From the NCBI GenBank assembly GCA_023150375.1, contig JAKLLA010000002.1, positions 124,001-188,000 of the forward strand: 64,000 bases of DNA. The letters are read 5' to 3'. The notes under the pieces were generated by a model, which had not been told where the DNA came from, searched no databases, and worked only from the letters and a program-made list of their open reading frames with translations. This DNA comes from Burkholderiaceae bacterium. Its GTDB lineage: Bacteria; Pseudomonadota; Gammaproteobacteria; Burkholderiales; Burkholderiaceae_C. This document shows, in pieces, positions 1 through 64,000 of this stretch (position 1 is its first letter; every line of letters starts with the position of its first letter). The position numbers and the translations under genes are program-made.

Positions 1-1295
1 ACGAAGGCGCTCCTGAAGGTGCTCAGGTTGGTGAAGCCGCTGGCGCTGCTGAAGCTGAAGGTGTTGGTCTTGACACCATCGTCGAAGCGGAAGGTCTGGG
101 CGCTGCTGTCGATGGTCACCGTGCAGGCCTGCCCATCGATGCCCGTGCCCACATAGGTGCCGGCCAGGCAGCCGATGTCTCCGAAGGTGGCACCGATGGC
201 ATTGGCGCCGATCGAGCACCCGGCCAGACCGGCCGCGGTGACGGTGGTGCCGGCCCGTGGACGCCAGTCGGGGATGCGGTAGCTGCCGCTGAGGGTGGCC
301 GGCTGCTGCGAGCCGCTGAGGAGTGTGGCGGTGAGCGGGGTGTCCGTGAAGGTGACGGTGCCGGCGGTGGTGTCCACCGTCACGCCGCTGCAGGGGCCGC
401 AGGTGGCCACATAGTTGGCCGTGCCGACGGGCTGGGAAGGGTCGGGAACGAGGGCCACGGAGGCCGACAGCACCACGCCGGTGGCCGCCACATACCGTAC
501 ACCGACGATGTCCTGGCCCGCATCGCCCTGCAGCGGGTTGGCGCTGCGAGCCATCGACAGGTGGCGCGCCGCACCGAAGGAGGAGGTTTCCCACTTCAAG
601 GTGGGCAGCAGGTTGGGAGAGATGACCCGATCGGCTGCCAATGCCGTGCTGCGCACCGTGGTCGTGCCCCAACCCGAAGGGGCCGGGGAAGGGGCCGGCT
701 CCCCGGCTCCCGTGGTGGCCTGCACGTAACGGGCGGTGCCGTCGCTCTGGCTGAGATCGCTGCCGGAGACGTACAGGCCATTGAAGGCCGGGGCGAAGAA
801 GTCCATGTGCCGGTCACCGGACAACATCGCAGTCACGCCGATGCGATCCCCGCTGCTGTTGGTGTTGGCACAGACGGCCGTGACCTCCGCAGGGGTTGCA
901 CTGCCGCTCACCCCGCTGCCCGGGGTGACGGTGAGGGTGGTGCCGGCCAGGGTGAGCGTACCGCTGCCCAGTTCGGAGCCGGTGCTGCTGTCGAAGTGCC
1001 GCACGGCATAGCTGCCGGCAAAGGGCGCCAGGTCCGCGGTGGTCAGGACCGCCCGGGTGCCGCAGGCGTCGGAGGGCGCGGGGGACGGCGTCGGAGATGG
1101 CGCCGGTGCAGGCGCAGCGCCCCCCCCATCGGATCCCCCGCCGCCGCAGGCGGCCAGCATCACCGCCGCCATCAGGGCCGACAGCAGCGCGGTGCGACTT
1201 CCGGCGGGAACCGCCGACGAGCGGCCGAAGTTCCCTGCGGTGGAGTCGCCGGATTCGCGGTCGTCGGTCGGGCATGGGCAGAGCGTCGGGTTCAT
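1..1295 (-). CDS. Putative surface lipoprotein, C-terminus cut by window edge
   Basis: An open frame runs from an ATG at 1295 to the left edge without a stop, so at least 431 codons are present and the C-terminus lies outside the window. A hydrophobic stretch ends in the lipobox LAAC (residues 47-50), followed by a GGGGSDGGG and Ala/Pro/Ser linker, which is typical of a lipoprotein tethered to the outer membrane. The rest is rich in Thr, Ser, Gly and Ala with scattered Cys, suggesting an exported beta-rich protein; I recognise no family. About 36 polar residues precede the hydrophobic core, which is long for a signal peptide, so the true start may be further in, but I see no better ATG before Met42. 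It is divergent from the response regulator gene at 1502. Confidence 0.6.
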   Translation of the reverse strand, partial: MNPTLCPCPTDDRESGDSTAGNFGRSSAVPAGSRTALLSALMAAVMLAACGGGGSDGGGAAPAPAPSPTPSPAPSDACGTRAVLTTADLAPFAGSYAVRHFDSSTGSELGSGTLTLAGTTLTVTPGSGVSGSATPAEVTAVCANTNSSGDRIGVTAMLSGDRHMDFFAPAFNGLYVSGSDLSQSDGTARYVQATTGAGEPAPSPAPSGWGTTTVRSTALAADRVISPNLLPTLKWETSSFGAARHLSMARSANPLQGDAGQDIVGVRYVAATGVVLSASVALVPDPSQPVGTANYVATCGPCSGVTVDTTAGTVTFTDTPLTATLLSGSQQPATLSGSYRIPDWRPRAGTTVTAAGLAGCSIGANAIGATFGDIGCLAGTYVGTGIDGQACTVTIDSSAQTFRFDDGVKTNTFSFSSASGFTNLSTFRSAF

Positions 1296-1341
1296 GGGGT
1301 TCCTCATCGGAGAGTGGCTGGGGCCGTCGGTCTTCGACCGC

Positions 1342-1354
1342 CATGACAGTCATG
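1342..1354. promoter_or_regulatory. Short inverted repeat in divergent promoter region
   Basis: The 206-base gap between the lipoprotein and response regulator genes contains catgac-a-gtcatg, two perfect 6-base arms around one base. Read on the minus strand it lies beside a TAGCAT -10-like hexamer for the lipoprotein gene. It could be a binding site for a dimeric regulator, perhaps the NarL-type regulator next door, but that is inference. Confidence 0.3.
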
Positions 1355-1501
1355 CTAGGAAGGCCCCCTCGAGGCGACCACCGTCATCCTGCGGGTGCCC
1401 GCCCCTCAGAACTGACCCCCTTGGCGTGCGAACTGCACGACGCCGCCACCCGCGATCCGAGCGTCGCGATCGAGCCGCCGACCGGTCACAATCGCCGCAC
1501 C

Positions 1502-2209
1502 ATGTACGACAGCGCCCTGATCGTCGAAGACCTGGAAGAACCCCGCCTCTGGCTGGTGGATGTGATCAGGCGCGCACTTCCGACCCTGCGCCGGGTGGAT
1601 GCTGCCGCCGACCTGGCGCAGGCAGACGCCTTGACACGGCAGCGCCACTACGGACTGGCGGTGGTGGACTGGGGCCTTCCGGACGGCACCGCGCAGTCGC
1701 TGATCGGCCGGCTGGCGCGCACGATCCCGCCCACCCTGGTGGTGGTCGCCACGATCCACGACGACGACCGACATGTCTTTCCGGCATTGCAGGCCGGTGC
1801 GAGTGGCTATGTCCTCAAGTCCCAGCCCCGTGCGGTCGTGGAGTCCCAGCTGCAGCGCATCGCCCAGGGCGAACCACCGCTGTCACCTTCGATCGCCCTG
1901 AGGGTGCTGGCGCATTTCCGGCAGACCTTCGGGGAGGGCGTACAGCCGTCCGACGGCCCGGGGCCCGTCGGACAACCCGCCTCGTCGACGCCGGGGCCGG
2001 CAGATGCAGCCCTCCCGCGGCTCACACTGCGCGAAGAAGAAGTGCTGAGCATGATGGGCCGGGGGTTGAAGGCCGCGGAGATCGGCCGGCGCCTGTCCAT
2101 CAGCGTCAACACCGTCAACGGCTACGTCCGCGAGGTCTACCGCAAGCTGGGCATCTCCAGCCGCGCCGAGGCGGCACTGGAGGCCACCCGGCGCGGCCTG
2201 ATCGACTGA
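1502..2209 (+). CDS. NarL/FixJ-type response regulator
   Basis: This 235-residue protein has an N-terminal receiver domain (about 1-120) with acidic pair Glu9-Asp10, phospho-acceptor Asp56 in VVDWGLPDG, and a conserved Lys near 105. A variable linker is followed by a LuxR-type helix-turn-helix (about 170-235: LTLREEEVLSMMGRG, SISVNTVNGYVREVYRKLG). It should bind DNA when phosphorylated. The start is the ATG at 1502; an upstream open extension is low-complexity and unlike the family. Its likely partner is the kinase encoded convergently at 2224-4179, with only 14 bases between the stop codons, a layout that makes antisense interference between the two transcripts possible. Confidence 0.88.
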   Translation: MYDSALIVEDLEEPRLWLVDVIRRALPTLRRVDAAADLAQADALTRQRHYGLAVVDWGLPDGTAQSLIGRLARTIPPTLVVVATIHDDDRHVFPALQAGASGYVLKSQPRAVVESQLQRIAQGEPPLSPSIALRVLAHFRQTFGEGVQPSDGPGPVGQPASSTPGPADAALPRLTLREEEVLSMMGRGLKAAEIGRRLSISVNTVNGYVREVYRKLGISSRAEAALEATRRGLID

Positions 2210-2223
2210 GCGCAGGCGACCGT

Positions 2224-4179
2224 TCAGCCCTGCCGGGGCACGGCGCAGGGCAGCGGCAGGACCAACGCCACCTGGATGCCGCCGCAGTCCCGCTCCTGCC
2301 AGACGATGGACGCGCCGATGGCCGAGGCGCGACTGCGCATCGAGCGCAGACCCAGGCGGCCCTGGGCCGCATCGACCTGGACGTCCGCCTGGGCCCCCTC
2401 GGGCCAGCCCCGACCGTTGTCGGCGACCCGAAGCTGCAGCCTCCCGGCCGGAAGCTCCACCTGCACCGCCACCTGGCTGGCCCGGGCATGCTTGACCGTA
2501 TTGGTCACCGCCTCCTGGAGAATGCGCATCAGCTGCAGCACCAGATCGGCCGGCAGGTCCAGGCCGCCGACGCCCTCGTCGACCTGCCAGATCAGCTCGA
2601 TGCCCAGCGCCTCCAGCCGCGGATCCCAGCGGTACCGCCAGGACGCCAGGGCCGGCAGCAGTCGGGTGTCGGCCGCGGAGGCGTCGATGATCAGGCGAAG
2701 GTCATCCAGGCTCTCCTGCAGCAGGTCGGCCAGACGCTGCTGGCTGAGAGCCCCCCGCTCCACTCCCCGCAGGGCGGTCATCAGCTGGCCACCGATGCCG
2801 TCGTGCATCTCGCGCACGATGCGTTCGCGCTCCTCGGCCCGGGCGCGCTCGCGGGCCTGGCCGATGCGGTCCTGCTGTTGCTGCTCGTAACTCCGTGCAA
2901 GCGCCGCAGAGCGCTCGGCCACCCGCTGCTCCAGCACCTGATTGAGGTCCCGGGCCAGCGTGAGGGCCTGCATGACATGGTCCGCCCCCACCACCGCCAT
3001 GGCCATCAGGAGCACCAGATACCCCCAGACCAGCAGGGACTGCATGTCGTCCTGAACGTCGAAGACGCCCTGCACCAGCAGAAAGTCGCGGCAGGCTCCG
3101 GCCAGCAGGACCGCATAGCCCGCCACCAGCAGCCAGCCTCGCCACTGCCCGATCACCTGGCGGTGCCGCAGCGTCATCACGCACTGGGTGAGCATCCACA
3201 GCAGCATGGCCTGGTAGACCAGCGTGCGGCAGGTCACCTCCAGCTCCGGACGCCACAGACCCAGCCCCAGCAGCCCCAGCACCAGCAGCAGGGTCGCCAG
3301 CGCCAGCCCCTGCCAGAACCGATTCCACCGGCCCAGCAGGTGCAAGGTGGCGATCGCCAGTGGCAGCGCCAGCAGAAACACCAGCAGGGCCACACCGGAC
3401 TCGAACAGCGGCGCGGGCAGGGGCAGCGTGGTCGCGGTGCTGTAGACGCCCCGGCCCACCCAGGCGGCGCAGGCCAGCGTGAACCATGCCAGACCGGGGT
3501 GGCGCTGGCGGCGTACCAGCGCCAGCATCAGCGCGATGGTCCCCACCACGGTGACCACCAGGCCAGCGCTCTGGGTCCACTCGATGCTGCGACGGTAGAG
3601 CTGCGCCTGTCGCTGGGCCGTCTCCTCGATCGGTCCGACGGTCGGCGCCCAGCTGCCCACAGGGATGAAGAGCGAGCCCTCGAGCAGGATCCGCACCTCG
3701 CGGGTGCCGGGCGGCAGGCGGTACAGGGCGGGGACCCGCGGGTTGGTCGCCGCGTGCTCGCCCGGATCCGGCTGCCACCCGGTGTCTGCAGGAGCGATGC
3801 GCTGGACCCGTTGCCCATCGGCCAGCACCCGGTAGGCAGCCCCCATGTGCGGCACCAGCAGACCCAGTTCCCGCGCGCACTGTGGCGGGGCGAACAGATA
3901 GTGCGCCCGGCTCCGGCCCGAGAACCGGTCGCGCGGCAGGTGGTCCGGCAAGGTGACCGGCTCCGCAACGGTTGCGTCCTGCCAGAGTCGCTGTGCCTGC
4001 GTCATCCGCTGGAGCTGGGTGCAGCGCCCATCGTCACCCGCCTTCGCCAGGCCAGGCAGCGACAGCAGCAGGAGCACCCCCAGGATCAGCCCCGCCAGGT
4101 ACGTCCTCGGCCACGGGCACCTGCCCCGAGCTGCGCAGGCCGCCGGTGACGCAGGGCCGCAGTGGGAGCCGTGCGTCAC
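2224..4179 (-). CDS. Membrane sensor histidine kinase, 7TMR-DISM-like sensor with NarX/LiaS-type kinase
   Basis: The 651-residue protein starts with a signal or anchor segment (about 27-47). An extracytoplasmic beta-domain (about 75-185) resembling 7TMR-DISM sensors follows, then a block of roughly seven membrane helices (about 204-400) and a coiled coil. The kinase core is HisKA_3 type: His459 in REMHDGIGGQL, N-box ILQEAVTN (553-560), DNGRGW (587-592) and a GLRSM lid. It should autophosphorylate and pass phosphate to the convergent response regulator at 1502. The start is a GTG at 4179, 13 bases after the pilU stop and in the same orientation, so it may be cotranscribed with pilTU. The ligand is unknown. 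Confidence 0.85.
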   Translation of the reverse strand: MTHGSHCGPASPAACAARGRCPWPRTYLAGLILGVLLLLSLPGLAKAGDDGRCTQLQRMTQAQRLWQDATVAEPVTLPDHLPRDRFSGRSRAHYLFAPPQCARELGLLVPHMGAAYRVLADGQRVQRIAPADTGWQPDPGEHAATNPRVPALYRLPPGTREVRILLEGSLFIPVGSWAPTVGPIEETAQRQAQLYRRSIEWTQSAGLVVTVVGTIALMLALVRRQRHPGLAWFTLACAAWVGRGVYSTATTLPLPAPLFESGVALLVFLLALPLAIATLHLLGRWNRFWQGLALATLLLVLGLLGLGLWRPELEVTCRTLVYQAMLLWMLTQCVMTLRHRQVIGQWRGWLLVAGYAVLLAGACRDFLLVQGVFDVQDDMQSLLVWGYLVLLMAMAVVGADHVMQALTLARDLNQVLEQRVAERSAALARSYEQQQQDRIGQARERARAEERERIVREMHDGIGGQLMTALRGVERGALSQQRLADLLQESLDDLRLIIDASAADTRLLPALASWRYRWDPRLEALGIELIWQVDEGVGGLDLPADLVLQLMRILQEAVTNTVKHARASQVAVQVELPAGRLQLRVADNGRGWPEGAQADVQVDAAQGRLGLRSMRSRASAIGASIVWQERDCGGIQVALVLPLPCAVPRQG

Positions 4180-4192
4180 CGTCCGCGCCGAA

Positions 4193-5329
4193 TCAGACGA
4201 TCGCCAGATGCTCGGTACCGGCGCCGAAGTCGGTGTTGCGCGCGCGTCGGCTGTGCAGCTTGATCTGCAGGCGCAGGTCGTTGACCGAGTCGGCGTTGCG
4301 CAGCGCGTCGGCGTAGCCGATGTAGTGGCCCTCGTAGAGGTCGAAGAGCGACTGGTCGAAGGTCTGCATGCCGTGCTCGCGGCTCTTCTTCATGATCTCC
4401 TTGATGGCCGTGACCTCGCCCTTGAAGATCAGCTCGGAGACCAGCGGCGTGTTCAGCAGCACCTCCACCGCGGCGATGCGCCCCGCTCCCTCCTCGCGCG
4501 GCAGCAGGCGCTGCGAGATCATCGCGCGCAGGTTCAGCGACAGGTCCATCAGCAGCTGGTCGCGCCGGTCCTCGGGGAAGAAGTTGATGATGCGGTCCAG
4601 CGCCTGGTTGGCGCTGTTGGCGTGCAGCGTGGCCATGCACAGGTGGCCGGTCTCTGCGAAGGCCACCGCGTGCTCCATCGTCTCGCGGTCGCGGATCTCG
4701 CCCATCAGGATCACGTCGGGCGCCTGGCGCAGCGTATTCTTCAGCGCTGCCTCCCAGTTCAGCGTATCGATGCCCACCTCGCGCTGGGTGATGATGCAGT
4801 TCTTGTGCGGATGCACGAACTCCACCGGATCCTCGATCGTGATGATGTGGTCGTAGGCGGTCTCGTTGCGGTGGTCCACCATCGCCGCCAGCGTGGTGCT
4901 CTTGCCCGAACCGGTGGCTCCCACCATGATGACCAGCCCGCGCTTGGCCATCGTGACCTCCTTGAGCACGCTGGGCAGGCCGAGCCGGTCGATGGTCGGC
5001 AGCTCGCGCGGGATGGTGCGAAACACCATGCCCACCTGGCCCTGCTGCATGAAGGCATTGACCCGGAAGCGCCCCACCCCCGATGGCGAGATGGCGAAGT
5101 TGCACTCCTTGGTGCGCTCGAACTCGGCCGCCTGCTTGTCGTTCATCACCGCGCGCGCCAGCGCCAGCGTGTGCTGGCCGGTGAGCGGCTGCGGCGAGAC
5201 CTTGGTGACCTTGCCGTCCACCTTGATCGCCGGCGGAAAGTCGCAGGTCAGGAAGAGGTCCGAGCCGCCGCGCGAGACCAGCAGGCGCAGCAGGTCGTTG
5301 ATGAATTTCGATGCCTGATCGCGTTCCAT
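4193..5329 (-). CDS. pilU: Type IV pilus retraction ATPase, PilU
   Basis: PilU is a 378-residue GspE-family hexameric ATPase that assists PilT in depolymerising type IV pili at the inner-membrane base. It has Walker A GATGSGKS (137-144), the Asp box IEDPVEF (165-171), Walker B VILMGEIRD (206-214) and a His box (ETGHLCMATLH, about 226-236). The length and the C-terminal tail after the ATPase core fit PilU rather than PilT. It lies 85 bases downstream of pilT on the same strand, and a sensor kinase gene follows after 13 bases. Confidence 0.95.
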   Translation of the reverse strand: MERDQASKFINDLLRLLVSRGGSDLFLTCDFPPAIKVDGKVTKVSPQPLTGQHTLALARAVMNDKQAAEFERTKECNFAISPSGVGRFRVNAFMQQGQVGMVFRTIPRELPTIDRLGLPSVLKEVTMAKRGLVIMVGATGSGKSTTLAAMVDHRNETAYDHIITIEDPVEFVHPHKNCIITQREVGIDTLNWEAALKNTLRQAPDVILMGEIRDRETMEHAVAFAETGHLCMATLHANSANQALDRIINFFPEDRRDQLLMDLSLNLRAMISQRLLPREEGAGRIAAVEVLLNTPLVSELIFKGEVTAIKEIMKKSREHGMQTFDQSLFDLYEGHYIGYADALRNADSVNDLRLQIKLHSRRARNTDFGAGTEHLAIV

Positions 5330-5414
5330 GGATACATCCTTCGGCGGGATCCGGTGTGCGCCGAGGCCGGGGCCGACGCAGGGCCCGCCGCCCCGCGCGC
5401 GCCGGCCTCCTCGC

Positions 5415-6458
5415 TCAGCCCGGGAAGTTCTCCGGGCTGCGCGCCTTGCTGCGGGCCTCCGCCGGGGTGATCACACCCTTGCGTACCAGTTCGGTGAGGT
5501 TCTGATCGAGCGTCTGCATGCCCTGGGCCTGGCCGGTCTGGATGATCGAGTACATCTGCGCCACCTTGTTCTCGCGGATCAGGTTGCGGATTGCCGCGGT
5601 GCCCAGCATGATCTCGTGCGCGGCCACGCGGCCGTTGCCGTCGCGCAGCTTGCACAGGGTCTGCGAAACCACCGCCACCAGCGACTCCGAGAGCATCGCC
5701 CGCACCATCTCCTTCTCGGCCGCGGGAAAGACGTCGACCATGCGGTCGATGGTCTTGGCCGCGCTGGAGGTGTGCAGGGTCGCGAAGACCAGGTGCCCGG
5801 TCTCGGCGGCCGTCAGCGCCAGGCGGATCGTCTCGAGGTCACGCAGCTCACCCACCAGGATGGCATCGGGGTCCTCCCGCAGTGCCGCGCGCAGGGCGTT
5901 GGAGAACGACAGCGTCTGCGGGCCCACCTCGCGCTGGTTGATCAGGCACTTCTTCGACTCGTGCACGAACTCGATCGGATCCTCGACGGTGAGGATGTGG
6001 CCGTACTCGCTGTCGTTGCGGTGGTCGACCATCGCCGCCAGGGTGGTCGACTTGCCCGAGCCGGTCGGGCCGGTCACCAGCAGCAGGCCGCGCGGCTTGA
6101 GCGACAGGTCGGCGAAGACCTTGGGCGTGCGCAGCTCCTCGAGGGTCTGGATCTTGCTCGGAATGGTACGGAACACCGCCCCGGCGCCGCGCTGCTGGTT
6201 GAAGGCGTTCACCCGGAAGCGCGACAGCCCCTGGATCTCGAAGGAGAAGTCGCACTCCAGCGTCTCCTCGTAGACCTTGCGCTGGGCGTCGTTCATCACG
6301 TCGTAGATCATCTCGCGGACCTTCTTGTGGTCCAGCGGGTCGACGTTGATGCGGCGCACGTCGCCGTGCACGCGGATCATCGGCGGCAGGCCGGCCGACA
6401 GGTGCAGGTCGGAGGCCTTGTTGCGCACCGAGAACGCGAGCAGCTGGGTGATGTCCAT
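5415..6458 (-). CDS. pilT: Type IV pilus retraction ATPase, PilT
   Basis: PilT is the main motor for pilus retraction, twitching motility and DNA uptake. The 347-residue protein begins MDITQLLAFSVRNKASDLHL, the classic N-terminus. It carries Walker A GPTGSGKS, IEDP-type VEDPIEFVH, AIRAD-like VGELRDLETI (Walker B) and the His box TGHLVFATLHT. I chose the ATG at 6458 because the upstream open frame has no family similarity and the resulting length equals that of known PilT proteins. It is divergent from yggS, and pilT-yggS-proC is a common proteobacterial neighbourhood. Confidence 0.96.
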   Translation of the reverse strand: MDITQLLAFSVRNKASDLHLSAGLPPMIRVHGDVRRINVDPLDHKKVREMIYDVMNDAQRKVYEETLECDFSFEIQGLSRFRVNAFNQQRGAGAVFRTIPSKIQTLEELRTPKVFADLSLKPRGLLLVTGPTGSGKSTTLAAMVDHRNDSEYGHILTVEDPIEFVHESKKCLINQREVGPQTLSFSNALRAALREDPDAILVGELRDLETIRLALTAAETGHLVFATLHTSSAAKTIDRMVDVFPAAEKEMVRAMLSESLVAVVSQTLCKLRDGNGRVAAHEIMLGTAAIRNLIRENKVAQMYSIIQTGQAQGMQTLDQNLTELVRKGVITPAEARSKARSPENFPG

Positions 6459-6577
6459 GCGGGCAGGATGACAGCGGTGTGACGGCCGGCGCAGGCAGAC
6501 AGCGACATTGCGGTGGAGCCAGCCGGCTCCGCCGCATCGCCGCAGGCCGCCCGCACCGGGTCGGGAGCGGATTGCTC

Positions 6578-6583
6578 TAAGCT
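6578..6583 (+). promoter_or_regulatory. -10-like hexamer 8 bases before yggS start
   Basis: TAAGCT lies 8 bases upstream of the yggS ATG at 6592 with no Shine-Dalgarno sequence between them. Transcription from it would start at or next to the start codon. The -35 region is weak, so this is tentative. Confidence 0.35.
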
Positions 6584-6591
6584 CGGTGATT

Positions 6592-7281
6592 ATGACGACG
6601 ATCTCCGAGCGCCTACAAGCCGTGCACCGGCGACTGGCCGAGGCCTGTGCGCGGGCCGGCCGAAGTGTCGACAGCGTCACGCTGCTGGCCGTGAGCAAGA
6701 CCCAGCCGGCCGACGCCCTGCGCGCTGCCCACGCCGCCGGCCAGCGGGCCTTCGGCGAGAACTACGTGCAGGAAGGTCTGGCCAAGATCGAGGCGCTGGG
6801 CGACCTGCGCCGCGAGCTCGAGTGGCACCTGATCGGGCCGCTGCAGAGCAACAAGACCCGGGTGGTGGCCGAGGCCTTCGACTGGGTGCACAGCCTCGAC
6901 CGCCTGAAGATCGCCCAGCGCCTGAGCGAGCAGCGGCCGGCCTGGGCCGCACCGCTGCAGGTCTGCCTGCAGGTCAACATCAGCGGCGAGGCCAGCAAGA
7001 GCGGCCTGGCGCCGGCCGAGGTGCCGGCGCTGGCGCAGGCCGTGGCCGCGCTGCCGCGGCTGCGCCTGCGCGGCCTGATGGCCATTCCCGAGCCGGCCGG
7101 CGACGAAGCCGCCCAGCGCCGCCCGCACCGGGCGCTGCGCGAGCTGCTGGAGGCCCTGCGGCAGCAGGGCCTGGCGCTGGACACCCTGTCGATGGGCATG
7201 AGCGCCGACCTGGAGGCCGCCGTGCTCGAAGGCGCGACGCTGCTGCGCGTGGGCAGCGCGATCTTCGGCGCACGCGGCTGA
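6592..7281 (+). CDS. yggS: PLP-homeostasis protein, YggS/PLPBP family
   Basis: This 229-residue protein belongs to the alanine-racemase-fold COG0325 family that binds pyridoxal phosphate and buffers it in the cytoplasm; no enzymatic activity is established. The PLP lysine sits in LLAVSKTQPADAL, followed by FGENYVQE, WHLIGPLQSNKTR, GLMAIP and the C-terminal LSMGMSADLEAAV and LRVGSAIFG signatures. The start is the ATG at 6592; a longer frame upstream is not conserved in style. proC follows after 66 bases, the usual arrangement. Confidence 0.94.
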   Translation: MTTISERLQAVHRRLAEACARAGRSVDSVTLLAVSKTQPADALRAAHAAGQRAFGENYVQEGLAKIEALGDLRRELEWHLIGPLQSNKTRVVAEAFDWVHSLDRLKIAQRLSEQRPAWAAPLQVCLQVNISGEASKSGLAPAEVPALAQAVAALPRLRLRGLMAIPEPAGDEAAQRRPHRALRELLEALRQQGLALDTLSMGMSADLEAAVLEGATLLRVGSAIFGARG

Positions 7282-7335
7282 AGGGCGCGCCGCGGGCAGC
7301 GGCACGACGCCCGGCACACCGGTGCGCCAGCTGCC

Positions 7336-7341
7336 TACACT
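7336..7341 (+). promoter_or_regulatory. -10-like hexamer 6 bases before proC start
   Basis: TACACT ends 6 bases upstream of the proC ATG at 7348, and there is no purine-rich ribosome-binding site. The position predicts a transcript beginning at the start codon. The -35 hexamer is poor. Confidence 0.38.
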
Positions 7342-7347
7342 GGCGCC

Positions 7348-8169
7348 ATGAACACCTCCTCCCCCCTCCTGGCCTTCGTCGGCGGCGGCAACATGGCCAG
7401 CGCCATCCTCGGCGGACTGATCCGCGCCGGCCATCCCCCCGAGCAGCTGCTCGTGATCGAGCCCTGGGAGGCGCAGCGCGAGCGCCTGCGCAGCGAGTTC
7501 GGCCTCGAGGCCCTGCCCGCGGCCGACGCCCGCCTGGCGCAGGCGCACACCGTGGTCTGGGCCGTCAAGCCGCAGAGCTTCGCCGAGGCCGCAGCCCCCT
7601 GCGCCGGCCGGGTGGCGCACGCCCTGCACCTGTCGGTGATGGCCGGCATCCGCAGCGACGCGATTGCGCGTGCCACCGGCAGCCAGCGCATCGTGCGCGC
7701 CATGCCCAATACGCCGGCCTTGATCGGCCAGGGCATCGCCGGCCTGTACGCGCGCCCGGAAGTGCGCCCGGCCGAGCGCGAACGCGTGGCCGCCCTGCTC
7801 GCCCCGACCGGCGCGGTGCTCTGGGTGGCGCAGGAGTCCGACCTCGACGCGGTGACCGCGCTGTCCGGTTCCGGCCCGGCCTATGTGTTTTATTTTGTGG
7901 AGGCCATGATGGCCGCGGCCGAGCGCATGGGGCTGAGCGCCGAGCAGGGCCGCCAGCTCGCCCTGGCCACCTTCGGCGGCGCGACCGAGCTGGCGCGACG
8001 CTCGCCGGACAGCCCCGCCACCCTGCGCGAACGGGTCACCAGCAAGGGCGGCACCACCTACGCGGCCCTGTGCGCCCTGGAGGCCGCCGGCGTCGGCACG
8101 GCCTTCGTGGAAGCCCTGCTGGCCGCCCAGCGCCGCGCCCGGGAACTGGGCGACGAGTTCGGCCGCTGA
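7348..8169 (+). CDS. proC: Pyrroline-5-carboxylate reductase
   Basis: ProC catalyses the last step of proline synthesis, reducing 1-pyrroline-5-carboxylate with NAD(P)H. The 273-residue protein has the N-terminal Rossmann motif FVGGGNMASAI, the AVKPQ segment, AMPNTPALIGQG, and the C-terminal dimerisation and active-site signatures SGSGPAYVFYFVEA and TSKGGTTYAAL. Length and architecture are normal. It follows yggS and may also have its own promoter with a -10 box 6 bases before the ATG. Confidence 0.96.
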   Translation: MNTSSPLLAFVGGGNMASAILGGLIRAGHPPEQLLVIEPWEAQRERLRSEFGLEALPAADARLAQAHTVVWAVKPQSFAEAAAPCAGRVAHALHLSVMAGIRSDAIARATGSQRIVRAMPNTPALIGQGIAGLYARPEVRPAERERVAALLAPTGAVLWVAQESDLDAVTALSGSGPAYVFYFVEAMMAAAERMGLSAEQGRQLALATFGGATELARRSPDSPATLRERVTSKGGTTYAALCALEAAGVGTAFVEALLAAQRRARELGDEFGR

Positions 8170-8300
8170 AGACCGGCCGGGGCCGCGCCGTACACCCTTT
8201 GTCACAGTCCGGACAGCGTTGTCGCAGAGTTGAAACTTTTCGGGCTCAGAGTCGCTCTGCCAGCGTGGAAGTGCGCCGGCATGTCGCACGGGAGCCCACG

Positions 8301-8522
8301 ATGAAACGCTTCGCCCACCGCCTCGCCTCTGCCCTGCGCCGCCCGTCGGCGCAGCCGGTCGTCGCCGACGAAACGGCGCCGGACGACGACCAGGCCCGCC
8401 TGGATGCCTGCCGCCGCAGCGAGGCCTTCGCCGAGGATCTGGCCGAACTGGTGAGCCGCCAGCCCCGCGTGCTGGCGCGTCGGGACCTGCGACTGGCGCT
8501 GCGCCGCTCCGCCGGGCTGTGA
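8301..8522 (+). CDS. Small hypothetical protein, 73 residues
   Basis: The ATG at 8301 is preceded by a ggag element about 7 bases upstream, and the frame closes at a TGA at 8520-8522. The product is rich in Arg, Ala and Asp, starts MKRFAHRLASALRR (a basic amphipathic segment) and continues with a charged helical region. It has no membrane segment and I recognise no family. A perfect 8-base hairpin overlaps its stop codon, which supports it being a real transcription unit. It lies between proC and the glutamate dehydrogenase gene, separated from both. Confidence 0.45.
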   Translation: MKRFAHRLASALRRPSAQPVVADETAPDDDQARLDACRRSEAFAEDLAELVSRQPRVLARRDLRLALRRSAGL

Positions 8523-8539
8523 CGGCGTGTGCGCCGTCA
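8520..8539. terminator. Hairpin overlapping the stop of the 73-residue ORF
   Basis: tgacggcg and cgccgtca form a perfect 8-base stem around a tgtg loop, and the left arm contains the TGA stop codon. No T-run follows, so termination would be weak or Rho-assisted; it may instead stabilise the 3' end. Confidence 0.4.
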
Positions 8540-8701
8540 CAGCGGCGACGGACAGCCCCAGCCCGGATGCAAACAAGGCATGAAGCGGCCATGCCGCGGG
8601 GCGGGCGGCGCCCGTAGAGTGCGGCAGCGTCCTGCCAGGACCCAGCGCCCCCCGGCGCGGCAGGCGCTCCCCCTCCCCGGAACCCGCAGAGGCCCCGCCG
8701 C

Positions 8702-10012
8702 ATGAACCCACCGCTTCCCACCGCCGTCGCGACTGCCGCGCAGTCCCCCCTGTCGTATGTCTCGTCCGAGCCCCACTCGCCCTGGGGCACCTATCTGGCG
8801 CAGATCGACCGCGTGCTGCCCTACCTGGGGCGCCTGGCGCGCTGGGCCGAGACGCTGCGCCGGCCCAAGCGCAGCCTGATCGTCGATGTGCCCATCGAGA
8901 TGGACGACGGCACGATCCGCCACTTCGAGGGCTACCGCGTTCAGCACAACCTCAGCCGCGGCCCGGGCAAGGGTGGCGTGCGCTATCACCCGGAGGTCAC
9001 GCTCGCCGAGGTGATGGCCCTGGCCGGCTGGATGACGATCAAGAACGCCGCGGTCAACCTGCCCTACGGCGGCGCCAAGGGCGGCATCCGGGTCGACCCG
9101 CGGCAGCTGTCGATCAAGGAGCTCGAACGCCTGACGCGGCGCTACACCAGCGAGATCGGCATCATCATCGGGCCGCAGCAGGACATCCCGGCGCCGGACG
9201 TCAACACCAACGCCCAGGTCATGGCCTGGATGATGGACACCTACTCGATGAACATCGGCGCCACCGCCAGCGGCGTGGTGACCGGCAAGCCCCTCGACCT
9301 GGGCGGCTCGCTCGGCCGGGTCAAGGCCACCGGCCGGGGCGTGTTCGTCACCGGCCGCGAAGCGGCACGCCGCCTCGGCCTGTCGCTCGACGGGGCGCGC
9401 GTGGCGGTGCAGGGCTTCGGCAACGTGGGGTCGGCCGCGGCAGAGCTGTTCGCCGGCGCCGGCGCGAAGATCGTCGCGGTGCAGGACCACACCGGCTGCA
9501 TCGCCGATCCTGCCGGCCTGGACATGGCCGAGCTGATGCCCCATGTGCGCCGCGAAGGCGGCGTGGGCGGCTTTCCCGGCTGCGAGGCCCTCGACCCCGA
9601 AGCCTTCTGGGATGTCGACTGCGACATCCTGATTCCCGCTGCGCTGGAAGGCCAGATCGATGTCGCCCGCGCCGGGCGCATCCGCGCCCGCGTGATCCTC
9701 GAAGGCGCCAACGGGCCGACGATGCCCGATGCCGATCCGGTGCTGGAGGACCGCGGCATCCTGGTGGTGCCCGACGTGATCTGCAATGCCGGCGGCGTGA
9801 CCGTGTCCTACTTCGAGTGGGTGCAGGATTTCTCCAGCTTCTTCTGGAGCGAGGACGAGATCAACGTCCGGCTGGACAAGATCATGATCGACGCGCTGCG
9901 CCGCATCTGGGACATGGCCGACCAGCACCGCATCGCGCTGCGCACCGCGGCCTTCGCGGTGGCCTGCGAGCGCATCCTGACCGCGCGCGAGGTACGCGGC
10001 CTCTATCCCTGA
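8702..10012 (+). CDS. gdhA: NAD(P)-dependent glutamate dehydrogenase (Glu/Leu/Phe/Val family)
   Basis: The 436-residue enzyme interconverts glutamate with 2-oxoglutarate and ammonia. The substrate domain shows [13 protein letters not shown] (about 87-99) and the catalytic lysine Lys126 in LPYGGAKGG, then [14 protein letters not shown]. The Rossmann domain has [15 protein letters not shown] (about 232-246), and ILEGANGP and [19 protein letters not shown] follow. The start ATG at 8702 is preceded by an agagg-like element about 10 bases away. Family members can prefer branched-chain amino acids, but this sequence type in Burkholderiales is normally glutamate dehydrogenase. It appears monocistronic. 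Confidence 0.92.
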
Positions 10013-10108
10013 AGGCCTGAAGCTGCGGCCCCTCGGGCCGGGGTCCGGCGACTTGACCGCACGCAAGCCCGGCGCCTGCCGGGTTTGCTAGGCTCGCGGC
10101 TGCGTCTT

Positions 10109-10130
10109 GCCGGCCCCGGGCCGGCGTTTT
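10109..10130 (+). terminator. Hairpin with T-run upstream of hemerythrin gene
   Basis: gccggc arms at 10109-10114 and 10120-10125 pair, with an inner palindromic ccc/ggg, and are followed by gtttt. This resembles an intrinsic terminator. It ends only 18 bases before the ATG at 10149, so it could end gdhA transcripts or act as an attenuator in the hemerythrin leader. Confidence 0.5.
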
Positions 10131-10148
10131 CCTGCCTGCCCACACGCC

Positions 10149-10628
10149 ATGACCCTCCTCGCCTGGAACGACCAGCTCGCCAACCAACATCCGCAGATGG
10201 ACCAGACGCACCAGGAGTTCGTGCTGCTGCTGGACGCCCTCGACATCGCGCAGCGCGAGGGCGCGCCCGACGTGCTGGCGCGCTACGACGCGCTGGTGGC
10301 GCACACGGTGGAGCACTTCGCCCAGGAAGACCGCTGGATGGCCGCCACCGGCTTCACGCCGGAGAACTGCCACAGCAACCAGCACCGCCAGGTGCTGGAC
10401 CTGCTGGGCGAGGTGCGCCGCCGCGTCGTCGAGGAAGGGCAGACCGAGCTGGTGCCGCGCCTGCTGCCCGAACTCGCCCAGTGGTTCGAGCAGCATGCCC
10501 AGAGCATGGACGCGGCCCTGGTGTTCCACATGAGCCAGGTGGGCTACGACGCGGCCAGCGGCCGCATCGAACGGCCGATCCAGCCGGAAGCCGCGATTGC
10601 CGGCTGCGGCAGCAGCAGCTGCAGCTGA
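10149..10628 (+). CDS. Bacteriohemerythrin, oxygen-binding di-iron protein
   Basis: This 159-residue four-helix-bundle protein should bind O2 at a non-haem di-iron centre. All seven expected ligands are visible: His21, His56 and Glu60 (HFAQE), His75 and His79 (HSNQH), and His116 with Asp121 (HAQSMD). The start is the ATG at 10149 (MTLLAWNDQL, typical). A C-terminal extension of about 30 residues ends in CGSSSCS, giving two cysteines five apart (153 and 158), which is not part of the core fold. It is encoded convergently with a soluble chemoreceptor, so a role in oxygen supply or sensing during motility is possible but not shown. Confidence 0.9.
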   Translation: MTLLAWNDQLANQHPQMDQTHQEFVLLLDALDIAQREGAPDVLARYDALVAHTVEHFAQEDRWMAATGFTPENCHSNQHRQVLDLLGEVRRRVVEEGQTELVPRLLPELAQWFEQHAQSMDAALVFHMSQVGYDAASGRIERPIQPEAAIAGCGSSSCS

Positions 10629-10683
10629 GCGGCCGCTCGGCAGCGCGTCCGAACGGCAGCGCGGGGCAGCGCGGCCGCGGCGA

Positions 10684-12042
10684 TCAGAACTGGTAGGCCA
10701 GCCGCATGCCGCCCCAATGGCGTCCGGCCACCTGGATCGGCGCGCAGACCTCCTTCATCAGCACGTAGCGCCCACCGCCCATGTCGCGGCGGTAGGTCTG
10801 CAGCAGGAAGGGCCGGGTGTTGCGCGCCGAGGCCAGCCCGGTGCGGTCGTCGAAGATGCGGCGATAGCGGCTGTTGGCGGTGTCCCAGGCCAGGTCGCCG
10901 CGCTGCGCCTGGCAGTACTTGCGGTTGTGGGTGGCGATGTAGCCGTTGCGGTCGGCGGCGATGCAGAAGGCCACCTTCGGGCTGAAGTTCAGCATCGGCT
11001 CCTGCAGCGGCGGCAGCAGGCGGTCGGTGAGGGCGACGAAGCGGGTCGTGTGCTGCGCCGGCCGGGTGCCGGCGATCGGCCGGTACTGCTCGTCGAACAG
11101 CGCCTCGAGCGTGATCTCGCCGCGCGCCAGGGCCTGCTCGAAGGCCTGCGACACCTGCCCTGCCACGCGCTGCACGGCTTCGATGTAGGGGCTGTCCTCG
11201 GTGGCCACGCCGCTGGCGGCCAGTTCGTCGATGAGCTGCTCGGACACGCGCAGGAAGCGGTCGCTGCAGGCCATGGCGCTGTCCAGTCCGATCATCGCGT
11301 GCTGCATGTCGCCGGCCAGCGCCGCAGTGCGCTCGCTCACGCGCTGGCAGGTTTCGCGACTGGCGACGGCCGCCGCGTCGATGCGCTGCACGTCGCTCTC
11401 GACGTCGGCGAAGGCCCGGTGGATCGCACCGGGCTGACCGTCCCGACCGGCGTCGATGCGGATGTCGCGCGAGAAGGCCTCGATGCGCTGGTCCAGCTGG
11501 GCCAGCGTGCCCATGATGGTCTTGGAGGAGACCTCGACCCGGCCTGCCAGGTCCTTCACCGCGTCGGCCACGACGCCGAAGCCGCGACCGGCCTCGCCGG
11601 CGCGCTTGGCCTCCACCGAGGCGTTGAAGGCCACCAGACGGGTCTGCAGCGCGATCTGGCTGATGTCGCCGGCCGCGGCCGCCACCTCGTGCAGCACCTG
11701 CACGATGCCGGCCACCTCGCGGGCCACCTGCTGGGCCACCGCGCGGGCGCGCGCCACCGCCTCGAGGCTGGCGCCGGTGGCGCTGCCGATGGCATCCTGC
11801 GCGGTCTGCACCTCCTCGAGCTGGTCCGACAGGGCCTGCATGGCCTGCACCTGCGAGACCACGACATGCTGCGTGTCCTCGATGACGCCGCGCGCCTCGG
11901 CGGCATCCCGGCCGATGTGCGACACCTTGCCCGCGATGCGTCGCACCACCTCCTGGGCCTCGGCCACGCCGACGGCAGAAGGGGCCGGCAGCGGCGCCTG
12001 GTCCTGGGGGCGGGGGCGGCGCAGGCGCGGCAGGCTCAGCAT
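10684..12042 (-). CDS. Soluble methyl-accepting chemotaxis protein with C-terminal sensor-like domain
   Basis: The 452-residue protein has no membrane helix. The receptor signalling domain comes first, with its hairpin tip around residues 135-170 (FNASVEAKRAGEAGRGFGVV, close to the MCP consensus). The C-terminal 150 residues form a distinct domain (KVAFCIAADRNGYIATHN, then RPFLLQTYRRDMGGGRYVLM, then GGMRLAYQF) resembling a Cache/PAS-like sensor. Placing the sensor after the signalling domain is unusual and implies detection of a cytoplasmic cue. It is 106 bases downstream of fliA on the same strand, so it is likely late in the flagellar operon or FliA-controlled, though I could not see a clear sigma-28 promoter. 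Confidence 0.82.
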   Translation of the reverse strand: MLSLPRLRRPRPQDQAPLPAPSAVGVAEAQEVVRRIAGKVSHIGRDAAEARGVIEDTQHVVVSQVQAMQALSDQLEEVQTAQDAIGSATGASLEAVARARAVAQQVAREVAGIVQVLHEVAAAAGDISQIALQTRLVAFNASVEAKRAGEAGRGFGVVADAVKDLAGRVEVSSKTIMGTLAQLDQRIEAFSRDIRIDAGRDGQPGAIHRAFADVESDVQRIDAAAVASRETCQRVSERTAALAGDMQHAMIGLDSAMACSDRFLRVSEQLIDELAASGVATEDSPYIEAVQRVAGQVSQAFEQALARGEITLEALFDEQYRPIAGTRPAQHTTRFVALTDRLLPPLQEPMLNFSPKVAFCIAADRNGYIATHNRKYCQAQRGDLAWDTANSRYRRIFDDRTGLASARNTRPFLLQTYRRDMGGGRYVLMKEVCAPIQVAGRHWGGMRLAYQF

Positions 12043-12148
12043 GGCGGGATTCTCCGGATCACGACGGAAGGGGGCGGTACGGCCTGGCGATCAGGTCGTG
12101 GGGACAGGTCGTGCGGCGTGACCCGGGCACGCGGATCGGGCCGCGCCG

Positions 12149-12862
12149 TCACCAGGCGCGCAGCTTGGCGCGCAGCCGGGCGATCGACTGGCTGTGCAGC
12201 TGGCACACGCGCGACTCGGTCACGCCCAGCACCGCCGCGATCTCCTTGAGGTTCATGTCCTGCTCGTAGTACATGCTCATCACGAACTGCTCGCGCTCGG
12301 GCAGGTTCTTGATCGCCGCCACCAGGGCCTCGCGCATGCGGCGATCGTTCAGCCGCGCCAGCGGGTCGGAGCCCTCCTCGGCCACATGGCGGTCGAGGAA
12401 GTCGTTGTCGCCGTCGTCACCGCCCATGTCCTCCAGGTAGATCAGCTGGGTGCCGCGCACCTTGTTGAGCAGGTCCTGGTAGTCGGTCAGCGAGATGCCC
12501 ATCTCGCGGGCGATCTCGCTTTCCTGCGGCGCGCGGCCCAGGCGCTGCTCGAGACGGTGCACCGCCGACTCGATGTCGCGCTGGTGCTTGCGGTTGCCGC
12601 GGCTCATCCAGTCCGCGCCGCGCAGCTCGTCGAGCATCGCGCCGCGGATGCGCTGGGTGGCGAAGGTCTCGAACTGCACGCCCTGGTCGCTGTCGAATCG
12701 GCTGAGGGCGTCGGTCAGCCCGATCATGCCGACCTGGATCAGGTCGTCCAGCTCGACGTTGGCCGGCAGCTTGGCGATCATCTGGTGCGCCAGGCGCCGC
12801 ACCAGCGGGCTGTACTGCTTGAGCATGGCATTGGCGTCGAGACGACCCTTGGCGGTGTACAT
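12149..12862 (-). CDS. fliA: Flagellar RNA polymerase sigma factor FliA (sigma-28)
   Basis: FliA directs RNA polymerase to late flagellar and chemotaxis promoters. The 237-residue protein shows region 2 (LVRRLAHQMIAKLPANVELDDLIQVGMIGL, shown here only for position, about 21-50), region 3 (RAPQESEIAREMGISL) and the region 4 helix-turn-helix (MNLKEIAAVLGVTESRVCQL). I chose the ATG at 12862 (MYTAKGRLDANAM). It is 17 bases after flhG and last in the flhB-flhA-flhF-flhG-fliA series. Confidence 0.96.
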   Translation of the reverse strand: MYTAKGRLDANAMLKQYSPLVRRLAHQMIAKLPANVELDDLIQVGMIGLTDALSRFDSDQGVQFETFATQRIRGAMLDELRGADWMSRGNRKHQRDIESAVHRLEQRLGRAPQESEIAREMGISLTDYQDLLNKVRGTQLIYLEDMGGDDGDNDFLDRHVAEEGSDPLARLNDRRMREALVAAIKNLPEREQFVMSMYYEQDMNLKEIAAVLGVTESRVCQLHSQSIARLRAKLRAW

Positions 12863-12879
12863 ACCGAGGCTCCGAACGG

Positions 12880-13695
12880 TCACAGGTAGGCCTGGCGCGG
12901 CGAGGGCAGGGCGGCCCGCAGGCCTGCATAGCCCGCCTCCTCGCGCGCGGTGCAGGCCGCGGCACTTTCGAGCAGGCCTTCGACGAGCCGTACCAGATCG
13001 CGCGACGGCGCGGCGGTGGGGGGTTCGGCGGGATCGACCTGCACAGCGGCATGTTGCACCCCGCCCAGGAAATGATCGGCGCAATAAGCAAGGCGCGAAG
13101 CCACCATCTCCCCCTGCGGCGACGCCATGGGTGCGCACATCAGCAGGTCGTAGGACAGCCAGTCGGCGCGCTGCGCGAACAGCTTGAGCGCCGCGTAGGC
13201 ATGCTTCATCGACTCGGCCCGCTCGTCGCACAGCAGCACCGGACGCGGTCGGCTCAGGCCCTCGTCGCCGCGGCCGAACAGGCGCACCAGATCCACCGCC
13301 GTACCGTGCACCAGCACCACCTGGCTGGCCGGCGCGGCATCGACCACCGCGTCGAGGAAGGCCCGGGTCGAGCCCCGGCTGTCCACCCAGCGCACCGGCA
13401 GGCCGCGTGCGGCCAGGTAGGACACGCGCGGCGACAGCGGCTCGATGCCCTCGGCGAGGTCGAAGGCGGCCAGCTCGCGCGGCGGCCCGCCCCGCTCGGA
13501 GGCATCCACCAGCAGGGTGTCCAGGTCCATCTCCTCGAGCACGCTGCACAGCCGCTCGACGAGCACGCCGCCGTGCACGATGAAGGGGTTGGAGACGATC
13601 GGCACGAAACGCGCCGCCCGGGTGGCGAAGAGCCGTCGCAGGCCGTCGGCCTGATCGGCCGGCATCGTGCGACGAAAGCGTGGCGGATAGGACAT
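12880..13695 (-). CDS. flhG: FlhG-like flagellar number regulator, P-loop degenerate
   Basis: FlhG (FleN, YlxH) is normally a MinD-type ATPase that works with FlhF to control flagellar number and placement. This 271-residue protein sits exactly between flhF and fliA and has the N-terminal DQAxxLR activator motif (DQADGLRRL, about 14-22), which stimulates FlhF GTPase activity in the family. Where the P-loop GKGGVGKT should be, the sequence reads SNPFIVHGGVLVERL, with no Lys or Thr/Ser of a Walker A motif; the following strand LDTLLVDASE still looks like the MinD DAD strand. So it is probably a non-ATP-binding FlhG. Identity rests on position, motif and fold-like features, not on a strong overall match. 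Confidence 0.75.
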   Translation of the reverse strand: MSYPPRFRRTMPADQADGLRRLFATRAARFVPIVSNPFIVHGGVLVERLCSVLEEMDLDTLLVDASERGGPPRELAAFDLAEGIEPLSPRVSYLAARGLPVRWVDSRGSTRAFLDAVVDAAPASQVVLVHGTAVDLVRLFGRGDEGLSRPRPVLLCDERAESMKHAYAALKLFAQRADWLSYDLLMCAPMASPQGEMVASRLAYCADHFLGGVQHAAVQVDPAEPPTAAPSRDLVRLVEGLLESAAACTAREEAGYAGLRAALPSPRQAYL

Positions 13696-13736
13696 GGTCG
13701 GTTCCCTGGAGCGCGTGGTCGCGATGCAGGCCTTCT

Positions 13737-15737
13737 TCAGCGCACGCTGCCCGGCGCGGCCGCACCGCCGCGTGCGCGGCGCGAGCTGCCGCCGCCGGTC
13801 GAAGGCGGCGCCGCGAACAGCAGGTTCACGTCGTTGGCGTCCATGCGCCAGGCCTGCGTGCCGGCATTGCGCAGCGCACGGTGCATCAGCGCCTGGGCGG
13901 TCAGGCGGTGCCAGTCCTCCGGCACGCGCTGGCCGTTGGCCACCGCGACCACCTTCAGGCGATGGCGGATCAGTGCGTCCAGCGCCGGGCCGAGCTTGAC
14001 GGCCTCGTCGAGCTTGGACAGCACGATGCCCTTGGCCTGCGCGGCCTTGTAGGCCACCAGCACATCCTCGATGGTCTCGCCCTGCTGGGCGGCGTTGACC
14101 ACCAGCAGGCGCTGGATGCTGGGGTGCGAGAGCATCTCCAGCAGCTCGCGGGTGCGGGTGTCGCGCTGCGCCAGGCCGGCGGTGTCGATCAGCACCATCT
14201 TCTTGGCCGACAGCAGGTCCAGCAGGTCCTCCAGCGCGACACGGTCGTGCGCGGTGTGCACCGGCACGCCCAGGATGCGGCCGTAGGCGCGCAGCTGCTC
14301 GTGCGCGCCCAGCCGGTAGGCGTCCAGCGTGATCAGGCCCAGGTTGGCCGCGCCGTGGCGGGTCGCGAAGGCCGCCGCCAGCTTGGCGGTGGAGGTGGTC
14401 TTGCCCACGCCGGTGGAGCCCACCAGCGCGAACACGCCGCCCTGGTCCTCCAGGGCCGCATCGGCCTCGCCGGTCAGCAGGTTGCGCTGCAGCACCTCGC
14501 CGGCCCAGGCCAGCTCGTCGACCACCTCGTCGCCCAGGCTGTCGACCAGCTTGCGGATCAGCGCCGGCGAGAAGCCGCAGCCCAGCAGCCGGGTGGTCAG
14601 CTGGGCCTGCTTGGGGCTCTTCTGCAGCCGCTCCATGAAGGCCAGGGCGCCGAAGCGCTCCTCGATCAGGCCCTTCATGGCGCGGATCTCGTTCATCATG
14701 TCGGCCTGCTGGCGGCCCTCCGCCGCACTGGACGGCGCATGGGCCGGCACGGCCGGCGCGGCCGCCTTCGGACGGGCGGCGCGGGCACGCGGTGCGGGCT
14801 CGGGCAACGGCGCGGTATCGGTGAGCAGGAAGTCGCTGTCGGGCGAGAGCGCGTCACCGTGCGCGGGAGCACGGGCAGCCCCGCGTTCCGAAGGCCGCTC
14901 GGGGGCACGCTCGGAAACCCGTTCGGAGGCCCGCTCGGCGCTGCGGTCGTGGCCTGCCAGGGCCCGTTCGTGGGCGCGATCCGCGTCCCGCGCCGGCCGG
15001 GCGGCGGCCGCACGGGGTCGCGGGGCCATCGCCTCCTCGGGCATGGCCGGCGCGGCGCCGCGTGCCGCGGCGGCCAGCAGCGCCTCGTGGCGCAGCGGGG
15101 CGCGTGCGGGAGCCGCAGTCGGCGCCATCGGTGCGAGTGGCTCGTCCAGCGGCAGGCCATCGGCCGCCGCGGCAGCCGCCAGTTCGCGGTAGCTGGGCAG
15201 CGCGGCCTCGCGCTGCGCCAGGCGCTGCTCGATCGCCTCGGGCGACACCGGCACGGGGCGGCCGGCCTGCTCGCGCAACTCGGCCTGGCGCTTCTTGAGC
15301 ATGCGCTCGCGCACATAGTCCTGGAACGACAGGGTGCTCATCGCCAGCGTGCCCACGTCCTCCTGCACCGGATCGGCCGCGGCGCGCAGGCTGCTGCGCG
15401 CGTCCTGTTCGGCCACGCGGGCACGCAGCGAGGCCGGACGGGGCTCGACCGGGCGCTCCGATGCGCCCGCCTGCGGTCCGGCCGGCTCGCCGCGCGGGGC
15501 GCGGCGCGGCGCCACCGCAGCCTCTGCGGCGGCGCGGGCGGCCTCGGGCAGGCTGCCCTGCCCGCCCTGCCCGCCCAGGCGCTCGATCGCCTCGAGCGTC
15601 TCGGGCGGCATCGCCAGCACTTCGATGCCCTCGTGGCAGGGCTTGGTGGACAGCACGACGGCGTTGTCGCCGAAGGCCAGACGCACCTTCTGCATGGCCT
15701 CGCGCGAGTTGCGGCCGACGAAACGCTTGACGTTCAT
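13737..15737 (-). CDS. flhF: Flagellar SRP-like GTPase FlhF
   Basis: FlhF marks the cell pole for flagellum assembly. The 666-residue protein has the N-terminal B domain (MNVKRFVGRNSREAMQKVR), a very long low-complexity linker, and an NG GTPase domain with G1 GSTGVGKTTSTAKLA, the DAYRLGAHEQL segment, G3 LIDTAGLAQRD and the SKLDEA G4-like motif. The linker (roughly 65-330) is Ala/Arg/Pro-rich and contains a tandem of Ser-Glu-Arg-Ala-like units, making the protein longer than most FlhF. It is 46 bases downstream of flhA and 41 bases upstream of flhG. Confidence 0.94.
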   Translation of the reverse strand: MNVKRFVGRNSREAMQKVRLAFGDNAVVLSTKPCHEGIEVLAMPPETLEAIERLGGQGGQGSLPEAARAAAEAAVAPRRAPRGEPAGPQAGASERPVEPRPASLRARVAEQDARSSLRAAADPVQEDVGTLAMSTLSFQDYVRERMLKKRQAELREQAGRPVPVSPEAIEQRLAQREAALPSYRELAAAAAADGLPLDEPLAPMAPTAAPARAPLRHEALLAAAARGAAPAMPEEAMAPRPRAAAARPARDADRAHERALAGHDRSAERASERVSERAPERPSERGAARAPAHGDALSPDSDFLLTDTAPLPEPAPRARAARPKAAAPAVPAHAPSSAAEGRQQADMMNEIRAMKGLIEERFGALAFMERLQKSPKQAQLTTRLLGCGFSPALIRKLVDSLGDEVVDELAWAGEVLQRNLLTGEADAALEDQGGVFALVGSTGVGKTTSTAKLAAAFATRHGAANLGLITLDAYRLGAHEQLRAYGRILGVPVHTAHDRVALEDLLDLLSAKKMVLIDTAGLAQRDTRTRELLEMLSHPSIQRLLVVNAAQQGETIEDVLVAYKAAQAKGIVLSKLDEAVKLGPALDALIRHRLKVVAVANGQRVPEDWHRLTAQALMHRALRNAGTQAWRMDANDVNLLFAAPPSTGGGSSRRARGGAAAPGSVR

Positions 15738-15783
15738 GGGGCCTCCTGCCGGAGCGACTCAACGGGGGGTTGGGCGGTGGACT

Positions 15784-17889
15784 TCATGCGTTGCCTCCGA
15801 TGAGCGATCCGATGCGGATCGAATGGGTATCCGGGATCTCGCTGTGCCCGAGCACGCGCAGGCGCGGCGCGGCACGCCGCAGCAGCCGCGCCACGGGAGC
15901 GCGCATCGCATCGGGCACCAGCAGGCAGGCCGGCAGGCCCAGGTCTTCCTGGCGGCGCGCCGCATCGGCTGCGCCGCGCGCCAGATGGTCGGCCACGCCG
16001 GGGTCGAGCACCGCGCCGTTGGCCGAGTTCAGCGCCTGGCCGAGCAGGCGCTCGAGCTCCGGCGCGATGGCGATGACATCCAGCTCGCGCTGGCTGCCGT
16101 AGATCTGCTGCACGATGGCCGGCGCCAGCGCGATGCGCAGCCGGCGCGCCAGCTCCTGGGCGTCGGTCAGGCCGGCGCCGGCATGCTCGGCCAGGGCCTC
16201 CACGATCGAGCGCATGTCGCGGATGTGCACGCCCTCCTCCAGCAGCAGCTGGAGCACCTTCTGCAGGGTCGCGATGCCAACCATCTTCGGTACCACGTCT
16301 TCGATCAGCTTGGGGGCCAGCTTGGTCACGTGCTCGACCAGTGCCTGGGTCTCGGTGCGGCCCAGCAGACGGGCTGCGTGGGTCTGCATCAAGTGTGAGA
16401 GATGGGTCGCCACGACGGTCGAGGAATCAACCACCGTGTATCCAGCCATTTGAGCTGTTTCTCTTTGTCTCTCGTCGATCCAGACCGCCGGCAGCCCGAA
16501 GGCCGGATCGGTGGTGGCCTGGCCCTGCAGCTTCGTCTTCGCATGGCCTGGATCGATGGCCAGGTACATGCCCGGGAAGGCCTCGCCCTCGCCCACCACC
16601 GCGCCGCGCAGGGTCAGGCGGTACATGCTGGGCTTGAGTTCGAGGTTGTCGCGGATGTGCACCGCCGGCGGCAGGAAGCCGACATCCTGGGCGAACTTCT
16701 TGCGCACGCCCTTGATCCGGTTGAGCAGGTCGCCGCCGCGGTCCTTGTCGACCAGCGCGATGAGCCGGTAGCCCACCTCCAGGCCCAGCGTGTCCACCGG
16801 CTGCAGGTCGTCCCAGGTGGCTTCGGCGTTCGGGTTGGCCGGATCGGCCGCGGCCGGGGGCGCCTCGTCGGCGGCCGGCGCCTGCGCGCGGCGGAACATG
16901 CCGTAGGCCAGTGCGCCCAGGCCCGCGGCCATCAGCAGGAAGACCAGGTGCGGCATGCCCGGCACGATGCCCAGCAGACCGATCACGGCCGCGGCGATGG
17001 CCACCGCGTGGGGCGACTTGAACATCTGCCCCAGGATCTGCGTGCCGACGTCCTGTTCCTTGCCCACCCGCGAGACCACCATCGCCGCGGCCACCGAGAT
17101 CAGCAGCGCCGGGATCTGCGCCACCAGCGCGTCGCCCACGGCCAGCACGATGTAGGAGTTGGCCGCCTCGCCGGCGCCCAGGCCGTGCTGCGCCACGCCG
17201 ATGACGAAGCCGCCGACGATGTTGATGAACAGGATCAGGATGCCCGCGATGGCGTCGCCGCGCACGAACTTCGAGGCACCGTCCATCGAGCCGAAGAACT
17301 CCGCCTCGTTGCTCACCTCGGCGCGGCGGCGCTTGGCCTCCTTCTCGTCGATCAGGCCGGCGTTCAGGTCGGCGTCGATGGCCATCTGCTTGCCCGGCAT
17401 CGCATCCAGGGTGAAGCGCGCGCCCACCTCGGCGATGCGCTCGGCACCCTTGGTGATGACGATGAAGTTGATCACCACCAGGATCGCGAAGACGATGATG
17501 CCCACCGCGAAGTTGCCGCCGATCAGGAAGTGACCGAAGGCCTCGATCACCGCGCCGGCCGCACCGGGGCCGGTATGGCCCTCCATCAGCACCACGCGGC
17601 TGGAGGCCACGTTCAGCGACAGGCGCAGCAGCGTGGTCAGCAGCAGCACGGTCGGGAAGGCCGCGAAGTCCAGCGGCCGGATCATGTAGGCCGCCACCAG
17701 CATCACCATCAGCGCGGTGGCGATGTTGAAGGTGAAGAACAGGTCCAGCACGAAGGCCGGCAGCGGCAGCACCATCATGGCCAGAACCATGAGGATCAGG
17801 ATGGGCGCGGCCAGCGCCTTGGCCGCATCGGCGTGCGGCCCGAGACGGGCCTGCAGCTGCCCCTGCAGGGATTGGATCAGCGCGTTCAT
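15784..17889 (-). CDS. flhA: Flagellar export gate protein FlhA
   Basis: FlhA forms the nonameric ring of the flagellar type III export gate and couples proton flow to secretion. The 701-residue protein has about eight N-terminal membrane helices, the conserved FHIPEP-type region (ILVVINFIVITKGAERIAEV, GARFTLDAMPGKQMAIDADL) and a large cytoplasmic domain that docks substrates. Its ATG at 17889 overlaps the flhB stop codon (ATGA), so translation is probably coupled to flhB. Confidence 0.96.
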   Translation of the reverse strand: MNALIQSLQGQLQARLGPHADAAKALAAPILILMVLAMMVLPLPAFVLDLFFTFNIATALMVMLVAAYMIRPLDFAAFPTVLLLTTLLRLSLNVASSRVVLMEGHTGPGAAGAVIEAFGHFLIGGNFAVGIIVFAILVVINFIVITKGAERIAEVGARFTLDAMPGKQMAIDADLNAGLIDEKEAKRRRAEVSNEAEFFGSMDGASKFVRGDAIAGILILFINIVGGFVIGVAQHGLGAGEAANSYIVLAVGDALVAQIPALLISVAAAMVVSRVGKEQDVGTQILGQMFKSPHAVAIAAAVIGLLGIVPGMPHLVFLLMAAGLGALAYGMFRRAQAPAADEAPPAAADPANPNAEATWDDLQPVDTLGLEVGYRLIALVDKDRGGDLLNRIKGVRKKFAQDVGFLPPAVHIRDNLELKPSMYRLTLRGAVVGEGEAFPGMYLAIDPGHAKTKLQGQATTDPAFGLPAVWIDERQRETAQMAGYTVVDSSTVVATHLSHLMQTHAARLLGRTETQALVEHVTKLAPKLIEDVVPKMVGIATLQKVLQLLLEEGVHIRDMRSIVEALAEHAGAGLTDAQELARRLRIALAPAIVQQIYGSQRELDVIAIAPELERLLGQALNSANGAVLDPGVADHLARGAADAARRQEDLGLPACLLVPDAMRAPVARLLRRAAPRLRVLGHSEIPDTHSIRIGSLIGGNA

Positions 17890-19049
17890 GCCGGTTCAGC
17901 CGAGGCAGCCTGTGCCTTCGGGTGGTGGGGGTCGAGTTCGTCGGGCACCGCGATGGGCGGCAGGTCGGCCGGCCAGGGCGCACGCCCGGCCAGCGCGGCA
18001 CGCAGCTGGAACACGTGGGCCAGCACCTGCGCCACCGCGCTGTACAGCGCGTAGGGAATCTCGCGGTCGAGTTCGCCGTGGGCATACAGCGCGCGCGCCA
18101 GCGGCGGGGCCTGCAGCACCGGCACCTCGGCCTCGCGGGCGACGTCGCGGATCTTCAGCGCCAGCAGGTCGGCGCCCTTGGCGACGATGCGCGGCGCCGC
18201 ATCGCGGCCGTCCTCGTACTTCAGTGCCACGGCATAGTGGGTCGGGTTCATCACCACCAGGTCGGCCGTGGGCACCGCGGCCAGCATGCGCCGGCGGGCC
18301 ACCTCGCGCATGCGCTGGCGGATGCGGCCCTTCACCTCGGGGCTGCCTTCCTGCTGCTTGTGCTCTTCCTTGACCTCCTGCAGGCTCATCTTCAGGCGCG
18401 AGCTGTGCAGGAAGCGCTGCAGCGGCACATCGATCAGCGCGAAGGCCGCCAGCACCAGCACCAGCAGCCACAGGCCCGAGAGAATGCGCTCGCCGGTGGT
18501 GACGAAGGCCGCCGGCAGGCCGACCGCCTGGGTCAGGGCGAAGGCGTCCAGCTGCTGCCAGAGGTAGGCACCGCCCACCACGCCGAGCAGCAGCGCCAGC
18601 AGCACGGCCTTGAGCATCTCGCCGATCTGCGCCTTCGAGACGATGCGCCCCAGCCCGGTCAGCGGGTTGAGCTTGCCGAAATTGGGCATCAGCGGCTTGA
18701 GCGTGAAATTCCAGCCGCCGCACAGCAGCGCGCCCGCCAGCGCGACGAGCGCCATGGCCGCCCCCAGGGCCAGGGCCAGCAGCATCGCCGGCCCGAAGAG
18801 CTGGCCGAGGCGGTCGAGCATCGCCGCGGGTGTGGCCACGGTGCGCACGTCGAAGCGCAGCCCGGCGGCGAGCAGGTCGCGCAGCCACTGGGTCAGCGCG
18901 GGCGCAGCGGCCATCAGCAGCCCGAGCCCGGCCGCCACCGCGGCAAAGTGCCCGAGATCGCGCGAGCGCGCCACCTGCCCGTCCTCGCGCGCCTGCTGCA
19001 GGCGTTTCGCGGTCGGGGGTAGGTGCTTGTCCTGTGCGCTGTCGGCCAT
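17886..19049 (-). CDS. flhB: Flagellar export switch protein FlhB
   Basis: FlhB switches flagellar export from rod/hook to filament substrates. The 387-residue protein has four membrane helices (about 30-215), the conserved linker with basic residues, and the self-cleavage motif NPTH (VVMNPTHYAVALKYEDG). The tail after NPTH is normal. It is the first gene of the flhB-flhA-flhF-flhG-fliA series; the 192-base upstream gap holds a long inverted repeat and a short direct repeat (see separate entries). Confidence 0.96.
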   Translation of the reverse strand: MADSAQDKHLPPTAKRLQQAREDGQVARSRDLGHFAAVAAGLGLLMAAAPALTQWLRDLLAAGLRFDVRTVATPAAMLDRLGQLFGPAMLLALALGAAMALVALAGALLCGGWNFTLKPLMPNFGKLNPLTGLGRIVSKAQIGEMLKAVLLALLLGVVGGAYLWQQLDAFALTQAVGLPAAFVTTGERILSGLWLLVLVLAAFALIDVPLQRFLHSSRLKMSLQEVKEEHKQQEGSPEVKGRIRQRMREVARRRMLAAVPTADLVVMNPTHYAVALKYEDGRDAAPRIVAKGADLLALKIRDVAREAEVPVLQAPPLARALYAHGELDREIPYALYSAVAQVLAHVFQLRAALAGRAPWPADLPPIAVPDELDPHHPKAQAASAEPA

Positions 19050-19120
19050 GGCAGGGGGAGATTCGAATGCCCGCCATTCTTCCGGGCCCCCTGCGAAACT
19101 TGAGCGCGATAAGCGCGGTG

Positions 19121-19166
19121 ATTCGGTCCGTATTCGGTCCCGGATCTGCCACGACGATCCGGGACC
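19121..19166. promoter_or_regulatory. Direct repeat plus perfect 11-base inverted repeat upstream of flhB
   Basis: attcggtcc occurs at 19121-19129 and again at 19132-19140, 11 bases apart, about one helical turn. Overlapping it, ggtcccggatc (19136-19146) and gatccgggacc (19156-19166) are perfect inverted copies around 9 bases. The element lies 72-117 bases before the flhB start. It may be an operator for a flagellar regulator, or a leader hairpin if transcription starts further upstream. Confidence 0.45.
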
Positions 19167-19171
19167 CGCCG

Positions 19172-19199
19172 AAAACGAAAAAAGCGGCCGACCGGCCGC
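19172..19199 (-). terminator. Intrinsic terminator for the copper chaperone gene
   Basis: On the minus strand gcggcc-ggtc-ggccgc forms a stem followed by TTTTTTCGTTTT. It lies 43 bases after the chaperone stop codon and separates that transcript from flhB. Confidence 0.75.
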
Positions 19200-19241
19200 C
19201 TTGTTCGTCGCCGCGCCGGCTCGGCGCGGTCTGGCGCGGCG

Positions 19242-19436
19242 TCAGGCCGCGGCCGGGTAGCCCTCCTCCTCCAGCGCCAGGCGCAGCTGCTCTTCGCTGG
19301 CGCGGCTGTCGATGCGCACCCGGTGGCTGGCCAGATCCACCTCGACCCGCGCCTGCGGGTCGAGTTGCTGCACGGTGCGCTGCACGGTGGCCACGCAGTG
19401 GCCGCAGGTCATGTCGGGAAGGGTCAGTTCGATCAT
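19242..19436 (-). CDS. Copper/heavy-metal chaperone, CopZ-like
   Basis: This 64-residue single HMA domain protein begins [14 protein letters not shown]; the two cysteines of the MxCxxC motif bind Cu(I). It would deliver copper to the P-type ATPase encoded divergently at 19597. The start is the ATG at 19436; the longer open frame upstream is low-complexity. A strong terminator follows. Confidence 0.9.
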
Positions 19437-19596
19437 CACGGCTCCAGGGCCTGGCATTCGGGCAAGATCCTCGGGTGCGCACGGGGCGGCCGGTCGACCG
19501 GGCTGGCCGGGCATGACACCCCCTGCGGTACCCTCGGCGGCCATCATCCCAGAAGCCCGCCCGGCCAACTTGATGCAGGACAAGATCGAAGCCCCC

Positions 19597-22104
19597 ATGA
19601 GCGCAGCCACGCGCGCCCCGACGAGCGCCCCCTCCCCCAGCCCCGCCGTGCGCCCGCCCGCCGGGCCCCTGCAGACCTGGCAGCTGCCGGTGCAGGGCAT
19701 GACCTGCGCCACCTGCGCGACCCGGGTGGAACGGGCGCTGGGCAAGCTGGCCGGCGTGGCCAGCGCCACGGTCAACCTGGCCACCGACTCGGTGACGGTG
19801 CAGGGTGAGCGCAGCCTGGCGCCGCTGCAGCTGGTCGCAACCATCGAGCGGGCCGGCTACCAGGTGCCGCAGCGCGAGGTCGACCTGGCCGTGGGCGGCA
19901 TGACCTGCGCCTCCTGCGTCGGCCGGGTCGAGCGCTCGCTGCGCCGCCTGCCCGGCGTGCTGGACGCCGAGGTGAACCTGGCCACCGAGCAGGCCCATGT
20001 GCGGCTGGTCGAGGGCCAGCTCGAGGTGGCCGACCTGCTGGGCGCGATCGGCCGGGCCGGCTACGAGGCAACCCTGCGGGAGGCGGACGGCACCGCCGCG
20101 GGCACACCGGCCACCCAGCGCCCCCGGCGCCTCGGCGAGGGCGCGCGGGTGGTGATCGCCGCCCTGCTGGCCGCTCCGCTGGCGCTGCCGATGGTGGGCG
20201 ACCTGTTCGGCGCGCACTGGATGCTGCCGGGCTGGCTGCAGTGGCTGCTGGCCACGCCGGTGCAGTTCTGGCTGGGCGCACGCTTCTACCGCGCCGGCTG
20301 GCATGCGCTGCGCGCGGGCACCGGCAACATGGACCTGCTGGTGGCGCTGGGCACCAGCGCGGCCTACGGTCTGTCACTGTGGCTGCTGCTGGACGCACCG
20401 CCCGACGCCATGACGCACCTGTACTTCGAGAGTGCAGCGGTGGTGATCACGCTGGTGATGTTGGGCAAGTGGCTGGAGGCGCGCGCGCGTCACCGCACGG
20501 TCGGTGCGATCCATGCGCTGCGCGCCCTGGCCCCCGAGACTGCCCACGTGCGCCACGCCGACGGCCGGGTGGAAGACCGGCCGCTGGCCGCGTTGCGGGT
20601 GGGCGACCTGGTGGAGGTGCGCCCGGGCGAACGCATTCCGGTGGACGCGCAGATCGTCGAGGGCGCCAGCCACGTCGACGAATCCCTGCTCACCGGCGAG
20701 AGCCTGCCGGTGGCACGCGAGGCCGGCCAGTCGGTCACCGGCGGTGCGGTCAACGGCGAGGGCCGGCTGCTGCTGCGCACCACCGCGGTGGGCGCGGAGA
20801 CGACGCTGGCGCGCATCGTGCGCCTGGTCGAATCGGCGCAGGCGAAGAAGGCCCCCATCCAGCGCCTGGTCGACCGTGTGGCGGCGGTGTTCGTGCCGGT
20901 GGTGCTGGGCATCGCGCTGGTCACGCTGCTGGGCACCGGCTGGGCGCTGGGCGACTGGACCGAGGCGCTGCTGCGCGCCGTGGCGGTGCTGGTGATCGCC
21001 TGCCCCTGCGCCCTGGGTCTGGCCACGCCGGCTGCGCTGATGGTGGGCACCGGGGTGGCGGCGCGCCACGGCATCCTGATCAAGGACGCCGAGGCCCTGG
21101 AGCTGGCCCATGCGCTGCGCCTGGTGGCCTTCGACAAGACCGGCACGCTGACCGAGGGTCGCGCAGCGCTGGCCGGCTTCACCGCGCTGCCGGGCATCGA
21201 CGAGGCCGAGGCGCTGAGGCTGGCCGCCGCGCTGCAGGCCGGCAGCGAGCACCCGCTGGCCCGCGCGGTGCTGGCCGCTGCGGCCGCGCGCGGCCTGACG
21301 CCCCCGGCCGCGAGCGGGCTGCGCGCCCAGCCGGGCCGTGGCGTGGCCGGCGAGGTCGACGGCCGCGCGCTGCGGCTGGGCAGCCGGCGCTGGATGGGCG
21401 AGCTGGGGCTGCCGGAAGCGGCCTTCGCCCCGCAGGCGCAGCAGGCCGCCGCCTGGCAGGCGGCCGGCTTCACGCTGTCCTGGCTGGCCGAGCTGGACGC
21501 GCAGGGGCAGGCGCAGCTGCGCGCCGCGCTCGCCTTCGGCGACACGGTCAAGCCGGGCGCGGCCCGGGCCGTGCAACGCCTGCACACCCTGGGGCTGCGC
21601 ACCCTGGTGGTCAGCGGCGACAGCCGCGCGGCGGTGGCCGCGGTGGCGCAGCAGGTCGGCATCGACGAACTGCGCGCCGAGGTGCTGCCGGGCGACAAGG
21701 CCGCCGTGATCGCAGCCTTGAAGGCCGCCGCCCGCCCCGGCGAGCGCGTGGCGATGGTCGGCGACGGGCTGAACGACGCCCCGGCCCTGGCGGCCGCCGA
21801 TGTGGGCATCGCGATCACGCACAGCGACGGCCGCGGCACCGACGTAGCCATGCACGCCGCCGGCATCACGCTGATGCGCGGCGACCCGGGCGCGGTGGCC
21901 GATGCGATCGACATCTCGCGCCGCACCACCCGCAAGATCCGCCAGAACCTGTTCTGGGCCTTCTTCTACAACGTGGTGGGCATTCCGGCGGCCGCCCTGG
22001 GCCTGCTCGACCCGGTGATCGCCGGCGCGGCCATGGCCGCCAGCAGCATCAGCGTGCTCGGCAACGCCCTGCTGCTGTCGCGCTGGCGCCCCCGGCGCGA
22101 CTGA
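19597..22104 (+). CDS. copA: Copper-exporting P1B-type ATPase, CopA-like
   Basis: The protein (835 residues from this start) pumps Cu(I) out of the cytoplasm. It has two N-terminal HMA domains (GMTCATC, about 34-40; GMTCASC, about 102-108), membrane helices, the actuator motif LTGES, the ion-binding CPC in [15 protein letters not shown], the phosphorylation motif DKTGTLTEG and the hinge [10 protein letters not shown]. ATGs at 19513, 19573 and 19597 are all in frame; I prefer 19597 because a gaag element precedes it, but the choice is uncertain. The chaperone gene is divergent. I could not find a convincing CueR box. Confidence 0.93.
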
Positions 22105-22111
22105 ACGGGCC

Positions 22112-22139
22112 GCGGCGCCGTGCTCGGGCACGCCGCTGC
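22112..22139. terminator. Bidirectional hairpin between copA and HD-GYP gene
   Basis: A 12-base stem (22112-22123 with 22128-22139, one mismatch and one G-U) around a tcgg loop occupies most of the 40-base gap between two convergent genes. There is no T-run, but the position fits termination from both sides. Confidence 0.5.
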
Positions 22140-22144
22140 AGCGC

Positions 22145-23368
22145 TCAGCGCGGCGCCGCGTCTTCCAGCCAGAGCCGCTCGAGGTCCTTGAAGCCCCAGC
22201 GCTCGGACAGCTCCACCCCGGCGATGCGCTCCGCGCAGGCAGGGTCGGCCAGGTCCAGCTCCACCGGCGGCAGACGCTGCATGGTGCGGGTGCAGAAGAA
22301 CACCTTCAGGCGCGGCGTCAGCAGCGACGCGCCGTTCTGCTCCACCACCACGCCGAGCCGCCCGGACTGCAGCCGCACCAGGGTGCCCAGCGGATAGATG
22401 CCCACCGTCTTGACGAAGGCCTGGAAGATCAACGGATCGAAGTGCCCCTTCCACTGCGCCATCTGGCGCACCGCGTCGCCGGCATCCCAGGGCGCCTTGT
22501 AGGGCCGGGCCGAGGTGATGGCGTCGTAGACGTCGCACACCGCCCCCATGCGGGCATGCAGCGGGATGGCCTCGCCGGCCAGACGGCCGGGATAGCCGCT
22601 GCCGTCGAGCTTCTCGTGGTGGTGCAGACAGACCTCCAGCATCAGCGGCGAGCAGCCGCCGCCGGCCGACAGCATCTGGTGGCCCCACTCGGGGTGGCGC
22701 TTCATCTGCTGCCATTCGGCGTCGGTGAGCCGGCCCGGCTTGTTCAGCACCGACAGCGGCACGCGGGCCTTGCCCATGTCGTGCAGCAGACCGGCCAGGC
22801 CCAGCTCGCGCAACTGTTCGGGCGGCAGCCCGAGGGTCCGACCCAGCGCCACCATCAGCGTGCACACCGCCACCGAATGCAGGTAGGTGTACTCGTCCTG
22901 GGTCTTGAGCCGCACCAGGCTGGCCAGCGCGCCCTGGTTGCGCACCACCGAGCCGATGATCTCGTCGACCAGCGGCAGGCAGCCGTCGGGCTCGATCACC
23001 CGGCCGAGCCGGGCCTCGCGGTACAGCGACTGCACCTGCTGCTTGGCCTGGCGGCACAGCTGGGCGGCGCGGGCGTATTCCTCGCGGGCCGAGACGGGCA
23101 GCTGCGGCGCCGGCGCCTCCATCACGGCGACCAGCTCGCGCTCGACCGCCTCGTCGGCCTCGGCCTGGCTGACGCCGCCGGCCACGTCCAGGCCCCGGGC
23201 AGTGTCGATCCACACTTCACGGATGCCGCAGTCGCGCAGGCGCTGCAGGTCATGGGCGTCGTCGAGCGCAAAGCTCGAGCGCCAGAAAGGATGGTCCATC
23301 CACGAGCCGCAGAGCTCGTGCACATGCATGCCCAGCCGCAGCTGTTCGGTCGGAATACGCTTGAGCAT
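22145..23368 (-). CDS. HD-GYP domain cyclic-di-GMP phosphodiesterase
   Basis: The 407-residue protein has an N-terminal DUF3391-like segment (LKRIPTEQLRLGMHVHEL, SWMDHPFW) and a complete HD-GYP domain: HSVAVCTLMVALG, the HD pair in LLHDMGKARVP, HPEWGHQML, and HHEKLDGSGYPGRL with the GYP triad, then RMGAVCDVYDAIT. All metal ligands I can recognise are present, so it should hydrolyse c-di-GMP. I chose the ATG at 23368; the open frame upstream overlaps the oxyR promoter region. It is divergent from oxyR. Confidence 0.92.
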   Translation of the reverse strand: MLKRIPTEQLRLGMHVHELCGSWMDHPFWRSSFALDDAHDLQRLRDCGIREVWIDTARGLDVAGGVSQAEADEAVERELVAVMEAPAPQLPVSAREEYARAAQLCRQAKQQVQSLYREARLGRVIEPDGCLPLVDEIIGSVVRNQGALASLVRLKTQDEYTYLHSVAVCTLMVALGRTLGLPPEQLRELGLAGLLHDMGKARVPLSVLNKPGRLTDAEWQQMKRHPEWGHQMLSAGGGCSPLMLEVCLHHHEKLDGSGYPGRLAGEAIPLHARMGAVCDVYDAITSARPYKAPWDAGDAVRQMAQWKGHFDPLIFQAFVKTVGIYPLGTLVRLQSGRLGVVVEQNGASLLTPRLKVFFCTRTMQRLPPVELDLADPACAERIAGVELSERWGFKDLERLWLEDAAPR

Positions 23369-23612
23369 CGATGAATGGCGCCCGCTGCAGCGGCGGATGC
23401 GGCGGCCTGCCGGATTTTTCGATTCAGGTTGCAGTATCGGCGATGTCCGAGGCTCCGGCCGGACCCTCGGGGCCCCCTTTGGGGGGATGTGCATGTTGTC
23501 GACTCCAGGGAAGCCCGGAACAGCGCAGGATGCATCGACCTCCCGCCGACGTGGATTTGTACCCACAATCGGGAATGCGGCGCCCCACTGACCGGGCGCC
23601 CGGGAGTGCCTG

Positions 23613-24548
23613 ATGACCTTGACCGAACTGCGCTACATCGTCGCCGTAGCCCGCGAGCGACATTTCGGACGGGCGGCCGAGGCCTGCTTCGTCTCCCAGC
23701 CCACCCTGTCGGTGGCGATCAAGAAGCTCGAGGAGGAGCTCGAGATCAAGCTCTTCGAGCGCGGCGGCAGCGAGGTCAGCGTCACACCGCTGGGCGACGA
23801 GATCGTGCGCCAGGCCCAGGCCACCCTCGAGAGCGCCGCGGCCATCAAGGAGATTGCCCGACGCGGCAAGGACCCGCTGGCCGGACCGCTGCGCCTGGGC
23901 GTGATCTACACCATCGGCCCCTACCTGCTGCCCGAGCTGGTGCGCCACGCCATCGAGCGCACCCCGCAGATGCCGCTGATGCTGCAGGAGAACTTCACGG
24001 TCAAGCTGCTGGACATGCTGCGCACCGGCGAACTGGACTGCGCCATCCTGGCCGAACCCTTCCCGGACACCGGCCTGGCGATCGCACCGCTGTACGACGA
24101 GCCCTTCATGGTGGCCGTGCCCACGCGCCACCCGCTGGCCGCGCGCAGCGAGATCTCCTCGACCGAACTGAAGCAGGAGACCATGCTGCTGCTGGGCAAC
24201 GGCCACTGCTTCCGCGACCACGTGCTGGAGGTCTGCCCCGAGTTCGCGCGCTTTGCCAGCGACGCCGAAGGCATCCGCAAGAGCTTCGAGGGCTCGTCGC
24301 TCGAGACCATCAAGCACATGGTGGCCTCGGGCATGGGCATCACGGTGGTGCCGCAGCTGTCCATTCCCGCCGGCGAGGCGCAGCCCGGCCAGGCGCTGGT
24401 GCGCTATGTGCCCTTCTCCGACCCGGTGCCCACGCGCCGGGTGGTGCTGGCCTGGCGGCGCAGCTTCACGCGCTACGAAGCGATCGCGGCGCTGCGCAAC
24501 GCCATCTACGCCTGCCGCCTGGAAGGCGTGAAGCGCTTGACGGCCTGA
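23613..24548 (+). CDS. oxyR: Hydrogen-peroxide-responsive LysR regulator OxyR
   Basis: The 311-residue LysR-family protein has an N-terminal helix-turn-helix (RHFGRAAEACFVSQPTLSVA) and the OxyR redox signature: Cys199 and Cys208 in GHCFRDHVLEVC, at the same residue numbers as the E. coli protein. Oxidation by peroxide would form a disulfide and activate defence genes such as catalase and alkyl hydroperoxide reductase. The nearby ubiA fits the common Burkholderiales order oxyR-ubiA, here separated by a GGDEF-EAL gene. Confidence 0.95.
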   Translation: MTLTELRYIVAVARERHFGRAAEACFVSQPTLSVAIKKLEEELEIKLFERGGSEVSVTPLGDEIVRQAQATLESAAAIKEIARRGKDPLAGPLRLGVIYTIGPYLLPELVRHAIERTPQMPLMLQENFTVKLLDMLRTGELDCAILAEPFPDTGLAIAPLYDEPFMVAVPTRHPLAARSEISSTELKQETMLLLGNGHCFRDHVLEVCPEFARFASDAEGIRKSFEGSSLETIKHMVASGMGITVVPQLSIPAGEAQPGQALVRYVPFSDPVPTRRVVLAWRRSFTRYEAIAALRNAIYACRLEGVKRLTA

Positions 24549-24565
24549 GAGGCCGGGACGGCTCG

Positions 24566-24584
24566 ACCCCCGCGAACCGGGGGT
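24566..24584 (+). terminator. Hairpin after oxyR
   Basis: acccccg and cgggggt form a 7-base stem around cgaac, 18 bases after the oxyR stop codon. No T-run follows, so it is a candidate terminator only. Confidence 0.45.
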
Positions 24585-24678
24585 ACGGTGCAGACGCCGC
24601 ACGCGGATGCTCAAGCCCCGCGGCCGGACGCCGAAAGTAGCGGGACTGGGTCGGACGCCGCGGCCCTGCCCCGACACC

Positions 24679-27168
24679 ATGACCGCCACCCGTCCTCCCA
24701 AAATCACTGCCAAGGCGCCTGCACGCCGCGTGTCCCAGCGCCGGGCCACCGACCGTCGGCGCTCCGTGCAGGCCACCGACGAGTCGATCGGCATGCGTCT
24801 GTCCGCACGGCAGTCGAAGGCCGTGATGCGGTCCCAGCCCTTCGTGGCCGGCGCGAGCCTGTTCAACATGCTGGTGGTGGGCCTGGCGGCGCCGCAGGAC
24901 CTGCCGAACGCGCTGGTGCTGGCCTGGATGGTGGCGTTGATCGTGCTGCAGGGCGTGCAAGTGCAGCGCTGGATGGCCTGGCGGCGGACTGCCGCCTCGA
25001 CCTCCGCCCCACGCGGCAACGGCCAGGCCGCCGCGCAGGACCTGCGCCTGCAGCTGGTCCTGGCCGGGCTGCACGGCCTCCTCTGGGGCGTGGTGCCCCT
25101 GCTGATGCTCGACCATCCCGGCGAGCGCCAGCAGACCCTGCTGATGACCAGCCTGGCGGCGATGCTCGCCGTCGGCGCGCTGGGCCTGGCGGCCCTGCCG
25201 CGCGCGGCCTGGCTCTACATGGGCCTGCTCGGCAGCGGGAGCCTGGCGGCCTTCGTGGTCAGCCCGCAGTGGGTCTTCGGGATCGGCGTGGTGCAGTGGC
25301 TGCTGCTGGGCGGCCTGGCGGTGATGCTCGGGCGCTCGGTCGCCAAGGCGCTGCACGCGCGCGTCAGCGCCGAGGTCAAGGGCGAGCACCAGAACCAGCT
25401 CATCGGCCTGCTGCTGCGCGACTTCTCCGAGCAGGGCAGCGACGTCATCTGGGAGATCGACGGCAGCGGGCGGCTGCGCCACGTCACCCGGCAGCTGGCC
25501 TTCGCGCTCGGACGCGACAGCGCCGAACTGGAAGGCGAGAGCCTGATGAACCTGCTGGGCGACATGCAGAAGGGCATGAGCGACAGCGACCGCGAGACCA
25601 CGCTGGCGCTGCACGAGCGACTCACCGAGGGGCACCCCTTCCGCGATGTGCAGGTCGGCGTGATGATCGACGGCAAGCAGCGCTGGTGGTCCATGACCGC
25701 CAAGCCGCTGGTCGACGAACGCGGCCGCTCGCTGGGCTGGCGCGGCGTGGCGCGCGATGTCACGCAGGCGCGCATGGCCGACCGCAAGCTGGCCTGGCTG
25801 GCGCATTTCGATGCGCTCACCGGGCTGACCAACCGGGCACACTTCCGTGTCCTGCTCGAGAAGGCCCTGTCGCACACCCGCCGCTACGGCGGCGGCGGGG
25901 CGGTGATGTGCCTGGACCTGGACGGCTTCAAGAACGTCAACGACACGCTCGGCCACGCCACCGGCGACGTGCTGCTCACCGAGGTGGGCAAGCGCCTGCG
26001 CAGCGCGGTGGGCAATGCCCGCAGCGACGTGGTGGCCCGCCTGGGCGGCGACGAGTTCGCGGTGCTGCTGCGCACCGCCACCACCGAAGCCGACGTGGCC
26101 GCGGTGGCGCAGGCCATCCTCGACGCGATGAAGCCGCCCTGCGTGACCCAGGGCGCCGAGATCCCGGTGCGCGCGAGCATCGGCATCGCCCGCTTCCCCG
26201 AGGACGGGCTGAGCGTAGACGAGATGATGCAGCACGCCGACCTGGCCCTGTACGATGCCAAGGCCCATGCCACCGGCTCGATGCGCTTCTTCGCCCAGCG
26301 CATGGGCGAACAGGTGCGCCGCCGCCTGATCCTCGAGCGCGACCTGCGCGAGGCGCTCGAGCGCAAGCAGCTGCACCTGTACTTCCAGCCCAAGGTGGAC
26401 CTGAACGGCTGGCGCGTCACCGGTTTCGAGGCCCTGCTGCGCTGGACCCACCCCGAGCACGGCGACATCCCGCCCTCGGAGTTCATTCCGGTGGCCGAGG
26501 AGGCCGGCCTGATCCTGGCCATCGGCGAGTGGGCGCTGCTGGAGGCCTGCGTGCACGCGGCGCGCTGGCCCGACGATCTGCAGGTGGCGGTGAACATTTC
26601 GCCGGTACAGGTCATGGCGCAGAACCTGCCCGACGCGGTGCAGAACGCCCTGCGCGTCTCGGGCCTGCCGGCGCACCGGCTGGAGCTGGAGATCACCGAG
26701 TCGGTCTTCATCAACGAGACCCGCGGCACCGTGGGCCGGCTGCACGCGCTGCGCCGCCTGGGCGTGGCCATCGCGCTGGACGACTTCGGCACCGGCTACT
26801 CCTCGCTGGCCTACCTGCGCCGCTTCCCCTTCGACACGCTGAAGATCGACCGCGCCTTCGTGCGCGAACTGCTCGTCAGCCGCGACGCGCGGGCCATCGT
26901 GCGCAACATCCTCGCGCTGGCCAAGGCGCTGCGCATGTCCACCGTGGCCGAGGGCGTCGAGGAGCCCGCCCAGGTCAAGGTGCTGGAGGCCGAGGGCTGC
27001 GACCTGGTGCAGGGCTTCTACGTCGCCAAGCCGCTGCCGGCCGACCAGGTGCTGCACTTCGCGCTGACCTGGACCGGCCGCGACCGGCCGGCGCTGCCGC
27101 GCGACTTCTCGCTGGGCCAGACGCAGACCGCCGACCTGGTCACGATGATGCCGGCCACCGTGATCTGA
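24679..27168 (+). CDS. Membrane GGDEF-EAL protein with PAS-like domain
   Basis: The protein (829 residues from ATG 24679) has an N-terminal set of about five to six hydrophobic helices (about 50-240), a PAS-like region (about 265-370), a GGDEF domain with an intact LGGDEFAVLL motif and an EAL domain with EALLRW, VNISP, EITES, DDFGTGYSSL and AEGVEE. Both catalytic sites look intact, so it could make and degrade c-di-GMP; many such proteins act mainly as phosphodiesterases with GGDEF as GTP sensor. An upstream in-frame ATG at 24607 is possible but its extension is low-complexity. It lies between oxyR and ubiA. Confidence 0.9.
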   Translation: MTATRPPKITAKAPARRVSQRRATDRRRSVQATDESIGMRLSARQSKAVMRSQPFVAGASLFNMLVVGLAAPQDLPNALVLAWMVALIVLQGVQVQRWMAWRRTAASTSAPRGNGQAAAQDLRLQLVLAGLHGLLWGVVPLLMLDHPGERQQTLLMTSLAAMLAVGALGLAALPRAAWLYMGLLGSGSLAAFVVSPQWVFGIGVVQWLLLGGLAVMLGRSVAKALHARVSAEVKGEHQNQLIGLLLRDFSEQGSDVIWEIDGSGRLRHVTRQLAFALGRDSAELEGESLMNLLGDMQKGMSDSDRETTLALHERLTEGHPFRDVQVGVMIDGKQRWWSMTAKPLVDERGRSLGWRGVARDVTQARMADRKLAWLAHFDALTGLTNRAHFRVLLEKALSHTRRYGGGGAVMCLDLDGFKNVNDTLGHATGDVLLTEVGKRLRSAVGNARSDVVARLGGDEFAVLLRTATTEADVAAVAQAILDAMKPPCVTQGAEIPVRASIGIARFPEDGLSVDEMMQHADLALYDAKAHATGSMRFFAQRMGEQVRRRLILERDLREALERKQLHLYFQPKVDLNGWRVTGFEALLRWTHPEHGDIPPSEFIPVAEEAGLILAIGEWALLEACVHAARWPDDLQVAVNISPVQVMAQNLPDAVQNALRVSGLPAHRLELEITESVFINETRGTVGRLHALRRLGVAIALDDFGTGYSSLAYLRRFPFDTLKIDRAFVRELLVSRDARAIVRNILALAKALRMSTVAEGVEEPAQVKVLEAEGCDLVQGFYVAKPLPADQVLHFALTWTGRDRPALPRDFSLGQTQTADLVTMMPATVI

Positions 27169-27228
27169 GAACCTGTGGGCGGCCCCGCGGCGGCCCCTCC
27201 CTGGCCTCGCCGCAGGCCCCGGGACGCG

Positions 27229-27234
27229 GATAAT
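27229..27234 (+). promoter_or_regulatory. -10-like hexamer 8 bases before ubiA start
   Basis: GATAAT ends 8 bases before the ubiA ATG at 27243. No ribosome-binding site lies between, so the mRNA would be nearly leaderless. The -35 region is not recognisable. Confidence 0.38.
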
Positions 27235-27242
27235 GCAGGCCG

Positions 27243-28118
27243 ATGCAAGCGACCGCCCCCCGCCCGTCCCGCCTCGGCCTGTACCTCGACCTGATCCGCT
27301 GGGACCGACCGGCGGGCTGGCTGCTGCTGCTGTGGCCGACCCTGTCGGCGCTGTGGCTGGCCGCCGGCGGCTTCCCGGGCTGGCACCTGCTCGCGGTATT
27401 CACGATGGGCACCATCCTGATGCGCAGCGCCGGTTGCTGCGTCAACGACGTGGCCGACCGCGACTTCGACCGCCATGTCAAGCGCACCGCGCAGCGCCCG
27501 GTCACGCGCGGGGCCGTCTCGCCGCGCGAGGCGCTGGGCGTGGGCGCGCTGCTGGCCCTGGCGGCCTTCGCGCTGGTGCTCACCACCAACGCCGCGACGA
27601 TCGCCTGGTCCTTCGCGGCGCTGGCCATCGCGCTGGCCTACCCCTATGCGAAGCGGCTGGTCTCGATGCCGCAGGCGGTGCTGGGCGTGGCCTTCAGCTT
27701 CGGCATCCCGATGGCCTACGCGGCGGTGCGCGGCGAAGTGCCCGCCGAGGCCTGGGTGCTGCTGCTGGGCAACCTGTTCTGGGTGCTGGCCTACGACACC
27801 GAATATGCGATGGTCGACCGCGACGACGACCAGCACATCGGCATCCGCACCTCGGCGCTCACGCTGGGGCGCTTCGACGTGGTGGCGGTGATGGCCTTCT
27901 ACGCGCTGTTCCTGGGGGTCTGGGCCGCACTGGGAATGCAGGCGGGGCTGGGCGTGCCCTATGCGCTGGGTCTGGCGGCGGCCGCCGCGCAGGCGGTCGG
28001 CCACTACGGCCTGATCCGTACACGCAGCCGCGAGGGCTGCTTCCGCGCCTTCCGCCTGAACCACTGGGTGGGCTTCGCGCTGTTCGCCGGCATCGTGGCC
28101 GACTTCCTGCTGCGCTGA
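27243..28118 (+). CDS. ubiA: 4-hydroxybenzoate polyprenyltransferase
   Basis: UbiA attaches the octaprenyl chain to 4-hydroxybenzoate at the inner membrane, an early step of ubiquinone synthesis. The 291-residue protein has the two Asp-rich motifs of the family, NDVADRDFD (about 77-85) and [12 protein letters not shown] (about 184-195), and eight to nine membrane helices. Length is normal. It ends 13 bases before the convergent pdxA stop. Confidence 0.95.
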
Positions 28119-28131
28119 CCGCTGCGCCGGT

Positions 28132-29199
28132 TCAGCCCGGCGCCAGCCGGCGCGCCATGCGCAGCGCCGCCTGCAGGCTGGCCGCGTCGGCCCGGCCGCT
28201 GCCGGCCAGGTCGAAGGCGGTGCCGTGGTCCGGGCTGGTGCGCACGAAGGGCAGGCCCAGCGTGACGTTGACACCCTGCTCGACCCCCAGGTACTTCACC
28301 GGGATCAGTCCCTGGTCGTGGTACATCGCGATCACCAGGTCGAACTCGCCGCGGCGTGCGCGCATGAACACCGTGTCGGGCGCGAAGGGGCCGCGCGCAT
28401 CGATGCCTTCGGCCCGCGCGGCGGCGATGGCCGGTGCGATCACCTCGATCTCCTCGCGGCCGAACAGACCGCCCTCGCCGGCATGCGGATTCAGCCCGGC
28501 CACCGCGATGCGCGGCGCCGCCTGGCCCCAGGCGCGGGCGGCCGACTGCGCGATGCGCAGCGTCGACAGCACCGCCGCGGCATCGATGCGCTCGATCGCC
28601 TCGCGCAGCGCGCAGTGCACCGTCACCAGCACCGTCCGGAGCTCCTCGTTGGCCAGCATCATGCGCACCTCGGCGGGCAGGCCGTGCCGGGCGCTCTCGG
28701 CAGCGAGCATCTCGGTGTGGCCCGGGTAGGGCTCGCCCGCCGCGGCCAGGGCCTCCTTGTGGATCGGCGCGGTCACCAGGCCGGCGGCCGCGCCGGCCAT
28801 CGTCCAGGCCACCGCCTGGCGGATGCAGGCCGCCGCGGCTGCACCGGCACGCGCGTCGACGCGGCCCCAGGGCAGCTCGGCCAGCGCGTCCCAGCCGGTC
28901 GGCCGGACCTCGGGCTCCAGCACCGCCAGCACCCCCGGGGGCAGCCCGGGCAGATCGTCGGGGTGCTCGATGCGGGCGATCACCAGCTCGGGCACGTCGG
29001 CGCGCGCGCGCAGCACCCGGGCGGCGCGCTGCAGCACGGCGGGCGACCCCAGCACCGCCGCCGGGCCCTGCGCCTGCGGCGCGAAGGCGCCCTGCAAGGC
29101 AGCGCGCACGATGATCTCCGGCCCGATGCCCAGGGCATCGCCCATCGTCACGAGCAGGGGGGCGGGGCCGCCGGGGCGGCAGGTGGGGGTTTCGGCCAT
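28132..29199 (-). CDS. pdxA: 4-hydroxythreonine-4-phosphate dehydrogenase
   Basis: PdxA oxidises 4-phosphohydroxy-L-threonine in the DXP-dependent route to pyridoxal phosphate. The 355-residue protein shows [12 protein letters not shown] (about 19-30), [23 protein letters not shown] and the metal/substrate motif [13 protein letters not shown] near the C-terminus. The start ATG at 29199 has a GACAAT -10-like hexamer 6 bases upstream. It is divergent from hisI. Confidence 0.95.
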
Positions 29200-29205
29200 G
29201 CCGGC

Positions 29206-29211
29206 ATTGTC
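29206..29211 (-). promoter_or_regulatory. -10-like hexamer 6 bases before pdxA start
   Basis: On the minus strand GACAAT ends 6 bases before the pdxA ATG, with no Shine-Dalgarno sequence. The position predicts a leaderless transcript. Confidence 0.35.
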
Positions 29212-29289
29212 GCGAATCGCCGGCGCTGCGGCGGGCGCCGGGGCAGGGCCGCGCCGGCGGGGGTCGCCGAGCCGTCACCGTCGGCCGGC

Positions 29290-29295
29290 TACACT
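29290..29295 (+). promoter_or_regulatory. -10-like hexamer 7 bases before hisI start
   Basis: TACACT lies 7 bases before the hisI ATG at 29303 and is the same hexamer seen before proC. There is no ribosome-binding site between. It would give hisI-hisE-HIT their own promoter after separation from hisF. Confidence 0.4.
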
Positions 29296-29302
29296 GCGCG
29301 GC

Positions 29303-29695
29303 ATGGATTGGCTCGACGAAGTGGCCTGGACGGCCGACGGCCTGGTGCCGGTGATCGCCCAGGAGGCCGGCAGCAAGGACGTGCTGATGTTCGCGTGGAT
29401 GAACCGCGAGGCGCTGGCGCGCACGGTGGCGCTCGGCGAGGCGGTGTACTTCAGCCGCTCGCGCGGGCGGCTCTGGCACAAGGGCGAGGAGTCCGGCCAT
29501 GTGCAGAAGGTGCACAACATCCGCCTGGACTGCGACCGCGACGTGATCCTGCTCACCGTCGAGCAGCTCGGCCACACGCCGGGCATCGCCTGCCACACCG
29601 GCCGGCATTCCTGCTTCTTCCAGCGCCTGCAGGACGGCGCCTGGCAGAGCGTCGAGCCGGTGCTCAAGGACCCGCAGAGCATCTACGCCCGATGA
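29303..29695 (+). CDS. hisI: Phosphoribosyl-AMP cyclohydrolase
   Basis: HisI opens the purine ring of phosphoribosyl-AMP, the third step of histidine synthesis. The 130-residue protein has FAWMNREAL, the [18 protein letters not shown] signature and the zinc/metal site LDCDRD with CHTGRHSCF. In Burkholderiales it normally follows hisF directly; here hisF is about 19.5 kb away on the other strand. Its TGA overlaps the hisE ATG. Confidence 0.95.
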
Positions 29696-30078
29696 ACCGT
29701 CCGACGACTTCCCCATCGACCGCTGCGCTCGACGGCGCAGGCTTCGACAGCGCCGACGTGCTGGCCCGCGTGGCCGAGGTGATCGCCTCGCGCCGCGGCG
29801 GCGACCCCGAGCGCAGCTACGTCGCCCGGCTGTTCCACAAGGGTACCGACACCATCCTGAAGAAGGTCGGCGAGGAGGCCACCGAGGTGGTGCTCGCCGC
29901 CAAGGACGGCGACCCGGCCAAGATCGTCTACGAAGTGGCCGACCTCTGGTTCCACTCGATGGTGGCACTGGCACAGTTCGGCCTCGGCCCGGCCGACGTG
30001 GTGGCCGAACTGGCACGCCGCGAAGGCCTGTCGGGGCTGCAGGAGTTTGCCCAGCGCAGCACCCGGCCGCCGGCCTGA
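29692..30078 (+). CDS. hisE: Phosphoribosyl-ATP pyrophosphatase
   Basis: HisE hydrolyses phosphoribosyl-ATP to phosphoribosyl-AMP, the second step of histidine synthesis. The 128-residue MazG-like protein contains the helical signature [18 protein letters not shown] and [14 protein letters not shown]. Its ATG overlaps the hisI stop codon (ATGA), so the two are translationally coupled. A HIT-family gene follows after 42 bases. Confidence 0.95.
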
Positions 30079-30120
30079 CCGACGCCTCCTTCCTTCCCCG
30101 TTCGCAGCGACCCCACGACC

Positions 30121-30468
30121 ATGAACCGCGACCCTGACTGCATCTTCTGCAAGATCGCCGCCGGCGAGATCCCCTGCCAGAAGGTCTACGAGGACGACGA
30201 ACTGCTCGCCTTCAAGGACATCCGCCCGGCCGCCCCGGTGCACCTGCTGATCATCCCGAAGGTGCACCTGCCCAGCCTCGAGGAGGCCGGCGCCCAGCAC
30301 CACGACCTGCTCGGCCGCATGCTGACGCTGGCGCCGCGGCTGGCACGCGAGAACGGCGCCGACAACGGCTTTCGCACCGTGATCAACACCGGCCGCGACG
30401 GCGGGCAGGAGGTCTACCACCTGCACCTGCACGTGATGGGCGGCCCCCGCCCCTGGAAACACGGCTGA
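30121..30468 (+). CDS. HIT-family purine nucleoside phosphoramidase, HinT-like
   Basis: The 115-residue protein has the histidine triad VYHLHLHVMGG (about 99-109), the N-terminal DCIFCKIAAGEIP and the middle signature HLLIIPKVHL. HinT proteins hydrolyse AMP-lysine and related phosphoramidates; the physiological role is unclear. It sits between hisE and tatA, as in many Burkholderiales. Confidence 0.93.
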   Translation: MNRDPDCIFCKIAAGEIPCQKVYEDDELLAFKDIRPAAPVHLLIIPKVHLPSLEEAGAQHHDLLGRMLTLAPRLARENGADNGFRTVINTGRDGGQEVYHLHLHVMGGPRPWKHG

Positions 30469-30543
30469 CCTAGAATCCTCGCTTGCCTCGCATCGGGCGG
30501 CTTGCCGCCCGCGCGGGGCCTTCCCAGTTGCCGGAGCAGTGCC

Positions 30544-30783
30544 ATGGGCTTGTCGACCACCCACCTGATCATCTTCCTCGTCATCATCGTGCTGATCTTC
30601 GGCACCAAGAAGCTCAAGAACATCGGCTCCGACCTCGGCGGTGCGGTCAAGGGCTTCAAGGACGGCATGAAGGATGGCGACAAGGCTGCCGCCGGCGAAG
30701 CCGCCGCGCCGACGCAGCAGGTCACCGCCGAGAAGCGCGCCGACGCCCAGACCATCGACGTCGAGGCCAAGAACAAGTCCTGA
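30544..30783 (+). CDS. tatA: Sec-independent protein translocase subunit TatA
   Basis: TatA oligomers form the passage for folded proteins in the twin-arginine system. The 79-residue protein has one N-terminal helix ([20 protein letters not shown]), the FG hinge and an amphipathic helix ([12 protein letters not shown]), then a charged tail. The start is the ATG at 30544; a TAGAAT -10-like hexamer at 30471-30476 may start a tat transcript. Confidence 0.94.
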
Positions 30784-30820
30784 GCGCGCGCCCCCGCCCG
30801 CCCTCCGAGGACCTCCGCGC

Positions 30821-31318
30821 ATGTTCGACATCGGTGTCTCCAAGCTGCTGCTGATCGGCGGCATCGCCCTGGTCGTGATCGGACCGGAGCGGCTGCCGCG
30901 CGTGGCCCGCATGGCCGGCACGATGCTCGGGCGGGCGCAGCGCTACGTCTCCGACGTCAAGGCCGAGGTCAACCGCTCGATCGAGCTCGAGGAGCTCAAC
31001 CGCGTCAAGCGCGAGTTCGAGACCGCGGCCCAGGATCTCGGCAGTGCGGTGCAGGGGGGCCTCGACCAGGCCAGCCGCGACATCGACGAGGCGGTGGGTG
31101 CGCTGGGCAGCCCGCTCGACGGCTCGGACGGGCTGACCGCCGACGACCCCGGCGAGGCCTGGACGCCCCCTCCTCCGGTGTATCAGCGCCCGAACAAGCA
31201 CTGGCGCGCCAAGCGCAGTGCGGTGCCGCGCTGGTTCAAGCAGCGCAGCGGCGTGCGCCAGCACGTGCAGTCGGGCGCCGCCCGGGTGGCCCGCCATCGG
31301 CCGCGGCGCCAGGGCTGA
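30821..31318 (+). CDS. tatB: Sec-independent protein translocase subunit TatB
   Basis: TatB receives twin-arginine substrates with TatC. The 165-residue protein starts MFDIGVSKLLLIGGIALVVI, followed by GPERLPRVAR, the diagnostic TatB motif, and an amphipathic helix. The C-terminal 60 residues are basic and variable, as expected. It is 37 bases after tatA. Confidence 0.94.
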   Translation: MFDIGVSKLLLIGGIALVVIGPERLPRVARMAGTMLGRAQRYVSDVKAEVNRSIELEELNRVKREFETAAQDLGSAVQGGLDQASRDIDEAVGALGSPLDGSDGLTADDPGEAWTPPPPVYQRPNKHWRAKRSAVPRWFKQRSGVRQHVQSGAARVARHRPRRQG

Positions 31319-31411
31319 CCGTCGCCCCGCCGGGGTCGGTCCGGCCCGACGCGTCGCCGCCAACCTCACCCTCCTGCCCTCCCTCCCCTGCCTCGCGCCT
31401 GGACGCTTCCC

Positions 31412-32212
31412 TTGAGTTCGCCTCCGCCCTCCCCCCAAGACGAGCTGTCGGGCACCGAGCAGCCCTTCGTCAGCCACCTGATCGAACTGCGCGACCGCCT
31501 GCTGCACGCGGTCTACGGCGTCGGCGCGGTCTTCGCCCTGCTGTGCATCTGGCCCGGCCCCTCGGGCATGTACGACCTGCTGGCCAAGCCGCTGGTGGCG
31601 GCGCTGCCGCAGGGCTCCAAGATGATCGCGGTCGGCGTGGTCTCGCCCTTCCTGATCCCGATCAAGGTCACCCTGCTGGCCGGCTTCGGCGTGGCGCTGC
31701 CCTGGGTGCTCTACCAGGTCTGGGCCTTCGTCGCCCCCGGCCTCTACCGCCACGAAAAGCGTCTGGTGATGCCGCTGGTGGTGACCAGCACGCTGCTGTT
31801 CTACACCGGGGTGGCGTTCTGCTACTTCTTCGTCTTCGGCCAGGCCTTCCCGGCGATCCAGTCGATGGCGCCGGAGTCGGTCGCGGTGAGCCCCGACATC
31901 GAGGCTTACCTGGACTTCGTGATCACCATGTTCCTGGCCTTCGGTGTCGCCTTCGAGGTGCCGGTGGCGGTGATCATCCTGGCCCGCCTGGGCATCGTCA
32001 CCGTCGAACAGCTGCGCGAATGGCGGCGCTATTTCTGGGTGGCCGCCGCGGCGGTGGCCGGCCTGGTGACCCCGCCCGACGCGGTGTCGATGATCGCCCT
32101 GCTGGTGCCGATGGGTCTGCTCTACGAGGTCGGCATCTGGGGCGCACAGATCTTCATCCGCCACACCCAGGCACCGGACGACGGAACGGCCGACGGCGGC
32201 ACAGCGCACTGA
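31412..32212 (+). CDS. tatC: Sec-independent protein translocase subunit TatC
   Basis: TatC recognises the twin-arginine signal peptide. The 266-residue protein has six membrane helices, the N-terminal FVSHLIELRDRLLHA motif and LPWVLYQVWAFVAPGLY (about 91-107). No ATG or GTG is available upstream of the conserved part in this frame, so translation probably starts at the TTG at 31412. It is 93 bases after tatB and ends the hisI-hisE-HIT-tatABC series. Confidence 0.92.
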   Translation: MSSPPPSPQDELSGTEQPFVSHLIELRDRLLHAVYGVGAVFALLCIWPGPSGMYDLLAKPLVAALPQGSKMIAVGVVSPFLIPIKVTLLAGFGVALPWVLYQVWAFVAPGLYRHEKRLVMPLVVTSTLLFYTGVAFCYFFVFGQAFPAIQSMAPESVAVSPDIEAYLDFVITMFLAFGVAFEVPVAVIILARLGIVTVEQLREWRRYFWVAAAAVAGLVTPPDAVSMIALLVPMGLLYEVGIWGAQIFIRHTQAPDDGTADGGTAH

Positions 32213-32290
32213 GCGGTACGCGCCGCCTCGCGCCCCTCTCGGACGCGCGCGACCGTCGCCACAGGCACACGGAGGATCCGACCGGGCCGC

Positions 32291-33469
32291 TCAGCGCGGC
32301 TCGTCCGGCTCGCCCTCCGCCGCCCGGCTGACCACCCGGGGACGCTGCGCCACCTGCACGGTCAGATCCAGCGCCTTTCCTTCGCGCAGCACCGACAGCG
32401 TCGCAGGCCGGCGCGGCTCCAGTGCCGCCACCGCGTCGAGCAGCTGCGAGGTGTTGGCCACGCGGCGACCGGCCACGCTCAGCACCACGTCACCCGGGCG
32501 CACACCGGCGGCGTTGGCCGGTCCGTCCTGCAGCACCCCGGTGATCAGCACGCCGTCGGCACTCGGCAGGCCCAGCGCGCTGGCGCGTTCGGGTGTCAGG
32601 TCGCTGGGCTGCACGCCGATCCAGCCGCGCTTGACCACACCGTCGCGGATCAGCCCCTCCATCACCTGGCGCGCCGTGCCCACGGGGATCGCGAAACCGA
32701 TGCCCATGCTGCCGCCGGAGCGCGAGTAGATCGCGGTGTTGATGCCCATCAGGTGGCCACCGGCATCGACCAGCGCACCGCCGGAATTGCCGGGGTTGAT
32801 CGCCGCATCGGTCTGGATGAAGTTCTCGAAGGTGTTCAGCCCCAGGCCGCTGCGCCCCAGCGCGCTGACGATCCCGGCGGTCACGGTCTGCCCGACGTTG
32901 AAGGGATTGCCGATGGCCAGCACCACGTCGCCGACCTGCAGCGCCGCGGCATCGCCGAAGGTGATCGCCGGCAACCCCTGCGCCTCCACCTTGAGCACCG
33001 CCAGATCGCTCTCGGGGTCCGTGCCCACGGCCCGGGCCGGCAGGCGCCGGCCGTCGGCCAGCACCACCTCGATGCGCGCCATGCCTTCGACGACGTGGTT
33101 GTTGGTCAGCAGGTAGCCGTCGGGGCTGACGATCACCGCCGAGCCCATGCCCGACTCGGGCTCGCCGAAGTAGCGCCGGAACCAGGGCTCGCCGGCATGC
33201 GGCGAGCGGCTCACCGCCCCCTGCGTCAGCACGCTGACCACCGAGGGGGCCGCACGGCGGGCCGCCGCAGCATGCCCCTGCCCACCCGGGTAGGCGCCCG
33301 AGGCCGCCGGAACCGCGGCCGGGGCCACGCTCTGGACCATCACCGCCACGCCGCCGGCCGTGCTGCGGCCGGCCAGCCACTGCGGCTGCAGGGTGGCCAG
33401 CACGAAAACCACCGCCAGCGCCACCGTGACCGCTTGCGAAAATACCAGCCAGACTCGGCGCAGGGTCAT
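32291..33469 (-). CDS. DegS/AlgW-like periplasmic serine protease with one PDZ domain
   Basis: The 392-residue HtrA-family protein has one N-terminal membrane anchor (about 12-28), a trypsin-like domain with the catalytic triad His in [10 protein letters not shown], Asp in [11 protein letters not shown] and Ser in [11 protein letters not shown], and a single PDZ domain (about 285-375). One anchor plus one PDZ suggests a DegS/AlgW-type regulatory protease that senses misfolded outer-membrane proteins rather than a DegP-type protease. It is convergent with tatC, a neighbourhood conserved in Burkholderiales, and divergent from the NIF3 gene. Confidence 0.9.
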
Positions 33470-33546
33470 CGCGGCTCCCTCGGGCCCGGACCAAGACCGC
33501 AGCGGGGAACACTCATCGACCGCGCCTCATGGAAAGGATCGAACAC

Positions 33547-34302
33547 ATGGACATTCATCGCGAGACGCTCGGGGCGCACCTGGATCGGTTGCTGGAGCCC
33601 TCCCGCTTTGCCGATTATGGGCCGAACGGCCTGCAGGTGGAGGGCCGGGCCACGGTGCGCCGCCTGGTGACCGGCGTGACCGCCAGCCTGGCGCTGATCG
33701 ACGCGGCCGTCGACGCCGGGGCGGACGCGATCCTGGTCCACCACGGCCTGTTCTGGCGCGGGCAGGACGGCCGCGTGACCGGCTGGATGAAGCAGCGCCT
33801 GGCCCGGCTGCTGGCCCACGACATCAACCTGTTCGCCTACCACCTGCCGCTGGACGCCCACCCCGAGCTGGGCAACAACGCCCAGCTGGCTGCGCAGCTC
33901 GGTCTGGTCGGCGAGGGCCGCTTCGGCGACCAGTCGCTGGGCTGGCTGGGCCGCCCGCCGGCCGGCCTGAGCGATGCAGCCGCGCTGGCCCGCCATGTCG
34001 GCGAGCGGCTGGGTCGCCCGGCGCTGCTGCTGCCCGGCGACGGCCGGCCGCTGCAGCGCATCGCCTGGTGTACCGGCGGCGCACAGGGCTGGTTCGAGGC
34101 GGCCATCGCGGCCGGCGCAGACGCCTACCTGACCGGCGAGGTCTCCGAACCGCAGGCGCACCATGCCCGCGAGACCGGCGTAGCCTTCCTGGCCTGCGGC
34201 CACCATGCCACCGAGCGCTACGGCGTGCAGGCGCTCGGCGCCCACCTGGCGCAGCAGCTTGGTCTCGAGCACCGCCACATCGACATCGACAACCCGGCCT
34301 GA
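33547..34302 (+). CDS. NIF3-like dinuclear metal center protein
   Basis: The 251-residue protein belongs to the NIF3/YbgI family (GTP cyclohydrolase I type 2-like). Metal ligands are visible in ILVHHGLFW and in the C-terminal GHHATERYG, plus the [10 protein letters not shown] signature near residue 24. The biochemical role is still debated. I chose the ATG at 33547 because ggaaagg precedes it at ribosome-binding distance; an in-frame ATG at 33529 is the alternative. Confidence 0.9.
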
Positions 34303-34334
34303 GCCGCGCGGCGCAGGCCGCGCGAGGCCGGGGG

Positions 34335-35159
34335 TCAGTCCACCAGCCGGTGCGCTTCGGGGCCGAAGGCAAAGGCGTCCATGGCCAGCAGCCCGGCATC
34401 GACGCTGGCGTGGATGCGCCGGCCCGGCCATTCGGATCCGCCGGCGCCCGCGGCGATGTAGAAGGGCAGCCAGTGCTCGTCGGTGGGGTGCTGCTCCACC
34501 GCGTGCGGGGCCTGGCTGCGGTACTGGCGCAGCGCCTCCCAGTCGCGCGCGGCGGCGTGCTCGACCACCCAGTCGCGGAAGGCCGCCACATCGGGCTCCT
34601 CCGGGCGCCCGACCGCACCGCGCTGGCCGAAGAAACGGCGCAGGTTGTGCGTCATCGCCCCGCTGCCGACGATCAGCACCCCCTGGCCGGCCAGCGGGGC
34701 CAGCGCCTCGCCGACGGCCCACTGCCGCGCCGGCGACCAGTCGGGCACCAGGGTGAGCGGCAGCACCGGCACCTGCGCCCCCGGCCACATGCGCTGCAGC
34801 AGCGTCCAGATGCCGTGGTCCAGGCCCCCGGCGGCCACCGCCTCGCCGCCCAGGCCGGCCTGCACGAGGCGCTGCGCCACCTCGACGGCCAGCGCCGGGG
34901 CGCCCTGCGCGTCGTAGCGCTGTTCGTAGAGCTCGGCCGGGAAGCCGCCGAAGTCGTGGATGGCCGCGTGGTGCGGCGCGGCCAGCAGCATCGGCCGGCG
35001 CGTGGACGAATGCGGCGAGACCACCAGCACCGCGCGCGGGCGGCCGAACAGGGCGTCGATGCGGGCACCGAGGCCATCGAGGAAGTCGCTGGCCGGCGAG
35101 CGCGAAATGGCGATCATCGGCGAGCCGTGCGAGAGGTAAAGCGGAGGCAGCGAGGTCAT
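34335..35159 (-). CDS. DODA-type class III extradiol ring-cleavage dioxygenase
   Basis: The 274-residue protein resembles YgiD/4,5-DOPA dioxygenase. Likely metal ligands are His11 in LYLSHGSPM, His51 in SPHSSTR, and the GGLDHGIW and HPTDEHWLPF motifs. It would cleave catechol-like rings; the natural substrate is not evident from context. It is convergent with the NIF3 gene and divergent from the permease gene at 35256. Confidence 0.85.
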   Translation of the reverse strand: MTSLPPLYLSHGSPMIAISRSPASDFLDGLGARIDALFGRPRAVLVVSPHSSTRRPMLLAAPHHAAIHDFGGFPAELYEQRYDAQGAPALAVEVAQRLVQAGLGGEAVAAGGLDHGIWTLLQRMWPGAQVPVLPLTLVPDWSPARQWAVGEALAPLAGQGVLIVGSGAMTHNLRRFFGQRGAVGRPEEPDVAAFRDWVVEHAAARDWEALRQYRSQAPHAVEQHPTDEHWLPFYIAAGAGGSEWPGRRIHASVDAGLLAMDAFAFGPEAHRLVD

Positions 35160-35255
35160 GATGGCGCCATTGCATCACGCCGCACGCTCGCGCAGGTTCG
35201 TCGGCTTTGCACGCAGCGTTCGGCAACGGCCATGCCGATGGTGTACCTTGAGCGC

Positions 35256-37853
35256 ATGTCGACCGCGCCGCTGTCTCCTGCCCTGCCCGCCCTTGCGATC
35301 CGTCCGCTGCGCCCGCCGTCGGTGCTGCGCCTGGCCGCACGCCAGTTGCTGCGCGACTTCCGCGCCGGCGAGTTGCGGCTGATCGGGCTGGCCCTGCTGC
35401 TGGCGGTGGCCGCGCTGAGCTCGGTGGGCTTCTTCTCCGACCGCCTGCAGGCCGGACTGGCGCGCGACGCCCGGGCCCTGCTCGGCGGCGATGCGGTGGT
35501 GGCCAGCGACCAGCCGCTGCCCGCCGTGTTCGAGCGCAGCGCGGCGGAGATGGGCCTGCGCAGCGCCCGCACCGCGAGCTTCCCCAGCATGGCGCGCGCC
35601 CCCGACGCACAGGGGGGGCAGAGCCTGCTGGTGTCGGTCAAGGCCGCCAGCGACGGCTATCCGCTGCGCGGGCAGCTGCGCATCGCCGAGGCCGCCGGGA
35701 TGGCCGGCCGGGAAGTCGGCCAGGGGCCGGCGCGCGGCCGGGCCTGGGCCGATGCCGCGGTGTTCGATGCGCTGGGCCTGCGCCCGGGCGACACCCTGCT
35801 GCTCGGTGAGGCCGCGCTGACGCTCGAGGCCGTGCTGCGCGTCGAGCCCGACCGCGGCGCCGGCTTCGTCAACTTCGCGCCTCGGGTGCTGATGCACGCG
35901 GCCGACCTGGACGCCACCCGCCTGATCCAGCCCGCCAGCCGGGTGACCTGGCGGCTGGCGGTGGCGGCCCAGGAGGGCCGCGGCGGCGCCACCGCGGTGA
36001 AGGGCTACGTGGCCTGGGCCGAAGAGGCGCTGCAGCGCGAAGGCGTGCGCGGCGCGCGCGTCGAATCGCTCGACAGCGCCCGCCCCGAGATGCGCCAGAC
36101 GCTCGACCGGGCCGGCCAGTTCCTGCAGCTGGTGGCCGTGCTGGCCGCGCTGCTGGCGGCCGTGGCGGTGGGCATCGCCGCGCGCGGCTTCGCGCTGCGC
36201 CACCTGGATGCCTGCGCGATGCTGCGCGTGCTGGGCCAGCCGCAGCGGCGCATCGCGGCGATCTACGCGCTCGAGCTGCTCGGCGTGGGCCTGCTGGCCA
36301 GCCTGGCCGGGGTGGCGCTGGGGCTGGCGGTTCACCAGGGCTTCGTCTGGCTGCTGGCCGGGCTGATCGACGCGCAGCTGCCGGCCCCGGGCCCCTGGCC
36401 GGGCCTGCTGGGCCTGGGCGTGGGTCTGATCCTGCTGGCCGCCTTCGGGCTGCCGCCGATCCTGCAGCTGGCCCGCGTGCCGGCGCTGCGGGTGATCCGC
36501 CGCGACCTGGGCGAGCCGCGCGCAGCCTCGCTGGCCGTGCTGGCCACCGGGCTGGCGGGCTTTGCCGCGCTGCTGATGCTGGCCGCGGCCGACCTGAAGC
36601 TCGGCGGCATCGCAGTGGGCGGCTTCGGGCTGGCCTGGGGCCTGTTCGCGGCAGCGGGCTGGCTGGCGGTGTGGGCCCTGCGCCGCCTGGTGCCCGAGGC
36701 CGGCGCGCCGCGCTGGCTGACGCTCACGCGCCGCCAGCTCGGCGCCCGCCCGGGCCTGGTGGTGCTGCAGGTCAGCGCGCTGGCGGTCGGCCTGATGGCC
36801 CTGCTGCTGCTGGTGATGCTGCGCACCGACCTGATCCGCAGCTGGCGCGCCGCCACCCCGCCGGATGCGCCGGACCGCTTCGTCATCAACGTGCTGCCCG
36901 AGCAGGGCGAGGACTTCCGCGCCAGCCTGCAGGGCGCCGGCGTGGCCCGCTACGACTGGTACCCGATGATCCGTGGCCGCCTGATCGCGGTGAACGGCCG
37001 CGAGGTCAAGGTGGACGACTACGCCGAGGACCGGGCCCGCCGCCTGGTGGACCGCGAGTTCAACCTCAGCCACGACGCGGCGCTGCCGGCGCACAACCAG
37101 GTCGTGGCCGGGCGCTGGCAGCCCGACGAGGCCGGTGCGCTCAGCGTCGAGGAGGGCCTGGCGCAGACGCTGGGCCTGAAGCTGGGCGACCGGCTGCGCT
37201 TCGACATCGCCGGCAGCCCGGTGGAGGGACGCATCACCAGCCTGCGCAAGGTGGACTGGGCCTCGATGCGGGTGAACTTCTTCGTGCTCTTCCCGCAGGC
37301 CCGCATGGACGAGCTGCCCTCCACCTACATCGCCGCCTTCCGGGCGCCCCCCGCGGCCGCACAGCCGGGCTTCGACGCGGCGCTGACGCGGCGCTTCCCG
37401 AACATCACCAACGTGGACGTGTCCGCGCAGATCGCCCAGGTGCAGCGGGTGCTCGACCAGGTGATCCGGGCGGTGGAGTTCCTCTTCGCCTTCACGCTGG
37501 CAGCCGGGCTGCTGGTGCTGTTCGCGGCGGTGGGCAGCAGCCGCGAGGCCCGGGCGCGCGAGTTCGCGCTGCTGCGCGCGATGGGCGCAGGCAGCCGGCT
37601 GCTGGCCCAAGTGCAGCGGGCCGAACTGCTCTCGCTGGGCGCGCTGGCCGGCCTGCTGGCCGCAGCCGCGGCGATGGCGGTGGGCTGGGCGCTGGCGCGC
37701 CAGGTGTTCGGCTTCGACTGGGCGCCGCCGCTGTGGGTGGCCGCCGCCGGCGCGCTGGCCGGGGCCCTGCTGGCGCTGGCAGCCGGCTGGTGGAGCCTGC
37801 GCGGCCTGCTGCGCCGGCCGGTCAGCGAGACGCTGCGGCGCGCCGCCGACTGA
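35256..37853 (+). CDS. FtsX/YbbP-like ABC transporter permease, large type
   Basis: The protein (865 residues from ATG 35256) has an N-terminal membrane helix, an extracytoplasmic domain and two FtsX-type membrane blocks, the pattern of YbbP/MacB-like permeases of about ten helices. Such proteins couple to a YbbA/LolD-like ATPase for envelope processes; no ATPase gene is adjacent. In-frame ATGs at 35232 and 35238 are alternatives to 35256. It is convergent with cheW across a hairpin-rich gap. Confidence 0.82.
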   Translation: MSTAPLSPALPALAIRPLRPPSVLRLAARQLLRDFRAGELRLIGLALLLAVAALSSVGFFSDRLQAGLARDARALLGGDAVVASDQPLPAVFERSAAEMGLRSARTASFPSMARAPDAQGGQSLLVSVKAASDGYPLRGQLRIAEAAGMAGREVGQGPARGRAWADAAVFDALGLRPGDTLLLGEAALTLEAVLRVEPDRGAGFVNFAPRVLMHAADLDATRLIQPASRVTWRLAVAAQEGRGGATAVKGYVAWAEEALQREGVRGARVESLDSARPEMRQTLDRAGQFLQLVAVLAALLAAVAVGIAARGFALRHLDACAMLRVLGQPQRRIAAIYALELLGVGLLASLAGVALGLAVHQGFVWLLAGLIDAQLPAPGPWPGLLGLGVGLILLAAFGLPPILQLARVPALRVIRRDLGEPRAASLAVLATGLAGFAALLMLAAADLKLGGIAVGGFGLAWGLFAAAGWLAVWALRRLVPEAGAPRWLTLTRRQLGARPGLVVLQVSALAVGLMALLLLVMLRTDLIRSWRAATPPDAPDRFVINVLPEQGEDFRASLQGAGVARYDWYPMIRGRLIAVNGREVKVDDYAEDRARRLVDREFNLSHDAALPAHNQVVAGRWQPDEAGALSVEEGLAQTLGLKLGDRLRFDIAGSPVEGRITSLRKVDWASMRVNFFVLFPQARMDELPSTYIAAFRAPPAAAQPGFDAALTRRFPNITNVDVSAQIAQVQRVLDQVIRAVEFLFAFTLAAGLLVLFAAVGSSREARAREFALLRAMGAGSRLLAQVQRAELLSLGALAGLLAAAAAMAVGWALARQVFGFDWAPPLWVAAAGALAGALLALAAGWWSLRGLLRRPVSETLRRAAD

Positions 37854-37882
37854 GCGTCACGCCAGCGCGCGGCTCACGGATT

Positions 37883-37919
37883 CTCGGGAAAACGCCGGGC
37901 CACCCCGGATCTTCCCGAG
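37883..37919. terminator. Hairpin between convergent permease and cheW genes
   Basis: ctcggga pairs with tcccgag and an inner ccggg pairs with cccgg, with small internal loops. It lies in the 111-base gap between two convergent genes, so it likely serves both. No T-run is present. Confidence 0.5.
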
Positions 37920-37964
37920 CCCCGGCGGGGGCCGGGACGGACAGCGCCCGGCCTTCGGGGGTGC

Positions 37965-38504
37965 TCAGAACCCGCCGTCGAGCAGGCTCAGCTCCTCGCC
38001 GGTGAGCACGGCCTCGATGTCCACCAGGATGAGCATGCGCTCGGCCACATTGGCGATGCCGCGGATGTAGCGGGTATCGACCAGCGCGTTCATCGGCGGC
38101 GCCGGCTGCACCTTGGCCGCATCGAGCTGCATCACGTCGGACACCGAGTCGACCACCGCGCCGACCACGCGGTCGCGCACGTTCAGCACGATCACCACCG
38201 TGGTGGCGCCGATCTCGGCGCTCTCGCAGCCCAGCTTGAGCCGCAGGTCGAGGATGGGCACGATCACGCCGCGCAGGTTCACCACCCCCTTGAGGAAGGC
38301 CGGAGCATTGGCGATGCGCGTGGGCGCCTCGTAGGAGCGGATTTCCTGCACCTTGAGGATGTCGACGCCGTACTCTTCCTGGCCGAGCCGGAAGGTCAGG
38401 AACTCACCGGCCAGCACGGCAGCCGGGCGAGCGGCGGCGGCTCGCGACGAGGCCCCGGCGGAAAGGGCGGAGGCGGCAAGGGGACGGTCCTGGACCAGGT
38501 TCAT
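37965..38504 (-). CDS. cheW: Chemotaxis coupling protein CheW
   Basis: CheW links chemoreceptors to CheA. The 179-residue protein has an Ala-rich N-terminal extension of about 35 residues and a complete CheW SH3-like domain: FLTFRLGQEEYGVDILKVQE, the receptor-contact segment GVVNLRGVIVPILDL, and VVDSVSDVM. The start is the ATG at 38504, with an aggag element about 7 bases upstream. It is the last gene of the cheZ-like/cheY/cheA/MCP/cheW series. Confidence 0.94.
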   Translation of the reverse strand: MNLVQDRPLAASALSAGASSRAAAARPAAVLAGEFLTFRLGQEEYGVDILKVQEIRSYEAPTRIANAPAFLKGVVNLRGVIVPILDLRLKLGCESAEIGATTVVIVLNVRDRVVGAVVDSVSDVMQLDAAKVQPAPPMNALVDTRYIRGIANVAERMLILVDIEAVLTGEELSLLDGGF

Positions 38505-38605
38505 GGGAACTCCTGACAAGCAAGATGGGCGCGGCGGAGCCGGGCGCTCGACGGGTTATCGGCAGGACGGCGTCGCAGCTGCAGGGCCCGCGGCGGCCGG
38601 ACCCG

Positions 38606-40462
38606 TCAGAACGTGGTCCAGTCGTCGTCGGCCGGGGCGACCACGGCCGGTGGCGGGCTCGCCGGCCGGTCGGCGGGGGCCGCCGCCGCAGCGGGGCGGC
38701 GTGGCGCAGGCGTGACGGCGGCGGCCGCGAGCAAGGCTGGCGCCGGTGCCACGGCACCGCCCGAGGCAGCGGTCGCGGCGGGAGCCAAGGACGGCAGCGC
38801 AGCGCCCCCCCCGGCCGGCCGAGCGACCGGGCGCGGCGCCGGCGCACCGCCGACGGGCGGCAGCGGCGAGCGCGGCAGGGCGGCGGCCGTTTCGCCCAGC
38901 TCGAAGGCCGCCACGGCGCGAGCCAGCCGCTGCGACTGCTCGCGCAGGCTCTCCGCGGCCGCGGCGCTCTGCTCCACCAGCGCGGCGTTCTGCTGCGTCA
39001 TCTGGTCGAGCTGGGTGACCGCACCGTTGACCAGCCCCAGGTCGCGGCTCTGGTCGCTGGCCGCGGCGGTGATCTCGCCGATCAGGTCGTTGACCCGCTG
39101 CACGTCGGCCACCAGCGCCCCGATGGTGCTGCCCGCCGAATGCACCAGGCGGCTGCCGCCGTCGACGGTCTCCACGCTGGCGGCGATCAGTCCCTTGATC
39201 TCGCGTGCCGCGTCGGCGCTGCGCTGCGCCAGGCTGCGCACCTCGCCGGCCACCACCGCGAAACCGCGGCCCTGCTCGCCCGCCCGCGCGGCTTCCACCG
39301 CGGCGTTGAGGGCCAGGATGTTGGTCTGGAAGGCGATGCTGTCGATCACGCCGATGATCTCGCCGATGCGCCGCGACGAGCCGCTGATGCGCTCCATGCT
39401 GTCGACCACCTGGGCCATTACCTCGCCGCCGCGCTGTGCGGCCTCGGCCGCGGCGTTGGCCAGCTGGTTGGCACTGCGTGCCGTGTCGGCCGTCTGCCGC
39501 ACCGTGGCGGTGAGCTGCTCCATCGAGCTGGCGGTCTGCTGCAGCGAGCTGGCGGTCTGCTCGGTACGGCCGGAGAGATCCTGGTTGCCGCTGGCGATCT
39601 GGCTGCTGGCGGTGGAGATCGATTCGGTGCTGGTGCGGATCTCGCCGACCACGCCACGCAGCGAGTTCTGCATGTCCTCGAGGGAGCGCATCAGGTCGGC
39701 CGTCTCGTCGCGGCCGTCCAGGTCGATGCGTGAGTCCAGCCGCCCGGCCGCGATCGCGCGGGCCAGCGCCACCGCCTCGCCGAGCGGGCGCAGGATGGCC
39801 GCGGCATTCCACAGCGTCAGCGGCACCACCCCGGCCATCACCAGGCCCAGCACCGAGAAGAACAGCGTGGCGGAGCGCCTGTTGGCCTGATCCAGGCTGG
39901 CGGTGGTGTGTTGCGCCTCCGCATCGACGATGCGCTGGATCTGCCCGACCGCAGCCTCGATCCGGGTGAAGGCGCTGCGCGCGCCATCCAGGGCGGCGTC
40001 CATCGCCGCCACGCCCTCGTAGCGCCCGGCCAGGGCGCCTTCGAGCACCGGCGTGGCCGCGCCGACGTAGGCCTGCAGGGCCTGCAAGGCCGCGCGGGCC
40101 TGCATGTTGTCCTCGTCGTCCTCGCCGTCCTGCAGGGCCTGCAGGGCCTGCAGCAGGCCCTGCTGCTCGTCGCGCCAGCGCGCCTGGCTGCGCGCGGCCG
40201 CCTCGGGCTGGCCGGCGCGGATCAGCACGTCCTTCTCGTGCCGGCGCAGGTTGCCCAGCGCGGCACGCACGTCGCCGAGCTCGCGTACCTCCTGCAGCGT
40301 GTGACCGACGATCTCGTCGTGGGCGCGCTGCATGTCCTGCCCCGCCCACAGCGCGGTCAGGCCCACCAGGGCAAAGAGGAAGAGCACCATCGCGATCGCG
40401 CCGTTCATGCGCAGGCGGATCGTGAAGCGGCGCATCAGCACCAGGGTCCAGGGCAGGCTCAT
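38606..40462 (-). CDS. Methyl-accepting chemotaxis protein, membrane type
   Basis: The 618-residue chemoreceptor has an N-terminal membrane helix (about 20-42), a four-helix-bundle periplasmic domain, a second membrane helix (about 196-220), HAMP (about 222-275) and the signalling domain with [20 protein letters not shown] at the tip. An Ala/Pro-rich tail of about 90 residues ends in DDDWTTF, resembling the NWETF-type CheR/CheB tether of major receptors. It lies between cheA and cheW on the same strand and probably signals through them. The ligand is unknown. An alternative start is the internal Met10. Confidence 0.9.
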
Positions 40463-40535
40463 GGCAATCGTCCAGCAGATTCGATGACGCCCGGCAGGAG
40501 GCAGCGGCCCCGGGCGGGGGCCAGGATCGGCGGTC

Positions 40536-42806
40536 TCAGTGGCGCGAGCGGCGCACCAGCGAGCCGGTGTCCAGGATCAGCGCGACCCGGCCGTCGCCCA
40601 TGATGGTGGCGCCGGAGACATCGGTGACCTTGCGGTAGTTGGCCTCGAGGTTCTTCACCACCACCTGCTGCTGGCCGAGCAGCTCGTCGACCAGCAGGGC
40701 GACGCGTCCCCCCTCGGCCTCGACCACCACCATGATCGAGGAGACCCGCTCGAAGTCGAAGCGCGGCACGTCGAAGACCTTCTCCAGCTCGATGACCGGC
40801 ATGTACTCCTCGCGCACCTGCACCACGCGGCCGCTGCCGCCGATGGTCTTGATGGTCTTGTCGGTGACCTGGAAGCTCTCCACCACCGAGGCCAGCGGCA
40901 GGATGTAGACCTCGTCGCCCACGCCCACGCTCATGCCGTCCATGATCGCCAGCGTCAGCGGCAGGCGCACCTTGACGCTCATGCCGTAGCCCTCGGCCGA
41001 GTCGATCTCGACGCTGCCGCCCAGGGCGGTGATGTTCTTCTTCACCACGTCCATGCCGACACCGCGGCCGGAGACATCCGTCACCACCTCCGCGGTGGAG
41101 AAGCCGGGCGCGAAGATCAGGCCCCAGACCTCGGCGTCGCTCATCGAGTCGGGCGCGTCCAGGCCGCGCTCGCGCGCCTTGTTCAGCAGCTTCTCGCGCG
41201 ACAGGCCCTTGCCGTCGTCGCGCACCTCGATGACGATCGAGCCGCCCTGGTGCGAGGCCGACAGCGTGATCGTGCCCTGCTCCGGCTTGCCGCGGGCAAG
41301 CCGGTCAGCCGGCATCTCGATGCCGTGGTCGCAGGAGTTGCGCACCAGGTGGGTGAGCGGGTCGGTGATCTTCTCGATCAGGCCCTTGTCCAGCTCGGTG
41401 GCCTCGCCCTGCGTGACCAGCTCGACCTTCTTGCCCAGCTTGCCGGCCAGGTCGCGCAGCATGCGCGGGAAGCGGTTGAACACCGTGGACATCGGGATCA
41501 TGCGGATCGACATCACCGCTTCCTGCAGGTCGCGGGTGTTGCGGTCCAGGTCGTTCAGGCCGGCCACCAGCTGCTGGTAGACCACCGGATCCAGGTCCCG
41601 GCTGTTCTGCGCCAGCATGGCCTGGGTGATGACCAGTTCGCCCACCAGGTTGATCAGCTGGTCGACCTTCTCGACCGAGACGCGGATCGTGGTGGAGTCC
41701 AGGCCGCCGGTGGGCGCCTTGTCGGAGCGGGTCGCAGCCCGGGCGGCGGGCGGCTCGGCGCGCGGCGCGGCGCTGACCACCGGGGCAGCGGGGGCCGCCG
41801 GTGCCGACGCAGACGGCTCGGGCTGGGCAGGCACCGCCGCAGGCAGCGGCTCGGCCGCCGGCCCGGTCGCGTGGGCCGCCCCGGGTGCCCCCGGGGCATC
41901 GTCGAAGAAGCCGTAGCCGGGGTCCACCGGCGCGGGCGACGCAGACGGGGCGGACAGCGCCGCGGCGGCCGCCGCAGCCTCGCCCGGCTCGACCGCATCG
42001 GCCGGCGCGCCGGGGTTGCCTGGATAGAAACCGTAGCCAGGCCCGAAGGGCGTGATCTGCACCTGCTCGCGCGCTACGTGGAAGGTGAACAGGTCGATCA
42101 GCTCGGCGTCGCTGCTGGTGGTCACCACCTTGAAGCGGCGCATGCCGTCGACGGCACGGCCGGTGTCCAGCGGCTCGATGCTGCCCAGGTCGGGAATCTC
42201 CTTGAACAGCTCGATCAGGTTGTCGGCCAGGCTGCCGTCGGGCAGCGGACCCACGCGCAGGTCCAGCGCACGCGGCGCGTCGGGCTGCTCACCGGCCAGC
42301 GCGGCAGGTGCCGGGGCGGGTGCGACCGGGGCGGGTGCCGCAGCGGCGGCCGCCGGCACGGGCGGCGCAGCCACCGGTCCTTCGCCGCGCGCCAGCGCAC
42401 GGATGTGCAGCAGCAGCTCGGCGGTGTCCACCGCATCGGCCCCCGAGCCCTGGTGGCGCTCGAGCTGGGCGCGCAGCGCATCGCCGGCAGCCAGCAGCAC
42501 GTCGACCATGCGCGCGTGCGGCTGCAGCTCGTGGCGGCGCAGCTTGTCCAGCAGGGTCTCCATCTCGTGCGTCAGCTCGGCCACATCGGAGAAGCCGAAG
42601 GTGGCTGCGCCGCCCTTGATCGAGTGGGCGCAACGGAAGATCGCGTTGAGCGCCTCGTCGTCAGCTTCGGCCAGGTTCAGCTCGAGCAGCAGCTGCTCCA
42701 TGCGCTGCAGGTTCTCGCCGGCCTCCTCGAAGAAGACCTGGTAGAACTGGCTCAGATCGATACCTGCCCCGGAGGAGGCGGAACTGTCGGACGTGATGTC
42801 GGCCAT
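40536..42806 (-). CDS. cheA: Chemotaxis histidine kinase CheA
   Basis: The 756-residue kinase phosphorylates CheY. It has an HPt domain with His61 ([13 protein letters not shown]), a linker, a P2-like domain (about 185-250), a Pro/Ala-rich region in which the GYGF motif occurs twice, the dimerisation domain, the ATP-binding domain ([32 protein letters not shown]) and a CheW-like regulatory domain. The ATG at 42806 is preceded by aaggggt. It is 67 bases downstream of cheY. No cheR or cheB is visible in this cluster. Confidence 0.95.
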
Positions 42807-42873
42807 GGCAAACCCCTTGGAATCCTGCGCTGGAATCGGCAACGTCGGGCGACCGCGAGGGCCGCCGCGACGT

Positions 42874-43236
42874 TCAGCGGATCACCTTCTTGATGACTTC
42901 GAGCAGCTTGGCCGGATCGAAGGGCTTGACCAGCCAGCCGGTGGCGCCGGCGGCCCGGCCGGCCTGCTTCATCTGGTCGCTGGACTCGGTGGTCAGGATC
43001 AGGATCGGGGTGGACTTGAACTGCGAGGACTCGCGCAGCTTGCGGGTCAGGCTGATGCCGTCCATGCGGGGCATGTTCTGGTCGGTCAGCACCAGGTCGA
43101 AGCTGCGGCTGCCGGCCTTCTCCCAGGCATCCTGGCCGTCCACCGCCTCCACGACGTTGTAGCCGGCGCTCTTGAGAGTGAAGGAAACCATCTGACGCAT
43201 GGAGGCCGAGTCGTCGACAGCAAGGATTGAATGCAT
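42874..43236 (-). CDS. cheY: Chemotaxis response regulator CheY
   Basis: The single-domain 120-residue receiver has the acidic pocket Asp8-Asp9, phospho-acceptor Asp52 (LVLTDQNMPRMDG), the LTTESS switch region and the KPFD lysine. When phosphorylated it should bind the flagellar motor switch. It lies between the CheZ-like gene and cheA on the same strand. Confidence 0.93.
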   Translation of the reverse strand: MHSILAVDDSASMRQMVSFTLKSAGYNVVEAVDGQDAWEKAGSRSFDLVLTDQNMPRMDGISLTRKLRESSQFKSTPILILTTESSDQMKQAGRAAGATGWLVKPFDPAKLLEVIKKVIR

Positions 43237-43305
43237 TGCGCTCTCCGGAGGGATTCGGGTTGGCCGCGGGAATATCGGCGGTGGCGTTCGGGTCTTGAGA
43301 CGGAA

Positions 43306-43767
43306 CTAGAAAAGCTCGATCGAGCCGGCGTCCATCTCGTCCTGGGTGACGGGGTTGGGCCGCAGCGGCGCGGCCTCCACGACCGCGTCGCCCTCGGGGT
43401 CCTGGCCCATCGCCTCGCTGGCAATCTGGTCGGCGCAGGCGCGCAGGCGCCGATGCGTGTGTGCGATCAGCTGCGAGGCCATGTCCTGGAACTGCAGCGC
43501 GGTCACCGCGCCGGCCAGGCTCTGCATCGCCTCGTGCAGCGCGCTGGTGTCGATGTGCGGCAGCGCCGCCCCGTCGTGCAGCAGACGCACCAGGTTCTGG
43601 TTGGCCGTGTAGAAATGCCCCATCAGGGACTCGCTCGCATCGGAAAGCAGGCGCTGCAGCCGGTCGAGGTCGTTGGTCGCGGTGAGCAGGTGGTCCTGCA
43701 GATCCGCCGCGACGAGCAGGGGCAGCCCTCCTGTCGGTCCTTCCTGCGGCTCGTCGTTCATCTGCAT
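43306..43767 (-). CDS. Small CheZ-like protein, putative CheY-P phosphatase
   Basis: This 153-residue helical protein is first in the cheY-cheA operon, 69 bases upstream of cheY. Residues 95-99 in LQFQDMASQLI form DxxxQ, the catalytic pattern of CheZ (an Asp and a Gln that orient water at CheY-P), and the surrounding helix resembles the CheZ FQDLTGQ segment. The C-terminus DEMDAGSIELF is acidic with a terminal Phe, like the CheY-binding tail of CheZ. It is shorter than typical CheZ (about 210 residues). The start at 43767 has ggag about 7 bases upstream. Assignment is by motif and context, so moderate. Confidence 0.65.
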   Translation of the reverse strand: MQMNDEPQEGPTGGLPLLVAADLQDHLLTATNDLDRLQRLLSDASESLMGHFYTANQNLVRLLHDGAALPHIDTSALHEAMQSLAGAVTALQFQDMASQLIAHTHRRLRACADQIASEAMGQDPEGDAVVEAAPLRPNPVTQDEMDAGSIELF

Positions 43768-44028
43768 GCTGGCTCCAAGGGTCGGGGCCCCTTGGCGGAG
43801 CCCGTCGACCGTGTGATGGTGGGCGCCGGTCGTCCACGTGCAGCGGCCGATCGGCTGGACGCATTTTTCGCAATGCGGCGCTGCCACGGTGGCCGGAAGA
43901 TCCGGTGATTCGCCGCCCATTTCCGCCCCGACGCGGCCCGCGGCGCCGGCGCCGCGGGCGCGGCATGCCCGACAATGTGCGCCTGTGCCGAATCTGCCGG
44001 ATCGCACCGACAGCCCGTCCCTCGTCCC

Positions 44029-45183
44029 ATGCCCCGCACCCAGACCCCGCGCCGACTGCGCATCCTGCACCTGGAGGACTCCGAGCTGGACCACCAGCTC
44101 GTGCTGGCCCACCTGCGACGCGGCGGGGTCGAGCCCAGCATGCTGCGCGTGGACAAGGAGGCCGACTACCTGGCCCAGCTCGGCCGCGGCTGGGACGCGG
44201 TGATCTCGGACTTCAACCTGCCGGGCTTCTCCGGCCTGGTCGCCCTCGAGCTGCTGCGCGAGCGCGACGCCCTGCTGCCCTTCATCCTGGTCTCCGGCGA
44301 GATCGGCGAGGACACCGCGGTGGAGGCCATGCGCAACGGCGCCTCCGACTACCTGCTCAAGAGCAACCTCACCCGGCTGGTGCCGGCGCTGCTGCACGCG
44401 GTGGACGCCTGCGAGAGCCAGCGCGCCCGCCAGCGCGCCGACCAGGAGCTGGCCAGCTCGCGCAAGCGCCTGTCCGAACTGGCCCAGCACCTGCAGACCA
44501 GCATCGAGATGGAACGCGCCGCGATCGCCCGCGAGATCCACGACGACGTCGGCGGCTCGCTGACGGCGGTCAAGTTCGACCTCGCCTGGCTGGCCCGGCA
44601 CGCCGAGACGCCCGCCGCCCGCGAGCGCGCGCTGCAGGCCCTCGAGACCATCCGCCACGCCATCGAGGCCAGCCAGCGCATCATGCACAACCTGCGCCCG
44701 GCCATCCTCGAGCAGGGGCTGGTGGCCGCCCTGCAGTGGATGACCTCGCGCTTCGAGCGCCGCAGCGGCATCGCCTGCGTGTTCCGCTCCAGCCACGAGC
44801 ACCTGCGCCTGCCCGCCGGCGTGCCGCTGGTGGCCTACCGCACCGCGCAGGAAGCGCTCACCAACATCTCCAAGCACGCCAACGCCACGCGCGTCGAGGT
44901 CGACCTGACCGTCGCCGCCGGCGTGCTCTCCCTCGAGATCAGCGACAACGGCCGCGGCCTGGGCCGCGGCGACCTGGGCAAGGAGCGCTCCTTCGGCATC
45001 CGCGGCCTGCACGAGCGCGCCGACACCGTCGGCGGCTGGATCGACCTGTCGAGCTCGCCCACCGGCACCACGCTGATCCTCTCGGTGCCGCTGGCCGGCC
45101 CGGCCACTCGCGCCGGCGCGCTGGCGGCCGAATCGGCCCCGCCGAGCAGCGAACACGATCCATCGACCTGGGGGGAACTATGA
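44029..45183 (+). CDS. Cytoplasmic sensor kinase with N-terminal receiver domain
   Basis: The 384-residue protein begins with a receiver domain (Glu16-Asp17, phospho-acceptor Asp61 in ISDFNLPGFSG) and continues with a short coiled coil and a HisKA_3 kinase: His171 in AREIHDDVGGSL, YRTAQEALTNISKHA and DNGRGLG. There is no membrane segment. Receiver-first kinases usually take input from another phosphorelay. Its TGA overlaps the ATG of the response regulator at 45180, so the two are translationally coupled partners. It is divergent from the chemotaxis operon, which may hint at a link to motility. Confidence 0.88.
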   Translation: MPRTQTPRRLRILHLEDSELDHQLVLAHLRRGGVEPSMLRVDKEADYLAQLGRGWDAVISDFNLPGFSGLVALELLRERDALLPFILVSGEIGEDTAVEAMRNGASDYLLKSNLTRLVPALLHAVDACESQRARQRADQELASSRKRLSELAQHLQTSIEMERAAIAREIHDDVGGSLTAVKFDLAWLARHAETPAARERALQALETIRHAIEASQRIMHNLRPAILEQGLVAALQWMTSRFERRSGIACVFRSSHEHLRLPAGVPLVAYRTAQEALTNISKHANATRVEVDLTVAAGVLSLEISDNGRGLGRGDLGKERSFGIRGLHERADTVGGWIDLSSSPTGTTLILSVPLAGPATRAGALAAESAPPSSEHDPSTWGEL

Positions 45184-45815
45184 CGACCCGCGTGATCCTC
45201 TGCGACGACCATGCCCTGATCCGGCGCGGCATCCGCGACACCCTGGCCGAACAGCCCGACCTGGAGGTGGTGGGCGAAGCCGGCGAGTACGGCGAGCTGC
45301 GCGCCCTGCTGCGCAAGCAGCGCTGCGACGTGCTGGTGCTCGACATCAACCTGCCCGGGCGCAGCGGGCTGGACGTGCTGCACACCCTCAAGGAAGAAGG
45401 CTCGCCGATCCGCGTGCTGGTCGTCTCGATGTACCCCGAGGACCAGTACGCCCTGCGCGCGCTGCGCGCCGGCGCCTTCGGCTACGTCAACAAGGGGGGC
45501 GACCCGGCGCAGATCGTCGCCGCGGTGCGCATGGTCGCGCAGGGGCGCAAGTACATCACCGCCGAGATGGCGCAGATGCTGGTCGAGAACCTCACCGCCC
45601 CGGCCACCGAGGCGGCGCACGACAAGCTCTCCGACCGCGAGCTGCAGACCCTGACCATGATCGCCTCGGGCAAGCGCCTGGCCGACATCGCCGAGGAGCT
45701 CAACCTCAGCCCCAAGACCGTCAGCGTCTACCGCGCCCGCGTGCTGGAGAAGCTGGGCATGGCCAACAACTCCGAACTGACGGTCTACGCGATCCGCAAC
45801 GGCCTGGTGAGTTGA
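45180..45815 (+). CDS. NarL/FixJ-type response regulator
   Basis: The 211-residue protein has a receiver domain (Asp9-Asp10, phospho-acceptor Asp55 in VLVLDINLPG, Lys near 105) and a LuxR-type helix-turn-helix (KLSDRELQTLTMIASG, LSPKTVSVYRARVLEKLG). It overlaps the kinase gene by four bases and is almost certainly its partner. Targets are unknown. Confidence 0.92.
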   Translation: MTTRVILCDDHALIRRGIRDTLAEQPDLEVVGEAGEYGELRALLRKQRCDVLVLDINLPGRSGLDVLHTLKEEGSPIRVLVVSMYPEDQYALRALRAGAFGYVNKGGDPAQIVAAVRMVAQGRKYITAEMAQMLVENLTAPATEAAHDKLSDRELQTLTMIASGKRLADIAEELNLSPKTVSVYRARVLEKLGMANNSELTVYAIRNGLVS

Positions 45816-45872
45816 GGCCGAGCGCTGGCGGCGCACCCGCCACGGCCGCAGGCCCTTGCGGATGGGACGTCG

Positions 45873-46922
45873 TCAGCGCCGCCGCGCCTGGGCCCGGTAG
45901 GCCCCGGGCGTCTGCCCGGCCAGCGCCCTGAAGGCACGGCCGAAGTTGGACAGGTCGGTGTAGCCCAGGCGGTGCGCCACGGCGGCCAGATCCTGGCCCG
46001 GCTGCGCGAGCAGTTCGCAGGCCTTGGCATGGCGCACCTGGCGCGACAGCCGGCCGAAGCTGACGCCCTCGGCCGCCAGCAGGCGCGACAGGGTGCGCTC
46101 CGAAACCCCCAGCAGCGCGGCTGCCTCGGCCTGCGTGGGCTGGCGCTCCTCGGTGGCGTAGACCAGCCAGCGCAGCCAGGCGCCCAGCCCGCGCCGGGCC
46201 TCGAGTTCGTCCAGCCGCTCGGCACAGCGGCGTTCGGCCTGCGCCATCGCCGCGGCATCGGCCATCGGCAGACCGGCCTCGGCCACCTCGGCGCTCAGAT
46301 GCAGCTCGGCCTGCGGCACACCGCCCGGACCGAAGGTCACCCCCGCGCCGGCCAGCGCGCGGTACTGCGCGGCATGTGGCGGCGCCGGCCAGGACAGCCG
46401 CAGCTGGCAGGGCGTGGCCTGCTCCTGGCGGATGAAGCGCATGAGCCGGTGCGCCACCACCACCACCGCCTCCAGCACCATCACCGCCACGTCGTAGGGC
46501 ATCGGGTGCGCCAGGCTGAAACGGCTGAGCAGCCCCGCCGCGTCGGCCTGCACCTGCAGGCGCACCGCGGGCGTCACCAGCGCGAAGAAGGGTGCCAACC
46601 GCGTGAAGCCCTCGCGCAGGCTGCGGGCGTTGAGCAGCATCTGGCCGATCAGGTCCACCCGGCCCAGGTTGATCGACAGCCCCATCAGGAAGCCCAGGTC
46701 GCTGCGCCGGCTGGCACGCGAGAGCGCCTGCAACGCGGCGATCTGCTCGGCACGCGTCAGCCAGGCCTGCGGCGACTCCAGCCGGCCGCGCTCGATGCCC
46801 GCCTCGCGCAGCGCCGCAGCGGCGTCGAAGGGCGGCCCCCCCTCCTGCGGCGGCGCCTCGAGCCGCTGCACCAGTGCCGCCAGGTAACGCGCCGACACCT
46901 GCGCCACCGGCGCGTCGCGCAT
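45873..46922 (-). CDS. AraC-family transcriptional regulator
   Basis: The 349-residue protein has an N-terminal effector domain of the arabinose-binding-like AraC type (PF12625-like, about 20-215) and a C-terminal double helix-turn-helix (GVSERTLSRLLAAEGVSFGR, AVAHRLGYTDLSNFGRAFRA). The ATG at 46922 follows a good gggaggt ribosome-binding site. It is divergent from the acyl-CoA ligase gene, and a pair of direct repeats 21 bases apart lies between them, so it probably controls that gene in response to a fatty acid or similar compound. Confidence 0.88.
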   Translation of the reverse strand: MRDAPVAQVSARYLAALVQRLEAPPQEGGPPFDAAAALREAGIERGRLESPQAWLTRAEQIAALQALSRASRRSDLGFLMGLSINLGRVDLIGQMLLNARSLREGFTRLAPFFALVTPAVRLQVQADAAGLLSRFSLAHPMPYDVAVMVLEAVVVVAHRLMRFIRQEQATPCQLRLSWPAPPHAAQYRALAGAGVTFGPGGVPQAELHLSAEVAEAGLPMADAAAMAQAERRCAERLDELEARRGLGAWLRWLVYATEERQPTQAEAAALLGVSERTLSRLLAAEGVSFGRLSRQVRHAKACELLAQPGQDLAAVAHRLGYTDLSNFGRAFRALAGQTPGAYRAQARRR

Positions 46923-46969
46923 CAGCGAGACCTCCCAGGGTTTTCCCGGGACCAACCGGGTTGGCGGGC

Positions 46970-47009
46970 AATGACCATGTCCTGTCCGGAAATGACCATC
47001 GAGTATAGA
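46970..47009 (+). promoter_or_regulatory. Direct-repeat operator and -10 box before acyl-CoA ligase gene
   Basis: aatgaccat occurs at 46970-46978 and 46991-46999, a spacing of 21 bases (two helical turns), and a TATAGA -10-like hexamer follows at 47004-47009. The second repeat overlaps where the -35 element should be. This is the layout of class II activation by AraC-family proteins, and the AraC gene is immediately divergent. Confidence 0.55.
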
Positions 47010-47092
47010 CCCCGGTCGGGACAATGCCGGGTTGGGCGCCGGCCTTGCGGGCGGGCCCGCCGTCCCTCTTCCCTCCCCTGGCACGAGATCCG

Positions 47093-48802
47093 ATGCAAGA
47101 GCAGTCCCTCCAGCAACAGCGGCCCTGGCTGAACCGTTACCCGGACGGCGTGCCCACCCACCTGAACCTGGGCCCGGCGCAGGGCGGGCACGGCTCGCTG
47201 GCCGAGCTGCTGGAGGAAAGCTTCCGCCAGCACACCGCGCTGCCGGCGATGCGTTTCATGGGCCGCAGCTGGAGTTTCGGCGAGCTGGACCGGCTGTCGC
47301 GCCACTTCGCCGCCTTCGCCCAGTCGCAGGGCCTGCAGGCCGGCGACCGGGTGGCGGTGATGCTGCCCAACGTGCCGCAGTACCCGGTGGTGGTCTGCGG
47401 CCTGATCCGCGCCGGGCTGGTGGTGGTCAACGTCAACCCGCTGTACACCGCGCCCGAGCTGGAGCACCAGCTGCAGGACGCGGACGTGCGCCTGCTGGTG
47501 GTGCTGGAGAACTTCGCCTCGGTGGTGGAGCAGGTGCTGCCCCGGCTGCCTCAGCTGCAGGTGCTGCTGACCGGCGTGGGCGACCTGCTCGGCCCGGTGA
47601 AGGGCACCCTGGTCAATGCCGTGCTGCGCCATGTGCGCAAGCAGGTGCCGGCCTACCATCTCCCCGGCGCCCTGCGCTTCGCCGATGCGCTGGCGCGCGG
47701 CCGACGCGCGACCTTCGAGCCGCCCGCACTGGGCCCGGACACGCTGGCCGTGCTGCAGTACACCGGCGGCACCACCGGCGTCAGCAAGGGCGCGATGCTG
47801 CTGCACCGCAACCTGCTGGCCAACGTGGAACAGTGCGCCGCCTGGTTCGAGCCGGCGCGGCGCACGCTGATCGGCCAGCAGTTCACCATCGTCTGTGCGC
47901 TGCCGCTGTACCACGTGTTCGCCTTCACCGCCTGCCTGCTGCTGGGCCTGCGCGTGGGCGGCTGCAACATCCTGATCGCCAACCCGCGCGACCTCGCCGG
48001 CACGCTGAAAGAACTGTCGAAGCAGGTGTTCCACTACTTCCCGGCGGTCAACACCCTCTACCAGGCGCTGGCCGACCACCCGGACTGCGCCCAGGTCAAC
48101 TGGCGCCACCTGCGCGTCAGCGTGGGCGGCGGCATGGCGGTGCAGCAGGTCACGGCCGAGCGCTGGAAGGCCGTCACCGGCAGCGGCATCTGCATGGGCT
48201 ACGGCCTGTCGGAGACCTCGCCGGTGGTGTCCTGCAGCCCGGTGGACATGACCGACTTCGACGGCACGATCGGTCTGCCGCTGCCCGACACCGAGCTGGC
48301 GATCTTCGACGACGAGGGGCGCCGCCTGGGTGCCGGCCAGATCGGCGAGATCGGCGTGCGCGGCCCGCAGGTGATGGCCGGCTACTGGCGCCGCCCGGAC
48401 GAAACCGCCATCGTGATGCGCGGCGACGGCTTTTTCCTCACCGGCGACATCGGCCTGATGGAGGCCGACGGGCGCTTCCGCATCGTCGACCGCAAGAAGG
48501 ACATGGTGCTGGTCAGCGGCTTCAACGTCTACCCCACCGAGGTGGAGGAAGTCGTCAGCCAGTTGCCCGGCGTGCTGGAGTGCGCCGTCACCGGCGTGCC
48601 CGACGCCAGGAGCGGCGAGGCGGTGAAGCTGGTGGTGGTGCGACGCGACCCGGCGCTCACCGAGGCCGCCGTGCGCGACTGGTGCCACGACCGCCTGACC
48701 GCCTACAAGCGCCCGCGCATCGTCGAGTTCCGCGACAGCCTGCCCAAGACCAACGTGGGCAAGGTGCTGCGGCGGGCGCTGCGCGAGCCGCTGAAGGGCT
48801 GA
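47093..48802 (+). CDS. fadD: Long-chain fatty-acid-CoA ligase, FadD-type
   Basis: The 569-residue enzyme activates fatty acids with ATP and CoA. It has the AMP-binding signature YTGGTTGVSKGAM (about 222-234), a second motif MGYGLSETSP, TGDIGLMEADG and the catalytic-lysine region FRDSLPKTNVGKVLRR at the C-terminus. I chose the ATG at 47093 (MQEQSLQQQRPW), typical for FadD. It is divergent from an AraC regulator and convergent with hisF. Confidence 0.92.
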   Translation: MQEQSLQQQRPWLNRYPDGVPTHLNLGPAQGGHGSLAELLEESFRQHTALPAMRFMGRSWSFGELDRLSRHFAAFAQSQGLQAGDRVAVMLPNVPQYPVVVCGLIRAGLVVVNVNPLYTAPELEHQLQDADVRLLVVLENFASVVEQVLPRLPQLQVLLTGVGDLLGPVKGTLVNAVLRHVRKQVPAYHLPGALRFADALARGRRATFEPPALGPDTLAVLQYTGGTTGVSKGAMLLHRNLLANVEQCAAWFEPARRTLIGQQFTIVCALPLYHVFAFTACLLLGLRVGGCNILIANPRDLAGTLKELSKQVFHYFPAVNTLYQALADHPDCAQVNWRHLRVSVGGGMAVQQVTAERWKAVTGSGICMGYGLSETSPVVSCSPVDMTDFDGTIGLPLPDTELAIFDDEGRRLGAGQIGEIGVRGPQVMAGYWRRPDETAIVMRGDGFFLTGDIGLMEADGRFRIVDRKKDMVLVSGFNVYPTEVEEVVSQLPGVLECAVTGVPDARSGEAVKLVVVRRDPALTEAAVRDWCHDRLTAYKRPRIVEFRDSLPKTNVGKVLRRALREPLKG

Positions 48803-48815
48803 TGCGATGCAGCCC

Positions 48816-48843
48816 CACCGGTCCCGTCCATGACGGGCCGGTG
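48816..48843. terminator. Bidirectional hairpin between fadD and hisF
   Basis: caccgg plus cccgtc pair with gacggg plus ccggtg (one bulged t) around a cat loop. It fills most of the 52-base gap between these convergent genes. It also lies at the proposed inversion breakpoint next to hisF. Confidence 0.55.
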
Positions 48844-48854
48844 ATGGGTCCATT

Positions 48855-49634
48855 TCAGATCCGCACCGTGATCCCGCGCGCGGCCATGACCTGCTTGGCC
48901 TCGGCCACCGTGTGGTCGCCGTAGTGGAAGATGCTGGCGGCCAGAACGGCATCGGCGCCGCCCTGCTGCACGCCGTCGGCCAGGTGGTCGAGGTTGCCCA
49001 CGCCGCCCGACGCGATCACCGGCACCGGCACCGCGTCGGCCACCGCGCGGGTGAGTTCGAGGTCGAAGCCGATCTTGGTGCCATCGCGGTCCATGCTGGT
49101 CAGCAGGATCTCGCCGGCGCCCATCTGCGCCATCTGCGTGGCCCAGGCCACCGCGTCGATGTGCATGTTCTTGCGCCCGCCGTGGGTGTAGACGTCCCAG
49201 CCCGGGCCCTTGGCAGCCAGGTCCTCGCCGACGCGCCGCTTGGCGTCGATGGCCACGACGATGCACTGCGAACCGTACTTGTCCGAGGCGTCGCGGATCA
49301 CCTGCGGGTTGGCCACCGCCGCGGAGTTGAAGCTCACCTTGTCGGCCCCGGCGTTGAGCAGGCGACGCACATCGGCCACCGTGCGCACGCCGCCGCCCAC
49401 CGTCAGCGGGATGAAGACCTGCGAGGCCACGTCCTCGATGATGTGCAGGATCAGGTCGCGCCCGTCGCTGGTGGCGGTGATGTCCAGGAAGGTCAGTTCG
49501 TCGGCGCCCTGGTCGTTGTAGCGCGCCGCGATCTCGACCGGATCACCGGCGTCACGCAGCTCGACGAAGTTGACGCCCTTGACGACCCGGCCGCCCGTGA
49601 CGTCCAGGCAGGGGATGATGCGTTTGGCGAGCAT
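48855..49634 (-). CDS. hisF: Imidazole glycerol phosphate synthase cyclase subunit
   Basis: HisF, with HisH, makes imidazole glycerol phosphate and AICAR. The 259-residue TIM barrel starts [20 protein letters not shown], with catalytic Asp11 in CLDV and Asp near 133 in VAIDAKRR, and the phosphate motifs VGGGVR and ASGGVGNL. It is the last gene of this his operon; hisI, its usual next neighbour, is elsewhere in the window. Confidence 0.96.
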
Positions 49635-49647
49635 GGGCAGCCTTGGC

Positions 49648-50391
49648 TCAGGCGCCGTTCAACTCGTCGGCGCGGCGCTGGCCGGCGGCGAAGTCGAGGT
49701 CACCGGTGTAGATGGCGCGGCCGCAGATGACGCCCTGCACGCCTTCGTTCTCGACGGCGCACAGCGCCTCGATGTCGGCGAGGTTGCTCAGGCCGCCCGA
49801 GGCGATCACGGGGATGCTCAGCGCCTGGGCGAGCTTGACGGTGGCGTCGATGTTGATGCCGCTGAGCATGCCGTCGCGGCCGATGTCGGTGTAGATGATG
49901 CCTTCGACGCCGTAGTCCTCGAACTTCTTCGCCAGGTCGACCACCTCATGGCCAGTGAGCTTGCTCCAGCCGTCGGTGGCGACCTTGCCGTCCCTGGCGT
50001 CCAGGCCGACCATGATGTGGCCGCCGAAGGCCGTGCAGGCGTCGCGCAGGAAGCCGGGGTTCTTCACCGCGGCGGTGCCGATGATCACGTAGCTCAGACC
50101 GTCGTCGAGGTAGCGCTCGATCGTGTCGAGATCGCGGATGCCGCCGCCGAGCTGCACCGGAATCTCGTCGCCCACGGCCTTGACGATGGCCTTGATGGCG
50201 CCCTCGTTGACCGGTTTGCCGGCAAAGGCTCCGTTCAGGTCTACCAGGTGCAGGCGCCTGGCTCCCGCATCGAGCCAGCGCCGAGCCATCGCCGCTGGAT
50301 CCTCGCCGAAGGTGGTGGAATCGTTCATGTCGCCTTGCTTGAGGCGCACGCACTTGCCGTCTTTCAGGTCGATGGCGGGGATCAGCAACAT
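49648..50391 (-). CDS. hisA: Phosphoribosylformimino-AICAR ribotide isomerase
   Basis: HisA catalyses the Amadori rearrangement of ProFAR to PRFAR. The 247-residue TIM barrel starts [17 protein letters not shown] with catalytic Asp8, and has [24 protein letters not shown] and [10 protein letters not shown]. It is 13 bases upstream of hisF. Confidence 0.96.
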
Positions 50392-50478
50392 GGCTGTGAG
50401 GAAGACAGGGTGGATGAAACGGGAGCGAGGAAACGATGCAGCGCAGGTGCGGAAGATGGGGGCCGTCCGGCGTCTGCG

Positions 50479-51234
50479 TCAGGGCTTCCAGGAAAGGAAG
50501 TTGCGGTACAGGGCCAGACCGTGATCGGCGCTCTTCTCGGGGTGGAACTGGGTCGCAAAAATGTTATCCCGCGCCACCGCACTGGTAAAGCCGGCACCGT
50601 AGTCGGTTTCACCGGCAGCATGAGCAGGCTCATCGGGTGCCGCGAAATAGCTGTGGACGAAGTAGAACCAGGCCCCGTCGGGCACACCGGCCCAGATCGG
50701 GTGCACGCCACCGCCATGCCAGCCGTGGGCCAGCTGGCGCACGCGGTTCCAGCCCATCTGCGGCACCTTGTAGCGGCTGCCGTCGGGCTGCTGGCGCCCT
50801 TCCAGGCGAAAGCGCTTCACCTGGCCGGGGATCAGGCCCAGCCCGGGGGTGTCCTGCTCCTCGCTGTGGTCCAGCAGCATCTGCATGCCCACGCACACGC
50901 CCATCAGTGGCTTGCTGGCGGCGGCTTCGAGCACCGCCTCCTTCATGCCAGAGGCAGCCAGCTCGGCCATGCAGTCGCGCATGGCGCCCTGGCCGGGCAG
51001 CACCACCCGCTCGGCGGCGCGCACTTCCTCGGGGCGGTGCGTGATCACCACCTCCAGCCCGCTGTCCTGCGCGACGTGCAGCACCGCCTGCGACACCGAG
51101 CGCAGGTTGCCCATGCCGTAATCGACCACTGCGACTGTGCGTGCCCCTCGCCGAACGGGTACGTTCGGCGATCCCCCGAGGGAATGCGGGCCGGCTTGGG
51201 GCGGCCCGGCGCTCGGCCCGATGGCTTCGCTCAT
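50479..51234 (-). CDS. hisH: Imidazole glycerol phosphate synthase glutaminase subunit, N-terminally extended
   Basis: HisH supplies ammonia from glutamine to HisF. The class I amidotransferase core has the Cys nucleophile in [10 protein letters not shown] and the His-Glu pair in [12 protein letters not shown], with [11 protein letters not shown] at the fold start. From the ATG at 51234 the protein is 251 residues, about 35 longer than typical HisH at the N-terminus. The extra residues ([16 protein letters not shown] and on) are encoded by DNA holding a perfect 9-base inverted repeat and look like an inserted repeat. The ATG overlaps the hisB TGA by one base. Ends 87 bases before hisA. Confidence 0.92.
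51149..51170. repeat. Inverted repeat inside the hisH 5' extension
   Basis: cgccgaacg and cgttcggcg are perfect 9-base arms around ggta. The element lies in the extra N-terminal coding segment of hisH between the overlapping start codon and the conserved core, consistent with insertion of a small palindromic repeat in frame. Confidence 0.5.
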
Positions 51235-51851
51235 CAGAGGGTTCCTTTGGTCGAGGGAATCACGCCGGCGCTGCGCGGATCGGGCGTCAGCGCCATGCGC
51301 AGCGCACGACCGAAGGCCTTGAAGATGGTCTCGCACTGGTGGTGCGCGTTGACGCCCTTCAGGTTGTCGATGTGCAGGCTGACCAGCGCGTGGTTGACGA
51401 AGCCCTGGAAGAACTCGTAGACGAGCTGGGTGTCGAGCGCACCGATCATGCCGGCGGTGAACTTCACGTCCATCGCCAGGCCGGGCCGGCCGGAGAAGTC
51501 CACCACCACGCGCGACAGCGCCTCGTCCAGCGGCACGTAGCTGTGGCCGTAGCGGGTGATGCCCTTCTTGTCGCCCACGGCGCGGGCGATCGCCTGGCCG
51601 AGGGTGATGCCGATGTCTTCCACCGTGTGGTGGCCGTCGATGTGCAGATCGCCCTGGCACTCGACCTCCAGGTCGATCAGGCCGTGGCGGGCCACCTGGT
51701 CGAGCATGTGGTCGAGGAAGCCGATGCCGCTGGCGAGCCGGGCGCGGCCCGTGCCGTCCAGGTCCACGCGCACGCGGATCTTGGTTTCGTTGGTGTCGCG
51801 CCGGACTTCGGCGCTGCGGGTCGCCACGTGGGGAGAGGAGGTGTCGCTCAT
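51234..51851 (-). CDS. hisB: Imidazoleglycerol-phosphate dehydratase, monofunctional
   Basis: HisB dehydrates imidazole glycerol phosphate. The 205-residue protein has the duplicated metal-binding pattern: [39 protein letters not shown] and [19 protein letters not shown]. It lacks the phosphatase domain found in enterobacterial HisB, as normal in Betaproteobacteria. It is 10 bases after hisC and overlaps hisH by one base. Confidence 0.96.
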
Positions 51852-51861
51852 GGCAATGGAT

Positions 51862-52965
51862 TCAGGCGGCCGCAGCCGCCAGGGCCTCGATCATGCAGGC
51901 ATTTTCCTCGGGCGTGCCGACCGTCAGGCGCAGGCAGTTGGCCAGCAGCGGGTGCAGCGCCGAGACGTTCTTGATCAGCACGCCGCTGCGCTTCATGCCG
52001 GCGAAGGTGCTCGCCGCATCGGCGACGCGGATCAGGATCATGTTGGCCTCGCTGGGCCACACGCGCTGCACGCCGGGCAACGCCGCCAGCGTGACGAGCA
52101 GGCGCTCGCGCTCGGCGCGCAGCAGCGCGGCCTGGCGGGCGTACTCGTCGGCGTGTTCGAGCGCAAAGAGCGCCGCCTCGGCGTTCAGCACACTGACGTT
52201 GTAGGGCGGGCGCACCTTGTCCAGCTCGGCAATCAGCGCCGCCGGCCCCACCAGGTAGCCCAGGCGGATGCCGGCCAGGCCGAACTTGCTGAGCGTGCGC
52301 ATCACCAGCACGTGGTCGCGCCGACCCGCCTGCGCCAGCCGGCTGCGCGCAGCGAAGGGCTGGTAGGCCTCGTCGAACACGACCAGACCGCCCTGCTCGC
52401 CCACGGCGTCGACGATCGCGTCGATCACGCTGTCGTCGAAGAGGTTGGCGGTCGGGTTGTTCGGGTAGGCGAGGTAGGTGATCGCCGGGCGGTGCGTGCG
52501 GATGGCCGCGAGCATCGCGGCGCCGTCCAGCTCGAAGTCCGCGGTCAGCGGCACGCCGACGAAGCCCAGACCCTGCAGCTTCGCCGACATCTCGTACATC
52601 ACGAAGCCGGGCAGCGGCGCCAGGATCTTCGCGCCCGGCAGGTCGCAGGCCATGGCCAGCAGGGCGATCAGCTCGTCCGAGCCGTTGCCCAGCATCAGCG
52701 CGCAGCCCGCCGGCAGGCCGATGTGCCGTGCCAGCGCGGCCTTCAGGTCGTCGATGCGCGCGCCGGGGTAGCGATGAATCGCCACCGCGCCGAGGCGCCG
52801 GCCCAGCTCGGCCTGCAGCTCGCTCGGCAGGGCGAAGGGGTTCTCCATCGCGTCGAGCTTGATCAGCCCGGCGCTGGGCTGCACCGCGTAGGCGTGCATG
52901 CCCTGGATGTCGGCACGCAGCGTGGCGCGCAGGCGCTCGGGCAGCGCCCCCGTCGGCGCGTTCAT
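51862..52965 (-). CDS. hisC: Histidinol-phosphate aminotransferase
   Basis: HisC transaminates imidazole acetol phosphate using PLP. The 367-residue protein has KLDAMENPF (about 37-45), [35 protein letters not shown] and the PLP lysine in [20 protein letters not shown]. Its ATG overlaps the hisD stop codon (ATGA). Confidence 0.95.
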
Positions 52966-54287
52966 GGCCGCCGGTCCTTCAGCCGGAACTCCGCCGCCTG
53001 CGCATGCGCCTGCAGGCCCTCGCCGTAGGCCAGCTCGGCGGCGATGACACCCAGCGTCTGGGCCCCTGCTTCGCTCACCTCGATCAGGCTGCTGCGCTTC
53101 TGGAAGTCGTACACGCCCAGCGGCGAGGAGAAGCGCGCGGTGCCCGAGGTGGGCAGCACGTGGTTCGGGCCGGCGCAGTAGTCGCCCAGGCTCTCGCTGG
53201 TGAAGGCGCCCAGGAAGATCGCCCCGGCGTGGCGCAGCAGCGGCTCCCAGCGGTGGGCGTCACGCGAGCTGACTTCCAAGTGCTCCGGCGCGATGCGGTT
53301 GCTGATCGCGCAGGCCTCGTCCATGTCCTTCGTGAGGATCAGTGCACCGCGGCCTTCGAGCGAGGCGCGGATCACGTCGCGGCGCGGCATGCCGTCGATC
53401 AGGCGGTCGATCTGTGCCTGGACTTGGGCGATGTAGCCGGCGTCCGGGCAGAGCAGGATGCTCTGGGCCAGCTCGTCGTGCTCGGCCTGGCTGAACAGGT
53501 CCATCGCCACCCAGTCCGGCGGCGTCGTGCCGTCGGCCAGCACCAGGATTTCCGAGGGGCCGGCGATCATGTCGATGCCCACCTGGCCGAAGACGCGGCG
53601 CTTGGCGCTGGCCACGTAGGCGTTGCCCGGGCCGGTGATCTTGTCCACCCGCGGCACGGTCGCGGTGCCGTAGGCCAGGGCGCCCACGGCCTGCGCGCCG
53701 CCGATGGTGAAGGCGCGGCTCACGCCGGCCACATAGGCGGCGGCCAGCACCAGGGCGTTCTTCTCGCCGCGCGGGGTTGGCACGACCATGATGATTTCGC
53801 CCACGCCGGCCACATGGGCGGGAATGGCGTTCATCAGCACCGAGGACGGGTAGGCCGCCTTGCCACCGGGCACGTAGATGCCCACGCGGTCCAGCGGCGT
53901 GACCTTCTGGCCCAGCAGCGTGCCGTCCTCGTCACGGTAGCTCCAGCTCAGGCCGCAGGCCTGCAGCTGGCGCTCGTGGTAGGCGCGAACCCGCTTCGCC
54001 GCCGCCTCCAGCGCGCTGCGCTGCGCCGGGGTGATGGCGTCGAAGGCAGCCTTGAGCTCCTCGCGGGTCAGCTCGAGCGCGGCCATCGAATCGGCGGCCA
54101 CACCATCGAAGCGCTGGGTGTACTCGATCACCGCCGCGTCGCCACGGGCCTGCACGTCCGCCAGGATCGCGGCCACCCGCTCCTCGATCGCATGGTCCGT
54201 CTCGGCCGACCAGTGCAGCACGCGCTGGAACTCGGCTTCGAAATCGGCAGCGGACGTATCGAGGTGGCGGACGGCGACGGCGGTCAT
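52962..54287 (-). CDS. hisD: Histidinol dehydrogenase
   Basis: HisD performs the last two oxidations to L-histidine with NAD and zinc. The 441-residue protein shows [59 protein letters not shown] and the C-terminal [19 protein letters not shown] chose the ATG at 54287 ([11 protein letters not shown]). It is 23 bases after hisG. Confidence 0.96.
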
Positions 54288-54310
54288 GGTGTCGGTGCGA
54301 GGGATGGGGA

Positions 54311-56235
<1,925 letters not shown>

Positions 56236-56285
56236 TCAGGGGCGCCGGCACGGCGTGCAGGCGCCAGGCCGGGCACGCGTTGGAA

Positions 56286-56573
56286 TCAGGGGTGGGGGCG
56301 AATGCCGGCGGCAGCCGCGCCGTGCTGCACAGGTTGCGCCTGCCACTCGGCGGGCGTGAGCGTCTTCATCGACAGCGCATGGATCTCGGCGCGCATTCGA
56401 TCACCCAGCACAGCGTAGACCTGCTGGTGGCGCTTGATGCGGCTCAGGCCCTCGAAGGCCGGCGTGACGATGGTGGCAAAGAAATGCCGGCCGTCGCCCT
56501 CGACCTCGAGGTGATCGCAGGCAAGGCCCGCGGCGATCAGCGCACGGACTTGGTCGGGAGTGGGATCGGCCAT
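56286..56573 (-). CDS. BolA-like protein, IbaG/YrbA type
   Basis: The 95-residue protein has the BolA fold with the helix-turn-helix-like signature GLSRIKRHQQVYAVLGDRM and the DHLEVEGDGRHFFATIV strand. IbaG/YrbA proteins sit directly upstream of murA in many proteobacteria and work with monothiol glutaredoxins in iron-sulfur handling. I chose the ATG at 56573. Confidence 0.92.
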   Translation of the reverse strand: MADPTPDQVRALIAAGLACDHLEVEGDGRHFFATIVTPAFEGLSRIKRHQQVYAVLGDRMRAEIHALSMKTLTPAEWQAQPVQHGAAAAGIRPHP

Positions 56574-56619
56574 GATGGCGTGAATTGTACCGGTGCCCAC
56601 CCGACCCTTCAGGGGGCCG

Positions 56620-57378
56620 TCACGACCGCAGCTTGTACCCCGACGCCAGCAGCCGCAGCGTGATGGCCGACACCACCACCAGGCTGCTGCCCACCACCGC
56701 CAGGCTCAGCCAGGGCGAGACGTCGCTGACGCCGAAAAAGCCGTGGCGGAAGCCGTCGATCATGTAGAAGAAAGGATTCAGGTGGCTGGCCTGCTGCCAG
56801 AAGGCGGGCAGCGAATGGATCGAGTAAAACACCCCGGCCAGGAAGGTCATGGGCATGACGATGAAGTTCTGGAACGCAGCCATCTGGTCGAACTTCTCGG
56901 CCCACAGGCCGGCGATCAGCCCCAGCGAGCCCATCAGCGCCGCGCCCAGCACCGCGAACACCAGTGCCCACAGCGGATGCGCCATGCCGGGCGGGGCGAA
57001 CCACACGGTCACGGCCAGCACGCCCGCGCCCACCACCAGCCCGCGGGTGACCGAGGCGCCCACGTAGGCCACGAACCAGGCCCAGTGGCTCAGCGGCGAC
57101 ACCAGCAGGAACACCAGGTTGCCGGTGATCTTGCTCTGGATCAGGCTGGAGGAGCTGTTGGCGAAGGCGTTCTGCAGCACGCTCATCATCACCAGCCCGG
57201 GGATCAGGAAGCTGGTGTAGCCCACCTGGTCGTAGACCTGCACATGGTCCTCCAGCACATGGCCGAAGATCAGCAGGTAGAGCACCGCGGTGAGCACGGG
57301 CGCACCCACGGTCTGGAAGCTCACCTTCCAGAAACGCAGGACTTCCTTGTAGAACAGGGTGCGGGCACCGGCGAGCAT
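56620..57378 (-). CDS. ABC-2 type transporter permease, YadH-like
   Basis: The 252-residue membrane protein has six predicted helices and the ABC-2 signature PMTFLAGVFYSIHSLP near residue 175. With the ATPase encoded just upstream it would form an exporter of the YadGH/NodIJ type; the substrate is unknown. Its ATG overlaps the ATPase stop codon by one base. The bolA-like gene follows after 46 bases. Confidence 0.92.
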   Translation of the reverse strand: MLAGARTLFYKEVLRFWKVSFQTVGAPVLTAVLYLLIFGHVLEDHVQVYDQVGYTSFLIPGLVMMSVLQNAFANSSSSLIQSKITGNLVFLLVSPLSHWAWFVAYVGASVTRGLVVGAGVLAVTVWFAPPGMAHPLWALVFAVLGAALMGSLGLIAGLWAEKFDQMAAFQNFIVMPMTFLAGVFYSIHSLPAFWQQASHLNPFFYMIDGFRHGFFGVSDVSPWLSLAVVGSSLVVVSAITLRLLASGYKLRS

Positions 57379-58334
57379 CAGGCCACCTCCACCGCAGTCG
57401 CAGACTCGGCCTCGGCCGGGGACGGCGCCGCCTGGCTCTGCATGATCTCGAGGAAGACATCCTCCAGGTCGGCACGGCCGATCTCGAGATCCTCCACCCG
57501 CACGCCGGCACCGCGCAGGCGGGCCAGCACCGCCTCCACCTCCGCGGCGTCGTGGGTCTTGATCTGCGCGATGCGCCCGGTCACCCGCGCCTGGGTGGCC
57601 AGCTCGGGCGGCAGCGCGTCGTCGGTCTTGAAGCGCAGCATCGTGCTGGCGCGGCCGGCCAGCAGCGCCGAGGTGCGCTCCAGCGCCACCACCCGGCCCT
57701 GCTTGAGCATGGCAATGCGCCCGCACAGCGCCTCGGCCTCCTCCAGGTAGTGGGTGGTCAGCAGCACGGTGTGGCCTGCCTTGTTCAGCCGGGCGATGAA
57801 GGACCACAGCGTCTGGCGCAGCTCCACGTCCACGCCGGCGGTGGGCTCGTCCAGCACGATCACCGGCGGGCGGTGCACCAGCGCCTGCGCCACCAGCACC
57901 CGGCGCTTCATGCCGCCGGAGAGCTGGCGCATGTTGGCGCCGGCCTTGTCGGCCAGGCCCAGGCCGGCCAGCAGCTCGTCGATCCAGGCATCGTTGTCCT
58001 TCACGCCGAAGTAGCCGCTCTGGATGCGCAGCGTCTCGCGCACCGAGAAGAAGGGATCGAACACCAGCTCCTGCGGGACGATCCCCAGCGACTTGCGCGC
58101 CGCGGCATAGTCCTCGACCACATCGTGGCCCATGACCCGCACGCGCCCGGTGGTCGCACGCGCCAGACCCGCCAGGATGCTGATCAGCGTGGTCTTGCCC
58201 GCGCCGTTGGGCCCGAGCAGGCCGAAGAACTCGCCCGGCTGGATGTCGAAGCTGACGTCGGTCAGTGCCTGCAGCGTGCCACGCGCGCCGCGGTAGGTCT
58301 TGCCGACCTGCTGGAATTGGATCGCCGGACTCAT
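57378..58334 (-). CDS. ABC transporter ATP-binding protein, YadG-like
   Basis: The 318-residue ATPase has Walker A GPNGAGKTTL (about 40-49), Q-loop IVPQELVFD, signature LSGGMKRRV, Walker B VIVLDEPTAGVD and switch His in LLTTHYLEEAE. A C-terminal domain of about 90 residues follows. I chose the ATG at 58334, after which the family sequence begins. It is the first gene of the long ABC-bolA-murA-his operon and is divergent from a TetR-type regulator, which may control it. Confidence 0.92.
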   Translation of the reverse strand: MSPAIQFQQVGKTYRGARGTLQALTDVSFDIQPGEFFGLLGPNGAGKTTLISILAGLARATTGRVRVMGHDVVEDYAAARKSLGIVPQELVFDPFFSVRETLRIQSGYFGVKDNDAWIDELLAGLGLADKAGANMRQLSGGMKRRVLVAQALVHRPPVIVLDEPTAGVDVELRQTLWSFIARLNKAGHTVLLTTHYLEEAEALCGRIAMLKQGRVVALERTSALLAGRASTMLRFKTDDALPPELATQARVTGRIAQIKTHDAAEVEAVLARLRGAGVRVEDLEIGRADLEDVFLEIMQSQAAPSPAEAESATAVEVA

Positions 58335-58411
58335 CGGGGGGGCATTGTAGGGACCGCCGCCCGTCCACGCCGGCAGCAGGACTCGGCCCCCCCCCCTGCA
58401 GGCGCGCGCCG

Positions 58412-58450
58412 CCGCCCGCTGAAAACCCCCACAGGCGACGCAGCGGGCGG
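58412..58450. promoter_or_regulatory. Perfect 10-base inverted repeat in the tetR/ABC divergent promoter
   Basis: ccgcccgctg (58412-58421) and cagcgggcgg (58441-58450) are perfect inverted copies around a 19-base spacer, in the 133-base gap between the divergent ABC and TetR genes. The right arm ends 4 bases before the TAGATT -10-like box of the TetR gene. It is a candidate operator for the TetR protein. Confidence 0.5.
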
Positions 58451-58454
58451 GTGC

Positions 58455-58460
58455 TAGATT
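58455..58460 (+). promoter_or_regulatory. -10-like hexamer 7 bases before tetR-family start
   Basis: TAGATT lies 7 bases upstream of the ATG at 58468, with no ribosome-binding site between. It predicts a leaderless transcript; the inverted repeat immediately upstream covers the -35 region. Confidence 0.38.
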
Positions 58461-58467
58461 CCCGGCG

Positions 58468-59184
58468 ATGAGCCAAGCCGCCACCGACCGGCCCGCCCCG
58501 GCCGGCGCACGCAAACCCCCGCGCCGAACGGCCGAGCGCATCCTCGACCACACGCTGGAGCTGTTCAACCGCTACGGCGAGCCGAACGTCTCGACCACGC
58601 TGATCTCGGCCGAGCTCAGCATCAGCCCCGGCAACCTCTACTACCACTACCCGGCCAAGGAAGCGCTGGTCAACGCGCTGGTGGCGCGCTACGAACAGGC
58701 GCTGCAGCAGGCCCTGGACGCCGCCGGCCCGGCCGACGATGCCGAAGGCGCCTGGCTGCTGGTGCCGCGGCTGTTCCGCCTGGGCTGGGACTACCGCTTC
58801 CTGTTCCGCGACCTGAACGACCTGCTGACGCGCAACCGCCAGCTCGAGACCCGCTGCCAGGCCGCGCTCACCCAGCAGACCGCCGCGGTGCGCCAGCGCG
58901 TGGTGCGCCTGTGCGCAGTAGATGGCACCGCGCTGAACGACGAGGAGGCCGACGCCCTGGCCACCTCCATCGTCGTGCTGCTGAACTACTGGCTGAGCTT
59001 CGAGTACGTGCGCGACCCGCGCCGCGCCCTGGAGCCCGAGAACGCCGAAGCCGCGATGCGCCGCGGCGCGCGCCAGGTGCAGGCCCTGATCTGGCCCTAC
59101 CTCAGCGCCGAGCTGCGTCAGCGCCTGCGACCGACGCTGAGCGAGAACGAGCTCAAGCGCGGGAATGTGGCGCTGCGGGGGTGA
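58468..59184 (+). CDS. TetR-family transcriptional regulator
   Basis: The 238-residue protein has an N-terminal helix-turn-helix (RILDHTLELFNRYGEPNVST, SISPGNLYYHYPAKEAL; about 22-68) and a TetR-type all-helical C-terminal domain that binds a ligand. It belongs to the group with a long C-terminal domain found near lipid and transport genes. Divergent placement suggests that it regulates the ABC transporter operon and itself. The ligand is unknown. Confidence 0.9.
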   Translation: MSQAATDRPAPAGARKPPRRTAERILDHTLELFNRYGEPNVSTTLISAELSISPGNLYYHYPAKEALVNALVARYEQALQQALDAAGPADDAEGAWLLVPRLFRLGWDYRFLFRDLNDLLTRNRQLETRCQAALTQQTAAVRQRVVRLCAVDGTALNDEEADALATSIVVLLNYWLSFEYVRDPRRALEPENAEAAMRRGARQVQALIWPYLSAELRQRLRPTLSENELKRGNVALRG

Positions 59185-59209
59185 AGCCCGGATCCTGCCG
59201 TTCACAGAA

Positions 59210-59227
59210 GTAGCACTGAAGTGCTAC
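59210..59227. promoter_or_regulatory. Operator of the toxin-antitoxin operon
   Basis: gtagcac-tgaa-gtgctac has perfect 7-base arms. Its right arm overlaps a TACATT -10-like hexamer (59225-59230) upstream of the antitoxin ATG at 59254. Ribbon-helix-helix antitoxins usually repress their own promoter through such a site. Confidence 0.6.
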
Positions 59228-59253
59228 ATTGACCTCCTCGACCGGAGGCGCTC

Positions 59254-59541
59254 ATGTCTGCGACCACCACCATCCGCCTGAACGACGACCTCAAGGCCCG
59301 GGTCACAGCCGCAGCTGAACGCCTGGGCACCACGGCCCACAACTTCATCCTCGAAGCGGTGGCGGAGAAGGCCGAACAGGAGGAACGCCGAGCAGAGTTC
59401 GAGGCGATCGCCACCGAGCGGCTGGCACGCGTTTCGCAGAGCGGTGAAACCGTGTCCTGGGCCGACATGCGCGACTGGCTGGAACGACGTTCGGCGGGAG
59501 AAGCCCCTGCCCGCCCCCAGCCGAAGCGCCGCGCCGGCTGA
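59254..59541 (+). CDS. Ribbon-helix-helix antitoxin
   Basis: The 95-residue protein starts MSATTTIRLNDDLKARVTAA, a typical ribbon-helix-helix DNA-binding segment, followed by a helix and a charged C-terminal region that would bind the toxin. A ggagg ribosome-binding site precedes the ATG. The toxin gene starts 13 bases after its stop. Confidence 0.82.
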   Translation: MSATTTIRLNDDLKARVTAAAERLGTTAHNFILEAVAEKAEQEERRAEFEAIATERLARVSQSGETVSWADMRDWLERRSAGEAPARPQPKRRAG

Positions 59542-59554
59542 CCCTGCCAACCCC

Positions 59555-59860
59555 ATGACCACGATCGACCTCGCGCCCGAGGTCGCCGAGGACTTCGAGC
59601 GCATCCTCGACCATCTGGTCACCCACGGCGTGGACGATGCCGCCGGGCGGATCCAGGACATCGTGGCGGCCATCGACGTGCTGCAGCGCAACCCCTGCAT
59701 CGGCCGCCCGATCGGCCGGCCTCCAACCGAGTTGCGCGAGCTGGTGATCGGACGCCGCAGCCGCGGCTATGTGGCGCTCTATGCCTACGATGCGCCGCAG
59801 GACCGGGTGCTGGTGCTGGCGATCCGGGGGCAGAAGGAGGCCGGGTACGCGCGGCTGTGA
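59555..59860 (+). CDS. RelE/ParE-family toxin
   Basis: The 101-residue protein starts MTTIDLAPEVAEDFERILDH and ends with ELVIGRRSRGYVALYAYD and VLVLAIRGQKEAGY, the pattern of ParE-like toxins (gyrase or ribosome-associated targets in the superfamily). I chose the ATG at 59555. Together with the antitoxin it forms a standard type II module at the border of the accessory region. Confidence 0.85.
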   Translation: MTTIDLAPEVAEDFERILDHLVTHGVDDAAGRIQDIVAAIDVLQRNPCIGRPIGRPPTELRELVIGRRSRGYVALYAYDAPQDRVLVLAIRGQKEAGYARL

Positions 59861-60020
59861 CTGACCCACCGCAAGCGCAAGGCACACCGGCACCGGCCAA
59901 GCGCGCAAATTCGCACACGTGAACCGACGATGCCGGCGAGGTCCCTTCTCGGCCGGTTAGGCTGCCTGGGTTCAATTCGAGCCGATCGATTCCATGAGAA
60001 GAGCGGAGGACAGATCGAGA

Positions 60021-62912
60021 ATGGCACGGCCGTTGTTGACACCCCATCAGCGTCAGTACGTTGCCTGGCTGCTCACCCGGCGCGCCGGGGGCGACAGCGT
60101 AGAGTCGCTGGCCTCCACCCTGGTGGACTCCCAGGTGGACCTCAACCCGCATCAGGTGGAGGCCGCCCTCTTTGCCTGCAGCAATCCGCTGTCGCGCGGC
60201 GTCATCCTGGCCGACGAGGTCGGACTCGGCAAAACCATCGAGGCCGGGCTGGTGATTTCGCAGCGCTGGGCCGAACGCCGGCGGCGCATCCTGATCATCG
60301 TGCCCGCCAACCTGCGCAAGCAGTGGCACCAGGAGCTGCAGGACAAGTTCAGCCTGCAGGGTGTTCTGCTGGAGGCCAAGAGCTACAACGTGCTGCGCAA
60401 ACGGGACCGCCGCAGCCCGTTCCAAGGCGCCTCAGGCCCGGTCATCTGCTCGTACCAGTTCGCCAAGTCCAAGGCCGAGGACATCCGGGCCGTCGACTGG
60501 GACCTGGTCGTGCTGGACGAAGCCCACCGCCTGCGCAACGTCTACAAGACCAGCAACGTCATCGCCAAGACGCTGAAGGAGGCGCTGGCCCACGTCCACG
60601 CCAAGGTGCTGCTCACCGCGACGCCGCTGCAGAACTCGCTGCTGGAGCTGTACGGGCTGGTCAGCATGATCGACGACCGCGTGTTCGGCGACCTCGACAG
60701 CTTCCGCTCGCAGTTCACGGCGCAGCCGCGCGAACAGGCCTTCGCCGCGCTGCGCACCCGCCTGGCGCCGGTGTGCAAACGCACGCTGCGCCGCCAGGTG
60801 CAGCAGTACGTGCCCTACACCGCCCGCCGCGCCCTGGTGGAGGAGTTCACCCCAACCACCGAAGAGCGCGAGCTGTCCAGCCTGGTGGCCGACTACCTGC
60901 GCCGCCCCAACCTGAAGGCCCTGCCGGAAGGGCAGCGCCAGCTGATTTCCCTCGTGCTCTGGAAGCTGCTGGCCTCGTCCACGCATGCCATCGCCGGCGC
61001 CTTGGAGACCATGGCCAACCGACTGGAGGGGGAGCTCGCGGCGGCTCCCGACCTGCCGGATCTGACGGAGGTTCTGGACGACGACTACGAAGCGCTCGAC
61101 GAGACGGAAGAAGAGCGCGCCGAAGAAGGGGACCAGGGTGACAAGCGCGGATCGACGACGCCGGCTTCCACGGCCAGCCAGCGCGATGCCTTGGCGCAGG
61201 AAATCGCCGAGCTGCGCCATTTCAAGGCGCTGGCCAGCCGGATCCGCGAAAACGCCAAGGGCCGCGCGCTCCTGACCGCCCTGGACAAGGCTTTTGCCGA
61301 GCTGGCGCGGCTGGGCGCCGCCCGCAAGGCCATCATCTTCACCGAGTCCAAGCGCACACAGGCCTACCTGCTGACGCTGCTGGAGGGCACGGCCTACGGC
61401 GACGGCATCGTGCTGTTCAATGGCACCAACAGCGACGCCCGCGCCCAGTCCGTCTACCAGGACTGGCTGAAGCGCCACGCGGGCACGGACCGCATCACCG
61501 GCTCCAGGACCGCCGACACCCGCGCCGCTCTGGTGGAGCATTTCAAGGAACGCGGCACGGTGATGATCGCCACCGAGGCCGGTGCCGAGGGCATCAACCT
61601 GCAGTTCTGCTCGCTGGTCATCAACTACGACCTGCCCTGGAACCCGCAGCGCATCGAGCAGCGCATCGGCCGCTGCCACCGCTACGGCCAGAAGTTCGAC
61701 GTGGTGGTGGTCAACTTCGTCGACCGCAGCAACGAGGCCGACGCGCGGGTCTACGAGCTGCTGGCGGAGAAGTTCCAGCTCTTCGAGGGCGTCTTCGGCG
61801 CCAGCGACGAGGTGCTGGGCGCCATCGGCTCCGGCGTGGACTTCGAGCGGCGCATTGCCGAGATCTACCAGAACTGCCGTGAGCCGCAGGCCATCCGGGC
61901 CAGCTTTGAACAGTTGCAGCTCGACCTCTCCGGCGAGATCAACGAGGCGATGGTCCGCACGCGCCAGATCCTGCTGGAGAACTTCGACGAAGAAGTGCAG
62001 GACAAGCTGCGCGTGCGCGCCGAAGACAGCCGTGCCGCCCGCGGCAAGTACGAGCGCCTGCTGATGGACCTGACCGAAGCGGAGCTGGCCGACTGCGCCC
62101 GCTTCGACGAGCAGGGCTTCGTGCTCCACCGCAGCCCGGAGGCCGCCCCCGCTGGGGTCGAGCTGGGCCGCTACGAACTCCCCCGCCGTTCCGGCGACGC
62201 CCACCTCTACCGGATCGGCCACCCCCTGGCCCGCTGGATCGCCCAACAGGCCCAAGGCCGCGCCCTAGGCCCTGCACGGCTGGTGTTCGACTACGACGCC
62301 CATGGAACGCAGGTCAGCACACTCAAAGCCTACCGGGGCCAGACCGGCTGGTTGACCCTGAAACTCGTGTCGGTCGAAGCCCTGGGCGAACAGGAACAGC
62401 ACCTGATCGCCGCCGCCTGCACCTCGGCTGGCCAGGTGTTGGCAGAAGACGACCCGGCCAAACTGCTGCGCCTGCCCGCACATGAACAGCCGGCCGGCCT
62501 CTTCAGCGCGCCCGACGAGGTCCTCAGCGCCGATGTGGACGCCCGCAAGCGCGCCCTGCTGCAGGGCATCAACTTACGCAACCTCGGCTACTTCGACCAG
62601 GAAGTGCGCAAACTCGACGCCTGGGCGGACGACCTGAAGCTCGGCCTGGAGCAGGAGATCAAGGCCATCGACGCCGAGATCAAGGAAGTGCGCCGCACGG
62701 CAGCCACTTCACCCACACTCGAAGACAAACTGACCCACCAACGCCGCCAGCGTGAACTCGAAGGCCGGCGCAGCAAACTGCGCCGGGAGCTGTTTGCGCG
62801 GCAAGACGAAGTGGAAGCGGAACGCAACAGCTTGATTGCGCAACTGGAAAATCAACTGCAACAGCACGTCGTCGAGGACACGCTGTTTACCATTGAATGG
62901 GAGCTCGTCTAA
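60021..62912 (+). CDS. SNF2/RapA-like superfamily 2 helicase, probable defence component
   Basis: The 963-residue protein has a full SF2 ATPase core: LADEVGLGKTIEAGL (Walker A, about 63-77), VVLDEAHRLRN (DEAH 166-169), LLTATPLQNSLLEL (198-210), and motifs V-VI in IATEAGAEGINLQ and RIEQRIGRCHRYGQ. An acidic insertion lies near 355-395 and a coiled coil near 875-955. Such proteins are found in RapA/HepA roles and as helicases of defence systems, for example DISARM DrmD-like proteins. The ATG at 60021 has a ggagga site 10 bases upstream; ATG 59994 is an alternative. The stop codon overlaps the next start (TAATG), so it is coupled to the AIPR gene. Confidence 0.88.
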   Translation: MARPLLTPHQRQYVAWLLTRRAGGDSVESLASTLVDSQVDLNPHQVEAALFACSNPLSRGVILADEVGLGKTIEAGLVISQRWAERRRRILIIVPANLRKQWHQELQDKFSLQGVLLEAKSYNVLRKRDRRSPFQGASGPVICSYQFAKSKAEDIRAVDWDLVVLDEAHRLRNVYKTSNVIAKTLKEALAHVHAKVLLTATPLQNSLLELYGLVSMIDDRVFGDLDSFRSQFTAQPREQAFAALRTRLAPVCKRTLRRQVQQYVPYTARRALVEEFTPTTEERELSSLVADYLRRPNLKALPEGQRQLISLVLWKLLASSTHAIAGALETMANRLEGELAAAPDLPDLTEVLDDDYEALDETEEERAEEGDQGDKRGSTTPASTASQRDALAQEIAELRHFKALASRIRENAKGRALLTALDKAFAELARLGAARKAIIFTESKRTQAYLLTLLEGTAYGDGIVLFNGTNSDARAQSVYQDWLKRHAGTDRITGSRTADTRAALVEHFKERGTVMIATEAGAEGINLQFCSLVINYDLPWNPQRIEQRIGRCHRYGQKFDVVVVNFVDRSNEADARVYELLAEKFQLFEGVFGASDEVLGAIGSGVDFERRIAEIYQNCREPQAIRASFEQLQLDLSGEINEAMVRTRQILLENFDEEVQDKLRVRAEDSRAARGKYERLLMDLTEAELADCARFDEQGFVLHRSPEAAPAGVELGRYELPRRSGDAHLYRIGHPLARWIAQQAQGRALGPARLVFDYDAHGTQVSTLKAYRGQTGWLTLKLVSVEALGEQEQHLIAAACTSAGQVLAEDDPAKLLRLPAHEQPAGLFSAPDEVLSADVDARKRALLQGINLRNLGYFDQEVRKLDAWADDLKLGLEQEIKAIDAEIKEVRRTAATSPTLEDKLTHQRRQRELEGRRSKLRRELFARQDEVEAERNSLIAQLENQLQQHVVEDTLFTIEWELV

Positions 62913-64000
62913 TGGCTGCACTCGAACCTCAGTACATGGCCATACTGAAGAAGGTATTGACTGACCGCTTCGTGCCCTTTCTTCCCCCTCTACTCGACAA
63001 GACGAAACCAGCGAGCGAGCAACAAGCAAAACAACTTTCCCGCGCTTTCAGCGCTTTCACACTGCACAAGCTGCTCGACCTCGCACCCCAGGTTGCGGCA
63101 GCCGCTGTCGTCGATGACTTCAACGACAAGGGCATAGATGCCATCTACTACGACGCATCGGAAGAAACGCTCTACCTTCTACAAACAAAACTAAAGGAAT
63201 CTGAGCAATTCAAACAAGAAGATGCACTTCCATTCTGCGAAGGTGTTCGACTTCTGCTCAAGCAGGATTTTTCCAGCTTCAACAAGAACGTCATCGACCG
63301 AAAGGCAGATATCGAGGGCGCTTTGGATGCCTGCAGCTACATCAAGCTCGTGGTGCCCTACACAGGCGATGGCATTTCGAAGACCGCGAGCGACGCATTG
63401 CAGTCGCTTCTCGATGACAAGGACTTAGACGAAGAGCGACTCGTAAAGCCGGTGGAATACTACACGGCAACCGAAATCGTCCAACACCTGCTGGCGGAAC
63501 GCGCCTATCAGCCGGTGCACACGGACATTACCCTCCAGAAGCACGAGAAGGTCGAGACGCCACGAACCACTTACTTCGGCATCGCAAAGCTGGCCGATCT
63601 GGTTGCACTGCACCAAGACAAAGGCAAAGCGCTCTACGAGCGCAACATCCGCTACTTCCTCGGCGGTCGCTCGGATGTCAACAAGGCGATCAAGACGACT
63701 CTGCGGGACGACCCGGGTAGCTTCTTCTACCTCAACAACGGCGTCACGGCTGTCTGCGACGAGATTGATCAGAAGGGCAAGAATCCGAGCAACGGATTCA
63801 GGAAATTCAAGGTGCGCGGCCTGTCCATCATCAACGGCGCTCAGACCATCGCCTCGGCAGCGGAGTTCATGGCCCAGCACCCTGGTCACAGCATCGACGA
63901 TGCCAAGGTCATGCTCACGCTGATCAAAGCTCCAGCAGACGGCCCCTTTGGCAAGCGAGTGACCAAGGCCCGCAACCACCAGAACCCGGTGCAGGCGGCC
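62912..64000 (+). CDS. AIPR-family protein, 3' end cut by window edge
   Basis: The first 363 codons are present with no stop. Residues 243-311 match the AIPR (abortive infection phage resistance) pattern: YERNIRYFLGG, VNKAIKTTL, FFYLNNGVTAV and LSIINGAQTIAS. Near the N-terminus, GIDAIYYDASEETLYLLQTK (74-93) resembles a PD-(D/E)XK nuclease core, with Asp76 and Gln91-x-Lys93. Base composition is far lower in GC than the neighbours (22 of 60 at 63181-63240), a sign of transfer. Its ATG overlaps the helicase stop by one base. A role in phage defence is inferred from family and context. Confidence 0.85.
   Translation, partial: MAALEPQYMAILKKVLTDRFVPFLPPLLDKTKPASEQQAKQLSRAFSAFTLHKLLDLAPQVAAAAVVDDFNDKGIDAIYYDASEETLYLLQTKLKESEQFKQEDALPFCEGVRLLLKQDFSSFNKNVIDRKADIEGALDACSYIKLVVPYTGDGISKTASDALQSLLDDKDLDEERLVKPVEYYTATEIVQHLLAERAYQPVHTDITLQKHEKVETPRTTYFGIAKLADLVALHQDKGKALYERNIRYFLGGRSDVNKAIKTTLRDDPGSFFYLNNGVTAVCDEIDQKGKNPSNGFRKFKVRGLSIINGAQTIASAAEFMAQHPGHSIDDAKVMLTLIKAPADGPFGKRVTKARNHQNPVQAA

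Follow-up and report, generated by a model that had tools for sequence, protein, structure and literature searches.

Background

Proteins of the AIPR family are already on record in restriction-modification (RM) operons. Passages of two papers report their presence there, a link to type III systems, and the idea that immunity and suicide are coupled in such loci (PMC3506569; PMC2292703), and the first of these gives AIPR an N-terminal HEPN RNase and reads it as an abortive infection protein. Snf2 helicases related to the one described below belong, according to passages of PMC12839542 and PMC12458937, to BREX type 3, Hma/BR and ARMADA. For DrmD, the helicase of DISARM, the relevant passage of PMC9142583 leaves its role to future work. 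Among the matches listed from the open-access literature, we found no SNF2 protein joined with a type III mod-res pair as a system.

The locus considered here lies at the end of a 64,000-nucleotide stretch of a Burkholderiaceae genome (the window; contig JAKLLA010000002.1, positions 124,001 to 188,000). An earlier note on the window proposed that an SNF2-type helicase gene and an AIPR gene form a defence module, possibly a separate two-protein system, at the start of an acquired island. We find instead that they open an operon of five genes for DNA restriction.

Organisation of the locus

Reading past the end of the window, the SNF2-AIPR pair begins a tight operon in the order SNF2, AIPR, Mod, YhcG and Res. 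Window coordinates, which equal those of locus L002 plus 53999, are as follows:

58468-59184: TetR gene, one flank of the inserted block, convergent with the RecG gene at the other flank (stop ending at 70370)
59185-70363 (end at L002:16364; 59185-64000 within the window), no strand: inserted block of 11.2 kb, delimited by aligning the DNA with that of the closest relative, G012
59254-59541, plus strand: RHH-type antitoxin-like gene (Pfam RHH_1, 4.8e-4; 20.4 bits, just under the cutoff of 20.5)
59555-59860, plus strand: ParE-like toxin gene (Pfam ParE_toxin, 7.8e-9)
60021-62912, plus strand: gene 1, DrmD/RapA-like SNF2 helicase, 963 aa, helicase motifs intact
62912-64732, plus strand, cut at 64000 by the window end: gene 2, AIPR, 606 aa, the cargo of slot 1
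64743-66476, beyond the window (L002:10744-12477): gene 3, type III Mod
66473-67549, beyond the window (L002:12474-13550): gene 4, YhcG/DUF1016 nuclease
67546-70344, beyond the window (L002:13547-16345): gene 5, type III Res

Much of what the earlier note read from the window holds. The helicase gene is present (Pfam SNF2-rel_dom 9.4e-37, Helicase_C 3.4e-21), its ATG at 60021 standing with GGAGGA 10 bases 5' of it, and its TAA (62910-62912) has one base in common with the AIPR ATG (62912), giving the overlap TAATG; ATGA overlaps likewise join Mod to YhcG and YhcG to Res. The AIPR gene is indeed truncated by the window end, and in full it matches Pfam AIPR (PF10592) at 3.1e-36 (126.1 bits against a gathering score of 25). 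The toxin-antitoxin operon ahead of the pair is also there, with its RHH match just below cutoff, and both the defence context and the DISARM-like nature of the helicase (PADLOC DrmD match) are borne out. The statement that no methylase was visible is correct for the window, because this stops before Mod at 64743, and incorrect for the operon.

The two distal core genes have the features of a type III system. Mod matches Pfam N6_N4_Mtase (3.8e-43) and the Mod of EcoP15I (4.7e-89), and its sequence (P0003) carries DPPYNTG followed by FAGSGTT, an order that we take to mark a beta-class N6-adenine methyltransferase. Compared with the Mod of G001 its ends match and its middle differs, which gives it the internal target-recognition region of type III enzymes. 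Res matches Pfam ResIII (2.3e-22) and, over the motor part, the Res of EcoP15I (2.1e-53); its match to the Pfam endonuclease model RE_endonuc is weak (16.1 bits against a cutoff of 23.4), and the nuclease residues P844, D845, E858 and K860 are invariant in the 13 rows aligned, so that the type III combination of an SF2 motor and a PD-(D/E)XK nuclease is found here. Both genes also share one operon, as in type III systems, with YhcG inserted between them. Type III enzymes moreover cleave in an ATP-dependent manner and require two inverted sites, both unmethylated, a property that for this operon is a prediction. The earlier note had allowed for a complete known system downstream, and a type III mod-res pair is what lies there; however, canonical type III does not account for the SNF2 gene, and that part of the lead therefore stands. 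As a separate observation, operons within the same genus have exchanged cargo and specificity region between helicase and Res genes that are 81-83% identical.

The proposal of an acquired island is upheld in substance and revised in extent. Horizontal acquisition of the block is supported because G012 has an empty site, its aligned flanks lying 18 bp apart; the TetR and RecG flanks are about 1.9 kb apart in G004 and about 0.6 kb apart in G005, and neither was counted as adjacent. The drop in base composition, which had been taken as the start of the island, lies inside the operon. GC is 0.651 in the next-to-last 1-kb bin of the window and 0.561 in the last, and the low-GC stretch from 62.9 kb corresponds to AIPR (0.55) and the middle of Mod (0.575 for the gene), against 0.67 for SNF2 and 0.66 for both YhcG and Res. 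With the block starting at 59185 and these three genes remaining GC-rich, the drop is not an island edge. Six genes scanned from the TetR-RecG gap of relatives (three in G008, two in G003, one in G001, none in G002) do not support this gap as a defence hotspot: their matches are a GyrI-like protein, a LysR regulator and an IS1595-type transposase, with one gene giving sub-cutoff matches only and two giving none. The toxin-antitoxin pair can likewise be set aside as an operon member, since comparison with L014 to L286 returned, at E<=1e-4, no relative of the antitoxin-like or the ParE-like gene outside their own locus, L274; the RHH antitoxin-like gene is apparently separate from the operon.

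What accompanies the helicase elsewhere

Same-strand Mod and Res genes are present in 76 of the 82 helicase loci with enough flank, and an intact AIPR in 6 of the same 82. This set includes the near-duplicates L120 (of L052) and L125 (of L121), which were left out of the tree, the toxin-antitoxin-relative and the co-divergence comparisons; L171 and L174, among 162 loci overall, gave no helicase profile match and fall in no bin. The helicase is carried by 22 of 369 genomes of the class, 18 with Mod and/or Res beside it and 4 on contigs that end too soon. Viewed from the AIPR side, the helicase occurs in 1 of 78 viral-contig loci, the other 77 lacking it within flanks of up to 10 kb. Co-occurrence of the two proteins is thus rare, an outcome that the earlier note had named as counting against its proposal, nor do they keep company apart from RM genes: of the eight helicase loci with AIPR (L014, L025, L026, L029, L030, L036, L107 and L104), seven also carry Mod and Res, and in the eighth, L104, SNF2 and AIPR are both broken and neither Mod nor Res is matched. 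Mod and Res also stand alongside SNF2-AIPR in G010 and in the window operon. Tree rows were chosen for having Mod, so the frequency of AIPR in the tree should not be read as an unbiased rate.

The slot of AIPR is filled elsewhere by AAA ATPases, Abi, SIR2, Fic or kinase proteins. Our scan of slot 1 covered 67 sequences (78 ORFs of at least 100 aa, minus 12, namely one transposase, four on the minus strand and seven of L091, plus the full AIPR of L107), and that of slot 2 covered 21 (21 ORFs, minus one on the minus strand, plus the YhcG of the window operon). Such slots are not a special feature of the helicase, as mod-res loci without SNF2 also have cargo in or near them: IetS (L265, L269), an LmuB-like ATPase (L262) and PDC-S02 (L264). 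Judged by gene neighbourhoods, the helicase is a near-constant partner of Mod-Res and AIPR is one of many swappable add-ons.

Proposed function and alternative explanations

We consider it probable, as the best explanation, that these genes encode a type III restriction-modification system equipped with an SNF2 helicase of its own and, as nested cargo, two back-up effectors. Gene content and order, homologies, the empty site, the constant link of helicase with Mod and Res, and the variable nature of both the cargo and the specificity region of Mod are established at the level of sequence; the activities, the translocase role and the back-up trigger are what we infer from them. Under this explanation Mod, as an EcoP15I-like N6-adenine methyltransferase, would methylate the site that it recognises, and DNA left unmethylated would be cut by Res, which has an SF2 motor and a C-terminal PD-(D/E)XK nuclease. 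The SNF2 protein would most likely move along double-strand DNA as an ATP-driven translocase and assist the Mod-Res complex where that DNA is occupied. It might, for instance, clear bound proteins and let sliding complexes meet, a particular role that we regard as possible and somewhat doubtful. AIPR and YhcG, as predicted PD-(D/E)XK nucleases (Mrr-like and N-terminal in AIPR), may be interchangeable back-up effectors, a plausible trigger being the blocking or failure of restriction, by analogy with PrrC in EcoprrI.

An unlikely alternative holds that AIPR is a second, direct restriction nuclease acting beside Res on invading (perhaps modified) DNA, and not a suicide effector. It draws on the predicted Mrr-like PD-(D/E)XK pattern of the AIPR N-terminus, for which the best fold match is the modification-dependent enzyme AspBHI; no HEPN protein is named among the fold matches listed for this region, a listing that does not exclude HEPN, and a whole-protein Foldseek search with the AIPR model returned nothing at E<=0.001. 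Against it, the same slot is occupied elsewhere by Abi, SIR2, Fic and kinase families, whose members often shut the cell down. The passage cited at the outset (PMC3506569), which assigns AIPR to abortive infection, points the same way.

It is less likely still that the SNF2 protein stands outside the restriction machinery and assists or regulates transcription of the operon, akin to the recycling of RNA polymerase by RapA. Among proteins of solved structure RapA is closest to it in both sequence and fold, a small HTH gene lies ahead of the helicase in 6 of 11 plasmid loci inspected, and SNF2 co-diverges with Res only loosely. However, a sister subfamily is DrmD of DISARM, which in L092 has DrmMII, DrmA and DrmB as neighbours, and related helicases belong to the three defence systems named above (PMC12839542, PMC12458937, in the passages cited); such helicases therefore recur across methylation-based defences.

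That SNF2 and AIPR constitute their own two-protein defence system, merely adjacent to an RM locus, is very improbable. The one-base overlap would suit it, as would the position of AIPR directly 3' of SNF2 in L026, L029, L030, L107, Deinococcus L014 and same-genus G010, but genes intervene in L025 (a 1032-aa ATPase) and L036 (a 316-aa AbiD-like gene), and the co-occurrence counts from both the helicase and the AIPR side speak against it. Finally, a degenerate or hybrid DISARM system can be dismissed as scarcely credible, since the helicase, for all its strong matches to DrmD models (PADLOC PDLC02619, 9.8e-194; NCBIfam DrmD_b, 650.6 bits), misses two curated cutoffs (950 bits for DrmD_b, and for the second 610 bits, where it scores 255), scores 644 bits where the DISARM DrmD of L092 scores 1448 with the same model, and lies in an island for whose genes no DrmA, DrmB or DrmC is among the matches listed (Pfam; PADLOC without YhcG).

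Significance and comparison with known systems

Returning to the type III operon with a dedicated helicase, a broader proposition, to which we give an even chance, is that it represents a widespread three-component type III lineage. A DrmD-like SNF2 would be integral to Mod-Res in at least 14 bacterial phyla, DISARM would use a sister helicase, and the operon would be a chassis whose two slots, together with a specificity region that can be switched, allow back-up effectors such as AIPR to be exchanged as cassettes. AIPR in type III operons is itself already known (from the passage in PMC3506569), and the SNF2-AIPR pair has no importance as a novel two-gene system, since it does not form one. 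A helicase subfamily almost always found beside a simple Mod-Res offers a small system for asking what SNF2 motors do in methylation-based defence, and the same-genus exchange of cargo and specificity region shows how restriction operons trade effectors.

The closest described system is EcoP15I (Mod2Res1), with homologous Mod and Res, mod before res in one operon, and a variable middle of Mod. EcoP15I, as described in the passage of PMC4490356, consists of Mod and Res only, whereas here an extra SNF2 gene stands in front and AIPR and YhcG are nested. The AbiU1/AIPR proteins of RM operons share the type III link; in contrast to the HEPN RNase N-terminus reported for them (PMC3506569), a PD-(D/E)XK-like pattern is predicted here, and a constant SNF2 partner goes unmentioned in the passages concerned (PMC3506569; PMC2292703). 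DrmD of DISARM is the nearest named family, but the helicase falls below its curated cutoff and the island lacks matches to DrmA, DrmB and DrmC. Hma and other DUF499 BREX-related systems, and ARMADA, likewise combine a RapA-like Snf2 helicase with a DNA methyltransferase (passages of PMC12839542 and PMC12458937); here Mod and Res take the place of the DUF499 ATPase or YprA-type helicase, neither of which is listed when the island genes are matched to Pfam, and for want of a DUF499 match an Hma/BR system is rejected. PrrC of the type I locus ecoprrI (passage of PMC12707154) is comparable as a back-up effector encoded within an RM locus, and differs as a tRNA nuclease in a type I setting. Finally, for Pin17FIII of Prevotella intermedia, an m6A restriction system, the passage of PMC5608340 describes an SNF2/RAD54 helicase gene located upstream and guesses that the two interact; Pin17FIII is of type IIG, the paper reports no type III system in that bacterium, and the two helicases are alike at the level of the SNF2 family.

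Structure and setting of the operon

Reading beyond the window (G000:C13:124001-188000) into its extending locus, L002 (window coordinate = L002 coordinate + 53999), confirms that the helicase-AIPR pair proposed in the earlier note as a possible two-protein defence module is real, yet these two genes open a type III operon, made up as follows.

Genes of the operon (window coordinates)
60021-62912, SNF2 helicase, gene 1
62912-64732, AIPR, gene 2, directly after SNF2
64743-66476, Mod, type III methyltransferase (PADLOC MTase_III 2.4e-218)
66473-67549, YhcG/DUF1016 PD-(D/E)XK protein (Pfam YhcG_C 5.8e-62, DUF1016_N 1.3e-40)
67546-70344, Res, type III (PADLOC REase_III 1.3e-207)

Gene junctions overlap (TAATG, ATGA, ATGA), with the exception of a 10-bp gap 5' of Mod, and RecG follows Res on the opposite strand. 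Against PDB sequences, the EcoP15I subunits are matched by Mod at 4.7e-89 and by Res at 2.1e-53. All features previously described are present: the helicase ORF, its one-base stop/start overlap with AIPR, the toxin-antitoxin genes and the decrease in GC. The GC drop falls within the operon (SNF2 0.671, AIPR 0.549, Mod 0.575, YhcG 0.659, Res 0.656), and third-position GC is at its minimum in AIPR and in the central part of Mod.

G012 is the closest relative: its TetR and RecG are 94% identical to those of the window and the two matches lie 30 bp apart, and DNA alignment places an extra block, window 59185-70363, against 18 bp in that genome. TetR-RecG matches are no more than 50 bp apart in 5 of the 12 other genomes of the genus (G007, G009, G010, G011, G012), about 0.6 kb apart in G005 and about 1.9 kb in G004, while in G001, G003, G008 and G002 the same convergent gap as in the window (59184-59185) spans 3.6-11.4 kb with other DNA inside; in G006 the matches are on separate contigs. 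No integrase or transposase match was found among genes called in the inserted block.

Association of the helicase with Mod-Res

A tblastn search of plasmids with the helicase matched 854 records, and in all 11 loci examined, from 40 listed matches, SNF2, Mod and Res follow in that order on one strand, with or without intervening genes (in L019, insertion sequences interrupt Mod). A set of 12 helicase queries provided the best 80 of at least 567 genome loci, plus 71 viral-contig loci. Mod and Res lie on the helicase strand in 76 of the 82 informative loci (plasmids included; >=1000 bits and >=8 kb downstream), a rate that applies to this helicase subfamily only, because loci were ranked by similarity to helicases from such operons. 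Gene order is Mod-Res-SNF2 in 2 of these 76; the six loci that depart from the pattern are L053, L091 (Mod present, Res absent from the stretch), L098, L104, L144 and L145. Another 33 loci reach >=1000 bits with shorter flanks, and Mod is visible in 20 of them; for weaker helicases same-strand Mod and Res occur in 3/9 (600-1000 bits), 0/1 (300-600 bits) and 0/15 (<300 bits).

Several additional observations concern individual loci. Mod-Res-SNF2 order was seen at L071, L082 and L132 (Lonepinella, Schaalia and one viral contig). Broken helicase loci (L104, where AIPR is also broken, L145, and L272, with Res in pieces) indicate that decaying copies exist. Many helicase-Mod-Res loci among L105-L150 are on contigs that IMG/VR classes as viral, which may be proviruses or misassigned. 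A third kind of Res, with 18-19% identity to that of the window, accompanies the same helicase family in L015, L016 and L020. At L092:2232-16256, a DISARM locus (DrmMII, DrmD, DrmA, DrmB) comes after a gene for a type III-like methyltransferase and one for a protein of 962 aa that has no PADLOC match.

An unselected census, in which mostly two candidates were scored per genome, detected the helicase (E<=1e-100) in 22 of the 369 genomes sampled from the class. In 14 of these 22 genomes, among them G369 with both genes fragmented, a Res profile match lies on the same contig and strand as the helicase, across a gap of up to about 8 kb. Of the other eight, four contigs show Mod and then end (G362, G199, G299, G238), and four break off either at the helicase or no more than 3.5 kb from it (G136, G222, G169 and G313, whose helicase is split), such that no clear counter-example exists among the 22. 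Conversely, 19 genomes contain window-type Res (>=850 bits), and in 8 of these no helicase reaches E<=1e-100. Consequently, the helicase is hardly ever found without Mod-Res, whereas Mod-Res can do without the helicase. In two SNF2-less mod-res loci, L265 (G386) and L269 (G195), an IetS-type gene is found (PADLOC 854 and 1077 bits), two ORFs off in L265 and immediately 5' of mod in L269.

Spearman correlations of distances for SNF2-Mod, SNF2-Res and Mod-Res are 0.23, 0.28 and 0.86 in 45 short-form loci, 0.44, 0.57 and 0.82 in 30 long-form loci, and 0.31, 0.43 and 0.80 in 24 window-type loci, any of these values being reached in at most 6 of 500 permutations. Mod form tracks the helicase tree (4 changes over 94 rows), with apparent partner swaps at L017/L036, L056 and L040, where a helicase's Mod form differs from that of its clade. 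Tree labels, many of them on rows from metagenome bins, cover 13 phyla plus a Patescibacteria bin, and a Deinococcus plasmid adds one more.

AIPR as cargo

AIPR is cargo of the operon. Co-occurrence of SNF2 and AIPR, a check suggested in the earlier note, is rare: AIPR is intact in 6/82 informative helicase loci and broken in one (L104). It is present in 8/94 helicase-tree rows, requiring at least 4 changes on the tree, and since these occurrences are clustered there, AIPR is retained for some time once gained. Conversely, the helicase is present at 1/78 viral-contig loci found by AIPR search. AIPR relatives occur in 7/60 related genomes, including the window's own; among the three assessed for the helicase, the relative adjoins it in G010, and G004 and G009 are without it (the remainder being G016, G030 and G039).

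Slot 1, between SNF2 and Mod, is occupied (gap >250 bp) in 51/97 loci. Among 67 slot-1 proteins scanned, the most frequent Pfam families are SMC_N (13), AAA_21 (12), AAA_15 (12), AAA_23 (10), AIPR (7), SLFN_AlbA_2 (5) and DUF4276 (4); Abi_2, Fic and SIR2 (2 each) and a kinase (1) also occur. PADLOC models with several matches include mad3, AbiU, AriA, NsnB, HEC-01A, AbiLi, LmuB, GajA and PtuA, many being overlapping ATPase models. RhuM (5) is most frequent among 21 slot-2 (Mod-to-Res) proteins, including that of the window, followed by YhcG, DUF4276, GmrSD and AAA domains (2 each). An AAA-DUF4276 pair occupies slot 1 in L019, L028 and L076, and slot 2 in L022 and L055.

Exchange is also visible within the genus. 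The G001 operon, at a different site, encodes SNF2, Res and Mod 81%, 83% and 54% identical to those of the window, with the position of AIPR taken by an SMC/AAA_21 protein of 1035 aa and YhcG absent; that of G010 reads SNF2-AIPR (29%)-Mod-RhuM-Res. Window-G001 DNA alignment is broken into blocks (60037-62914, 64749-65113, 65727-66343, 67544-70304), the differing parts being AIPR, the middle of Mod (both ends of which align well) and YhcG.

Potential function and relation to known systems

Type III enzymes need a pair of inverted sites and must diffuse a long way along DNA in one dimension (PMC4490356). A RapA-like translocase that strips obstacles from DNA could aid these enzymes in the cell. 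AIPR and YhcG may act as back-up effectors of the operon, in line with the idea published for AIPR (PMC3506569) and with PrrC as a precedent (PMC12707154).

The AIPR-RM link is already known, and a type IIG system with a SNF2/RAD54 helicase gene upstream has been noted once (PMC5608340). We found no report, in the open literature searched, of SNF2 as a near-constant partner of type III mod-res.
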